Shown here: in pieces, positions 1-64,000 of the stretch
Layout of the letters: every line of letters begins with the position of its first letter
How positions within the stretch are numbered: the first letter of the stretch is position 1
NCBI GenBank assembly: GCA_033065855.1
Contig: JAVXUO010002057.1
Span: 1 to 64,000, forward strand
From: Escallonia rubra
Taxonomy: Eukaryota; Streptophyta; Magnoliopsida; Escalloniales; Escalloniaceae
DNA length: 64,000 bases
Direction of reading: 5' to 3'
Translations under genes and position numbers: made by a program
Notes under the pieces: model-generated
Database searches by the model: none
The model's input: the letters and a program-made list of their open reading frames with translations, nothing else
Told to the model about the DNA's origin: nothing

Positions 1-2327
1 AGATTTTAAGAAATTCTAACAATAATTTGCCTCATAATTTGGAGCATTTAACACAGAAATATCATACAGGATACAGAACAAAGACCGGGTGAGCTGAAAA
101 GCCTGAAATGGTGACTCCTATTTATACTTAACGAGGATTTATGCCAGGATGGAAACTAATGACCAAATCAACTACTAGAAGCTTGAAGACTACAATAAAA
201 GATATTTAGACTACCAAGAAATAAGTTGAAAACCTGAAATAGGACATAAACTTGAAATGGTATTAGGACTACCAGAACTATCATCGTCATCATCCTAGTA
301 CAAATGCTTAAACGTTGTTGCAACACTCACTGAAGTAATATCACTTCAATCATATAGTCTTAAGGATCATAGAGAAAATAACAAAGTACCCAACGTGTGA
401 ACCTCCATTTGGAGGTTCAAGAGGTTCTTAAAGAAGAAGTGTCTGAACTCATCGTATTGGTAACATAATATCAATTGGGAGAGTCGTAAACAAACACTAC
501 TTCTATATGTAAAAACGATTTAGTAATAACCATGACATCTAGAACATATCCACTGTTTATTGACATTCTGTTTGTCATATGCACTGAATATGATCATGCA
601 AGTATTCACTAGAGTACACATACAACATAATTAGACGCAATCTCTCTTAACTACACATATAACATATTTCGAAGCAATCTCTGCTAAACTCCCGTGGGAA
701 ATTGTACAAGTCAGTCAATCAAGAACAAAAGAAGTACTTAGAGAATACAGTATTACTCAGCACTATGGTATATGATGTAAATGGACTTCTTCCACAACTT
801 ATTTCACATCCCTGACACAAAACAAAAAAAACATGCTTATGGTAACAATTCAGCCATTCTGAGAGAAAAGTATGCTCAATTCCGTAGTTCACTACTTTCA
901 ACCAAAAAATTAGATTTGAAAGCAGAGGAATGACAGAGAAAAACGGAATACTAGTCGCACACTTAAGGTTGACATGGGGATATCAAAGTCTTCAGCTAGA
1001 ATTCATTTCCTTGTGAAACATAGAGAGCATAAGATTGGTCACAAATTAATTCAGCCATGACCACTTAGTAGGAATAAGTCTTCCAGGGTTCATTTGGGAT
1101 TAAGTAAAGCTGAAAGAGGGGCAGTTTTACATGCATCAGATACAAATGCTTTGTCTCAGGATTTTGCTTTTTTAACGGTTTCGCAATTTGTTCTAGTGAA
1201 ACATATAGCAATTTGTTCTAATGAAACATATAGCGATGAGAAAATAAATCGTCCCCTAGCTCCCTCCCTCCCCCTGTCATTTTATTTCCCTTATTTCAGG
1301 TAACCACCTCGATTTCAGGTTCACAAGCATGCTCTTTTATAATCGATAAAACGAACCATATAGAAAAAAGAAATCTTAATGGTCCAGTAATCCAAGAAGT
1401 TCATTGACACCTTCACATCATTTGAGGGAAAAGAAAAGGGTAAGAATATGAGTAAGCTGAATTTTGCACTGGAGCTCATAACATGACCGTGATCACTGAA
1501 TGCAAATGCAAAGAGTTGATTATGCTAAAAAAAATCACGGCAGACACTGTAATGAACTCACGTAATCTACTAGTCATTCCCACTAAATTACTAAGCTCTA
1601 ACACAATTAGTTCCTGCTGACATGCTTGATTCATGTGTTTCACATAAATCAGAGCTTACCGCAATTCAGTAGCAGTACCACTTCACTGTTTGCTTTTTGA
1701 ACAACTTGGCTGCAATTGTCTGGTATACAGTTTCTCATAATTGCGCAGCTCCACATGCCGCCCCAATACCTAAAGAGTTGATTCTTCATTGACAAAGGAT
1801 GCTGAACCAGATACTTAATTAGAAAAGTTTGGAGCAAAACTGGCAAGTTATGAATACCCTCTGATACTTTCTTTTTCTATTTATGTTTTCTGTCTTATCA
1901 TGTTTCCAAATTCTTATGCTGATACAGAGGTGGCAAGTGAGATTTGACACTGCAAAATGGACAAACACCACATTTCCTTATAAAGCAAACTCGTAACCCT
2001 GGAATCACCGGAATAGAGCTATACAACAACTATGCCTGGTAAAATGAGAAGTTAATCATGTACAAACAATTTAAACGAAAGTAACTAAAGTTAAGGCAAC
2101 TCAGTAGGAGAAGAAATAAAAGAATTTTCCATTTCTAATAGTGAGCTAATGAGAAACAAACATAACTATTTTACATTAAAGAATTTTGTATAACTTCAAC
2201 AATGCTAACCCTAAACATATTGATCGAACATGTCAATTCTGCTCTTGATATGCGAGAATTTTGTCAGGCAAGTATTCACTAAAATACGTGTATAACATCA
2301 CTTGACACTATATCTCACCACAACATT
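1..2327. other. Intergenic region, no gene seen
   Basis: AT-rich sequence downstream of the kinase gene that reads leftward from 3623. No open frame here looks like protein. The only structure noticed is a perfect-looking 25-bp tandem duplication near 1184-1233 with one or two differences. The first few hundred bases below 2328 presumably include the 3' untranslated region of the kinase gene. Confidence 0.5.
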
Positions 2328-3623
2328 CTATACCCCCGCAGGAATGGTAAAGGTGATTGGGTACTGCCGCGTTGCAGTCGACGGAACCTGCGGTGGGACC
2401 TGCATTGCTGTCTTCATTACATGATCGAAACCAGCATCATATTTGGTCCGCTTAGGAGCCCTACTAATTCCTTGGACTTCCACTGTACTTTCTTCAGAAA
2501 AACTAGAAGCCGCTCCATCGTCCATTTCCTCTGCATCATCTTCTGACCAAGATGACAAGTACTCGTTGTCGGACCAATCCTCTGAGAAAGAGGAACAACT
2601 CAGCTCATCATCGCTATCGGACAACAAGACCAAGGAGCTGACTGCATTTACATCCGAAACATCCTCCAAAGCTTCGACCTCCTCATCATCAACCAACCCT
2701 TCCACAAATGGGTGACACAAGAGCATTTCTGCTGTCAACCTAAACATGGCCTTCCTCACGAAACAACCCTTCAAGAAACTCCTCGCCTCACTCGATACCT
2801 CATTAGGTACTTCAGGCAATCCACGCCCTTCACCAATCTCATTTAAAAGCCCCTCAGCATCCAAATGCTCTTTCTCACACCAAGGAGGCTTCCCAGTCAG
2901 CATCTCAAGCACAATGCATCCAAGCGCCCAGATATCAGACGGCGGCTCTTGTACACCATCAGCCACCACCTCAGGTGATAAATACATAGGAGTACCTCTC
3001 CAGTAAGGACCAATCTTCCTCTTCTTACTCTGCTTCACCCTCTTCGCCAACCCTAAATCCCCAATTTTTGCAATAAATTCATTCTCACCGTTAGGAACAA
3101 GCAAAATATTATCAGGCTTCAAATCACAATGAACATAGCCGCAATCATGAATATGAAGTATCCCACGAAGCATTGACCTAGTATACCTCCTCGCATCGAA
3201 CTCGGCCAATCCAGTCTCACCCGATTTCTTGATCAAATCAGCTAGGGTTCCACCGGAGCCATACTCCAACAAAAGATTATAAACCATCTCACCATTCACC
3301 CCTCTGGTAGTCTCATCACCATAACTCTTGATCACATTAACACACCCCTTGACATTACTCAAAACCTCCCGCTCCTTCTGAATTGAACCCGAAACCGATA
3401 CCTCAGCCGATTTAACAGCCATAACCGGCGGCAAACAACGGTACGGCGATCTGGGCTTCTTCAACCTAGCCAAATAAACAGACCCAAAACTTCCTTTCCC
3501 TATCATTGCACCCCTTAACCATGCCACCCCATCTCCATACTTCTGCACAACCACCTTATTGGGTTGTCGCAGCACAAGCTCACCTTCTTTCTTATCACCC
3601 TCCATTACTTTACCCCTCTCCAT
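2328..3623 (-). CDS. MAPKKK17/18/20-like (NPK1-type) protein kinase
   Basis: This is an intronless 431-residue serine/threonine kinase. The glycine loop GKGSFG is at residues 42-47, the ATP-anchoring lysine is K71 (MAVKS), the catalytic loop HCDLKPDN is at 165-172 with the catalytic aspartate at 167, and the activation segment runs from DLG (189-191) to SPE (216-218) with GTPMYLSPEV. The Mg-binding DFG motif reads DLG here, a tolerated variant. The kinase domain ends near residue 310; the remaining ~120 residues are acidic and Ser-rich, with no further domain seen. Single-exon structure and GTPMYLSPEV fit the plant MAPKKK17-20 clade, whose members act upstream of MKK3 in abscisic acid and stress signalling; that role is by family analogy. 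A second in-frame Met at residue 7 could be the true start. The shorter plus-strand frames across it are shadows. Confidence 0.9.
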   Translation of the reverse strand: MERGKVMEGDKKEGELVLRQPNKVVVQKYGDGVAWLRGAMIGKGSFGSVYLARLKKPRSPYRCLPPVMAVKSAEVSVSGSIQKEREVLSNVKGCVNVIKSYGDETTRGVNGEMVYNLLLEYGSGGTLADLIKKSGETGLAEFDARRYTRSMLRGILHIHDCGYVHCDLKPDNILLVPNGENEFIAKIGDLGLAKRVKQSKKRKIGPYWRGTPMYLSPEVVADGVQEPPSDIWALGCIVLEMLTGKPPWCEKEHLDAEGLLNEIGEGRGLPEVPNEVSSEARSFLKGCFVRKAMFRLTAEMLLCHPFVEGLVDDEEVEALEDVSDVNAVSSLVLLSDSDDELSCSSFSEDWSDNEYLSSWSEDDAEEMDDGAASSFSEESTVEVQGISRAPKRTKYDAGFDHVMKTAMQVPPQVPSTATRQYPITFTIPAGV

Positions 3624-4900
3624 AAATAATCTCCGTCTATCTTGCTTTAAACTTCAGAATGCTGCTAGAAAAATTTAGGGTTTTTGGTACAACAGCTAAA
3701 GGTAAGGATATACAGCCGGGGGAGGAAGTGGAGGAAGGGTTTGCAACCCAAATCCAAAGAGGTATTGGAGAAGTGGGTTTTTTTAGAGGAAATAGGACTA
3801 CAAAACAGGTGAATTGAGGGTCAAGGAAAATCTAGGGTTTTTTGACACGGAAAGTTTCTGAATTTAGGCAAATGCGTGTAAAGAGCCGCGTTTTCTTTCG
3901 AGGGGGGGGTTCGTTCTTCTTTCGTGGGGTTCGTTTAATTTAACGGAATAACGGTCATGTGCCTTATAACGCATGTGAGGGTTTAGTGAGTCCTCTCTTT
4001 TTATTTTATTTATTTTATATCTTGGGGGTCTTTGGTCTTATTGGGTGTGACTACTATTTTTGGGCATGGACCTTTTCTGGTCATCATGGACTTGGGAGGG
4101 AGAATGGTCACACTTTCACTGCTCATACAAGTCAAGTCAGATATTACAAAAAGTGCAACATCAAATGGACCCCCTAGAGGTGGCTCTCCATGCTAGATAT
4201 GCTTCAATTCATTGAACCCTCCTCTTTGTTGATTATTGTCTCTTGATGTTGATCATCTTACTGTAAAACTACAGAGTGTGGTTTTGTTTAGAGTTGCGAA
4301 TTAAGACGTCTACTATAGAGCATATCTGTTGTGGTAGATACGTGTCTTTAAATATACTTTACTGATAATTTATAATTTTAACAACAGCCGTAAATTTATC
4401 ACTAAAACTCAGCACGTGAGATAAGTATGGCGGCATCACTTTGATGAAATTTGTGCTTAGTCCCATTGTCTCGATGCATTTTGTGAGAAAAATATGGGAT
4501 AATGAATGTGTATAGATTGTAAGAAGGTAGTTCCATCCAAGAAAGAAAAGAACAAAGAGATTGTGAAGAGCACCTTTCATGTTTATTTGAAGAGGTTGAG
4601 TGTCTGAGAGCACTTTGAAATTTAGAGGTAATAAATAAATTGCATAACCTGAAAGAAGATTGTGATTCTCTTAACTTCTACTTCTAGATTCTATAAATAA
4701 ATAAATTCTTTACGAATTTATGTGTCTTTTCTCTTGTTTTTCACTTGTCTTTTATAAATGGAATTGTGCTCTTTAACTCACCACGTGGTTTAAAGGAGTT
4801 ACGTGACTGCAATTAATATCATTTTTTGTTATGTTCATTTTCATGCATGTCCCTATCTCTAATGTGTGGTTAATTATAATTTGCATGGATCACAATTTGG
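3624..4900. other. Kinase gene 5' flank and intergenic region
   Basis: The first ~300 bases beyond 3623 are the presumed leader and promoter of the minus-strand kinase gene. The rest is AT-rich and carries no gene that can be supported. Confidence 0.45.
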
Positions 4901-4902
4901 TG

Positions 4903-5530
4903 TTTTTTTTTTTTTTTTTTGTAATTGAGACGTATTATTGAACTAAAAGAAAGCAACAGCTAAACATCATTAATGTTCTCGTCTTCTTCCAAATTTACCA
5001 AAAGGTTGGATGAAGGAGGAACAAAGTTAAAACGGTTACAAAAGAAAGCTTTAGAAGCTAAGACATGGGCTGCTGTATTTGCCGTTCTCGGTGAATGAAT
5101 AGCATCCCAATTTAGAAGATCTTTCGCGTCTTCAATGTAGGCTCTGATATTCCAAAAAGGAGGGTGCAAATGGTCTGTGAGCATCTTGATGATAACTTCT
5201 GCATCCCCTTCAATTATGATGAATTGCTTTTGTTGTTCTAAGGCCAAGCGGATGGCCAAAAGAACAGCTCTAGCCTTTGCAATATCTGGTATTCCTGTGT
5301 CAACTGAAAGAGTGTGACCAAACTCCATTTTTCCTTCAGAATTGAGACATAGCACAACTATGCAAGCTTTGTTCCCCCTGATTGCTGCATCAAAATTGAT
5401 CTTGTACCATCCAAAGGGTGGGGGAGACCAAGCTGAGCTGGGCTTCTTTACATCCTTGGATTTGGTGATTGCTTCCAGATAATTTTGAGCTGAAGAGTTT
5501 ATATGCGAGGCCAAAGAGATGGGATGTCTT
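4903..5530 (-). mobile_element. 5'-truncated LINE 3' end with decayed RNase H domain
   Basis: The minus strand encodes the C-terminal RNase H-like domain of a plant non-LTR retrotransposon, inside a frame at 4960-5643. It shows SPPPFGWYKINFDAA, EGDAEVI and a terminal NTAAHVLA. An 18-base T run at 4903-4920 is the poly(A) tail in LINE orientation, about 40 bases beyond the stop, so the 3' end is intact. LINE similarity fades above about 5530, where the copy appears 5'-truncated. Two of the usual acidic positions are lost: the helix that normally carries Glu reads KARAVLLA, and the last Asp is His. The domain should therefore be inactive. No convincing target site duplication was found. Upstream residues in the same frame have no visible LINE character. 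Confidence 0.8.
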
Positions 5531-5649
5531 AAATTATGAGTACTCACCCCAAAAAAATGATAGCAAATGTGCTTGACTTTCAAAATGGACAATTTATTGT
5601 GGTCATTGCAAATAAAAATAAGAACATTTTTTGGAGGGAGCATATACTT

Positions 5650-6300
5650 TTTATCAAATTAGATTGTCTTAATTGTTCTATGTTTACTTATGCATCAAGT
5701 GACTTGATTATTAAAAATTTTAACTCTCGAAGCTATAATAACCGCGACAACTCCATGACAAAAAAATTAACCTTTTATCTCTAACGCTATACTAATTAAA
5801 TTTGTTAAGAGACTCTTAAATTCCCGCTTAGGCGCTATTTTTGGTATAACTTTGTGTCTATCTTGTTGCAATATTTTTTTTTGGGTCAAATGAGAAGTAT
5901 CATAGATTGTCAAAACCATACTTCCTAGTGCATTTTTAAAGTCACATGAAAGCCTCCACTTCTAACCTTAAAATGGACCCAAAAAAAAAAGGCATTATTT
6001 TCACGTGATAATATGTTATTTAACCATTTTACTTCTTTCTGAAGGTAAAAATATATGTAATACTAAAACACATTTTAAGCAACAAAAAAAAAGAGAAAAA
6101 AATATTTAAGAGAGTGAAAATAACATGGGCTGCAAAAATTTCACCCCATAAGTGAACATCTAGAAAAGGGTAATTATTTAACCAAGTTAAGAAGTTGAAA
6201 ACTAAAAAGAAAACCAATTTGAAGAGCACTACCTTTATTGATGACAATTTCTTATAATTTGCGACAATAACAGCCAGGTGTCCCTGAAGATCTCATTACT
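5650..6300. other. AT-rich intergenic sequence, nothing recognised
   Basis: AT-rich sequence with scattered homopolymer runs. No gene or structured repeat could be supported. Confidence 0.4.
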
Positions 6301-6309
6301 GGCAGGTGC

Positions 6310-6456
6310 TCACAGCTCACGAGTTAAACTCGGGAACTCAGAAGCCAGCCGTACCAGGTTGTCAGCCGACAGCAAAACAGCATTCACGGCGGCCAAGGTG
6401 CTAAGAGCCAGCGGTGAACCACCATAAGATTGCAAGATCTTATCTTCCTTGTCCCA
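6310..6456 (-). pseudogene. Possible orphan terminal exon, function unknown
   Basis: The minus strand holds a 48-residue open frame beginning after a possible AG acceptor (…CAAG before TGGGAC) and ending in TGA at 6310-6312. Its sequence (for example LQSYGGSPLALSTLAAVNAV and LVRLASEFPSL) has the even, helix-like composition of real protein, unlike the surrounding AT-rich DNA. The GC content is also higher than its flanks. A second protein-like stretch lies upstream at about 6600-6700 on the same strand, but no splice path joining the two could be built. It may be a gene fragment carried by a transposon or the relic of a decayed gene. I do not recognise the family. Confidence 0.25.
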
Positions 6457-6863
6457 CTTGGGTCATCAGTTTGCAAGAATGGAAGCTAAAGCTGGAGCGA
6501 GAACATGAAAAAGAAAAACGAAAACTAATGTAAAACCGAAATAACGTAAAATCATAAAAAAACATGAGGGAAAATTCAGTGAGCGGAGCGTTTTCCATAG
6601 AAGGAATTCTTAGACTTGTATGTCCCCTAACATTTCTGTAGCATTGCTGCCTGCCATGACTATACTCGCTGTCAAGAAGATGAAGAACCCGGCCATCAAA
6701 CACGCAGCACAGAGCACTTTATCATCACCGTTGAAATGGGTTTTTTTTTTTCAATTTCAAATCAGGTAACTTCCCTCCCGCATATAATTTTACAGGAAAT
6801 TTTCACACCTGCAGTATTGGACTATATGGCATGTGATTACTGCTGTTATTGTTTTAAAATAGT

Positions 6864-6885
6864 CTGTGTGTGTGTGTGTGTGTGT
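6864..6885. repeat. (GT)n microsatellite
   Basis: Run of about ten GT units in gene-free sequence. Confidence 0.9.
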
Positions 6886-7699
6886 TTCCCCTCAATTTAG
6901 AAATCAAATTACAAGTAAAGAGTTGGTTGTAGTTCAGCCATACGCTGTGAGCAATAGATTTTTAATGACTATTTAGTACGACAAGATAAAAGTTTCCATT
7001 TTTACTTGAATTTTTGAAGACAAGATGTTGTCAAGAGAATGAAAAATGGAGAGAGAGTAGACCTCTATTTTTTCATATGAAAGCGAATGAACAATTGGAT
7101 GAGGGAATTCCTTGATGAAAGTCTTATGGCCTTATTCTCCAATTTGGCACTGGAAAGATACGAGAAAAAGGTCAGAACTTCTGTCTGGGTGGAATTAACT
7201 GTGGAAATGGAATGTTGAAATCAACATTTTCTCCGGCTTCAAAAGCAGTAGCTATTGGCTTCTCTACAGGATGAAACAAGTCTCGAGTCCACTGTAGTAG
7301 TACAACTATAATTAGCTAGTTTGGAGGCTTGAGTAAGGATTGTTGACATCTACGGGGGTTTGTCAAGGCAATGGTAATTCCATGCTTCGAGCTTCACTTA
7401 ACTCTTGGCCCTTATATGAGATATGTGCATATATGTGAACGAGTTCTTATGTGTTGCATTGCATCTCAATTGTGCATTCCTTGAGGAACTATTGGCACAA
7501 TGTAGAAGTTGATGGACCTCCCCTCAGGTTGAACTGTTTCTCGTTAAAATTCTGTTGATCATTCGGCCACTAACCTCATGCGATTTACGTACTTTTGCTG
7601 CAAAGATTAGCATTCCTTTAAAGAACATACCCTGTTTGCTGAGTTACTTATATGGGGAATTGTTGGAAATGTTTACACCTAATGTTCATAGTTTACATT

Positions 7700-7828
7700 A
7701 TGAGGCCCCCGCAGGGTCTTGGAGGATTGATTCACTGTGTACATGGGCTTACTCCTGTTTCGCAGTTTCGAAACCGTGACCTCTAGATCACGATGAAGCA
7801 ACCTTGCCATTGCACTAAGGCTCGCCTT
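7700..7828 (-). mobile_element. Au-type SINE fragment
   Basis: Read on the minus strand this segment begins with a tRNA-like A box (TAGTGCAATGGCAAGG, complement of about 7804-7819). An RNA polymerase III B box (GGTCACGGTTTCGAAAC, complement of 7765-7781) lies about 40 bases downstream. The order of elements, from GCCTTAGTGCAATGGCAAGG through the B box to a run resembling GACCCTGCGGGGG, matches the widespread plant Au SINE family as I know it. The 3' tail typical of a full copy is missing, so this is a partial or decayed copy. Confidence 0.7.
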
Positions 7829-10800
7829 CCACGCCTTACTCATCCATAGATGCAAATAGAACTTTGGCAGCTCTTATTACATTCCTCCGCGTTAGAGAAG
7901 CTGAAACTCAAACTAGATGATTTGATTGCTTGGGGAGATTTAACATTCCCAAAGATGTTCTCAAGTGGCCACTATCAGAAAATCCTGATTCAAAGTTGTA
8001 GCACATATTGACCAGACTCTCCTTTTTCTGGCTTGTGAAGTTTTAAAATTATTGACATTCCTTCGCCATGTGGTAGATTATTTGATTGTCGAGCGAGTCT
8101 CTGTACAGGAAGGGCCTGCAAAAGAAGGCTACCGGTGGTCTATTACTCTGTATATGTGCCTTAGGAGGTTGCAGCGTGCTTCCATCTGACTAGGACCTCT
8201 TTTCTTCCATTGCAGGGCTTTGTTAAGTTGTCTTGACATCATAGTTGGAGAGCAGTTTCATTGTGTCTTTGGTAGTGTCTTTGGCAGGAAGAAAACAGGC
8301 GTCACTCTGAAATTGGAACAGGTTTTCTTGATGTCTCGTTGTGCTTGGAGCCTTGGACGTCTGACGCTAAGAATGGTTCCTTCAACTCTTTGTGATCTTT
8401 AGATGTTCTCGCTGAACTCAATAAGTGTTGGTGGACTGTAAGTATACTTCTTGTGTACATGGGTTCGCACCCATTTATCAGGTGTTTGCTTCCTCAGTGA
8501 TTCTTAGTTGTCCAAAAATGTGCGTACTTGGGAATACCGTATGGCTTAACAAGATTAGCTTTGATGAGTGTTACGTGGGTGAGATCAGTGCATTTGGGAG
8601 TTTGTGATAAATAAGGCACATCGAAAGGCCTTGGAGCGGACTCGAGAGGTGCCAAGCTGCTGGCCAGAAAAAAATACGTCCAGTAGCTGAAGTAGTGGTT
8701 ACCTTATTAATTATTATATTCTTTCCGTGGGGTACAGTGATGGATATTCGAAATGGTGCCAAGGCCTAGGTTAGCGTGACTTGAGGAGCACTAAGGGGTG
8801 GTTAGTTTTGATTCTTAGTTTCATTTTGTTATCTCCCTTGTGTCGAGCTCATACCTTGCTGAACTGCCAAGGAATTTTGATGGGTAGGTCATCTTGGAGT
8901 TTTCAAGCCTTCTCTACAACGTCTTACATTCTTTCTGTACCTCATTCTCAATTCTAGGGCATTTTTATTATCAAAATTTGTTTAGCTCCTCCCAAATATA
9001 AGTGTTTGCCTCAAGGATTTGGTAAAATGTGAGGCATTCAAAAATGTAAGGCATTCAAGGAGCTGTTGCTTAAGCTTTTCTTCAAATGCATCAGTTATGT
9101 TCATAGCATAGAAAATTCTAAGAGTAGAGACATGTAGTGGTACATCGACTAAAATTTATTCTTGCTCTTACTAGGCTATTCACAAAGGGGAGAAGAGCCG
9201 GCCCCTTAAGCCAATAAAGGCTCTGCAGGGTATGATAGGCCCTCGCAGGCACTACGAACCCCTGGACCCTTATACTCGTATAACTTTTTTTTTCCCCCAA
9301 AGAGTTAAGAGATGTTTGTTCCGTGTACAAAGGATAAAGAAGTCGGGCACCAAAATTGGCATCAAGTTATATGCGTTGGTGCTATGTGGTGGTCTACCTC
9401 TCGTCGTACCTTACGTAATTTATTTTCACTTATTTTGTGTAGGAGTTGGAAAGGTTGAAAGGAGGAGAGAATTTGACAATTATAGGTAATTACTAGAGAC
9501 CAGAGCACTTGTATGAGATACTTGCTATGATATAATGATAGAAAACTGCAGAGTGGTTGCTGATCAAGGTTATGCATCTTGATTACAACCATGAATCAAC
9601 CTACTAATGGCTTAGCTGAAACCACGTGCTATTAGTTACCCATCAATTCTTTCAGTAATTTTCTTTTGAAAAATGCCCGATTTCTGATCACCTGAGAATT
9701 ACAGTCAGCCTTATTTGATCGGCTGCAGATATTATGTGCAATTTGTGGTGGTTGACACGACCTGAAAGCAAGTTATGGAAATCAGTGAATGAAAGCATGT
9801 AAGAAAAGTATATCAAGGATGAACATGATCAATCAGCAGCTTTGATCATTGGTTGACGATGCTGCCACCATATCGGTCACTTCTGCCAGAAACCGAATAG
9901 TTGGCAAGCAAATATTTATCTGGTGACACCATGCTAGTGAACCTCAAGATAATGCTACAATGGTACACCAATCCTATTTGTATTTGTTGTTATTTTACGA
10001 CATTATGCACATGTCAAAAACTGCGTGCTATAAATTTCTGTGGAACTATAAATGATGCTTTGCTTAGTCGTACCCCGTACGTTACTGCTTGCTTTATCAC
10101 AAACTTTGTCTTCTAGAATCAGTCATACAAGATGTGATGAGATGAATATATGAAGTATCAAGGCACTTCCTTATAGAACCAGTCCTAGCCGTGATTAGAT
10201 GAATACGATGAGCACTGAAGGCATTTTCCTTATGTAAGAATCTAACTGCTCATCTCCCGTTTAGTGTATGTATCTGTTTGGATGCAAGGATCTAATAACG
10301 TCCCAAAGCAATTCTACATTGCCGGAATTGTCTGGGATTACTCTGAGAGTCAGTGACTAGCTCATATCTAATATTAAGTCTTTATATCCGCTTCTTTCTA
10401 TGTTTGTTCTATAATACCCTTTTCTTCCACTTCCCTGGCTATTGTACTTCAATAATTTGCATCAGGTGGACCATCTCTTGCATATTCTAAAACTTGTGAT
10501 TTTTTCACATGATCACATCCCACTCTACTTTGTCCCTAAACTTCTGCAGAAAAAGTATAGTTAAACTATGGTGGCCTTAATTAATCACTAATTGGCTTTC
10601 CATTTAAATAAACAAGCAAATACTTAAACTACAATGTGGTGTCACCAACTCTAATTTTCATATTCCACTAAGATTTGGTTGTTTTTGTCCTGATGGGATT
10701 CTTTTGAAGTGCTAGACAGGTGAAAATGACTTGAAGTTTCAATCCTTGCGTTTGCATACTACTGTAAGCCAAGACAAGATCATCAGGAAAGATTTTACTT

Positions 10801-11189
10801 CCAGCTGGTAAAAAAGAATGACAGGACACATTTGCTTTATGGTTTCTGACCTTGCAAGTTATACACCACCATTTGCCATTGTTTACACCGCTGTTGTTTA
10901 TTTTTTGTTCAAATAACCTAAAAGGGTTTATAAACAGAATTATGTGGTAATATTACAGTACAATGAAGAAACTAGCATGAACTAAGTGCTAAAGTCTGTT
11001 AATTAAGTGTTAGTAACAAGTCTCTGCAGTCACCTTTTAGGGTGTGGGCTAAATCCTTCTGATGCTCTAAGGAAATGGAACTTGTCTATGCAGGACTAGA
11101 GCAACTGCTTATTCCACTACACGCGATTCCCCAGCACTCAAGTCATTATGCAATAAAATTCTTGTATTGCATAATCAGATCAGGAAGTC

Positions 11190-11357
11190 GCAGCCTCTAC
11201 TCGATTCATCAAAAAAAGCAGAATTTTTATCACGATTGTCCGAAAAGTTATAACAATCACGAACATAAAAACTGCAGCCTGTACTCGAAGAATCAAATAG
11301 AGCAGAACCATTATCAAAATTGTCTGGAAAAATTGCAAAAATCACGAATACATGCAT
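11190..11357. repeat. 84-bp tandem duplication (two copies)
   Basis: Two adjacent copies start with GCAGCCTCTACTCGA (near 11190) and GCAGCCTGTACTCGA (near 11274). The period is 84 bases, so an overlapping 94-codon frame stays open through both copies. It has no signal peptide or domain, and I regard the frame as incidental. Confidence 0.6.
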
Positions 11358-12036
11358 AAAAACTGTTCTTGATGTGCCTGAATTGATAGTTTCTTAGTGA
11401 CTTTGTGGAGGAGCCTACTGTTAACTCTAGTTGAGTTCCTTATCTATTATTTTCTCTGTCTTTCGGATCAAATTATTTACTACATAGGTCACTGCTATCA
11501 TGTTTACTTGTGGCAACTCTAATATTTGGCAATTGGCACACCCCTTAACTTTTTCACTTAATATATATGTTGTTACTTTATCTTCCAAGGAACTGAGATG
11601 AAATCTAAAGCAGAATCTTGTGTATATTTAGAAGGATAGATTATGAACCACGTGTACATATATGTCTTCTTGCCACTCTAATACGTGAAAACAAATTTCT
11701 GGTGGTTTGTATTGGATGTCATCATCGTATTCATCGTAAACTTATTACATTTGCTAATGTCGCCACGATCACTCTAGTTTTGCTTAAGAAAACTTTTCTG
11801 TTCCAAAACCTGCATACTTCTTAACAAGTAAAATAAGAAACATAGAATAACAGTGAAAAGAATCCAAACACATTGTTGTTTTTAGACTAGACAAATCTGA
11901 AACTCGGAAGAATGCGCTGTTCAAGTGCAGACTGGTAGGTCCCGTTCCTTAGACACCAAATTACTACAACTAACCATTTTACCTGATTTGCCTTCAAATA
12001 CCAAGTGAAACCTCGTCTTAGGATGACCATTTCAAC

Positions 12037-12901
12037 ATGGTCGCTCGAAAAATGAGGAATACTCTTTTTCTCATCTACCTCGTTACTTCCCTAGGAATGG
12101 GCTTTCTTGCTGTTGAAACAAGAGGTCTACCAGGTAATCTTGTAGGTCCTTTTTCGAGTATTCTCTTGTGAAGTTTGAGTTGTGTATGTGCATTCTTAGT
12201 AAAAAAATGGTGCAATAGAAATTTCAAATTTTCTCCCACTACTCCAGAAAGGGAGGAAAAAGGTTAGTTGCCCTTTGAAGCAGCTTACAGGCTTATAGTA
12301 GTCTCTTTAGGGTGCTCCAGGTGATTTGTTTTAGACTTTCTTTCTTAAAAGGTGGCATAATACAGAGATTAGTTGTTGAGTATCTTCAATTAAGTTCTTA
12401 TTAAACCAAAATATTTCCAGTTATAACTCCTTTTGGGAGGGATGTTTCTACCCTCTGCATTTCCTTGGATAAATTGTGCACATAAATGTCCTCTAGAATT
12501 ACCATTCTAGGGGCGACTAGCAATCACTCTTTTATTGTATACTTTGTTTCAGAAATTTATACACTTCTGACTATACATCTAGTTATGCGAGTATACTAGT
12601 AAAAGAAGCGTGGATACAAACTGCTCTTTCACTTGGCCATATTACCTTCTTTTACTTTCTCCTGTCACAATTATGAAGTTCCATTTGTTACAGATTATTA
12701 GGTTTCATTTGACGATATACTCCTTGTTCATGTTCAGCAGGGGTTCCACGCAACTTAATTATGACAGATGATCCCTACGAGAGGTCCAAAAGCCCGCCAC
12801 CACCTCCAAACGTATCGCCACCAATACATAATAACATGGAGACACAAGCATACTTGCTTTTAGAAGAGTCTCCTCCCAATCCATACTCAACTGCATCCTA
12901 A
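12037..12901 (+). CDS. HypSys-like secreted proline-rich peptide precursor A (two exons)
   Basis: Exon 1 is 12037-12133 (32 codons plus one base) and ends at a GTAATC donor; exon 2 is 12741-12901, after the acceptor TTCAGCAG. A tandem acceptor 3 bases upstream would add one residue. The joined frame encodes 85 residues. The N-terminus is a hydrophobic signal peptide (NTLFLIYLVTSLGMGFLAV, residues 8-26), so the product should enter the secretory pathway. The mature part carries one motif, PYERSKSPPPPP (residues 44-55), and a conserved tail EESPPNPYSTAS (74-85). Tyr-x-Arg followed by Ser-Pro4-5 in a signal-peptide precursor resembles hydroxyproline-rich systemin (HypSys) precursors, whose prolines are hydroxylated and arabinosylated. 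It is paralogous to genes B and C but has a 607-bp intron and lacks the first peptide block. An alternative start is Met6. Assignment rests on motif similarity only. Confidence 0.7.
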
Positions 12902-13860
12902 GTTAAGTAGATCCTGCAAGACCTTTGGATTGGCTGTTTGTTCTAGTATTGTCATAGGTTTATATGCGAGTGGGCAGGATCTACCTGGAGCGGAGGAAGT
13001 TGCAACCAAACTCATGTCCTTTGGTGCCCGAAATGTAGGGTGATTAGATGACCGGTATAAAAGTGCTGATACCGAGGATCCATCAAAATGCAGTTGCGGT
13101 GCCACCATTGCTTTCGCCGTTAGTATTCCATGTTTGTGGTGTAAAGATAATAAGGAAGTACTCTAACCAGCATGTCTATACGTGAAGTTATGGTATTTGG
13201 AATGTCACATAACTCTGTAAAATATACTTGAATGTATTTGCAAATATGCGTGTACCAGAATGTGTATTAAAGTATTAATGGACTGGCTAGCTCCTCGACA
13301 GTGTTTCATATTTTGCTATTAAGATGCTACTCATTAAGCTTGTGATAATTCTGGTTGTTTCCACTTTCCAGTGGGGACGGCTCCTTTTTGTCTACGTACT
13401 GCTACGTTTGTTTGGATATATACCTTTGTTCTACAACCCGAAACTTTAAGGAGATGTGAAGTGAACCTAACAATAGAAGCAGTGACAATCAAAGATCAAA
13501 GTACAGAGGCCATAAGTGTCAGCAGTAGATAGAGATTTCCCACCTAATGTGTGAATTTAAAATTTCAGCTCATCTGGGAAAACCTGACAGAGAATAGGAA
13601 AAAGAACACCCATCTGAACAATGGAGCTGTTGCTGCTTACATTTATTCAATGACATACTGCTAAAGAAAGCTCGACCCACTATCACTTAAGAATTCTTAG
13701 ATTAAAGTGGTCGGTACCTTGGAAAATTTAACCTACGAAGGTGACAGCCAATAATACTGGTTGAGTAACATTAAGCTATCATCATTTGGAAGCAACACGT
13801 AGATAGTAGGGTTTCCAAAACTAGGAATTTAAGAGAGGATGAACCACGTATGATCATATA
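12902..13860. other. Downstream flank of peptide gene A
   Basis: Contains the presumed 3' untranslated region of gene A, followed by AT-rich sequence. Nothing else is recognised. Confidence 0.4.
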
Positions 13861-14172
13861 TGTTGAACCTAGTGTCCAACTCAAAAGCATGCTCAAGAGT
13901 AAGAGAAACCCACCAGATATAAGAACCAATCACAAATCCCATGTATTGTCGATGTGGGACTTGACACCCGCCCTCACGCAAAGTGTGGGAATAAGAGGTG
14001 CTCCTCTTGAATAAGAGGTGGTCTCGTTGGATCGAATGGGGCGGCAGGGGCCTATCTCTGATATCATGTTGAACCTGGTGTCCAACCCAAAAATATGCTC
14101 AAGAATAGGAGAAGCCCACCAGGTATAAGAACGCATCCCAAACTCCATGTATTGTCGATGTGAGACTTGATA
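13861..14172 (-). mobile_element. TRIM (miniature LTR retrotransposon), complete
   Basis: Two direct repeats of exactly 106 bp, 13861-13966 and 14067-14172, flank a 100-bp interior. Read on the minus strand the better-preserved repeat begins TGTCAAG and ends TTCAACA, the canonical TG...CA of an LTR; the other begins TATCAAG by one change. Immediately inside the 5' LTR (minus strand) is TGATATCAGAGATAGG, close to the primer-binding site TGGTATCAGAGC complementary to initiator tRNA-Met. A purine-rich GTGAGGGCGGG, a polypurine tract candidate, abuts the other LTR. Flanks ATATA and ATATG agree at four of five bases. There is no coding capacity, so mobilisation would depend on another element. The short minus-strand open frame across it is incidental. 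Confidence 0.85.
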
Positions 14173-15079
14173 ATATGAACCTCAATTAGAGGTTAACAGG
14201 GAAGGTGATTAAGACTAAAACATTTCTTGCAAATTGCAATCATTTCCTTGTTATTGCAAACAGTAGGGATTTCTGATCCAAACACCTCTGTGCGACCAAG
14301 AATTTCTTCATCTCTTGCAAATTGCAGTCGTTTCCTTGTTATTATTTCAAAGTGAAAACATGAATTTTTTGTAGCAATTGAAAGATCAAAGATGCCTAGC
14401 TAGAGAACTTACAGTTACGCAGGGTTGTATCAGATGCATCTATGTTTGTACCTTTCTTTTGAGTCCCTGTGTTTTGGGAATTTTCATTGCATTATCCAAG
14501 CTTGATTTTACGGTTAAAGATGGAGATTAGAGTTTAAAAACAAGCCAAGCTATTCGAGGTCAATATTTTTAGGCCGCTCGGTAAGAGGCGTGTTTGAGAT
14601 CTGGCTGTGCGATAACAAATCAAGCTTGAGCATATTGTGCACCTTATTGAGCTGGTTGGTGCAAGTTATGGCATCAAAAACAAAACCAGCTGAGCTCAGG
14701 CTCATCTGAAATTGGCTTGACAAGCCTAATTTACATGGATCAAGCATAAATATGATTGTCTTGGGAAATGTGTTTCCACAGCTTGCCGCAGACAACTTAT
14801 CTGTAGCAAGGTGGAAGTGATCGCGTTACAATTCTTGAAAAAAAAAATGGCACGACTTGATTACAAGATGAGAAAAAAAAGACGTTCTCTCTCTCTCTCT
14901 CTCTCCTCTGGTTTATCTGACTCTGAACCATATTCCTCCTCCCAACCTTCTTAGCCCGCAGAATTCTCCTTATAACGTTATGTATTTGATGAAAGTAGTT
15001 CGATAAACGAGAGTGAGAGTGAGAGAGAAGGAGATTGGGCTTTTTCTCATTTTTCAATCAAGTTGTGTGCTTGTTACTC

Positions 15080-15121
15080 AGAGAGAGAGAGAGAGAGAGA
15101 GAGATATATATATATATATAT
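15080..15121. repeat. Compound (GA)n(TA)n microsatellite
   Basis: About twelve GA units run directly into about eight TA units. Confidence 0.9.
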
Positions 15122-15229
15122 GGTGTGAATTTTTTTTCCCTAAACTAAAACGCTGTCGTTTTACCTTGTAGCAGATAACTTGTCTCTAGAATCGCTTTTT
15201 CCTTTGCTTATACTTAGATTTGATGTCTC

Positions 15230-15420
15230 AACGAACGGTTTTTTTTAGTGGTTGTTAAATATTTCCAGCGACAATTAATTGTCGTTTAATATTTTTAGTG
15301 ACTTTTATTTAGTGATGCTAAAAAAGTGATGTTAAAAGTTGTCGCTAAAAGTGTTAATAGAAAAGTCACTAGAAACATTTAGCGACTATTAATTATCACT
15401 ATATAAGAGGTTGGAGGAAG
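15230..15420. repeat. MITE-like AT-rich repeat with TTTAGCGAC motifs
   Basis: The segment contains the palindrome CGACAATTAATTGTCG and several copies in both orientations of a TTTAG(C/T)GAC word. A related stretch with the same order of words (tcact...ATTTAGCGATTATT...TATCACTAT) occurs near 56220-56285, so this is a dispersed repeat. Family and exact ends are unknown. Confidence 0.5.
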
Positions 15421-15684
15421 ATTCCTACAAATAGAATAGCAGCCAAAGTTTGTTCTTTTCCTATTTCAACTTATTAAAACTTGAGACTGAACTGGTATTA
15501 TAAGTATGAAAACAAAAGTATAACAAATAATTGCACTGCCTTTGGAAAACGTCGTAGTAGCGTTGGCACTAGTGTTTCCCTAGCCCATATATAGTACTAG
15601 TAGGAAATAAAAAAAGTTCTAAACAAAGCAGCACGAAAGCCAAATCTATTCACCATCTCCTACACGCGAGAGTTGAGAAGACTT

Positions 15685-15966
15685 GACTGATCAAGTCTAC
15701 CTATCAGATAGTATTATGTTATTTCTCGTGGGATTACTATAAGCTTGGAATCAAACCCAAGTGCTAAAATCAACACGCGCAGCTAGTAGAACTGCAAGAT
15801 TGACCACATAACAAGTCTAAGGACTCTCCATTGGCCCGACTCTTTCACACTTACGTCAAACATATCATGCATAATGTTACCTACTATAAACTAGCCTTTC
15901 AAGAGCCATTATAAATGTACACCAGACTAGATCCTTCCAATTGCATCTCAAGAGAACTGAGAAAAC
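15685..15966 (+). promoter_or_regulatory. Promoter region of peptide gene B
   Basis: TATA-like sequences lie at about 15883 (CTATAAAC) and 15909 (TTATAAAT); the second is about 58 bases before the ATG. Words are shared with the gene C promoter in the same order: TGATCAAGTCTAC, TTTCTCGTGGGATTA, GATTGACC...CCACAT, ATGTTACCTACT and TAGATCCTTC. This shows that the duplication that made B and C included the promoter, so similar expression is expected. Confidence 0.65.
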
Positions 15967-16299
15967 ATGAAGGTCACGGTGCTGATAGCTCTCTTTCTCA
16001 TACCATTCTTTGCTGATTTTCTTGGGACTCAAGCGAGGATTTTTCCCCGTGATGTTCATGAGATGAACTATGATAATTTAAGCGCGAAAATTCTCGCAAG
16101 AATAACGTGGCATAGTTACCAGAGGAACCCGAGTCCACCGCCGCCGTCTCCGAAGTCTGCACCACCAAGCAGGCAGGTAGCCGTGAATACTGATTATGGA
16201 AGAGCAGCAAAGGCACCACCTCCACCCCCAAATGGATCACCGGGGAGCCGCCCGTTGTTCGAAGAGTCGCCTCCAAATCCCTACCTGGCCTCAGCCTGA
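15967..16299 (+). CDS. HypSys-like secreted proline-rich peptide precursor B
   Basis: A single-exon frame of 110 residues. Residues 1-23 form a signal peptide (VTVLIALFLIPFFADFLG, likely cleavage after GTQA). Two proline-rich blocks follow: HSYQRNPSPPPPSP at 49-62 and TDYGRAAKAPPPPPNG at 75-90. The tail is FEESPPNPYLASA. Tomato HypSys peptides have a Arg-His-Asp-Tyr or Tyr start followed by Ser/Thr-Pro4, and their precursors carry several such peptides after a signal sequence; gene C matches that pattern closely and B is its duplicate. The first block here has Ser-Tyr instead of Asp-Tyr. If the family assignment holds, the peptides would be hydroxylated and glycosylated apoplastic signals in wound or defence responses. 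No intron is needed. A truncated LINE sits about 50 bp past the stop and may alter the 3' end of the transcript. The alternative, a generic proline-rich cell wall protein, is less likely given its small size and tyrosine motifs. Confidence 0.8.
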   Translation: MKVTVLIALFLIPFFADFLGTQARIFPRDVHEMNYDNLSAKILARITWHSYQRNPSPPPPSPKSAPPSRQVAVNTDYGRAAKAPPPPPNGSPGSRPLFEESPPNPYLASA

Positions 16300-16348
16300 G
16301 CTGTTTTTATATATAGACGTGTAGTGCATTATTCTGTAACTTTCTTCC

Positions 16349-18178
16349 TTTTTTTTTTTTTTGATAACAGGGTTATATATAAATACTAGAGTTAAACAAT
16401 TACAACCAAGTTCCGATTATCTTCCAACTTAGACAACAAAAAGGAAGAGGATGGAACAAAGCCAAAAAGGTCGTAAGCAAAAGCGTTTGCTGCAAGGTTG
16501 TGAACTGCCCGGTTCATATCTCTAGGAGTGTGCATAGCTTCCTAGCATGGGATCTTGGCCTAGAGAGCATGAATTTCAAGAATGGTAGCTCTACATCTCC
16601 AGGGAATGCAGAGGAGGTGGTTTGTAATGAGGTTAACAATTGTTTCAGCATCTCCTTCCAAAATCACGAAGTTCTTCTTTAGTTCCACCGCTTTTCGAAT
16701 GGCCATCAGCGCTGCGAGAGCCTCTGCTTCCTCAGCATTCCCACATTGGGCTTTTGCAGTGTACCCAAATTCACAACTACCATTCTCATTCCTACAGATC
16801 ATTGCCAAGCTTGCCTCCGAGCCTCTAAAGGCCGCATCGAAATTAATCTTAATCCAACCAAAGGGTGGTGGTGACCAACACCTGGAACCACACCTAGCTG
16901 GGTTAGATTTGCTGAATGCTTCAACTAGCTCATGAGTTTCTTTGTTGATTGATTCTGCCAATCGTAACACATTGATGCCAAAATCTTCATGAATCACTTT
17001 GTTACGATGGAACCAAACAAGATCCATAAGGGTAGCTACAAAAATAGAATACTCCTTTTGGTCATTCACTGATAATCCCGGGCATTCAAGCATTGCCATC
17101 AACCAGTCAGCAGGACGAGATGATGGTTGAGGAGGTCTGAATCCCAATCTCGATTTGAGCCATAAAAGACGCGAGACGCTGCATTCAATGAATAAGTGAG
17201 AGGTTGTTTCTGGGATATCGCCACACATAGGGCACATGTTGTTCGGCGATTCGGATGGAGGATTCAGAATCGGTTTGGTTGGTAAAATGCTCCAAGCTAT
17301 CCTCCAGATGAGGATTTTATGCCTCTCTCTGATTTTTTCTTTCCATAGTTTTTTCCAAAAGAGATGAGGGAATCCAGCATTATGAGTGAACTTCTGTTTG
17401 TTTGCTTCCAAGTATGCTGATTTCGTGGTGAAGAAACCTGAGCGGTTTGGGGTCCAAGCTATCAAATCTTGGGTTTGCTGAGTTGGAAGCCGAATTTTCA
17501 TGATCAAGTCCACAGTTTCGCTGTCAAAAAGATTTCGGAGTTTGGGAGTAATCCATTCCTTAGTGCTTGCTGAAAAAAGATCTGCCACCATGTTGATGTC
17601 AAGGCCTAGACTGGAAGAGTGAGCCTTTTTGAAGCCGTCCGGGGATGGTATCCATGGATCCTGCCATATGTTTTTCGAACGACCGTCGCCTATGATAACT
17701 CCCAGGCCGCTTTTGAGAGTTGGTTGAGTTCTACAAACGCCTTTCCAGAGCCAAGAGGAGTTTGATTTTGCTTTGTGATCAAGAAAGGGTGTGCCTCTAA
17801 GGTATTTTGAATTCATGATTTGCACCCATGTAGACGAAGGATTTGTTAAGACCATCCAGCCGATTTTGGCAATAAGCGCTAGGTTAACCTCATGCATGCG
17901 CTTGAATCCGAGACCCCCCCGTAGATTTTGGCGTGCAAATGGCATCCCAAGCTTTAGGGAAAAATTTCCTTCCTCCATCATCTTTCGAACCCCACCAGAA
18001 GTTTCTGAATTTTTTGTCGAGAAGATTCGACAGATTCATCGGAAGAAGAAATGTGGACATTGTGTAAGTGGGGATAGCCATTGCAACCGACTTGATGAGG
18101 GTCGCTCTTCCGGCGAAGGATAGGACTTTTGACTTCCAGCTCGCAAGTCTTTTATCAATTCTGTCGAAGCTTGGTCAC
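16349..18178 (-). mobile_element. 5'-truncated LINE with frameshift and stops
   Basis: The minus strand encodes the C-terminal part of a plant LINE polyprotein: the end of reverse transcriptase (KRLASWKSKVLSFAGRATLI near 18150-18080), FWWGS, a connecting region, a zinc-knuckle-like zf-RVT segment with CPMCG...H...C near 17240, and an RNase H domain (KINFDAAFRGS, EAEALAA, EGDAET). A T run at 16349-16362 is the poly(A) tail. Above about 18178 the frame meets a stop and similarity ends, so the copy is 5'-truncated. An 8-base C run near 17911-17918 marks a frameshift between frames 17890-18081 and 16560-17981. Two stops interrupt the RNase H end, and its last Asp is Asn. The copy is dead. It lies directly downstream of peptide gene B. 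Confidence 0.9.
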
Positions 18179-18179
18179 T

Positions 18180-20400
18180 ATTATCTACGTGCAATCGTAG
18201 TGAATACCATGTCAGTAGATTTACGTAATTTATACACTATGGTGTGACAACAGTAATGAGCCATATGAGGTGACTAGAGACCCAACTGGTCTATATGTGC
18301 AGTGCTGCTTTCCCTGCCTACCTGCACGTCAACTAGTGTTGTCTGAAGGGTAACCCCCACATGCATTCCTACCTAAGCCTCAACTCGAGCTGTTAAACTG
18401 AATGCATCTGAAATATAAAGACCTATGTGTATCATTGTCTTTCTAATCTGTCAACATTCGTGTTCATAAGCTAAGGCCTAGATAGCTTACTACAACATGG
18501 CAAGATTAACTCATGCACTCTGTTCATAGACAAAATCAAAGGCCTTTCTTTCTTTCTTTCTTTCTTTCTTTTTTTTTTTTTTTTTTCCTGTGGGTAAGAA
18601 CTCTACCAACCATATCGTTAACAAGGAAGCAGTAGAAGATAGAGTACAATAAAACAACTAACATGTGACTGCTCACCCCACAACGTAACCCCAAATAAGG
18701 AGCTGCATATATAGTTAAATCTCCTGGCCTTGAATTTTTGAGAGCGGCTAAAGAATAATCGACCTTAACTCTGAAAAAGTTGTACCGGGAATCATAAAAA
18801 ATTAGCGCGCCCTTACTTGAATCAAGATATATTAATGAAAAGTATGGACAATAACCCTGTCCTGGTGATACCCATCAAGAATTGCAAAACAAACAAGATC
18901 GACAACGGCTCCGTTTGGTAAAACTTATGAGTTTTAAGTTTTAAGTTTTGGTTTTTATTTTGGGACCACCACCACCCTCCCACCAACGGCAGCCACCCTC
19001 TCACCGATGGTAGCCATCGCCCACCGCCATTGCCCACCGCCGGCGACTGCCGGTGGCTGGCAGCCACCACCTACCACCGCATGCGGCCGGCCACCGCCAC
19101 CGCAAACCACCACCAAAGAAAAAACTCAAAATAAAAACTGGGTAATCAAACACCCATTTGTTTTTGTAAAAAAAAAAAAGTTAAACTGATTTTAATTTTT
19201 GTTTTTTTGGAAACAGAAAACTAAAACTGGAAGTGTTACCAAACACTACCTAAACATACCATAAACCAAATCAAGAAACAAATTAACTGTACACAAACAA
19301 GATAAACCTGCCACTTAGCAACCAAATAAACTTGCCACGACTAACTCCACCTATTAGCAACAACCAAATAAACCCAACAAAGTCAACACATCCTTCTGAA
19401 CATGACACATGTCCAACCAAGACCCATGCCCCAAGACCACACAACACGCGACCATACATGCCCACTTGCATTAGCGCCCATCATCACCACTGGCCGACCG
19501 TCGCGGTGAAAACTCCCACCACTAATATTGTAGCACACCAACTTCGCCCGCCTCTGAACATCACCCCTGAACCGAACTAAACTCTTACCCTTTTGACTTC
19601 CACAAAACAATCACCACCACAAAAACTACCACTACACCTCTCGATGCCAAACCGCCACACATCGACGCCCAACAACCCTACCAACAAAGTCCTTCAAAAA
19701 TCTCCCATCGATGCAGCGATACCAGCCATCGCCAAATCCGTCTCAACAAACCTTTTATAAAAATGGGATGAGGGGGAAGACAACCCCAATAATAATAATA
19801 AAAAAAATCCTTTTGAACATACTCACTTACCATCTCCAACCAGCGGCAACACCATCCCCACTAATCCAGATGGAGATCCAACCCTTTCGGCTAGCTATTT
19901 AGCCCACCACAAGCACACGAGTAACCCATCACAACGGTACACGGTAGCATTCAACCATAATCGCAACAACAGATCAAGCACTGCAAGATCTCAGCCATAA
20001 CGAGGCCCAAAGCTAAAAATTTAAAACACGCTCATAAAAAAAGTCAAACATACCAAAGACGCGCCCCTAGATTACTGGGCCACCACACACTGAGGAGGTG
20101 ACGGAGGACGGAGGATGGAAGAGGGAGGCTAAATCGTCGGGAGAAGGGGTGTCGCAAAAAGTCCTATAGTAATTGTCTAGGCCGCTAAGAAGATAATGTG
20201 TATCATTAAAGTTAGTACCAGCAAGGCAATACCAAACTTAATTCGATATTTAGCATTTTTGATACACGATACTTGTATCCAAGGGCTCACGCGAGATGGG
20301 CAACGAGCGCCTTTTCTTTCTAGAGATGCAAGATTCAATTCTCCTCTCTCTAATCGTTGCAATAGAAAAAACGTGAACCTTGAAAAGTGTGGCACATTCC
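18180..20400. other. Repeat-rich spacer between peptide genes B and C
   Basis: No gene is supported. It contains a (CTTT)n/poly(T) tract at about 18548-18588, a MITE-like element at 18907-19250, and a strongly A/C-rich stretch from about 19250 to 20050 in which short open frames arise by composition. Confidence 0.45.
18907..19250. mobile_element. MITE-like element with GTTTGGTAA termini
   Basis: The left end GGCTCCGTTTGGTAAAACT and the complement of the right end GGTAGTGTTTGGTAACACT match at most positions. Subterminal regions rich in AAGTTTT and its complement also mirror each other. The centre is a C-rich block of CCACC and GCCACC words. No matching target duplication was found, so the exact ends and the superfamily are uncertain. 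Confidence 0.55.
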
Positions 20401-20753
20401 CCGATTGATCAAGTCTACAATCATATTCTTTCTCGTGGGATTAAACTAAGCCTATAGACTAACTTAATTCCGAAAATCAACATCTCCCACTAGATCTATA
20501 TATGAGATTGACCGACCACATGAGAACCAGTTGGTTCAACACCTGAAGTAGTAGCCTTTCCCACTTAGCTCTGACTTTCAATCATTTACCATTCTTTGTT
20601 GACAGGAGATTATTTAACTACGAAACAGAAAGAATGTAATAGTAGTATATAGCAAGCATGATGTTACCTACTTCAACTACCTCTTTCAAGTGGCTCTATA
20701 AATATAGACAAACTCTAGTAGATCCTTCATTTTCACCTTCACAATAGTGAAGA
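20400..20753 (+). promoter_or_regulatory. Promoter region of peptide gene C
   Basis: A clear TATA box, CTATAAATATA, lies at 20695-20705, about 50 bases before the ATG at 20754. Blocks listed for gene B recur here in the same order, showing a duplicated promoter. Confidence 0.7.
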
Positions 20754-21107
20754 ATGAAGGTGATCACAGTGGTGATAACCTTTTTTCTCGTGCCATTTTT
20801 GGCTGAGTTGCTGGGAACTCAAGCAAGAGTTTTACCTGGTGATGTTCTTGTGATGAGCTATGACGATATGAGCTCGAGAGTTTTGGCAAGAATAACGAGG
20901 CATGATTACGAAAGGAGCCAGAGCCCGCCGCCGCCTTCTCCAACACCAGCAACACCAAGTGGACAGATATCAGTGAGTAGTACTGCTGATTATGAACGAA
21001 CACCAAGGTCACCACCTCCGCCACCAAGTGGATCGACGCCTACCCACCCGGTCGTTGCAGTGTTACCTAAAGTGCCACCCCCAAATTCCTATGAAGCCTC
21101 CATCTGA
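20754..21107 (+). CDS. HypSys-like secreted proline-rich peptide precursor C
   Basis: A single-exon frame of 117 residues. The signal peptide covers residues 1-24 (ITVVITFFLVPFLAELLG, then GTQA). The first peptide block is RHDYERSQSPPPPSP at 49-63, the second ADYERTPRSPPPPPSGS at 79-95, and the tail is PPPNSYEASI. The first block, Arg-His-Asp-Tyr followed by Ser-Pro4, closely matches the form of tomato HypSys II, which is why I read this cluster as HypSys-like. Asp-Tyr is also the recognition start of tyrosine sulphotransferase, so sulphation is possible. Gene C aligns with gene B along its whole length, including the leader ARV/ILPG-D and LARIT before block 1, so they are tandem duplicates about 4.8 kb apart. 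Function is inferred from motif likeness only. Confidence 0.8.
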   Translation: MKVITVVITFFLVPFLAELLGTQARVLPGDVLVMSYDDMSSRVLARITRHDYERSQSPPPPSPTPATPSGQISVSSTADYERTPRSPPPPPSGSTPTHPVVAVLPKVPPPNSYEASI

Positions 21108-22644
21108 GCAATGCATGTCAATGTGATGGAGATGTGTAGTGCAATCTTGCTACTTTATTCCTTGCTGGTAATTATGAATTGTGTTCGTAGTTTATTGAGT
21201 ATCATGCATTAAACGAAGTTCAGCTCATAGAATGGTAATTTGTGCATGATTAGACGATGTTTTGCTGCTGTTAATCCAACCTTCTGGACGTGTTGTGCAT
21301 TCCAGTTTGTGAGCAAAGCTTCAGCTTGAAGAAAGCTTTATTAAATTCAATCTCTTAGGAGCCCAATGACAAATTCGGTATTTGGACTTTTTCGGCATGA
21401 GTAACAACGGGAGTTAGAGAATTAATGAAGAACTTTGTCATTGAATCAGAAATAATTCGGTGGAATAACAAAGTTCGTACGGTAAATCGAGAATGATTCG
21501 ATAATTAATCATTCAGGTTACAATACTTTTAAGTATATGAAATCTATAACTCTATAATTGAATTGAAAAAAATGTAAGAATTCTTTCTCTCTTTTAAGTG
21601 ATGGGCAAAAGAAAATTGAGAAAGAATATATGGCTAATGGAATATAATGGTTAATTGAATTTATATTTACTTTTGCTGAAATTAAAAAGTGTCATATGGT
21701 GGTGTGGTGGTACAACTCTGTGCTAACAGTCAAAGTCACCCGACACCGGAGGAATGTCGTGCTACTATCACTTTTCAAGTAAAAAAGAAGAATTATAACT
21801 CACGTTATATTTGTAAACATTGGGATAAATTGGGATAAATCGTCAATATTTCGCTTCTATTATTACTATGCATAGGAGTCCAAGCGAGTAGCCCATCCAG
21901 TATTCATAGCCTGCAATAGTGTCAGGGTCCAGGAACGCATATGCCAGGATTTGATGGCCTCATTAGAAACCCAATAAACAATAGGTCACTGTGACATTAC
22001 AGCGGCGGCGCCTCTTGGAATGAACATATCCCTGCAACCACTCTCGCGGAATAAGCCTTTTAAACTGCCAATTCGCCAGAAGAAAATCACAGCTCTTAAA
22101 CGAGAAGATGGATTTGATTAGCTTTTTGAGAAATTTTCAAAAGGATCTCTTGCGGGAATGATTTGGAAGATCCAAAACCCCCGATGTTATCCACGGCTGG
22201 TGAGAACAATGTCTGGTGGCGATTGATCGAGGCGCTGGGCAGTTTGTTTGGTGGAGGCACCGGCCGAAGTTGCTCGCTAGTTACTGAAAGTGGCCGGCGA
22301 CTAGCGATCACATAACAGCCACTGAGGTGTTGGGCGATGGCGCTCGGTGAAGGCGTGGCCGAAGTTGATTGCCGGTGACTGAATCCATGGCTGACAGTGG
22401 GGTTGCCATGAGGTGGGAGTGGTGCCGCCACTCTACGACCGGCTGCTGTCTCCCTTCCTTTATATTCTCTATCTCTTTCTCTCAAACTCTTTTTTTTTGT
22501 TCTCTCGTTTTAATTTTAACACAAGCTGATTTTTTTCCTTTTTTTTTTCAAATCTTGTTATCTTTTTTCAACAAATTTCTCTTTGCCATCTAAAAATAGC
22601 CAAACAAAGATTCACACTTCGTTTCCCTTTGTTCTTTATACACC

Positions 22645-22910
22645 TATGAGTGTAATTAGGGCAAACCTCAGGAGAGTTTTGTATAATTTGCAAAAGTCAG
22701 ATGTGCATTTCATTGACCTTCCATTTGTTAAAGTTAGTAGGATCTGATGTTAAAGAACAAGTTTTCCCTCCAAAAGTCCAAGAAAATATTGTCTGAGGGG
22801 CATTTATGTCTTTTTACATTGCACCGTTAACATCGTAAGAGAAAAAATTACTTTTTGAACGGAGTGTAATTATGACAAACCTCAGGGGAGTTTGTGTAAT
22901 TTATCCTAAT
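22645..22910. repeat. Short direct repeats flanking a ~180-bp interior
   Basis: A ~45-bp word of the form GAGTGTAATTA...GCAAACCTCAGGAGAGTTT near 22647-22690 recurs near 22861-22905 with a few changes. The spacer begins and ends in AT-rich sequence. It could be a small repeat-flanked element, but no primer-binding site or target duplication was seen. Confidence 0.45.
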
Positions 22911-24257
22911 TTAATTTCAAGACATTAGAGGAGTCGAAAAAAGTCAAATGTTGAGAAAAAGAAGAAGAAAGAGAAAACACCAACATGTGATGCATCGAAA
23001 ACGTAATGAGCAAAGGGTATTCTGAATTAAAGTACATGAACATAAAAACACCTCTCAAATTGAAATTTGTTTTGGCTTTTAAGAGGGTTGTACTCATCTT
23101 ACAGCTTATGGACAAACACTTATTTTGAACTTTTTTTGCGACAGTCAGGGTCAAATCAGTTTTCAATAAATTACTTTTATGATCAATCACTTTTTTATAA
23201 TTAAGTTTGCCCAAGTAAGTACAAGAATATCCCTAATAATTACAAGACTTTGGCACATTTTATTCAAAGACTAGAATTCTGGTTATTGTGTTGCATTGAA
23301 CTGTTTTTAGTACTTTCGTCCAAACAACATTCATACTTCAAACTAATTTTGCTAAAAATTCTAATTTTTGTAAGGCGGTCAAGATTTAATCAATATTCTC
23401 TTTCGAGAATCGGTCCTAAATAGGCTCTACTCTTAATTTATACTTCACTCCAATATAGGATGAACTCTTTGTCTGTATGTTTCTCCTGGCAATCTTTCTG
23501 ACCAGTAAAGTTGAGCATTTTATTCTATTGAATTGATCTTGGGGGTACACAAATCGAAAACCAAAATACTTTTTTTAAACCGAATGGAACCAGAAGCAAA
23601 ATATGTATTCGAAACCAAACTCACATATGATTACGTTTAAGTTTTTATTTGATATGTTAAAATGCGAGTTCTCCCCCTTGAAAAAAAATTGTTCTCCCTC
23701 CATTAATCTCAGTGTCTTTGTCGCGACGACCGGCTTCCTTCAGGATGTGGTGGCGCGATGGCATAGCTTTAATATGGTTGTGTGTCTAATTTCTTGTGGT
23801 TGTGTTAAATTTTTCTTTAGGACTACGGTGGCTACCCTTTGTCAGTCGTTGATAGATCTCCGTCACTGAATGTTTGCGTGGAATATGGAACGGATTTAGT
23901 TGCTGGTCATAGTTGGGTAAGGGTTCCGAGCAGGTTGCTGGAGTTAATTGGTTAAAGGTTGATGGTATTGGGTGGTTCACGGTTAGGTTACTACCTCCAT
24001 GGTGGTTTTTGGGCGTGGTGGTGCTGCTATTTTGGCAGGAGCCAAAAGAGTTTATGAACATGCATTGTTTCCTTATATGGTTGTCTTCCCCCATTTACCA
24101 TAAGGTTGGTGGACGTGTATATTGCAGTGGTAGGTGTCGATGCGTTGTTACGTTGGAGGATAGGTTCTTGCAGTGGTGGTGGCTTAGAAGTGTTTTGGCT
24201 GGGTGGTTAGGTGGTGGTGTCTTAGGACTGTGATGATGACAGTCTGTAGCGAGACAT

Positions 24258-24320
24258 GGTGGTGCGATGGACTAACTCTGAATGACCATTAGAAATAGGT
24301 GTAATAGGTTCGAGTCTTAG
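24258..24320 (+). mobile_element. Possible tRNA-derived SINE head
   Basis: TGGTGCGATGG at about 24259-24269 resembles an RNA polymerase III A box, and GGTTCGAGTCT at about 24307-24317 matches the B box consensus, with spacing close to that of tRNA genes. The intervening sequence cannot fold as a tRNA cloverleaf by eye. No poly(A) tail or body was recognised. Confidence 0.35.
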
Positions 24321-25557
24321 TAAGGGTGAATAATATATATATACAGAACAAAAGCGATGCTATTAATAATTAACAGTGGAAGGTGTTGATCCAATGGATA
24401 AATCATTCCAGACCTATAAATCACACGAACAAGGTCACACTTGATGTAGTTTAGTGCATCACAATACGAACAAAACACCATGAAATGATTTAAAACAAGC
24501 AAGCAACCATTAAACCAATCAAATAACTAGCAATTCCAAAATACTAACACCTCATCCACCAAAAAGGGCAACTAGCCCCAAATGGTCGGAACTGTAACAA
24601 TAATGCTTGCAAGTCGTATCGACACATCAACTGCATTCAGACGACACCTTAACTACAATTAAATCAAATAAGCATTCCAACAATCAGAGAAAACCATGCT
24701 GAAAAATCACTTCTAATGGTTGATCTCGCCCCAGACGAGGTCGATCCCAACATGACTAGTAATACACAGCATAATCGTGTTAGGGCAACCGAATAGCGAC
24801 CGAGTATCCTAACATGACCCACCAAGTTGTGTGTGGGAGAAGAAAGGAGAAAAACAAAAACATTCATTCAGGCAAGTTAGGAATGAGAAAATTTCATATT
24901 AACTTTCTCAAATAAGTCAATGAGTAACGACAGGCCCACCACCACTTCATTTCAGTTTGGCCCAATTAGACTCCCTGGGTTAAAGAGGAGTGGTCTTTCC
25001 CTCTGTATATTACGAAGGGAATTTGGTGGTGGTGTGCATGTGTGATGTAGCCACCAGGATTGTGCCGGATTTGACTATGCCAATATTTGCGACGATGAAA
25101 ATTAGAGTGGAGGGGTGAGGTTTACTGGAATGGGTTTTGAGATATGGTGATGGTGCAGGGGTAATGTTTACTTGAATGGTGGCAGTGGTAGCATGTATAT
25201 TGTGGCTGCCAAGTGGACTAGTGTGGCTGCCAAATGAAAAATATGATAGAAGTTACTAATTTGTCCTTAAAAATTGACGGGCATCCAAAAAATTGGATGT
25301 CAGTCCGTCAATTGGTGAATTGCACATCAATTGAGAAACCGTAAGATAAATTGTGCCAAAATTGAAATAGTAAGGTGAAATGCGTACATACTCTTAAACC
25401 GTAGGAATTTATCTGCATGTGATCCAAAAATTATAAACAAGCAGCATTGAAGTGCACTTTTCGTTCTTGAAGGGGGTAAGGAAACAAAAACCAACATTTT
25501 GTACTGTCTTTGTGGGTTGCGACTTCCGAGCCATAACCAACGCTCGACTGTCACAAA

Positions 25558-28500
25558 ATGGAAAGGAAGAAGAAGAATAAGCTCGTCAAAGCTTCAACAG
25601 TCACAAAGAGCACTCTGCGCACCGTTTCACCATTACAGGCCTTTGTTTTGCACCTAATTTGCGGGTTAGGGCTAGCATCAGCATTCTGGGTAGCGCGCAA
25701 CGTTTACTCGGTCAACCTCATCGGCAATCCAGCTCAAACCCTCCGCCTGATCTGGGTACTACCACCCCCGTTTATACACATCAATTACATCCTTTTACAT
25801 TTCGGTTGTTTAATACTGTCCTGTTACATCGTTAATTTTGAAGCTAATTGGTTGAACTTCAGGTGATTGAGGCTCCAATTGTAATCCTTCTATACAGTGT
25901 TTTTCGTCAAAACCCAAGTCAATGCTCGGTAATTTCATTTCAGTATAGTTTTCTCAGTGTGCGTATGTGTGTCTTCATAGGGATGTTCGTATTGCGCGTG
26001 TTAAATTGCTTATGGTTTTCAATGTGGCCTTGACAGTACGTGAAAGCTGTGGCACGAGGTTTCTTAGCGCTTCCCTTTGGTCAGTACTCGTCATGCCCAT
26101 TGTACACGTATCTGTATATTGTATACGAATAGAGTCATATCTGTATATTGTATACGAATGGAGTCAGTCTGATTAGATTAAAGGGTACATGCGTGTAGCA
26201 TTTACATTTTGTGAAAGGTAGAGAAACTGGAAATGATTCTATGGTTTGCACAGTTTTTTATGCAATGAAGTTACTGATGGTTGTATAGATGGAGTGGAAT
26301 TGGTTAGTTTGTGGGGTGGTATGTTGGTAAGTTCATCAAAAGATGGATTTTGAAATGCAGACGTTTGGTGGGTCTTTCACTTTAATGGCATGGCCAGTAA
26401 GCATATTGTTTTCTGTTTCTTTTTTGGTTTGTAGTTCCCTGGAAAAAAAGAAAAAGAAAGAAGGGAAAACCACTCCATTAAGTGAATTTGGTGCAAAAGT
26501 GCAGCAAAACATTGAGTAGTGCCTTTGTTCTAGCATTAACTTTTATATACGCTCTATCTGTATGATTTTTTGTTTTTAAAGTCATCTAGATAGGCACTTA
26601 GCATGGTTTCTTTTATCTGAACTTGTAGGGGCCATAGCGAATGCACTTGGAGCTATTGTGTTGGGGGCACCTGTTGGCATTAAGTATGTAACTTAGGGAC
26701 TTAATGGAGTTCTCTATTCTTTTATCATATTCTTGAGAACTGAAGTCATAGTTGAGGTTGGAACTGAAAGGAACCGGATGTGGCAAAAGCTGCTTTTTGT
26801 ATCGCCAGGTATATGAAAACCTTTAATATTTTGAACTGGTAATGTATCATTTTTACACAAACATGAACGCACATTAGTTGTCAACTGAGGTGAGAAACAA
26901 GGTTGACAAAAGTGAGAAAGATTCGCTTTGCTTTCGGACATCCAACCTCAACTGTGATGTATGTTGTGTGTTTTCAAAATTACCAAAAAAACAGAAAAGA
27001 AAATGTAAACAACCCCCGAGGAATTCAACATGACCTTTGATATATTTTCAAAGCCAGACAATATTTATCCGTGCCAAATATGTATTCTGTAGACCACTAT
27101 TAATTACAATTTATTTCCATCCGCAGGTACTTTCCAGGGACCCTAAACTGGTCTCTTTTGATGTCAGCCCTTACCGTGAGTATTGGACTATGCGTTTTGT
27201 CACTAACTCCTGTTTCAATACATTATTCGAAGTGAAGTAGTGAACAGCCAACTCTCATTGCCCTTTAGTTTTGGCCATTCTAAGGGTTAACATTGAGGTC
27301 TTCGGACCATGTTTGGTTCAATTAGAAAGAACTTTAATGGCTAAACAAATCCAAAAACACTAGTTTGATGTCACTGTCGTTTTAACTGATAGTATGCAGA
27401 TTTGATGTATGCCGCAGAAACCTTGATTGGCGTGCTAATTTCTTGTCTTTCGGCAGTTTGTCCCTGCGGCCTCTGTTTTTGGTTCTTCTTGGACTGAATG
27501 GCATCGAATATTTGCCCAAACAAAGTAAGTGCCTTGTTTGCCATCTGTCAACAGATATATTTCTGTAGCAAGTAATTAGGGTATTGTAATTTACGTTCTC
27601 CTCTGCTACATGTGGTGTACATTATCTATTTGGCTTTTGTGCAAGAAGGTTTTCTGCTTTAACGTCCCTTTGGTCGATGATATTGCACATTTGTTGCTTG
27701 TAGGCCCATTGAATATATAGATTACATGATTTGCCTACCTGCACATGGAGCTGTTATAGGATCTTGGTTTGGTGCCTGGCCGATGCCGTTAGATTGGGAA
27801 AGACCATGGCAGGTAGTTTTCGATATGCATTGTCTGAAGAGTTAGAGAATATCCTGTCCTTGATTTCTACAAATTGCTGATACCAGTCCTGAAGCTGTGT
27901 GAACCTCCCTATACTGTATTCGCCAACTCTATCTGAACTGAGTCATTTATCAGAGAAATCAGTAAATGAGAGCCAGTTTACTGCACCATTTAGAAAGTAT
28001 TACGAACATAACGAGTCCTGTTACAGAGAGAATTTCTCCTAGTGGTCAATTTTAATTAAATCTATGTTGATTGCCGAAAGCATCTTATATTGTGCCACAT
28101 TACCAACCTCGCATTTCTAGTAGTAACGTTACTTATTTAATCCTGCCTCGTATGCCTTCTCGTCTATTTATGTATTCGCCTTTCTATCAAACTCGTGATA
28201 TAGTCTGATGCTTCTTACACTTGTCCTCATTGCTGCTTCATTAGATTCTTACTTGAACCTAATAGGACTACTGCAATCAAACAACACCCAGCATAGGAGC
28301 ACTTTTCCTTTATCTGACTCTCTCGTGTCTTAGAGTAACATCTTCATCAGTATTTCCCTCCTTATGCAATACTTTCCAATACACGCAAAATATACTTCTT
28401 TGGTACCTATTGTACATGTATGTCTACTTCACTTCAGTGCTCCTAGTCTTACTAATTTTGCATTCCATAATCCATTCATATGGTCTTGGTTCCACCACCT

Positions 28501-29185
28501 ATGCTACCTGTACTGTAAAGTACTTCTTTGTGACTCCAGCTTCGCATTAACTTCTATCAATTCTCATCGTTAACTGTATCAACATAAACATTAACTGTAG
28601 CAAAAGGGCTTACTAATCTCCACCTTCATGATGTGGTCATTGCACAGTAATGTCTTCATCTATTTAGTGTTGTGGTAATGTTTTTCTTTCTTCCACACTC
28701 ATGGCTCCTTTCTTCTCGAGAATCCGTACATCGTTGTGTCGGCTGTGCCACCGGAGGCTTTGTGAAAGTCAGAACGCAGGGGTTGAACAAAAGAAAGAAA
28801 TGGCTATTTACTGTACCGACTTAACATGTGAAACTAAAGTATAACATCTGGGCCTCAAAGTCTTTGTTAGGCTGATGTCTTCATCTTACCTTATGGTCGT
28901 GTTCCTTCACATCTGGTTTACTCCTTAATATGACTTTCTTCACTAAACTTACGTTGCATTTGGTCTTGCTTAAGCTTACACTCTGGAGCTATTCTCTCAT
29001 CTGGACATGTTGGGCTGTTCTTTTCTTTTTCTTTCTTTGTCCTTGCTTTTATCTTGTCAATGCTGCTGTAGGAGTGGCCAGTTTCTGTGACTTATGGTTC
29101 TATTGCCGGGTACTTGGTCGGAATGGTGGCATCTTTTGGGATTTTACTCTTCCATGGCGTGCGACAGCGTGTCAAAGGAGACTAG
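25558..29185 (+). CDS. PIGF: GPI-anchor biosynthesis protein PIG-F (eight exons)
   Basis: Eight exons joined by GT-AG introns with consistent phase: 25558-25755, 25863-25928, 26037-26079, 26629-26683, 27127-27175, 27457-27524, 27704-27812 and 29072-29185. The product is 233 residues, close to human PIG-F (about 219). It is a multi-pass ER membrane protein: hydrophobic segments include FVLHLICGLGLASAFWVA in exon 1, NALGAIVLGAPVG in exon 4, and YGSIAGYLVGMVASFGILLF in exon 8. The conserved core FGSSWTEWHRIFAQ spans exon 6, and [34 protein letters not shown] runs across exons 7-8, split here only for description. PIG-F stabilises the enzymes that transfer phosphoethanolamine to GPI mannoses. The C-terminal QRVKGD is compatible with cytosolic or ER-retained orientation. 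Intron 7 is the longest at 1.26 kb. The start is the first Met before a basic KKKNK stretch. Confidence 0.93.
26110..26167. repeat. 29-bp tandem duplication in PIG-F intron 3
   Basis: Two adjacent copies of ATCTGTATATTGTATACGAA plus nine further bases, with two differences near the end of the unit. Confidence 0.75.
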
Positions 29186-30140
29186 TCATCTAGGAGAATC
29201 ACTACAGAGGACTTTTTCCTGACATCGAGGTGTTCAAAGGAGTTTCCATCCACTTGGCACGCATTCTAGTGCAGTTGAGCAGTAGAGCGAGTGTGTGATG
29301 TTCATGGCCCGAGGTAGAGCACGCAATGGGTGAGTATACGGTGATCGATGGGAATGCAAGCAACGAAAGACAGGGTAGGACTCTCTGGTTCCAATCCTCT
29401 TTTTCAACCTGACTTACCACTTTGAACAGTCTTTTTGCTTCACATGTTTATGCTTACAAATTTTTGTACTTGGAGATTTCTTCACTTCCAGGTTTTACAA
29501 GATTGTGCGATAATCACTGCTATCATGGACTTTGGCGTTTTCAAATTCCTTGTTTGCTTCATTTGACGCTATGAACTACAATAGAACGAGCATGAATTTT
29601 CAGAGTTATATTGTTACATTTTGGTGCTCTGAGTCACCAATTGACGGAAAAACTTGGATGTCCTTCAAACTTTTGACGGTAGAATGGAGAGTTCACCTTC
29701 TTCTAACCTAGCACCCCTTTCCCCAAACCACCCGCCGCCCCCTTTCCCCAAACCCAACCACCCCCACCACGCCTCAGCCACCTCATTGCCGCCACCCCTT
29801 TCACAAAATCCAGCCGTCACCACTTTCCATCCAGCCACCCGACTGCCTAGACTGCCTTTTTTTATAAATTCAATATTAAAATGCTAGAGTTTAACAACCG
29901 AAACGCAGAGGATTCGAATATACTTTCATTTATACAAGAGATATGGCAACTAAAGATATAAACTTTATGGTATCAATGTTGATTATAAAAGGTGGTAGGT
30001 CCAAATTAGATACCTAGATATCTTATCCCAAAGTATTTAAGTAATTTAACAACTTGGTCGCTTTGAAAAAACATTTTATAGACTATCTAAGACACTTGGA
30101 TATTTAAAGTACCTCGTGTATGTCCTTTGAGATATTCCCA
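29186..30140. other. PIG-F 3' flank and C-rich repeat block
   Basis: The first few hundred bases are the likely PIG-F 3' untranslated region. From about 29636 to 29885 there is a C/A-rich block starting CACCAATTGACGG that looks like an inverted relative of a segment near 25260-25320. No gene is seen. Confidence 0.4.
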
Positions 30141-30683
30141 GCAGTAGTGGGCATAAAGATACCCCCCGAGTCGACCCTGGCTGAGCCGAAACCCACCAGG
30201 CGGGGAATTTTTTGCCACGTGGCCGTCTCGCTCCCGTGCAATTCGACTTGTTAGCTGCTAATAACTACAATTCCGCGTTCATGCAACGCCATGTCATTAA
30301 CCAGCAAGTGGCCCCACATACGGACCTAACAAAGGTTCCCCCAATTTCACGAAATTGACAGATATGCCACTAAGTTTCCACGCGTGTTGCGCGGCCATTG
30401 GTTAGTTACACATCAGATTTACACCCCTCATATCTTGCAAAGGAAAGCCCTGACACGTCAGCGGAGCTGCTCGTGGCCCCACGGTGGCCTGAAAATCCCA
30501 CGTGTCTTCCCGGCAAACCCAACGGTGGGACCCCCCAGACCCGAACCCTTTAAAACTCTCTCAAAGCCCTAAGCGCCAAAAAAACACACTCTCTCTCTCT
30601 CTCACACACACACACACAAACTCTCTCTCTTCTCTCTCTAGGAATCGCTTTTGAATTGTCTCCCCGATCAAAATCTACCTCCG
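30140..30683 (+). promoter_or_regulatory. Promoter and non-coding first exon of the RING gene
   Basis: GC-richer than its surroundings. It carries a palindromic G-box GCCACGTGGC at 30214-30223 and a second CACGTG core at 30499-30504, binding sites for plant bZIP and bHLH factors. TTTAAAAC near 30550 could serve as a weak TATA element. A CT/CA-rich leader at about 30585-30640 leads to a donor-like CCG|GTACGAG at 30683, so a non-coding first exon ending there and a 0.78-kb leader intron ending at 31461 are proposed. These assignments need transcript support. Confidence 0.55.
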
Positions 30684-31289
30684 GTACGAGAAACCCTAAA
30701 CCCTCAAGAAAAATTCGTTTGTCTATGTCTGTTGTATTGGATTGTGTGTACTTTTGTCTGATGATTGCACTTTGCACATGTTGATGATTTAGAAAGTATT
30801 TTATGTAATCTGTCTGATGGGGTTGTGTAGATTGGTGCACTCTAGGTGTCCGATGATCTGCCCCTATGCATTCTCTTGTAGTTCAGATTGTTTCTGAACT
30901 GTTATCAACCTTTTTGGCTGGGTTTTCTTGCGTTGATCTTTACTGGTTTCGAGGGAGTGCAGATCATGTGGTCATCCGATTCTCAAACTTGTTGCATCCA
31001 TCGTATATCATCTAACTTTGGGATTTTCCTTTATGTGGTGTTAGGATTGTGTGTGTGTGTCAATCATGACTGCCTGAGCTTGTTTCTTGGTAGCATTGGG
31101 TTTATAAGGTTTTCCTCTCTATTCATACATTGCTCTCTAGTCCTTCCTTTGTTTTTCTTTTCTCTTCTTGATTGAGATCACAAATGTTATTTTTGGCTTG
31201 TTTAGTAAACATGCCAAAACCTTTTTGAGTAAAAGTGTCTTATCATAATTTCTGCGTTGGCGATAAACCCATATGGATGAAGTTGACTT

Positions 31290-31339
31290 ACACACACACA
31301 GGCACACACACAGGCACACACACACACACACACACACAT
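31290..31339. repeat. Interrupted (CA)n microsatellite in the leader intron
   Basis: CA repeats broken twice by GG, within the proposed leader intron of the RING gene. Confidence 0.9.
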
Positions 31340-31474
31340 ACTTAGTCTGAGATCATTGTCAAGTTGATTATCATCTTTTATGTCACAACATATTACATGA
31401 AAATTGCACCTTCATAAAATGGTGCTTGCTCCTCATCCGTTTTACCTTGGCCTTCAATCAGAATTGACTGAACA

Positions 31475-34400
31475 ATGGGTAGTCACCGACCAAATGTTGT
31501 TGACAATCCACCTGCCTCTGCTTTTCCTCTTCAAGGGCACGATGAATTTGGACAGGGTTGGAATGAAGCTGCTGACTGGACTGGGATTACTGCTGGAGCT
31601 GATCTTAATCCATCGCCGTATATATCATTACCTGTTGCTCCTTCTGCGTGGGAGGACATGCATGCAACTCATCAGTCTCGCAATCATGGGAATCCTGAGG
31701 CCAGTCGCAATGTGATGGCTAATATGACAAGTCTTAGTAGCTTCCAAAATGCCCATACTGAGCCAAACACATTTATTTTAAGAAGCAACAGAACCAGCGT
31801 TCCTAGTCGCTCAGAATTGTCATTCCCTGAACAGAACATCAGAGGGATGAATCAATCAGTCAATTGTGATTACATGGTGACTCCTGATGATGTGATGAAT
31901 GGTTGTTCTGATGGTGGTGGCTTTCAGAACCCTCAGGAGAATAGAAATGTAATATTTACAAGAGGTAATGCAGCTGGAGGTTATCAAATGACGAGACATG
32001 GTGGAGAAGCAAGAAGTTGGGATGTTAATAGGCAGCACATGAACGACAATTATTTCAGGGTAGGAGGTAGTGCACCTATTTTGCTCCATATGCGTAAGAG
32101 TGGAGAAATTGCAGCTGATAACCATCTCAAGGTCAGTGCAGATCAATCTGATTATGGAGAAAAGATTGATGGGAGTTTTTTAAGCCTTGGAATAGGAGGT
32201 AACCAGGAGTCAAGATCTAGACCCTTTTTCAGTAGCCGAGAGATTTCTCGTGAACTGACAGAAGTTGTTTCTCCAAAGCCAAACACTTCCCGTGTTAGGC
32301 AAACCACTAGAAGCTCCTCAAGCCAAGGTCGAAATATTGGTGAACAAACGATGGTAAGCGGCCTCGATTATTTCCCGAGTTCTCAAAATAGTGCTGGCGG
32401 ATACTCAAGTCCTGCGTTCGATGGCTGGATGTTGTCTAACAATGATGTTGGAGTTACACGTGGTGCTAATACTGCGCAACATTCTCTCCCATTTCGTATT
32501 TTACAAGCACCACAAGTTGATATGCAACAGAGTGCACCTATTAGCAGGAATTCAGATTTTATGCGAAATATGGATGTAAGATGTGCAGATGAAGATCCTT
32601 ACCAAGTCTTTGAAGGCGATCAGGCTGCATCTTCAGGGGCAGTTAACACCAACTCCGCTGGGTTCCTCTGTAGCAGACAAACTGGGCTGTCTAGGTTAGC
32701 ATCAGATTCTGCAAATCAGGAGTGGATCACTCCTCAAAGCGGTACTGAACAACTACAGAGATGTAATAGGAGAACTGCCAATAACTTCTCGTCAGTCCCC
32801 TCTCTGAATTCTCCTTTACGTGGGCTGAGAGGAAGCTCTGCCAGGCAGGATCATTCTGGTAAGTTGTGCCATCTTTGCCCTCCCTACAGTTCACTATAAA
32901 ATCTCAGTCAGTGCAATAATTCCCTAAGCTTCATTCTGAAGACATCATAATCATCTAATAGGAAATATCAGAAATCAATACGCTAAGAAAGTCTTCAATT
33001 ATCCTACCAAAATTAATGAACTTACAATAGGAACCCAGTTCGATTATTTATAAACAAATTGCACTCTCTCAAATAGAACTCCAATTTGCATGCATTTTTC
33101 TCGGCATTCTCTCCACGTGAAGAAAACTTGACCTTGAGTTTTGTACAAAGAACATTAAGAACTCATGGATCACCATATTATTTTAGTTACGAGCATTCCA
33201 AGTTGCTTTGCCAAGAGTTACTTTTATATGATCAATTGTTACTTGCATTTGCTCCAGTTTAGAAATCAGCCTATCCTTTTGTTTGCCATTTATGATCAAC
33301 GGAGAATCTGGCCGTTCTGCGGTTTTCCCAGGTTTTGTGTCAGCTTGATTGAATGATTTTGATTTATTTGGGGCTTGTAGACAATAGTGGCTGGGGAACA
33401 GTTTCGGTTGTGTTCAATAGCGGGAAATTTTATGTTTGTAACAAATCTGGATTTATGCCTACGTCTTCTCTTCTTCTTCCCATAGTTTGAAGCTAGCTCC
33501 CAAGAATCGTGGAGAGGTTTATGGTCAAAGGACAAGAGTCCTGCAGCTAGGATGCTATGTACATTTGCATTCTAACTGTCCAATAAATCAAAGTCATCTG
33601 CTAATTGCACTTTGGAAATAAAACAAGAGCTTCATGTTATTGCAATGTTGCATCCAATCGTTTATCATCCCTGCCCTATTTAACAAACTATCTTTGCAGG
33701 TATTTCAGTATTTTTATTCGTCACAGGGAAAACAAAATGCGTCATTCTCATTTTTCTGACGAATGTTTAAGACTTTCCTTCTCATCTGCATGATAGATAA
33801 AGTTTCTAAACAGCGTGCATAGTCTGTACCTATAGCAAAGGCTGCCAACGCATACAAGATGCTATCATCTGGACTAGAGTACCCAAGCCTTTAGGAAGAG
33901 GAACACGATCTCACCTATTGCGCCCAATTTTTAGGTAGCGTGAGTTAGGGACAGAGCTTTGGGCTCTGTAGGAAAGAGGATTGTCTGTGAAGGGACTCCC
34001 CTAAAGTACCTAAAACTGAAAAGAACAACCATTTTAAAGATGGTGTGAAGATTTTGTTGATGTCACCAAGAGAGGCAGACGTTCACGGAGTATACGTGAA
34101 CTGTGATTGAGGGAACACGGGTCAGGGGGTACGCATGAAAGCCTAAAATTCTTTGCACTTTTGTATGATGATGATTACGACCATTAAAAAGGTTGTGTGA
34201 AGATTTTCTTGATGTCTACCTTTTTTTGACATTGGCATCAGCTTCAAAGTTGGTGGTATTAGAGAGGCAGACGTTCGGGGACCGGACGTGAACTGTGCTT
34301 GGGTGAAAATGGGTCAAGGGTTACGCATAAAAGTCTAACACTCTCTGCACTTCTTCGGATAATGACTAGGCATGAATTAGATGACCAAGACGAGTTTAAT

Positions 34401-36594
34401 GGTTTACCTGGTCAGGCCTGCTGCTTCTTAGGGTGTTTTTAAAATTCTTGTGTTTGAACTCAGATGATTAATAGAGTTCGTGACAACCTGTAACAGTCCA
34501 TGTTGGTTTTACCTATTCACAGGTACTGCCTTTTGTTAATATATGCCCTCTGATAGAAGTCATGTGCTCCTCGCATGGCCATATTGGAAATCCAAACCCC
34601 TAACCTGAGGTGATCGAGGGACTAAACTGAATGTTGATTGTAGCTCAATGATTCTTCAAACACATATTGCAGTCATGGATATGAAATTTTCCCCTAGTTA
34701 TAGTGGTAAGAAGAATTATTACAAATCTATGCCACAAAAGTTATTAGAAGAATAGCTAATTCTGGCTTGCTATTGGCATCTTTAGAGAATGTTTTTACTG
34801 CTAAATTTACGCAAGTAGCTGTTATTACATGTGCGTTCGTTTTAACTTGTATTCTGCACCGCCTTGTTGTTTTATGCAATTCTCATTTTGTAACTCGTTG
34901 GCGATAAGATTGATTGAACTTTATCTACAGGCCATATATTTGCTGCTGATGGCCGCAGTGGGGCTCAAGCTAGAGGCATTCTGTTGCCCAAGAAAGTAGG
35001 GGTTCAGGTTACAGAGGGTAGCGCTGTTCAAGCTGCCATAGGTGGTATGTTTCCTAAGAGGCTGGGGGTTCAAACCAACGACGATAGGTCTGCTCAAGCT
35101 GCTGGAGGAGATTTATTACCCGAGGGGATGGGTGTTCACATAGCTGGTAAGTGGACTACATCGTACTAGATAAGGGCGATGATATCTACATTTTCTTGAG
35201 AGATGTTTTTTTAGTAAAGTACCACTGATGTTTCAATCCCAAAAACTTGGCTAGCATTAAACACAAATTTTCTTGTAAGATTGTTTTGCAAATTGCAAGT
35301 ATGCTGCAAGTCGTTTTGATGGCTGTCTTCATATCAACTAGGCCAATATCAAGAGGGTGTGCCTGTTCAGCTTTCCAAGGAGCATTGGAGACCTGTTTCT
35401 ACCACCGGTATATACCACTTGATGCCTGTTACTTTCCAAATTTTTAAAAGCTCCAGGAGCATCTTATTATCGTGGTGGTAATTCATGCTACTTACAGGTC
35501 AGTTAATTCCATCTGCAAGAGTAAATGGGCTTTCCCAGGCTTCTGATACTCGTCTCCAACCAACTGTCAAGAGAAGTGCAAACCGAACCCCTTCAGCTGC
35601 TCCACGAGCTGTGCGCAGGAAGATAGCTCCTCAATTTCCCTTTCCTCCTATGGCATTCCCGCCTCAGTCTGCTCCTGATGATATTCCTGTACCTGCTCAT
35701 ATAAAATGGCAAGGTATTTCTTTGGCTATTGGTCTAGTAAGTCCTCTGTATGTTCATTCCTGTTCCATTATGACCTGGCCATCATGGTTCGAATTATGGG
35801 CCATTATGTCAAAAATACCAGCATATCTGGTAGGTTTCCAACTAGCTTAAAGTTGCGATTCGCCCGATACCGACAGCGATTGTGATATTGCCCCGAATCC
35901 TGGCTGCAACTGCTGACTTAAAACCATGCTGGCAGTTCCTTGCTCTTCCTGATGTAATCAGATTCTTGTCAGCTGCATTTATCTGACTGAGAGTTCATAC
36001 TGTCAATTCCATCTTGCTCTGGAGTTCATTAAATCATGCCTTTGTCGTGTTGTAGTGGGATTAGGTTTTAAGATTTTCATTTGTCTTCAATTTTTCTGGC
36101 ATCCTTTATTAGTGGTGAACATTGAATCCAATTTCCGCCTGCTCTTTCCATGGCCTTATTTACCTCTCACAGTAAGCTAGATCTTATAGGCTCTTTAGGA
36201 TTTCAGGTCTGCGTCTGAAATGTGTTCCACATCCTTCGAAACAGCGGGTGAACTGTGTATTAGAAAATGGTTCTCCTGCAAATGCAAAAATGCAAATGCT
36301 GTGTTCCTTAGCCGATTGTAACCTGTATATACGGTCTTTGAAAACAATGGTGACCCCTTCAAGTTGTTTGCAGGCTCTGATGGACCTCCTCAACCAACTG
36401 GACAGAAGTGCTTGATATGCAAGAGGGATCTTTCATTCACAGCAGAGGGTCTTTTGGACCAGCCATCTGTTCCACCCGCTGTTGCTGTTCTTCCTTGTGG
36501 CCACACATTTCATGATCAATGCTTGAATCGTATCACACCTGAAGACCAGTCCAAAAATCCTCCTTGCATACCTTGTGCCATTGGTGAGGGCTAA
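31475..36594 (+). CDS. RING-H2 zinc finger protein, probable E3 ubiquitin ligase
   Basis: Five coding exons with consistent phase-1 junctions: 31475-32858, 34931-35146, 35342-35407, 35498-35713 and 36374-36594, giving 700 residues. The acceptor CAATCAG ends at 31461, so the ATG lies 14 bases into its exon. Residues 1-461 are low-complexity, rich in Asn, Ser, Gly and Gln, with no domain visible. Residues ~470-545 hold a ~22-residue repeat (LPKKVGVQV, FPKRLGVQT, LPEGMGVHI). The C-terminus is a RING-H2-like finger: CLIC, then VLPCGHTFHDQC, then CIPC, spacing C-x2-C-x(~30)-C-x-H-x2-H-x2-C-x(~17)-C-x2-C. The Trp that usually follows C6 in E2-binding fingers is missing, and the last loop is long. 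Family knowledge suggests ubiquitin ligase activity; substrate and pathway are unknown. Frames in introns are not part of it. Confidence 0.85.
34028..34372. repeat. Imperfect ~170-bp tandem duplication in RING gene intron
   Basis: Two copies share, in order, GTGTGAAGATTTT(G/C)TTGATGTC, AGAGAGGCAGACGTTC, CGTGAACTGTG and GGGTCA(G/A)GGG(G/T)TACGCAT. The second copy has an insertion of about 40 bases. It is within the 2.07-kb first coding intron and has no visible coding role. Confidence 0.7.
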
Positions 36595-38891
36595 ATTCCT
36601 GTAACATCTCTAGTTTTTTTGGCAATTTACAGTGGAAATGATCCTAGAGGGAAAAATACAAAATGTATTAGGTGGGAGTCACAATATAAGTAGTCGAGTA
36701 ATGTAACATCACATACAGAAGGTGAGCGGTTCTATTCTACTTATCGTTTCAAGGGTAAAGACCAATCTGGTCTCGAAGGTGTACAGGTTGTAGCTACCTG
36801 TTTTCGTCTATACAATGACTCCTGCTAAGTTTTTGGAGTTGTCACCCTTCTTTTTTTCTGGCAAAATTGCCATCCACTTCTATTTGCTATAACTGCAAAG
36901 GTAGTTGTAATTGCTAGCTTGTCTTGGTCTTGCAAGAGTATGCAGTTCAAGATATGACCTTTTAATAATTAACATATCTCTAAACTCTACTCGAGGACGC
37001 TGAATACTGCAATACCTTTGAACTAGTGATTCATGATGGGTATTTGTAAGCTTTTAAACTGTTCTTGACCGTGAACTTTTACGTAAATACATAGAGTTTG
37101 ATGCGTGTGATTAGATTAGGATTGGGCCGTTGTCATTGGATTCGACTTTATCAATACAGAATAGAATAAATTACCCTGCTCTGCCAAAAGGTATATATTG
37201 ACAATCTTACCTCTGAGCTTCCTTTTATATTAGTTTATTATTTTGTATTTTTTTTCTTTCTTCCGCTGGTATCCTGTTGACGTTACCCTCCATCTTCATC
37301 TCTGTCTCTCCTGTCGCCATTGCCAACAATCGATGGAACCATGGAGCCCAACCTAGCACTCACTCGCGCAGCATAACCACCGAGAATTATTTTTGCAGCA
37401 AAACCCCATAATCACCGCGACAAAAGTTATTTCCGGTTGATCACAACTGACTTCAATCCAATACTAATCACCTGGAGAAAAAAAATTCAAATTCACGCGT
37501 ACATTATACGTATTAAAACATCGCTTGTTTGCTCATTGTGTCTAATTAACGACCATCAGTGGCTTCATTGCCGCGGAAGAACCATTCTCCATCACCAAGC
37601 TGCCGTTTGTAAATACTCCATGCCTAGTGGAGAGTAAATTTTTAATATTTCCTGTAGTTTAGTGTGATATTTTGACACTTTTGAATATAATTGAGTAAAG
37701 AATATTATATGATCCAAGACTATTGGTTTCGATTATTTAAGCCTAGATAGAGAGAGAGAGAGAGAGAGAGGAATTTATCGAACGAACCGCACCCCTTCGT
37801 GTACGTCAGGAGTCCATTGAAGAGAAGGGGCTGGGGAACAAGCTTTTCCATTTCTTATGGTGATGAATATGAGCGCAATTGAAATTCCTAGATCTCTATC
37901 CTCGATGAACCATATAGCTAAGAAAAACCATGGACCAGAAGACCTTGCCCCAAGAATAAATTTTTTTTATTTTTTTTAACCTCTTATGCTATCACATTAA
38001 GCCTCCACATTTCAATCCAGATCTGCGATCGTACCTAAAAGCACAGCTTATTGAAAACTTGGTCTGTATTTGTCTAAACTCTAAACTAGCTCATTGAAAA
38101 CTTGGTCACTATTTGTCTAAACTCTAAACTAGTTAAAATCAACTAAAGTTTCACTCTCATTTAAACAAAACGGACTGCACTATGTTGTAACCTTTTATTT
38201 TGCCTTGCTCTTTATTCATAGGCTAGCCTTCCAAAACCCCTCCACTCCATAATAACAAGAGGGCCCTCCTATGAAGGGCATACACCTCTTTCATATGACT
38301 TTTCACCAGTGACGTTAAAAAACACTAATAAGAACTGTCGTTAAAAATGTATGTAAAAGTATTACAAGTTATATTGAACGGCTATTAGTAGTCATCATAT
38401 AGAATTTAGAAGAGTGATAAGCTATTCCTGTTACTCGGGTAGCGGTCAAATTTTTTTTAATAGGAACGCGGGAGGTGAGTCCAAGGGCATATACTTTTGT
38501 TCCAATCCATGATGTCCTCCTTGTGAAATTCTTGCAACAAACCAGGGTTCATTCCGGTACAAGAAATAGACTCCTCAAAATACAGGTGGGGGCTATAACC
38601 ATATTCCTACATAATCACAACCTGTTACAAGCAAAGGTCGGACCCACCCAGATAAGACATCCACCATCGCCGTAAAAAGCAAGCCCACACCAAAATCAGA
38701 CAAATCTCATCCGTCCAAAACCTTGCCGATTCCGTCACCTCTCTCTCTCTTGTGGGTGAGCAAAGACTACAAAAACAAGAAAAGGGAAAGGAAGAAAAAA
38801 ATCTTCTTCCTCTCTCTCTCTCTGTCTCTTAGGAAAACATGCAGAGCTGATGTACGACCGACTGAGTCTTTCTTGAAGTTTTTAGCTTGGG
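36595..38891. other. Intergenic region between RING and HDR1-like genes
   Basis: No gene is seen. It holds a (GA)n tract at 37749-37770 and a ~44-bp tandem duplication at about 38046-38133. A CT-rich leader stretch at 38809-38829 precedes the HDR1-like start. Confidence 0.5.
38046..38133. repeat. ~44-bp tandem duplication
   Basis: ATTGAAAACTTGGTC followed by TATTTGTCTAAACTC and TAAACTAG occurs twice in direct tandem with two or three differences. Confidence 0.8.
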
Positions 38892-40812
38892 ATGGATATG
38901 GAGGAAGCAAGCAAGAAGGTGGAGGGGATTCTGAATGGATTCTCTCCCATAACTTCTACTCCTGTTTTCTGGAAGTCTAGGAAGAGACCAGGTTTATTCA
39001 CTAATCCCTTCTTCTGATGATTTTGCTCTGTGTTCATTCTCTGTTGTGTCAAGTAAGATGATTTTGGGCAGTACCCACTTGGGATTATTAGAGAAGTGTG
39101 TCGAATTTATGATGTTTCTGTTTAGTTGGATGCTGCATGGAGATCTGTTCTTCTCTCCACTTTGAGCTGGATTTCACTTTGAATTGCTGTCTACTGTAAT
39201 GCCCATCTCTCTGATTTCATAGCAACTTCTCTCTCTTTGCTGAATTCTGTGGATAGAGAGAAACGTAGAACAAATGAACAATTTCATGATTTTGACTTTG
39301 CTCATACGTCACTTCACATTTTGTTGGGGGGACCATATTTCTGGTTACTTAAAGAGATGCTCTTTAGCCTTTATGTTAAAACTTTAAGGCAAATTATTGT
39401 GGTGGATAGGAAAAGATTAAAGGCATTTTAAAGTAATCCACCTCAGTACTGTTGGTAAAAAGTGCTTATATGTATGTCACTAGAAGATCTTTGGGCAACT
39501 AAGAGTCATTATGGAGTGAGCTAGCTCAAAGGTGCGGCGGTACGAGCATCATTTTGTTCCAGTACCTATGTTATGTTATCTTTGGGTTGAGATAAAATTG
39601 GCAGCACAACCTTTTCAAAACTAATTTGTGGTTGCAAACATCACGCAGCAACGTAACACGGAATTATGAATTGGAGGCATTAAGAATCATCGATCATTAG
39701 GTATGCCAACATGAACTTGGGTGGTGGGGGTTGGGAGTGGCGACGGCAGGGTAATGATTGTCATTCTTATTATGGAAGAGATAATTCCTGTCGATATGAG
39801 CGTTTTTCTTTACAAAAATCAATGAGTGAATTTAAGAGCCTTATAATGGAAAAATCTGAAAAATATTCATCAATTGATTCATTTGGTATGCATACCTTTG
39901 GCGGAGTGAATTCTGTATCTTCTGCCTACCATTGTGTAGCTAATTCTTTATTTAAAGCCAAAACTTCGTTCCAACTGGAGCCTTAGATTCGCGGATGGGT
40001 CTAATGATATATTGGGTAGTCCAAATGAGATTCATTCAGGGATTTGGTTTATTGGTCTATAAGAAATGTCCCCGCCAACTTTTCCGTCCAAGTTTGGAAC
40101 TGAAGAGATTTCTGAAGTTAAAAAAATCATTGGTGACTGGGGTTTCTCTAAGTTGCTTCAAGCTGAAATAGTAGCCTCTTCTGGCAGCTAGTACTAAGAA
40201 CTTATACAAGGAAATAGATGATGCCGATAAAATGCCCAGAAACCAGGAAGAACCGGCCAGTGAAGAGATGCAACAAGACTCCACACCAGCTCCCGAACTT
40301 TCAGAGCGAAGGAAGGCTCTCTTCGAACCATTGGAACCCATTATTATAGATGGCAAACGACAATCTGCGGAATCCTTGCTACCCCCACCTGACTTTGACG
40401 CTGCAAGTTATCCCCGCGGTTGGCTAGTCGGGAAGAAGCGGAAGCTCGTAAATGTAGATGTTGTGGAGAGCATGCGTAGGATTGCCGTTCAGGAAATGAA
40501 CAGAAAGGTGCATTTGACACTCACTTCCGGTGTGTGCGTTCTACATGTCTGTGCGCAAGAGAGGGCCTAATACGAAATATAACCATGACTGCTTGTGGTT
40601 TGCAGGACAGGGAAATTGACGGCCTAAATGAGCAATTAGACGAGGATGGAAGGTGCCTGGAACATCTGCAACTCCAACTACTCGATGAACGGAGCAAGCG
40701 TGCTGATGTAGAGAGACAGAATACAATGCTGCAAAACCAGATAAATATGCTGATGGACATGTTGCAGGAGAACGAAAATATAGAGGAGGAAGGCGGCACT
40801 GAACACCCCTGA
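38892..40812 (+). CDS. HDR1: HEADING DATE REPRESSOR 1 (HDR1)-like protein (three exons)
   Basis: Exons 38892-38991, 40188-40507 and 40606-40812 join in phase to give 208 residues. The N-terminus reads [20 protein letters not shown] then PVFWKSRKR, as in the protein annotated HEADING DATE REPRESSOR 1 in many plants. The middle has [31 protein letters not shown] and [20 protein letters not shown], the family's conserved blocks. The C-terminus (from [11 protein letters not shown]) is a predicted coiled coil of about 60 residues. Rice HDR1 represses flowering in long days and interacts with an SnRK1-type kinase, OsK4; conservation of that role here is inferred. GKKRKL may be a nuclear localisation signal. 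A second Met two codons in (38898) is an equally good start and matches the usual MEEAS beginning. Intron 1 is 1.2 kb. The open frame at 39711-39986 lies in that intron. Confidence 0.85.
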
Positions 40813-41803
40813 TTACCTGTTTTTCATTCTTTTAAAAGTTTGTTTGGGGATATAAAGCATATAAATTATACAGACGAGGTTCAGTCAAATGTTGCCTATA
40901 CTCTGCAGGCGTGAATATGTTGGTGCATCTGTTGATTGGTTTGTATCTTGAATATTGTGTCGAAGTGTTCCCTTGTCTCTTTGATAAGCAAGATAACTAA
41001 CTAGCAAAACTTTTGGCCTCTTGAATATTGGACTCCGCCAATAGGGAACTGTCAAAATGGCTATTTAACTAGCAAACCGCAAAAAAAAAAAAAAAAAAAA
41101 AAAAAACTAGCAAACCGCGACACATACTTAGACCAACAAAAATGAGCCGCCTATTCTTTTGTCGCTCTCTCGATTACACAAGAGGCTTGGCTAGGTGCCT
41201 TTTCCGTTCATCTGCCGCTCTCTGCTGTTTGGGGTGCGGTCAGTATGCTCTTGTTTTGAAGTCCAAAAACTAAAGAATGGGCAATGATGTTTCCACCCCC
41301 AAAATGAACTAAATCGCTCCGCCAGGTCGCACATGTGACACTTCGATATTGGAAGGGTCTACCTCATGTATACCTTATTTATGAATTCATACAAAAGTAA
41401 GGTATACATGACACATTGACAGAATCGAAATGAGCTGAGACTTTGCCATCTCCTTTGCTTCGAAAGCTCTATTGTACCTCGCACCAGAAATACCATCGCA
41501 AATGTTATTTGTCCAGGCTCCATATATACATATACGAGTCCATCCATTACATAATCCAGTAAAGACTAGATAAAGATGGAGGGAGGTAAGAGCAAGCAAT
41601 ATTCAGAACAAACCAATTCAGTAGAACCTCGACATCGAAGAACACGTTTACAACATATATATCTTCATATAAGCTAAATTGTTGGCAAGCTTCACGATAT
41701 CCAGTGAAGAACCTACAAACCCTGTATATACAATCATAATAGAGAAAACCTTTCATGCACATGCTTTTCACGGAATGATCGGTTCGCCGGTCAAGTGAAC
41801 CCA
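40813..41803. other. Convergent 3' ends of HDR1-like and TRF2/HOY1-like genes
   Basis: The region between two converging genes, expected to hold both 3' untranslated regions. It includes the poly(A)-only insertion at 41067-41118. Nothing else is recognised. Confidence 0.45.
41067..41118. mobile_element. Poly(A)-only retroinsertion with 14-bp target duplication
   Basis: AACTAGCAAACCGC occurs at 41067-41080 and again at 41105-41118, separated only by about 24 A residues. This is the footprint expected if target-primed reverse transcription copied just a poly(A) tail: an extremely 5'-truncated LINE-mediated insertion. A replication-slippage origin is less likely because the duplicated word itself is not A-rich. 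Confidence 0.7.
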
Positions 41804-44800
41804 CTATCTAGCCTGACTTCCAAAATCTTCCGATAAGTTAAAGAAAAACTGAGGTAGAGATGCTATCCTTGGAAGGTTAAGCAGCAGCTCCCCCACTGAA
41901 TCCTTCCTCGACATGCCAGTTGCCTGCTTGAGACCCGAAACATCATTCGATTGGCCCTCAGGCACAGGACAATCTTCTGAAAGCTTAATTCCACCTGCTG
42001 ATGCAGTACCGGTGTATGTTTCATCTATTCTCTTGTCCACTTTTGTTATATCCGCACCATTGTCACTTCTAACCGGCAATCCTTGACCTGAAGGGGGATC
42101 CTTTTGTAAGAGGCAGCACAGAGAGTTGACCCTTGACATGATGGATTTTTCATCAGAAGTTGATGCATTTTGAGAGTCGGTAAATAAGCACCGGCTGATT
42201 TCTTCCAGGATCTCCAAGCCTTCTCGTTCATCACTTGAAAGGGCAGCATTATTAGATGTTCTGTGTTCTGAAATCCGATGCTCAAGGTGGCTCACCAGGT
42301 CACTCATTGACATAGAGGGGTGAATCCCAGGCACTTTAATGTTATCCCAACTGCTAAGACCCTTCAGTTCCTCAGCTCCACGGCTCCTAATTGCTTCAAT
42401 CATACAGGTGTCCATCACTGATGAAGAGCAAATAGTTAGATGATGACTCCTGAAAGGTAGTCTCTCAAGACACGAGAATACAGGCAAACAACAAGGGATA
42501 AAGAGAAATTCCCTGGGTACTTCTGTTTCCATTCAGTCACAATTAAGTAGTTGAATATGAACTGACCAGTGACCACCAGGACAACTATATCAGGGAATCT
42601 AGTCCACAATGCACTATGTGCTTAATCTTAGCAATTACCAACGAGCCATATACGCAATATATGCCCATCAATGAGTTAATACAAAAATGGAATTTAGGGT
42701 ATATACCCCACCATCCATAAAGTGATTCCATTAAGTAGTTTATGATATATAAGACAAAAGCATTTTCAGACAAGGCATTATCTAGATAATATAATCACTA
42801 GATTTCTCAATACTTCCACAAATGTCAGTGTAAGTACATGAATTTTCCTCGTCATTGTCCAAACAGCCCCACATTACGAACTTAATAGTGATAAAAAGCC
42901 TTAACAACCTAATAATCAAGTAATAAACAGACTTATAGATTTGTTAAACTCATGCTGCGCACACACATGCTGATGTACTTGCATACCTGAGCCTAAGTGT
43001 CGTCCCATAGCCATGTGATTACAGCGGTATTAGTGTCCATGTTTAGTTAATAGGTAATTGAAGACTTAAAAGAATCCTCCAAAGAAAGGACAATTTCGAG
43101 AAATTTTATGGCTTGGAACTTCGATATTCTCACATATAATACCTGTGCCTACCATCTAGGCAGAGTAGCAGCTGCCATTCTTACGAAGAAATTGCCCATT
43201 TCAGAAAATTTTGCCCTCGAGCGTAGAGGACCATCATTTAACAGCGCAAGACCCACTTTGATCGTTTATGAGTAAGCACTTTAAAAAGAAAGGTATATTC
43301 ACCAAGTTTCATGTTCGAGTTGATATTTTTACCTGAGCTAGGTGAAGGTGTTTCCCGGGGAAAATGTTCTCTCCCAACAAAATCTTGATGTTCATGCTTT
43401 GAGGAAGAAGATTGTGCTCCTGATGGTGAAGCAGGATCTTGCAAGTCGAAGATGGCAGGACGCTCCTCACTACTTAAATCATACCCATTGTTTGAGTCAT
43501 TTGAGTCATCAAACACCGAAATTCTTGGCTCAAAATATGGAGATTCCAATATGATCTCTGCTTGTTGACTCAGATAGTTGAGACGAGGATCACATTGAAC
43601 AAGCTTTTCAAAATGCTTCCCTAACAAGCCCTGCGGGCACTGCAGATAGTGTCTCCTGTAGCAAAAGAACAATGCATCTCAATCGAAGGGAGAAACATAA
43701 GAACCAATTACAAATACTAACAACAGTAATACTGCATGTTGGCACTTTTGATAGCTACCTTTCCAGATGACAGAAAGTAACAAATTTGCTTAATTTTGAC
43801 TCTTACTACTAAATGATCGGCCCCATGTCATTTATCGCATGCTTTGAGTGAAGGCTAGCCAAAATTGTTTGCCTTTTTTCCTTGGGTGACTTAAAGATTT
43901 GAAGACAAGTGCAAATAGTAATACGCAGGTAGTCGTGTAAATAGCAGTAGAACAGATAACACTACCAGAGGGGCACCTTCACAAGAAGTACAGAGAAACA
44001 GCCTAACAAAAGCAGGTCGCTACTTTTCATGAGACAATTGAGAAACAGCCAAGTACTACTTCATATGTAATTAATGTAAATATGAATGGAAATTTCGTAT
44101 GTCTTGATATCACTATCAAGGGCGTTGAAAATCGTAAATACTCATTTTCATTGACAAACACACAAATCTGATATACGCAGCAGTACTTCAAAAATCATGT
44201 GTAAACACACAATTGCAGGCATCGGGAGGAAGATTCCAACCGAATTGGAGAAGAAGTACAATCGGCAACACTAGCACCGAGGTAAGGCTTTCAGGTAAAA
44301 GACGAAGGAAAGATAACTGTTTATCTCAGAGCATAAGCAACAATTGCACTTCGTAAAAGTAGAATCTTCACATTTTCGGAAAAATGGAGTTCAGCCACCA
44401 GTTACCCTTCAAGTACCCAAACGCGAAAAGTCAAGGTGAATTTCTGTTCAGACCACAGAATGGGAAATTAGTCAAATTACCATATCCCAGGCAACCACCA
44501 TTGTTTTGGCAATTTTAACATGTACAATCCACAGAAAGCGCTCACTGCATGCACCAAAATGATGATGGTCTTTAACTCCCAATCTTTTACCTTGTCACGC
44601 TTGGGAAGAGAATCAAGTACTGTAAAAAGTGTTTCACAATAATTTTTATGGATGCTCTTCCCAGTGCTCATGTTGTGAGCATGCGTGCCCGTCTATGAAG
44701 CACGGGTGCTTCGAAAGGGGTGAAGCACCGAGGTAGGGTGCGCGTCGGATTCGAATGCGGGGCGGGTGCCGGGGGGTTGCGCGGCAGGTGCGCACCCTGA

Positions 44801-47800
44801 ATTGTTCTTTTATTTTCTTTGTTTCCTAAATATCGCGTGCGGTTCGGGTGCGGATAGGATATGGGTAGGGTGTGTATTGGATACTTGTGGCCTGAAAACA
44901 TAATTTGAAAGAAATTTCGGGGGGTCAAAACATAGAAAAGAAGTTTTCTAGGTCAAAACGTAAATAAAAAAGTAACACCTACCTAATGAACGGACAGATC
45001 TCATCTCCCATCTGAAGATGGGAGATAGCAGCAGCGGTGACCAGCCACGACCACCGGCCACTCCGACAACCCCTTGCGACCACTTGCAACCACCGCCAAC
45101 CTATCTCTGGCAGATCTATGAAGGGGGGGTAGACTGAGAGAGAGAGAGAGAGAGAGAGGCGGGCGATCACCGGCGACTACCAGAGAACCTCCGCAGCAGT
45201 TCTCGAAACTTAGGTCTTCTTCTTCCTCTCTCTTTGCTCTGTGCTGTACTTCTGTCTTCCTCCCAGGCAGTGTGTTTTATGTGTAATTGAACTTTTAAAT
45301 TCTCACTGATTAGATTTGTTTGTTTTTCTCAAACATACAAAGAGACAGCTCACCAGTTTGTTTGACTCTACCATAAAGAGGCTTTGGTCTCAAAAAGGAA
45401 GTCAAGTGTTTTTTCTAAAGAAAATTGGTTTTCATTCAAGTATAGTAAGTAGGTGGAAAACTTTTGTTTTTACCCATAATTACGTGAGAAATGATTATGG
45501 CCGGGTAACTATTGCCATAATATGTAGCAGAAGCGATTTTAGAACAAGTAATACTAACTGGGGACTAAAATTAGCTCCGAAAAATATGATTCATTGGTTG
45601 TGTCCTTGTCTAAGACAATCTTGTTGGTTCCCTGGACTGTCTTAATTGTTTTGTGAGTTTTTGCCATGCTTGCAATGGTCTCTAGCTTGTATATATACGG
45701 GTGCGGCGGGGATATAATACTAAGTATGTATATATATATATATCCCCGCCGCACCCGTATCCTAAATTTTTTGAAAATGCTGTATCCGCGTATCCACGCC
45801 GGTATAGTATCCGCACCCGCACCCGTGTTCGTGCTTCATAGGTGCCCGTTTGTGACTTTGGTGCGTACATATCAGTGGTTCTCTTCTTCAAAACTGAAAA
45901 CGAACTCCAGATTTTCCATCTATATGACCCTCCACCACTGTAAGAAACAAAAAGTAAGTTACATTTTTCCAATCTAGCCTCCAACAAGGAAATGGATAAA
46001 CACATCTTGTAGTTCCAGTGAATTAGTTCGGGCAAATAAGCACAATTTGCCTTTGGCAAAGGCTAATGCATCTCAAAAATTAAACTAATGCAACAAGATG
46101 GTAAGATCTATGTTGTCCCCCAAAGGCCCAAAGCTTAAACCTGCGCCACTGCGAACATTCAGCACGTCCCAAAGGGGAAATAATTCCTCATGAATTCTTT
46201 CCTCCTCAAAAATTCAAGAAAAACACACGCTGTACTACCTACCAGCTTCCTACTAAGATTCCCAACACTTCCTCAACTCCTTTCAAGATCCTCACTGCCT
46301 ACGTCTACAACAGCCTCTCAGACTAATCCTTCCAGTCAGTGGAGCCCTAAACAAGTAGAACTTTCAGTAGATCAACGGAATCAAGAAAAATTTGCCAATA
46401 GCATACATCTCCAAAATATCAAGATCTGAGATCAAATTGCCAATAACAACACTTCCTCAACTCTGCATGAACCCATTCCTTCTTCCAGTATCAACTTTTA
46501 TAATTATATCAAAGAACAGCAGAGTTGTCACGACCAATAAAAGTTCTGTCCTATTCCCAAATCTAATGCCTATTCGCTTTTGGTAGTGGCTGAATCTCCT
46601 TGCAGTCTCCATCCTACCTGAATCAAATAATTTTCTCCTCTCGAATCTATGACCTCAGACCCCTAAAACTCAAGGACATCGGTCACAGAGAACAGAAGCA
46701 CAACTTACAGCTTGTTGGAGGATATCCACAAAAAGAATAACCCTCTTGCTCCCTTTCAATATAAGCAACAAAGCAAACTCTTAACAGTCATGGCCTATAT
46801 ACCTCGGCTATCTCTGATGCCAAAGCACATACAGCTTCTGCCAAAGCAATGTGCAGGTACAGAAATAGGTGGTACCACCACCTCAAAGCACACATTGCTT
46901 TGGCAGAAGCCATATCTGCTTTGGCAACAAAGCTAGTCTTACCTCCTAATATGAACTCTCACTATTATATCAGGAAAACTCTTCACTGAACAATAACTTA
47001 CTATGGAAGTCGACAATAACACTTCAATAATAACCAACTACATAGAAGTCGGCAGAATGAAATTGTATTGCCTATTTCTTCTATTTCAACTCCATACGCC
47101 TATCCCAATGTGTAGAGATGACTTTATTTGTCACAAGCTCAACATAAATTTCACCCACACAAAAGTAACAAATTAAGCCACCTATATTTATTAACTAGTC
47201 CCAACTCCCAACTCAGTTTTGTATCAATAACTATATGCTACAGAAGTACAGAACCCATATATGAGCGCCAAGGATAGTAGAAGAAGGAAGTGCATCTTTA
47301 GGTGTTAAATCAAGCTTACATCCTACACAATGCTGTATCATATCACTGTTGTAAGCTGGACAACCACGGCTCTTGGTAAGAGGATAAGGGCAGTACAAAG
47401 AACAGATCATCTTCTTTACATACCATCTAAATTCTCTTCAACTGCTTCTTAGATGATGGTATTGACAACTTATTCCAGCAAAATCATTTGATTTTGATCT
47501 AAACTTGCACACCACATTTGTCAGTTACTCAGATTAGAAGAACTTTGACACTCTGTAGGCAGTTACACTGGATTCTAAATTTTCTATCCCTTCCTCCACC
47601 TCCCAGTACACAATATGCATAAACATACAAACTTTACGAGAATAAATGCAGCTCCACATGGTTTTCACATATAAAGATATGGAATTTAAGAGAGACTATT
47701 AGGTGGCTACATTATTAAAGTAAAAAGACATGTAATGTGCAGCGATATGCTATTTAGTTCAACTAAAAAAAGCTGGTTTTTGCAAACCAATCAAAAAGTG

Positions 47801-49167
47801 TGATGAGCAAAGTAATCTATGCAGTTCATTGTAACCAATCCACCAATGATTACCAACTCCTATGCAGTACCTCTGAATGCTTGCTTGTCCACCAGTAAAA
47901 TCTGATGTCGCCTGCCATAAGGTATGCTTCCTGGGTTGAGGATTAGTCTCCCTAAAGAAGAGAGGCTGTCTTGCAAGCTGTGTGGCAGCAAAAGATTAAA
48001 ATTGAGATTGAGATATCAGCAGTAACCTTTTTAGTTGCAATACAGAGCGTCAAAATAATGTTGAAGATAACAATTGCACTAGAATGAATAACTTACCACT
48101 ACATCCAAAGTCCCAGGTCCATCATCAGGGTAACTTGCCTTCAACGCCATGATGTCAGACCACTGAATCTCGATCTTATTTTTGAGACCACCATCAAGAA
48201 CTTCCCATACAAGCTTATGCTTTGCAAAGTAACACTTTGCAACCAAGTCCCCTTCATATCTCGACTTATACTGCAACCAACAAAAATAATACTCTGATCA
48301 ACTGGAAATAATTGCTAGATCGGATTTCAATAAGCAATCAGAAACTACTCTAAATATACCTCCCAGGTTCCGATCTTAAGAACTGACGCAGGGAAATTCG
48401 AGGCCTTGAGCTTATCAATGGTATTGGAAGCAGCACTCCCCTTGTGCTCTTTCTTAGAGTGACTTCCAACTTTGGCAGCATTTCCTTCAGAAAGCCTCAT
48501 TTGGATCAAATCCAAGAGTGACGGGCTCTTTCTCAGGCTCAAACCCAAAGGGCTAGGCTCATCAAGCGGATTATACTGCGACGGTGGTACTGAACAGCCA
48601 CTGTTTCCCATACTCTGCTGTTATGATGATAAAAACAAACATTAAAAACTCATGATCTATCAAAAGATTGAGGAAGCTGATACAAAGCAGTCATAAGTAA
48701 TAACATAATCACTCCATTTGACCAGCCAATATAATTCACCTTACCCAAAAATAGATGTAAAATCTATCCCCAGTTAAGAAAACACAAAAATGGGTAAAGA
48801 ATGGAAATTCCCGACTTAAAAACAAGTAAGGGTCTAGCTCATCATCTAGCCAGCATATTAGGGTTTCGGCTGAGGCAAACAAATGCAGACCACACCATAT
48901 AGAAATTGACGGCCGTCAAGTAAACATTCCATTTCCGATTAAAACCTTCAGGAAACTAAACCTTTTAAGAACAAACAAAACAACAAGGCATACTACCAAT
49001 TAGACGCAGTTCACCAAAAATACCAGACTCAATCACACACTGGCACACATATATATTCACATATACAGGGATCATACAGGAAGAGAAGGTGAGAGCTTGG
49101 ATCGCTTGTTGAGGGGGCCGTGATGGTCCTCCAAGGAGTCCTCCACTTCCGCTTTTACCGCCGCCAT
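41804..49167 (-). CDS. TRF2/HOY1 PH-like domain protein (six exons)
   Basis: Exons in transcript order are 49078-49167, 48360-48617, 48097-48270, 47871-47977, 43333-43655 and 41804-42417, all in phase, for 521 residues. The start codon (49165-49167) opens MAAVKAEVEDSLEDHHGPLN and a KRSK basic stretch that may direct nuclear import. The conserved domain covers about residues 108-235: KIGTWEYKSRYEGDLVAKCY, KIEIQWSDIMALKA, LFFRETNPQPRKHTLWQ and LQCPQGLLGKHFEKL. This matches plant proteins annotated as TRF2/HOY1 PH-like domain-containing. The remaining ~285 residues are Ser- and acid-rich with no domain seen, apart from a hydrophobic patch, LLNLPRIASLPQFFFNLSEDF, near the end. Biochemical function is unknown. 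The acceptor of exon 2 could be 3 bases shorter. Intron 4 is 4.2 kb and holds a hAT element. Confidence 0.85.
44685..45849. mobile_element. Complete non-autonomous hAT element with 8-bp target duplication
   Basis: An element of 1149 bp (44693-45841) lies between perfect 8-bp copies of GTGCCCGT (44685-44692 and 45842-45849). Its left end CTATGAAGCACG and the complement of its right end are identical for 12 bases. Subterminal GGGTGCGG words are repeated in both ends. An 8-bp duplication with short terminal inverted repeats is diagnostic of the hAT superfamily. There is no transposase frame, so it would be mobilised in trans. It includes a (GA)n tract at 45136-45158 and a perfect hairpin at 45695-45770. 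It lies inside intron 4 of the TRF2/HOY1-like gene. Confidence 0.88.
46818..46926. other. Long hairpin, candidate small-RNA precursor or MITE
   Basis: Two 36-base arms (46818-46853 and 46891-46926) pair at 33 of 36 positions. The 37-base loop contains a further 12-bp palindrome, GGTGGTACCACC. Each arm includes two copies of TGCCAAAGCA, so the arms are internally repeated too. It lies in intron 4 of the minus-strand gene. No terminal duplication was found and no known microRNA matches fully. Confidence 0.6.
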
Positions 49168-51890
49168 TTTCGCCCGCTGCAACTGAGATTCCGGCGAGAT
49201 CTTGCCGGTTTTCATCAACTGAACCATCAAACTTCCGATCAACTATGGACAAAACGTTACAAAGCCCTAACCTCAAAAAGAGTGGATAACCAAAAACCTG
49301 AGCGGCTCACCGAGTCGACTCGTGTGTAGAGAGAGACACAGAGAGATAGAGAAAGCTAATACGTTTCCCCTCACTATGCTTTTGCTTCGCTTTGAACGAA
49401 GGAAAGTCAGTGACTCGGTACCCGGTTGATGACGCGCTTTGTCACGTGCGCTCTGCCGAATCATGTCCAGGGGCAGTTTCGATATTTGAAAATAGTTTAG
49501 AATATCGGAACACGCTTAAACTAGAACTGTGATTCACTGTTTATCATTTGACGGATATGTTGTAACAGTTTAAAGATTTTCAAACATACATATCGATAGA
49601 TTTTTTTATTACGTTACATTATCCTCGAATCTTACCACCAAGCGGAAGTGAAATGAAGGCACGAAGGAATAAAGTTTATATGTACTAATTCATCTAACTC
49701 GGCGAGGAAAATTTTAATCGTAAGAATATCAAAATTAATACGAGTTTGATAATACGACAGAAAAAACAATTCAAGTAAAAGAAAGATCGAAAGTCTACGA
49801 TGACAGCGGCAAAATTGGCACGCAACATGAAACGAGTGGCAAAAGCAAAAACGAAATGCGTAGGAGGTTTGTTTGCCATCGGTGGCATAGGTTTGATCGC
49901 ATTGTGAATCACGTGACCTGTATTTGGATAAATTATTGGGGCCGCTCTCGAGAAGGTTCCTTCGCTGTTTTTGTTTTGTCGTTTGCGGTTGAGGGACGGC
50001 CGCGATTGGGTGGTGTAACACGTGTCGAGATCTGGAGCTGTCGATGACACATAAGAATAGAAATTGGATAACGTTTGCAATAATTGAAACTTTGTCGGCT
50101 GGTGATTAAGGGAAGAACACGCGTGGGCCCTTCATATTTCTGGCGGCGGCACTGCCACGCGCGGTCTTTCTCGGACTTGTATGTGATCCTTTGACCTGAT
50201 GAGGTATTTCCCAAAAATCATTTGAAATGGAAGATATTATGTGGATTTTATATTATTGTGCATATTCGTAACTCCTGTTTTGTTTAACTTTTTTTTTCTT
50301 ATTACCAATCAATTATTATTTATAATAAGTTGTCATTTTTATGCTAAGTTGACTTGTTCGCGAAATACTTATTTAATTAAAATGATTGTTTGTATTGGAC
50401 GCAATGTTCACACGTTACGGTCAAAGTTAAACATTGCTCCATACTAATATCGTAGACCATGTGGTTACGAATTAGTAATTAATCAGTACTTTTGTCAAAG
50501 TAATTTTTCAATAGAGGTGGGCGCAACTATTCCCAAGTCAAAAGGATATTCCTGATTGTATTTGCTGGTGACAAATCTAAAAACACGCGATGGCCAAAAA
50601 TTCATCCACACGCTCCAGCATATCAATTATTTCACTGGGTAAATAATAAATTAAAGAATGACATAGTTTTTATTCGTTTTTTCTAGAATTTGAAACTTTG
50701 AGAGCAAATTAGATGAGAACGATTAACAGACGCCGGCGGCGGGTGATGGACGGTGAGATAAACTGTGAGATACCTGAGTTCGGATCGATTTGATGGTCTC
50801 GAACAAACCCGTAGTAAAGTACAATTAATGTCATTTATAGTGTATTGACCTTTTAGCCCTTGAGTTTAGCCACCGAACAATCCAATTTGATGTTTTGGAC
50901 TATATATATAATACATTTCATAAGGGCCCAAACTAAGGTATGGGCGCAAGGCTGCGCGGGCCCCAAAATGAACTGGATGAATGGTGTAGCAAGTGGCATA
51001 GCCGGAAATTGCGACTCAATAACTCGATTCTCTTCTTCACCTAAGAAAGGCCTCCCATTAATGAGCCATGTGTTCGTGTCCAGATTCCTTTGAAACTTGA
51101 ATGGCTGCACAGCCTGCACTCCCTCCACTCGTTGTGATTTTTCTCCCATGGCTTCACAAGCTTTGGAGCTCAACTTTCTCTCGTGGAGCTGTGATGCAGG
51201 GGATCAGAGTTGCTCAAAAGACTCCACAATTTGTCTGGTTATTCTATATTTTAAACTTTCAGACGAAGAATTGTCGTTCGAACTTCGACGTTAGCCATCT
51301 ATTGTGAAACAAATCTTTTGTTAGGCTTTTACAAAAGATGTTTGAATAGTCTTGGTTACCCTCAATTTCGTAAGATAAAAACACCATATTACCCCCCTCG
51401 CCCTTCATTTTCTTGCTAATTCTCCTATTCTTCTTCGTACAACATATCGCACCTGCCACCAAGCTGATCAAAGGCTTAACACACCTCCTTGCCAACAACT
51501 ATGATAATCGCCATCAAACTTATCCATTTCACCTTCTTCATCCACCCTAGCTAAAATCACTACGATCACCCCTCAGCACCGCCGCCATTCCCATCGTCAA
51601 TGCCCTTATTGGTCTACTGTCATATCCATAATCGTGAATAGAACAACAAAAAGTTAAAGTGATTTGGAGCCCTTCAAAATGCCCCATTTTGTGCAAGACC
51701 GAAATTAGATCCGACCAATTAATAATTGAAGTAGACTATCTAGAATTCGTACACTAACCCTACATGCATGGGCAAGAGCCCCCCACTCCAACGAAGATGA
51801 AGTTACAGATTTTTTAAACATATAAAGCTTAAAGTTACAGATTTGCCCCCTCCAGATCATGCTTAAATCAGCATTTTTCATCAAAAGCCT
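49168..51890. other. Upstream flank of the TRF2/HOY1-like gene and gene-free sequence
   Basis: The first ~300 bases should contain its leader and promoter; a CT-rich stretch (complement of 49329-49353) suits a plant leader. The rest has no supported gene. A minus-strand frame at 50853-51173 has a fairly protein-like composition but no recognised domain. Confidence 0.4.
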
Positions 51891-51899
51891 AACAAAATG

Positions 51900-54545
51900 T
51901 TTGTTTTGTTGGAATTGGTTTTTAAACCCATTGTGAAGAAGCAATTTTGACTCAATTTTCAATTGTGTTCCAAACCTTAGCTTTGTTAGGAACAAATTAA
52001 TTTACGTTCATCTATTGGAATGGATTATCGTGGTATATTCACATGTTTATAACGAATGAGAAGTGAATGAGAAAATTGAAGCTAAAGTTAGTGGTTTACC
52101 TTGAAGGATAAGAGTATCCAACATTGAAGAGATAAAGCCAATATTGTCTCCTATAAGGCTAGCCTTGAGCTAAGGGAATCCTGGGGTACTCATGTTTTGT
52201 AAGGAGGGATGACCTTGGTTGACCCCGGGTCGACTACACGCTCGCGCCGCCCGTCCCGGTCGGTGGCTTGGGCTTGGGCCCATCAGGCTTTATTCTTTTT
52301 GGGACAAATAAATTTTATTTATTTAATTTCTTTTCCGAAAAGTTGTAACCTTTCCTTTACAACCAACCAGCTGTGAAGAGTTGCAGAAGTTAGATACGAA
52401 TTAAAATCCCGAATTTTCTTCTGTACAAGAGTCTGTCCAGTTTTTAGTGTTTCGAAAGAAGAAAGAGTTCTACCATTGTTTGGTTCGCCGGGTCTGAAAA
52501 TTTGGTGTGCTACTATTTTCAGACGTAGCCGTTGTATCCTGAGATACTATCGTCGAGAACCGTCAGCACCGTTGCGGGACGAATAAGTCTTAAGGACAGT
52601 GAATCAAATTCACGCATCGGCCCATTTTTCCTTTGCTGTTCTGCAATCTTCTTGTGAGTTATAATCTATAATTTCATTCTTTGGTTACGTTACTGCTGTT
52701 TTTGAAACCTTTATATTTGCATGTCATTAAATGCTCGAAACTGATTTGAGGCACAAGTATACACAAAGTATATATTTCGAACAACATGTTTTGCAACAAG
52801 TGACCAGTGCTGAGGCCTAAATGACAGCTTGTTTGTTGAACTTAGATGCTTGAAAATGAAACAAGTGACAAACTACAGGACCTTTTTTTTAGCAATTCCC
52901 CCAAGCCAAAACTTTCTATGGGTATGACTCGTTCATTGGGGTTTGCAGAATTTCAGAACAGCAGAGCCCATTCAGAGACTACACCAAGAACTTGACGGGC
53001 ATCATCTGAATGATGCCCATTCAGCCCACAAAGGAGCTCACCGACCCACTTAAGTTGGAATAAAAAATGTTCCAAAGCCCAAGTCCAGCCCACAATCTCA
53101 AACATGACAGAGATAGGACTATCCTCGACACACTCCCTGATGTTGTTAGTGTCCCCCAATTTGGACCTTAGACCCACAAATGCTTTGCATCTTTGTTGTA
53201 AAGCAGAGAATCCTAATATATAATAACTGTATCCAAGAAATCTTGCAATAAGGCAAAAATGGGACTAGACATTGATATGGACGTACCGATTTTGTTAGTG
53301 TCTGTCTCCTTATTTAGACCTTAAACCCACAAGTGTTTTGCATCTTTGTTGTAAGAATAAGCAGTGTACCCACAAAACACTTATTATCATGAAAAATGAG
53401 CCGAGCAACGTACACTAATAGGATAAATTAGATTGAGCATTCTCTTCTCAAGTCACTCGAAAATATCAATATGCATATGGTTTGAAATGACAGTATTGTC
53501 ACAAACGGGATAGCAAGATCAGAAATCATTTAGCTAACCTTTTTCGAGAGAGATAACGCCATGTTGCGGGTTGTACTTTTTGTTGGGAAAAATAGCTTTG
53601 TGTATACTTGTGCACATAACAGTTTGAAAAATATTACTAGCATGCAAAGTCTAACGTTACACATGCAAAGCCTAACGTTACAAAACAGCAATAACGTAAA
53701 CTGAAATAACTATTTGTAATAACTCACAACGAGAAATGCAGAACAGCAAAAGAAGGGTCGAGGCGTGAATTTGATTCACTGTCCTTAAGACTTTATTCGT
53801 CCCGCAACGGTGCTAACAGTTTCTTGACGAAAAGTCTCCCAAGATACAACGGCAACGTCTGAAATAGGAGCACTCCAAATTTACAGACCCGACGAACCAA
53901 AAATAAAAGCAGAACTCTTTCTTTCGGACAAGGAAAAAACGGACAGAATATCAGAAGAGAGAAATTTTGGGATTAATTATTTTAACTTCTGTAACTGACT
54001 CGTTTTTATACACACACAGAGTATTCACTGGGAGGTGCAACTTTTCACAGAAAAAACTGGCAAGCTGGGAAAGGTCACAACTGTTCGGAAAAGAAAATAA
54101 ATAAATAAATAAAATTTATTTATTTAAAATGTTTATGTCCCAAAAAGAATAAAGACTGATGGGCCCAAGCCCAAGCCACGGATGGGGCGACGCGCGCGTG
54201 TGGTGGATCTTGGGTCAACCTAGGTCGTCCCTCCTTACAAAACATGGGTACCCCTAAGGAGCCCAACCCTTAACTCAAGGTTAAGCCTTATAAGGAGATA
54301 ACATTGGCTTTATCTCTTCAATGTGGAATACTTTTTTCCCTTCAAGGTGAACCACCAACTTCAATTTCAATTTCAATTTTTTCATTCACCTCTCATTCGT
54401 TTTAAATATGTGAATATACCATGATCATCTATTACAATAGATGAACATGAATCAATTTGTTCCTAACCAAAATATAGTTTGGAACCAATTTGAAAATTGA
54501 GTCAAAGTTGCTTCTCCACAATGGGTTTAAAACCAAATTACAACA
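51900..54545. mobile_element. Large inverted repeat of two LTR-like arms
   Basis: A left arm (about 51900-52780) and right arm (about 53590-54545) are diverged inverted copies. Matching landmarks include GGTTTTAAACCC at the outer ends, GAAGAGATAAAGCCAAT, GTTTTGTAAGGAGGGA, TTATTCTTTTTGGGAC, CACCGTTGCGGGACGAATAA and AAGTATACACAAAG at the inner ends. On the minus strand the right arm has a TATA box (GTATAAAAACG, near 54007) about 400 bases before its inner end; the left arm has lost that segment. Promoter-then-leader layout suggests solo LTRs or LTR-derived arms facing each other. The ~0.8-kb spacer has no coding capacity and includes its own direct repeat. It could also be a foldback-type element. 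No target duplication was found. Confidence 0.65.
53138..53370. repeat. Direct repeat in the spacer of the inverted element
   Basis: Two ~75-bp stretches, near 53140-53213 and 53295-53368, share TTGTTAGTGTC, GACCTTA(G/A)ACCCACAA and TTTTGCATCTTTGTTGTAA with small changes. Confidence 0.65.
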
Positions 54546-54730
54546 CTTTTGGGGCATTACTTGACCAACTTATCGGTTACTGGTGGGTGAAGAAGATGAC
54601 GAAGGCAAACCGAAGTATTATCACATGTGAAGGAAGATGGTTAGGACAACGAAAAGGAGCGCTTCATATGTCCACTGCTGATACAAAAAGATTCTAGTTT
54701 GCGCACGAGAATAGCACAAAAAAGTAAACT

Positions 54731-55988
54731 ATAGAACCTAGAGATGTCAAAGGGCCGGGCTTGGGCCGGCCCAGCCCAAGCCCATCGGGCCTGCTGTCGG
54801 GCCGGGCCAGTGGGGCTGCCAACCGGGCCGGGCCGGGCCTGCCGAAGGGAAACCTAGGCCCAGTCCAGGCCCTGGCCCTAGGCCCAATATCTAGGGCCGG
54901 GCTTGGGCCGGGCCCGGGCCAAAAATTTTTTTTTTATTTTAAATTCTCCGGTTATTCAAAATAAAAACTTTAATTGCGATATTTTCTTGTTATTATGTAC
55001 ACAAATTCTAATTTAATAATGTGTATAAGCAAGTAAAGTAACAACAAATATTCTAATTTAAACCATTTCGTTAATTACACATAGAAGAAAAATTTTGCTC
55101 CAATTACGGCAGTAGAAGAAAATTTTGTTTATTGTTAGTGACATGTAGGTCCATAAATAATTTGTTGTTACTTAATTGGCATAAGTGTAGACGGATATAA
55201 CAATAATCATACAGTTGAAGCCAATCTTTCCTTGTTGGATACAAATTGCATTCAACAAAGGAAATTTATTTTCTATTTGCGAGAGACCAATATGCAAACA
55301 AATTAGCGAAGGCTTGTGTTTTGATTCTTGTCGAACTTTGGATGCTTGACAAACCTCCAACCAGCTTACTGGAAGACCTGGATAAAGATGCGCATGGTGA
55401 ACGGAGGCTAAGGCACGTTTCTAGTTTTAATTAGTTTTTTTTTTCAGTACTAATTTGTACCTAAACCAAGGGAAAATTTGTTCCAGTCGGCAGGGTTAAC
55501 AGGAAATAGGAACAACTGAAACCAAGTTTGATAGAGAATACACGCTATATAAGGCTAAACTTGCTGGGATCTTTGAACTGCTTTTATTGGCAAATTAGAC
55601 CATCAAGTCAAGTCATGTCGGGTATGCTTGGTTCATGGTTTAAATCATTGCGTCACGGCAATTGGGAGTGGAAATGGGAGGGAAAAGGGGAGGGCAAGGT
55701 TTTTTTTTTTTTAAAAAGGTGGGGCAGGCCAAAATAGGGCTGATTTTGGGCCAAAATCGGGCCAGATCCGGGCCGAAAACGGGCCGGGCCTGTTTCGGGC
55801 CAAAACCGGGCCGGGCCTGGCCTGGGCCATTTTTTTGGAAATCCAGGCCTAGTCCAAGCCCAGGCCCAAGGCCCTATGCCTGCGGGCCGGCACTGTTCAC
55901 CTGCGGGCCGGGCCGGGCCGGGCTTTTTTCGGGTGGGTTCGGGCTGGGCCGCGGGCCGCCTGGCCTGTTTGACACCTCTAATAGAACC
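54731..55988. mobile_element. Second complete non-autonomous hAT element, 8-bp duplication
   Basis: An element of 1242 bp (54739-55980) is flanked by perfect 8-bp copies of ATAGAACC (54731-54738 and 55981-55988). Ends read TAGAGATGTCAAAGGGCC and, on the complement of the right end, TAGAGGTGTCAAACAGGCC. Both ends carry long runs of GGGCCGG and GGGCTTGGGCC words. This is the familiar plant hAT type beginning TAG(A/G)G(A/G)TGTCAAA. No transposase is encoded; frames here arise from the GC-rich ends. Confidence 0.9.
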
Positions 55989-56340
55989 CCATTCCCCGTT
56001 GAATAACTCACAGTAGCTTGACTTTTTGTCGTGTAACTATCGTTATCCTGAGTTGGAATAAAACCTACATTTAGCCAAAAATGTAAAGAGCTGGAGATTT
56101 TAGGCTTTGGCTTTTACATCGAAGTGTAAACATTTCAAATTGTCGTCTCGAGTTATGTTAACAAAAATTAGTAACATTCTGTATATACTTTTAACAACAA
56201 ATTTTTTTTTTAGTATTTTTTCTTAGTGTCACATAAGTCACTGATAATATTTAGCGATTATTTACTATCACTATACATAAATTTTGTAACTATCTTCTTA
56301 CAACTAAAGTAACAGTCAGAAAATTTCCTTTTTTTCCTGG
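55989..56340. other. Gene-free AT-rich spacer
   Basis: Includes, near 56220-56285, a diverged copy of the TTTAGCGA repeat found at 15.3 kb. No gene is seen. Confidence 0.4.
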
Positions 56341-56615
56341 GTTAAGGAAAATATATTCGTTAAAGCTCCATAAGATGTAAGGAGAGTTGTGACCCCTTAC
56401 TCTTATAACATACAGTGCGACAGTGGCTCCGTACTGGGATGACATGATTATTGAGGGAAGATTTGAAGGTCATTATTTATCAGTCAGAAAATCATGTCAT
56501 AAGAGTAAGGAAAGTGGTGACCCCTTACTCTTATGACATGATTATTGAGGGCAGATTTGAAGGAAAATATATTCGTTAAAGTTCCTTCACAAGGAACATT
56601 TGAAGGTCATTATTT
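56340..56615. repeat. Nested direct and inverted duplications
   Basis: GGAAAATATATTCGTTAAAG appears near 56345 and again near 56561. GTGACCCCTTACTCTTAT appears near 56388 and 56516, with ATAAGAGTAAGG, its partial complement, near 56498. GACATGATTATTGAGGG and TTTGAAGGTCATTATTTATC are also doubled. The pattern suggests a duplicated ~215-bp block with internal inversion. Confidence 0.7.
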
Positions 56616-56904
56616 ATCATGTTCCAGTCACAAATTCCTAACTACTCTTTGTTCCCAACCTATTCTGGTCGTACCCAAAGGCCCACTGTGGTCCTATTTT
56701 GCATGACACGTCCGTACAAGCAACAGACATTTTCAACGCTCACAACCGGTCAAAGCATGCACGCTCAAGTCACGTGCACTACTCACTTTCGTCACGTTAC
56801 TTTGTCACTAAGAAGCTCTTCTTCGCACAAAGAGTCATGACACTTCGACCGTCGCACTTCGCCCATCACCCGTCGACGCACCATGGCACTTGCCCAAGGA
56901 AGTT

Positions 56905-57540
56905 GGCCTTGGCCTCCCCCTTAGGGTCGGCCTTGGCCTTGGCCTCCCCCTTGGGGTCAGCCTTGGCCATGGCCTTCCCCTTGCCGGCCTCGGCCTCCCC
57001 ATGGGGGTCGGCCTTGGCCTCCCCCTATGGGTTGGCCTTTGATCTCTATCCTTAACACATTCACTTCTCTCCAAGAGGCCTTGCATCCTTCGCGACCCCC
57101 GTCGCCCGAACGTCATCTCTGCGACCCCCGTCGTCATCGTCCGGACGTCACTCCGCAACCCTGTCGCCTGCGCCCGCGCGCCAACTCCGCGAAGCTCGTC
57201 ATCCGTCGCCCGGACGTCGTCTCCGTGACCCCCGTCACCGACGTCCGGGCGTCACACTCCAACACTTCGCCGCGCCCGTGCGCCGCGCCGCTGATACAGC
57301 TGTGCCCCTAGGCTCTCTGTCACACTACCGTGCCCCCGGCACCATACGCACTATGTCGCGCCCATGCGCCACCATTGACACAAACGTGCCCCCGGCACAT
57401 TACGCACTCCGTCGTGCCCATGCGCCGCGCCATTGACACAGACGTGCCCCCGGCACCTTACTCACTTCATCGCGCCCATGCGCCACAATCATGTCATCAT
57501 GCCCCCGGGCACCACACTCATTCATCACACCATGCGCACC
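56905..57540. repeat. Three short GC-rich tandem repeat families
   Basis: 56905-57035 is built of CCTTGGCCTCCCCCT-like words. 57090-57260 is built of GCGACCCCCGTCGCC and CGTC-GCCCGGACGTC-like words. 57328-57540 is a ~57-bp family with GTGCCCCCGGCAC cores at 57330, 57386, 57444 and about 57500. Plus-strand frames through them are compositional. Confidence 0.7.
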
Positions 57541-57589
57541 TTGCCTTGGTCATGGAACATGCTTCAACCCCTCTCCGGAGTGTACATCA

Positions 57590-58440
57590 TCCTGCGGGGA
57601 TAGGCGACTCCTCCGGGACACTATCTCTGCCAGGGAGCTCTTCAACTCCCCTTCCGCCAGGTAGACGGCTCCTCCGGGATGCTACCTCGGCCAGTCAGGT
57701 AGACGGCTCCTCCGGGATGCTACCTTGACTCGCTCCGAGTGCTCCGGCACAAGGACTCACCCGCAGGGATAGGCGACTCCTCCGGGACACTATCTCTGCC
57801 AGGGAGCTCTTCAACTCCCCTTCCGCCAGGTAGACGGCTCCTCCGGGATGCTACCTCGGCCAGTCAGGTAGACGGCTCCTCCGGGATGCTACCTTGACTC
57901 ACTCCGAGTGCTCCGGCACAAGGACTCACCCGCAGGGATAGGCGACTCCTCCGGGACACTATCTCTGCCAGGGAGCTCTTCAACTCCCCTTCCGCCAGGT
58001 AGACGGCTCCTCCGGGATGCTACCTTGACTCGCTCCAAGTGCTCCGGCACAAGGACTCACCCGCGGGGATAGGCGACTCCTCCGGGACACTATCTCTGCC
58101 AGGGAGCTCTTCAACTCCCCTTCCGCCAGGTAGACGGCTCCTCCGGGATGCTACCTCGGCCAGTCGGGTAGACGGCTCCTCCGGGATGCTACCTTGACTC
58201 GCTCTAAGTGCTCCGGCATAAGGACTCACCCGCAGGGATAGGCGACTCCTCCGGGACACTATCTTTGCCAGGGAGCTCTAAGTGCTCCGGCACGAAGACT
58301 CCCCTTCTGCCAGGTAGACGGCTCCTCCGGGATGCTACCTTGGCCGGCCAGGTAGACGGCTCCTCCGGGATGCTACCTCGGCCTGCGGAATAGGCGACTC
58401 CTCCGGGACACTATCTCCGTCAGGGTGCCTGCGTGACTGG
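57590..58440. repeat. 169-bp tandem repeat array, six units
   Basis: The word TAGGCGACTCCTCCGGGACACTATCT, taken as unit start (first 20 bases TAGGCGACTCCTCCGGGACA), occurs at 57601, 57770, 57939, 58070, 58239 and 58391. Spacings are 169, 169, 131, 169 and 152. Each unit contains one or two copies of a ~38-bp subunit, GGTAGACGGCTCCTCCGGGA and following bases, and loss of one subunit explains the 131 spacing. Units are nearly identical, so the array is young or homogenised. The last part is followed by the LTR-like promoter below. Confidence 0.85.
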
Positions 58441-59123
58441 CCTACGTGCTCCGGCACTGGGGGCTTGCGTCGGCACCCCTAGGGACTATGACCCCCGGGT
58501 CACTCCGAGACGGGAGCAGGTCTTCGGAGGGCATCGCGCCTAGTTCACCTGGCAGTTGGGCGTCGGTCTTCCCCACCGCTGCCAGGCCTGTGGGACTCCG
58601 CAAGGGCTTGGATTGGAGGCTAGATCAAGGGGGTTCTCTGGCCACACCGACGCTGTGGGAGCCAGTCTTCTCAGACAGACAGAGCGACGCTGTGCGGGGC
58701 AGGCCGGATGAATATGCGATCTGACAGTCCATGGAGCACCGGCACCCGTGGACCCTCCGGTGACGTGTCACTCCCGGGGAACGCCACGTGTCGGTTAATG
58801 ACATCATCATCTCAATCTCTATAAATAGAGGTCTTGAGAATTCATTTGGGACAAGGACATAGAGGTTGGACATTTTCAGAACATATTTCACTTTCTCACT
58901 CTAGAATTCTAGAGAGAGAAACATACAGTACCCTGACTCTGGACCTAAGCATCGGACTGTGACTGTCATCGTGTATTCATCTCGCGCTATCGCCCTCGCA
59001 GCACTGCCACCCTCGAGTTCTGTCTGGGAAGCCCTTGGTCTCTGCCCTTGTTCCACCCTTGCTGTGTCTCACATCAACATACTTGGAAGCTGACTCGGAC
59101 TGCAGCCTTTGTGGCACCTCCAC
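58440..59123 (+). mobile_element. LTR-like promoter and leader segment
   Basis: A strong TATA box, TATAAATA at 58820-58827, is preceded by GC-rich sequence with CACGTG at about 58784-58789. It is followed by an AT-to-CT-rich leader and, at 59124, a good GTAAGT donor. This layout is usual for the U3-R-U5 part of plant LTR retrotransposons, and the repeat arrays upstream would be part of its U3. Only one copy is present, so it may be a solo LTR. Ends could not be fixed, and a first exon of an unknown gene is an alternative. Confidence 0.45.
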
Positions 59124-59646
59124 GTAAGTACGAACCCACTTTCTTTGGCATCACTCTTGAAACGTGACGATTTAGTCCTCAAAATTACGTGGAAATGATT
59201 TAATTTTTGTTCGGATGTTTCCTAACAAATAACACTCCAATAGTTACTATAGGGACTCCAGAAAATCATAACCCCGTGCTTTTTCAGGAATATAATCGTT
59301 AAAATTGAGTCTTAATTGGTTACTATTTTAATTAAGTAGAGTTTAAGAATTAGAATCTAAATTCTATAAGCTTTGCTAAAACTTAGAATTAATTAGTTTT
59401 TTTTCTTTTGGTTTGGAAGAACTGCGATTTATATTTGGCACGTCGGTGTGAGAATTTGAACTTGGGACTTTGAGGTCATTCTTCAAAATCTTTGCCACTT
59501 CATCTACCCTTGAGGGTTGGAATTAATTAATTTAAAAATAAGGATTCCATCCAAAACAATGCTGAAAATCTTTAGCGACTCTTTTATGTTAAGGTCTATA
59601 GTTTTAAAAATCCTACTTTACATAGAAAGATATAATGATGTATGGC

Positions 59647-59649
<3 letters not shown>

Positions 59650-59694
<45 letters not shown>
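59650..59694. repeat. (TA)n microsatellite
   Basis: About 22 uninterrupted AT units. Confidence 0.95.
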
Positions 59695-59700
<6 letters not shown>

Positions 59701-59811
59701 CCACCGGTGGGAAAAAAAAATTTTCCCACCCAATCGCATGACAATCAAGCGATTGTATAAAAAAAAAAAAAAAAAACAATGGAATTATGGACGGCCGCGA
59801 TTGGAAAAGGG

Positions 59812-59920
59812 AAAAAAGGCCAAAAAAATTGGACGGCAGCGATTGGCTTGGGCCAATCGGCTGACTGTCCAGCGATTGGCCCAAGCCAATCGTGACCGTC
59901 CATTATTTTGGCCTTTTTGG
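59812..59920. repeat. Long near-perfect hairpin
   Basis: Arms 59812-59859 and 59873-59920 pair along about 48 bases with few mismatches. The core GATTGGCTTGGGCCAATCG (59841-59859) is perfectly complementary to 59873-59891. The loop is 13 bases. A partial third copy of the GGACGGC(C)GCGATTGG word lies at about 59789-59804. It could be a MITE remnant or a source of double-stranded RNA. Confidence 0.75.
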
Positions 59921-60381
59921 CCTGCTGCCCCGTTTTTTTTTTGTTTTTTTTGCTGCCCCTCCTTTTTTTTGCCTGCCCCTCCTTTTTTCTTTTTTTTTTT
60001 GGTGCCTGCCCCTCCATTTTATTTTTTTTGGCCTGCCCCTCCCCCAGTCCAGTTTGCCTCCAATTTATTTTTTTTATCCAGCCTCCCCCGTGGCCCCCAC
60101 CTCTCTTCCCCCCCCCCACGTGTCCCCACCCCCTCCCTTGCCCCCCCCCTTCGGGTCAGTCACCCGAATTCCCCTTGGCCCCCACCCCTCTTCCCCCTCC
60201 CCACTTGTTTATTTCCCCCCCCCCTAGGCCCCCACCCCCCTCCCCACTTGTCCAAATATTTTCCCAGACCCCCACCCCATTCCCCACTTGTCCAATTCTT
60301 TCCCTAGACCCCCACCCCCCCTTTCGACAAATGTCACACCATTAGTTGCCCCCCCTCCCTCCCACGGCTCACTTTTCTGTC

Positions 60382-60532
60382 TATAAAAACCCTCTTCTCC
60401 CGACTTATTTCTTACACTCTCATCAGTCTCCCTATCTCACCTAAATAATCTCCACAACAATACGAGCGAAAAAAATTTTACGCTAGAAGAAGATCGGTGG
60501 ATTTCTTCGTCATTTTTTTCAAGTCAAAACAA
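60382..60532 (+). promoter_or_regulatory. TATA box and non-coding first exon of the PMD gene
   Basis: TATAAAAA at 60382-60389 is followed about 30 bases later by a CT-rich start region and, at 60533, a GTAAGT donor (CAA|GTAAGT). A matching acceptor CTTACAG ends at 62047, three bases before the PMD start codon. A short non-coding leader exon and a 1.5-kb leader intron are therefore proposed. Confidence 0.6.
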
Positions 60533-60920
60533 GTAAGTATTTTGAATTTTCTTATAATTCAATGTTAATTTAAATTGTTGTTACGCTTAAATTGTTCTTA
60601 CCATAGCCTAAATATCGTGTTTAGGGCGTCAAAATTGCGTTTTTACAAATCGGGGTATTACATTCGAAAGATTCGAAAATAGCGATTTTTTAGGCCGTCA
60701 AATTTATGATTTTTCACGAATTTATAAAAAATAGCTAGAGCTAGATTTTGCCAAAGTACAAAAAAGAGACCCTAGTTATTTTTAAAATATCTGTATCAGG
60801 TAAAAATTTAAGATTTTTTCAAATACTGGAAAGGGGTTAACTGATACGCGCAACCTTGTAACTTCGCAGTGTAATTTAAAATATCAAGCTAGCGCGATTT
60901 CGCGCGAAACTTTTTTGAGA

Positions 60921-61853
60921 ACCCTAGGATGTTGGAAAGTTCCATTCCCCATGAATTCGGGCCATTCCGAAGCCGGTAGCAATTTTTTGCCGAACGGGCT
61001 TTTAAGCGCTCGATCCGGACACCGGTTCGGGATTTTTTGACGCAAAATCCCTAAAATGCTTTTTAGATCAAGGATGGACTCAGAAACCTTAGAATAGCGT
61101 CTTAAAGCACTTTTGAGATTTTTCCCGATGCCAGGGGCATTTTCGTAATTCGCCGCCCGATAGGGGTATTTTCGTAATTTCACGCTGTCAACTTTTTTGA
61201 ATGACTGCTCAGTCCGTAAATGTAAGCACACCCTAGCGAAGACTGGGAAGTGCCATGTCTAACGAATTCGGGCCATTCCGAAGCCGGTTGCAACTTTTTG
61301 CCGAACGGGCTTTTAAGCGCTCGATCCGGACACCGGTTCGGGATTTTTTGACAAAAAATCCCTAACATGCCTTTTAGACCAAGGATGAACTCAGCAACCT
61401 TAGAATAGCGTCTTAAATCACTTTTGAGATTTTTCCCGATGCCAGGGGGCATTTTGGTAATTTGCCGCCCGATAGGGGTATTTTCGTAATTTCACGCTCT
61501 CAACTTTTCCGAGCGTCAATACTGTCCGTAAATGTAAGCACACCCTAGCGAAGACTGGGAAGTGCCATTCCCCAGGAATCCGGGCCATTCCGAAGCCGGT
61601 AGCAATTTATTGCCGAACGGGCTTTTAAGCGCTCGATCCGGACACCGGTTCGGGATTTTTTTGACAAAAAATCCCTAAAATGCTTTTTAGACCAAGGATG
61701 AACTCAGCAACCTTAGAATAGCGTCTTAAAGCACTTTTGAGTTTTTTCCGATGCCAGGGGAATTTTGGTAATTCGCCGCCCGAGAGGGGTATTTTCGTAA
61801 TTTTGCCCCTTTCAACTTTTTCGAGCGCCTTTTCAGTCCGTAAATGTAAGCAA
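60921..61853 (+). repeat. ~310-bp tandem repeat, three units, inside the PMD leader intron
   Basis: Units 60921-61229, 61230-61541 and 61542-61853 (309, 312, 312 bp), each starting ACCCTAG. They share long blocks, including GGGCCATTCCGAAGCCGGT, GCTCGATCCGGACACCGGTT, CTTAGAATAGCGTCTTAAA, TTTTCGTAATTTCACGCT and AGTCCGTAAATGTAAGCA. A fourth partial start (AACCTAG) is near 61854. The reverse strand has open frames of about 90-115 codons in two units that repeat the same peptide; they have no start context or domain and are taken as chance. Confidence 0.88.
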
Positions 61854-62049
61854 AACCTAGAGAAGGCGGCTAGGGTTATTAAGCGTTCGGAGTCGTTGGA
61901 AGTGAGGAATGGTTTTCATACATTAAAGTAATGATTTAATGACTATTGTTATTGCGTTGGTAAGCTAGGTTAACGATTCAGTTACAGTTTTGGAATGTAA
62001 ATATTATGGACGCTAAGTTAATGTACGATTATATTTTGTTCTTACAGAT

Positions 62050-64000
62050 ATGGATTTCAACCCTGGACCTCATGATACATCAATCCTATACGATGACGAT
62101 GACCACGTCGCGAGGCACGTATTTAACGGTGTCGATAGGGGTGTTTTGGAAACACGTCAAAGCACAAGTGGCCATTCCGAGTGGGTACTGAATGAGGAAC
62201 AAATAGAACTACTGCGAGATCAAAATTTGACGGTGTTCACCGATTGCGGGATTTGGGCTCGGCACGACGATTGCCTTATATCTGCTCTAGTTGAACGATG
62301 GAGGGGCGAGACGAACTCATTTCACTTCCGGTTTGGTGAAATGACTATTACATTAGAGGACGTTGGATTTATACTTGGAATCCCATGTCACGGTAGACCC
62401 ATTACTTCGGGTAATGGGTCTGCATCCATAGCGAAGATGGCTATGCAGTATTTTCCGGGAATTCCAAGGGAAGCTCTTACAACCAACGGCATAAAACTTA
62501 AATGGCTGAGAGAGCAGTACGGCGAGCTACCGGATGAATACACTCCTCATGATTTTTCGGTGTATACGAAGGCATTCCTTTTGTATATTATTGGATCTAT
62601 ATTACTTCCGACGCAAAAGAAAAACACGGTGCATCCGAAGTATATGGTGTTCTTGGAGGATCTTGGGGAGGTATACTCGTATTCGTGGGGTTCAGCTGTC
62701 CTTGCGCACCTATATCGAGCATTGCACAAAGCTACGAGAAAGGGTGCCAAGTCCATTGCCGCCTGCATCACTCTGTTACAGGTTTGAGCATTAATATTCT
62801 TCGTTGACGTGCCAATATATTCGTGATTAATAACTAATTCCATATTATGTTTGCATTCACAGGTTTGGTCTTACGAGAGGCTACCCACGGGTCGTCCACA
62901 GCCCGTAGCTGATTCAGATGAGACGTGGCCTAGGGTGTGGGCTTGGGGGCCTAGGCCCAGACGGACTAAACGGGTAGACCCTCACCACAATCTAATGTTC
63001 TATCGGGGGGAACTAGATATGATGGATGCATCCCTGGTGACGTGGCAGCCATATGGGAAGGTGATGCATCGGTTGGATGAGACGTGTTGGCAACTGCCGG
63101 TGTCGTACGTGCTGGCAGGTTTGGTTCGGGTGCCACTTATTCATTTCGAAGTATGTGAGTTTCAGATGCCCGATCGAGCTATGAAGCAAGCTGGCTGTCC
63201 ACAAGGGATTCCAAAACTCGCTGGAGACATGCGGCCATACAGGGGTGGTCGAGGGCCGAACTTCGAGGTGGCTAATGCCTTGATTTTGTTGGGTGACGAG
63301 GTGGATCAGTGGAATACCTGGCAGGAAACGTATGATAGCCTTGTATCGCTCAAGGACGACGGCACCAGTACTGAGGAATACTTACAGTGGTTTCTCAGGG
63401 TGACGCGCACGAGGGTGAATCGCCCTTCCGAAGTGAGGACGTCATCGTACGCGCCACGTGAGGTCTATGACCAGTTCTGGGCATTGAGCATTGTAAGTCA
63501 GCTTGAGTGTCGTTTCAATATTGATTTGCGCACCTTCTCGACCATGCCTGAAATGATGACGGTGATTTTTCTATGCATGTTTGTAGGTTGACAAGGGCAC
63601 TGAGATGTTCAAGCAGCTCGAGCGGTTTGACTGGTATGTCGCGCATGCGCCTGACAGTTTCAAGAGCTCCGTTGAGTCGTACAAGACTGATCTTCACAAC
63701 TTTGGTGTTGCGTACCGGGGTTACCAAGGGGAACCGTCTACTCGCTTGCCTCCTGACCCGTTCGGCTCTCAGCCCCAGCCCCAGAGTCAGGTGTGGGAGC
63801 CGTCTAGTGGCTTGCCTCCTGACGCGTACATCCCACAGCCCGAGAGTCAGGTGTGGGAGCCGTCTAGTGGCTTGCCTCCTGACGCGTACATCCCACAGCC
63901 CGAGAGTCAGGTGTGGGAGCCGTCTAGTGGCTTGCCTCCTGACGCGTACATCCCACAGCCCGAGAGTCAGGTGTGGGAGCCGTCTAGTGGCTTGCCTCCT
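62050..64000 (+). CDS. Plant mobile domain (PMD) protein, MAIN-like; 3' end beyond window
   Basis: Exons 62050-62781, 62863-63492 and 63587 to beyond 64000 join in phase, for at least 592 residues here. The N-terminal ~450 residues are a PMD (aminotransferase-like, plant mobile) domain: LSALVERWRGETNSFHFRFGE-type start, then TITLEDVGFILGIPCHGRP, GSAVLAHLYRALHKATRKGA, LLQVWSYERLP and PHHNLMFYRGELD. The domain occurs in Arabidopsis MAIN/MAIL proteins, which help silence transposons and keep meristems, and in transposon-borne relatives often annotated as phosphatase 7 long form homologues. The third exon carries a 20-residue tandem repeat EPSSGLPPDAYIPQPESQVW (63797 onward) after one diverged unit. 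The frame is intact, and no stop was met before the end. Whether this copy is host gene or part of a mobile element cannot be told here. Confidence 0.88.
63731..64000 (+). repeat. 60-bp coding tandem repeat in the PMD gene
   Basis: A diverged first unit (63731-63796, 66 bp) is followed by units 63797-63856, 63857-63916 and 63917-63976 and a partial one to the end. The last three full units and the partial one appear identical base for base. The period keeps the reading frame. Unit number beyond the window is unknown. Confidence 0.95.

Follow-up and report, generated by a model that had tools for sequence, protein, structure and literature searches.

Three tandem genes for small proline-rich proteins as candidate members of the hydroxyproline-rich systemin precursor kind

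Introduction

Three genes for small proline-rich proteins, here called A, B and C, follow one another on the plus strand within 9.1 kb, and the question they raise is whether they encode precursors of hydroxyproline-rich systemins (HypSys) or proteins of another kind. They lie in the window, the stretch of DNA analyzed here, which covers bases 1 to 64,000 of a contig of 361,152 bases in an assembly of 566 Mb. In four reviews (PMC4621407, PMC11371470, PMC8591736, PMC6547358), HypSys precursors are described as having a signal peptide and the peptides as 15–20 residues long, hydroxylated and glycosylated, and as triggering alkalinization and proteinase-inhibitor or defensin genes. The same texts call the proteases and the receptor unknown and place HypSys in the Solanaceae, or in the Solanaceae and Convolvulaceae; the reported sources are tobacco, tomato, petunia, potato, black nightshade and sweet potato (PMC4621407 among the reviews). 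A literature search turned up no paper that names both HypSys and Actinidia.

Gene models and protein features

The first-pass annotation had described three plus-strand genes for proteins of 85, 110 and 117 residues, and coding sequences for all three are present where it had placed them (Table 1). The product of gene A reaches 85 residues after a putative splice of its two exons, which is supported because the joined reading RGLPGVPRNLIMTDD parallels RVLPGDVLVMSYDD of gene C; if the acceptor instead lay three bases upstream, so that exon 2 began at 12738, the protein would have 86 residues. All three proteins open with a hydrophobic stretch that resembles a signal peptide, as judged by hydropathy, with a 12-residue Kyte-Doolittle maximum of 2.1–2.9 within the first 24 residues (at residue 10 in A). 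None contains cysteine, and past residue 24 proline makes up 21–22% of each.

Table 1. Positions of the three genes, their features and the interposed retroelement remnant in the window.
Feature	Position	Strand	Remarks
Gene A exon 1	12037-12133	+	Signal-peptide-like start, then spacer to RGLPG
Gene A intron	12134-12740	+	607 nt, GT...AG, inferred
Gene A exon 2	12741-12901	+	Stop included; one block and tail
Gene A block DPYERSKSPPPPP	Tyr codon at 12776	+	In exon 2
Gene A tail EESPPNPYSTAS	12863-12898	+	In exon 2
Gene B upstream stretches	15713-15775 and 15862-15922	+	Common to C, aligning in this order with the two C stretches; TATA-like site 15910
Gene B	15967-16299	+	110 aa, single exon, one open frame
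Gene B block 1 WHSYQRNPSPPPPSPKSAPPSRQ	16108-16176	+	Alignable with reconstructed tobacco preproHypSys
Gene B block 2 DYGRAAKAPPPPPNGSPGSRP	16192-16254	+	Read from the open frame
Gene B tail EESPPNPYLASA	16261-16296	+	Common to gene A
Retroelement remnant between B and C	16560-18035	-	zf-RVT and RVT_3 domains; outside the family
Gene C upstream stretches	20420-20482 and 20649-20709	+	Common to B; TATA-like site 20697
Gene C	20754-21107	+	117 aa, single exon, one open frame
Gene C block 1 RHDYERSQSPPPPSPTPATPSGQ	20898-20966	+	Resembles TomHypSys GRHDYV...SPPPP; score 50, 117/5000 shuffles
Gene C block 2 DYERTPRSPPPPPSGSTPTHP	20988-21050	+	Resembles TomHypSys I; 12/20 identical; score 74, 0/5000 shuffles
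Gene C tail VPPPNSYEASI	21072-21104	+	Looser match to A/B tail

Blocks of the form Y-x-R-x(1-5)-PPP number one in A and two each in B and C, counted by motif position; B and C carry the several blocks of a HypSys precursor and A a single one. The cores read YERSKSPPPPP in A, YQRNPSPPPP and YGRAAKAPPPPP in B, and YERSQSPPPP and YERTPRSPPPPP in C, and in three of the five an aspartate immediately precedes the tyrosine. Tyr/Arg-Ser-Pro4-5 blocks had been claimed for all three proteins; the blocks are there, but the second block of B has alanine in place of the serine ahead of the prolines. Similarly, the tail said to be identical throughout is shared by A and B (EESPPNPY), while that of C is looser (KVPPPNSYEAS), with P-P-N-x-Y invariant near the C-terminus of all three; the version of A used for this tail comparison carried one surplus Gly in another part of the protein.

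The block motif is rare outside these genes. In six frames of the window, which contain 85 overlapping PPP tripeptides, the pattern Y.R.{1,5}PPP occurs five times, and all five occurrences fall inside A (1), B (2) and C (2). It occurs once in 38 other loci of the genome (116,058 bases, partly overlapping, with 241 PPP) and in two of 25 loci around weak search matches (79,095 bases), these two being copies of one sequence. The clustering of the motif in A, B and C exceeds chance.

Comparison with tomato and tobacco preproHypSys

The tomato and tobacco reference sequences are reconstructions and not database records. Their lengths of 146 and 165 residues agree with the reviews (PMC4621407 and others), and the tomato peptide starts at 49, 71 and 111 fit the spacers of 24, 4, 25 and 16 residues given there. 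For the tomato peptides, one review table gives lengths of 18, 15 and 15 and another review (PMC4621407) gives 20, 18 and 15. TobHypSys I was checked against the letters printed in PMC10741408, the only HypSys peptide whose printed letters were located in the literature searched. As a control for composition, every proline was kept in place and the remaining residues were permuted inside 20-residue windows; counts below are of shuffles that reached the observed score.

In full-length Smith-Waterman alignments, C scored 100 (1/5000 query shuffles) and B 92 (3/5000) against the tomato precursor, and B scored 83 (0/5000) and C 63 (21/5000) against the tobacco precursor. As a yardstick, the two reconstructed precursors score 85 against each other (0/3000), and most of the B and C scores are of similar size. 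The direct test failed for A, which scored 44 against tomato (4402/5000) and 51 against tobacco (967/5000). Shuffling the references instead gave 2 for tomato-C, 4 for tomato-B, 0 for tobacco-B, 33 for tobacco-C, 4118 for tomato-A and 1101 for tobacco-A, each of 5000, and a repeat run with 3000 shuffles agreed with the run of 5000. The HypSys likeness proposed for the cluster is thus borne out for B and C (0–21/5000 against reconstructed references), but not directly for A. Among the 460 frames of at least 50 residues in the window, B and C are the top two for each reconstructed precursor. By BLASTP the matches to these references are weak, with best E values of 0.021 for C, 0.034 for B and 0.71 for A.

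The N-terminal parts, which contain no blocks, were also compared. Here the score was reached by 13 of 3000 shuffles for C with tomato, 11 for B with tobacco, 9 for A with tobacco and 30 for B with tomato; C with tobacco was weaker (119/3000), and A with tomato did not match (450/3000). The resemblance of A to the tobacco precursor is confined to its N-terminus. We count these block-free matches towards homology, and they agree with PMC4621407, according to which HypSys precursors are conserved in a stretch surrounding the signal-peptidase site; this stretch lies in the matches of C and B to tomato and of B and A to tobacco.

Two of 15 peptide-by-gene comparisons stand apart from the rest, that of C with TomHypSys I (Table 1) and that of B with TobHypSys I (score 60, 3/5000). 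Suggestive results came from four more pairs, namely B with TomHypSys I (72/5000), C with GRHDYV (117/5000), B with GRHDSV (214/5000) and C with TobHypSys I (291/5000), and the remaining nine are ordinary (at least 520/5000). The first block of C, singled out by the first-pass annotation as a close fit to HypSys, is among the suggestive pairs.

Tomato preproHypSys (TomHypSys I–III) shares with the proteins described here a signal-peptide-like start ending in G-x-Q-A-R, a short spacer with acidic residues, and Y-x-R or RHDY ahead of PPPP. It differs in having three peptides, whereas B and C have two blocks and a PPNxY tail and the genes stand three in tandem. Residues 1–72 of B align with the reconstructed tobacco preproHypSys-A (TobHypSys I and II) through the signal-peptide region, the AR box, Y-x-R and PPPSP-x-S-x-PPS. 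In the tobacco precursor, however, the peptides lie at both ends (PMC4621407), whereas the blocks here are near each other. Neither of the reconstructed precursors, tomato or tobacco, has anything that corresponds to the (E)SPPNPY tail.

Duplication, selection and the relation of A

B and C are tandem duplicates, with 62 of 110 aligned residues identical, and one of the two upstream stretches they share includes the TATA-like site. Between them dS is 0.654, dN 0.261 and dN/dS 0.40 (bootstrap 0.24–0.65), and purifying selection acts on both. The synonymous distance of A is saturated to B and 2.6 to C, which marks A as older. With prolines fixed, the score of A with B was reached by 0/5000 shuffles locally and 6/5000 globally, and that with C by 66/5000 and 6/5000; we place A in the family because its similarity to B and C beats these shuffles. 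The tandem family that had been claimed stands for B and C as duplicates with common upstream DNA, and A is linked through them but lacks a direct full-length precursor match.

Search for further members in the genome

A tblastn search of the 566 Mb with the reconstructed tomato precursor gave 33 weak places; B ranks second among them (E 0.295), and neither A nor C was listed. The second rank of B helps slightly and has no significance alone. The top place (L028:1501-1671, E 0.043) consists of a hydrophobic stretch with GRQART (LLGRQART) and a stop within a donor-like GTAAG, after which come a C-run and a CA repeat. This place was rejected as a HypSys member, as it reads through the stop into a microsatellite and Y-x-R-PPP is absent in six frames; the match is probably due to chance, and an exon is possible. 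Four of the other 31 places were examined (L030, L031, L033 and L038).

Protein searches of the genome recovered C, B and then 11 places at E of at least 0.23 with C as query; B, C and then nine places at E of at least 0.45 with B; and exon 2 of A itself followed by five places at E of at least 0.72 with that exon. None of the 25 weak places read on the matching strand pairs a signal-peptide-like start with a Y-x-R-PPP block, and the best of them (C1296, L046) was set aside since, by reading, it sits in retroelement gag-like sequence. At the sensitivity of the protein searches used, three family members were found, all in this cluster.

Interpretation and alternatives

B and C are probably preproHypSys homologues and would then be new members of this kind of precursor, with A as a shorter, diverged relative. 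Reservations to this reading include the reconstructed references, the E value of 0.295 for B with A and C unlisted, the lack of direct full-length similarity for A and the (E)SPPNPY tail peculiar to these proteins. The proteins could instead be short wall glycoproteins, extensin-like or proline-rich, which after secretion and glycosylation are never cut into signals, their likeness to HypSys being one of composition. Extensins do share secretion and SPPPP blocks with them, and the proline content past residue 24 points the same way, yet similarity to a generic extensin-type sequence ends at proline spacing (300 of 3000 shuffles reached the score for A, 2065 for B and 2744 for C), each protein has only one or two blocks, and the HypSys similarity survives the proline-fixed control. 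We consider this explanation unlikely.

Just as unlikely, in our view, is a different secreted peptide family in which the (E)SPPNPY C-terminus or a sulphated D-Y peptide is the main product and the proline blocks are spacers. The invariant P-P-N-x-Y and the aspartate ahead of the tyrosine in three of five blocks would suit it, and tyrosine sulphation favours sites with D before Y; against it, the blocks and the N-terminus match the reconstructed HypSys precursors. Membership of another characterised family had been named beforehand as an outcome that would count against HypSys, and a Pfam scan of A, B and C gave zero matches above cut-off, to another peptide family or otherwise. Two candidates for C were discarded, namely a sub-threshold Pfam match to VIR_N (E 0.4) and 23 PDB sequence matches, all to glycoprotein B (E 0.11–0.3) and driven by proline. 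That some or all of the genes are decaying, silent copies would fit the divergence of A and its inferred splice, but the frames of B and C are still open at a dS of 0.65, their dN/dS is 0.40 and they have upstream DNA in common, and we regard decay as highly improbable.

If B and C are preproHypSys homologues and A their relative, the signal peptide, with secretion predicted, would be cut near GTQA/R and the acidic spacer removed. By analogy with known HypSys, prolines in the (S/A)PPPP blocks would undergo hydroxylation and glycosylation on their way through the secretory pathway, extracellular proteases would release peptides of about 15–20 residues, one from A and two each from B and C, and a cell-surface receptor would read these as a wound or defence signal. 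The PPNxY tail is possibly a third product, or else a processing tail. A more far-reaching and rather doubtful proposal is a three-gene tandem HypSys system outside the Solanaceae and Convolvulaceae, in which PPNxY at the C-terminus forms a third conserved segment, and with D-Y-x-R cores that perhaps carry sulphated tyrosine beside glycosylated hydroxyprolines. Should the genome lie outside those families, the HypSys signal would be older in plant history, natural variants would narrow the active core (Y-x-R...PPPP), and a second system for hunting the HypSys receptor would be at hand. The G+C content is 41% in the window and 41.5% in 139 kb of search-chosen, partly overlapping loci of the genome; about 41% is high for Solanaceae. 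A kiwifruit actin primer gave no match when up to 1 mismatch was allowed.

Surrounding DNA

A single-exon protein kinase gene lies at 2328-3653 on the minus strand (Pfam Pkinase, E 5.2e-49), which we take to be of the MAPKKK type. A retroelement remnant at 4960-5658, also on the minus strand (RVT_3, RNase H-like, E 1.1e-9), is kin in type to the one between B and C. Between A and B there is a direct repeat of 105 nt (13860-13964 and 14066-14170, 87% identical) that is probably part of a mobile element. Towards the end of the window are tandem arrays at 57597-58408 and 60933-61865, with periods that include 131–300 nt and 312 nt (3 copies), a Plant mobile domain frame on the plus strand at 62017-62787 (PMD, E 2.1e-44), and a tandem repeat of 60 nt at 63776-64000 (3.8 copies, 99%).
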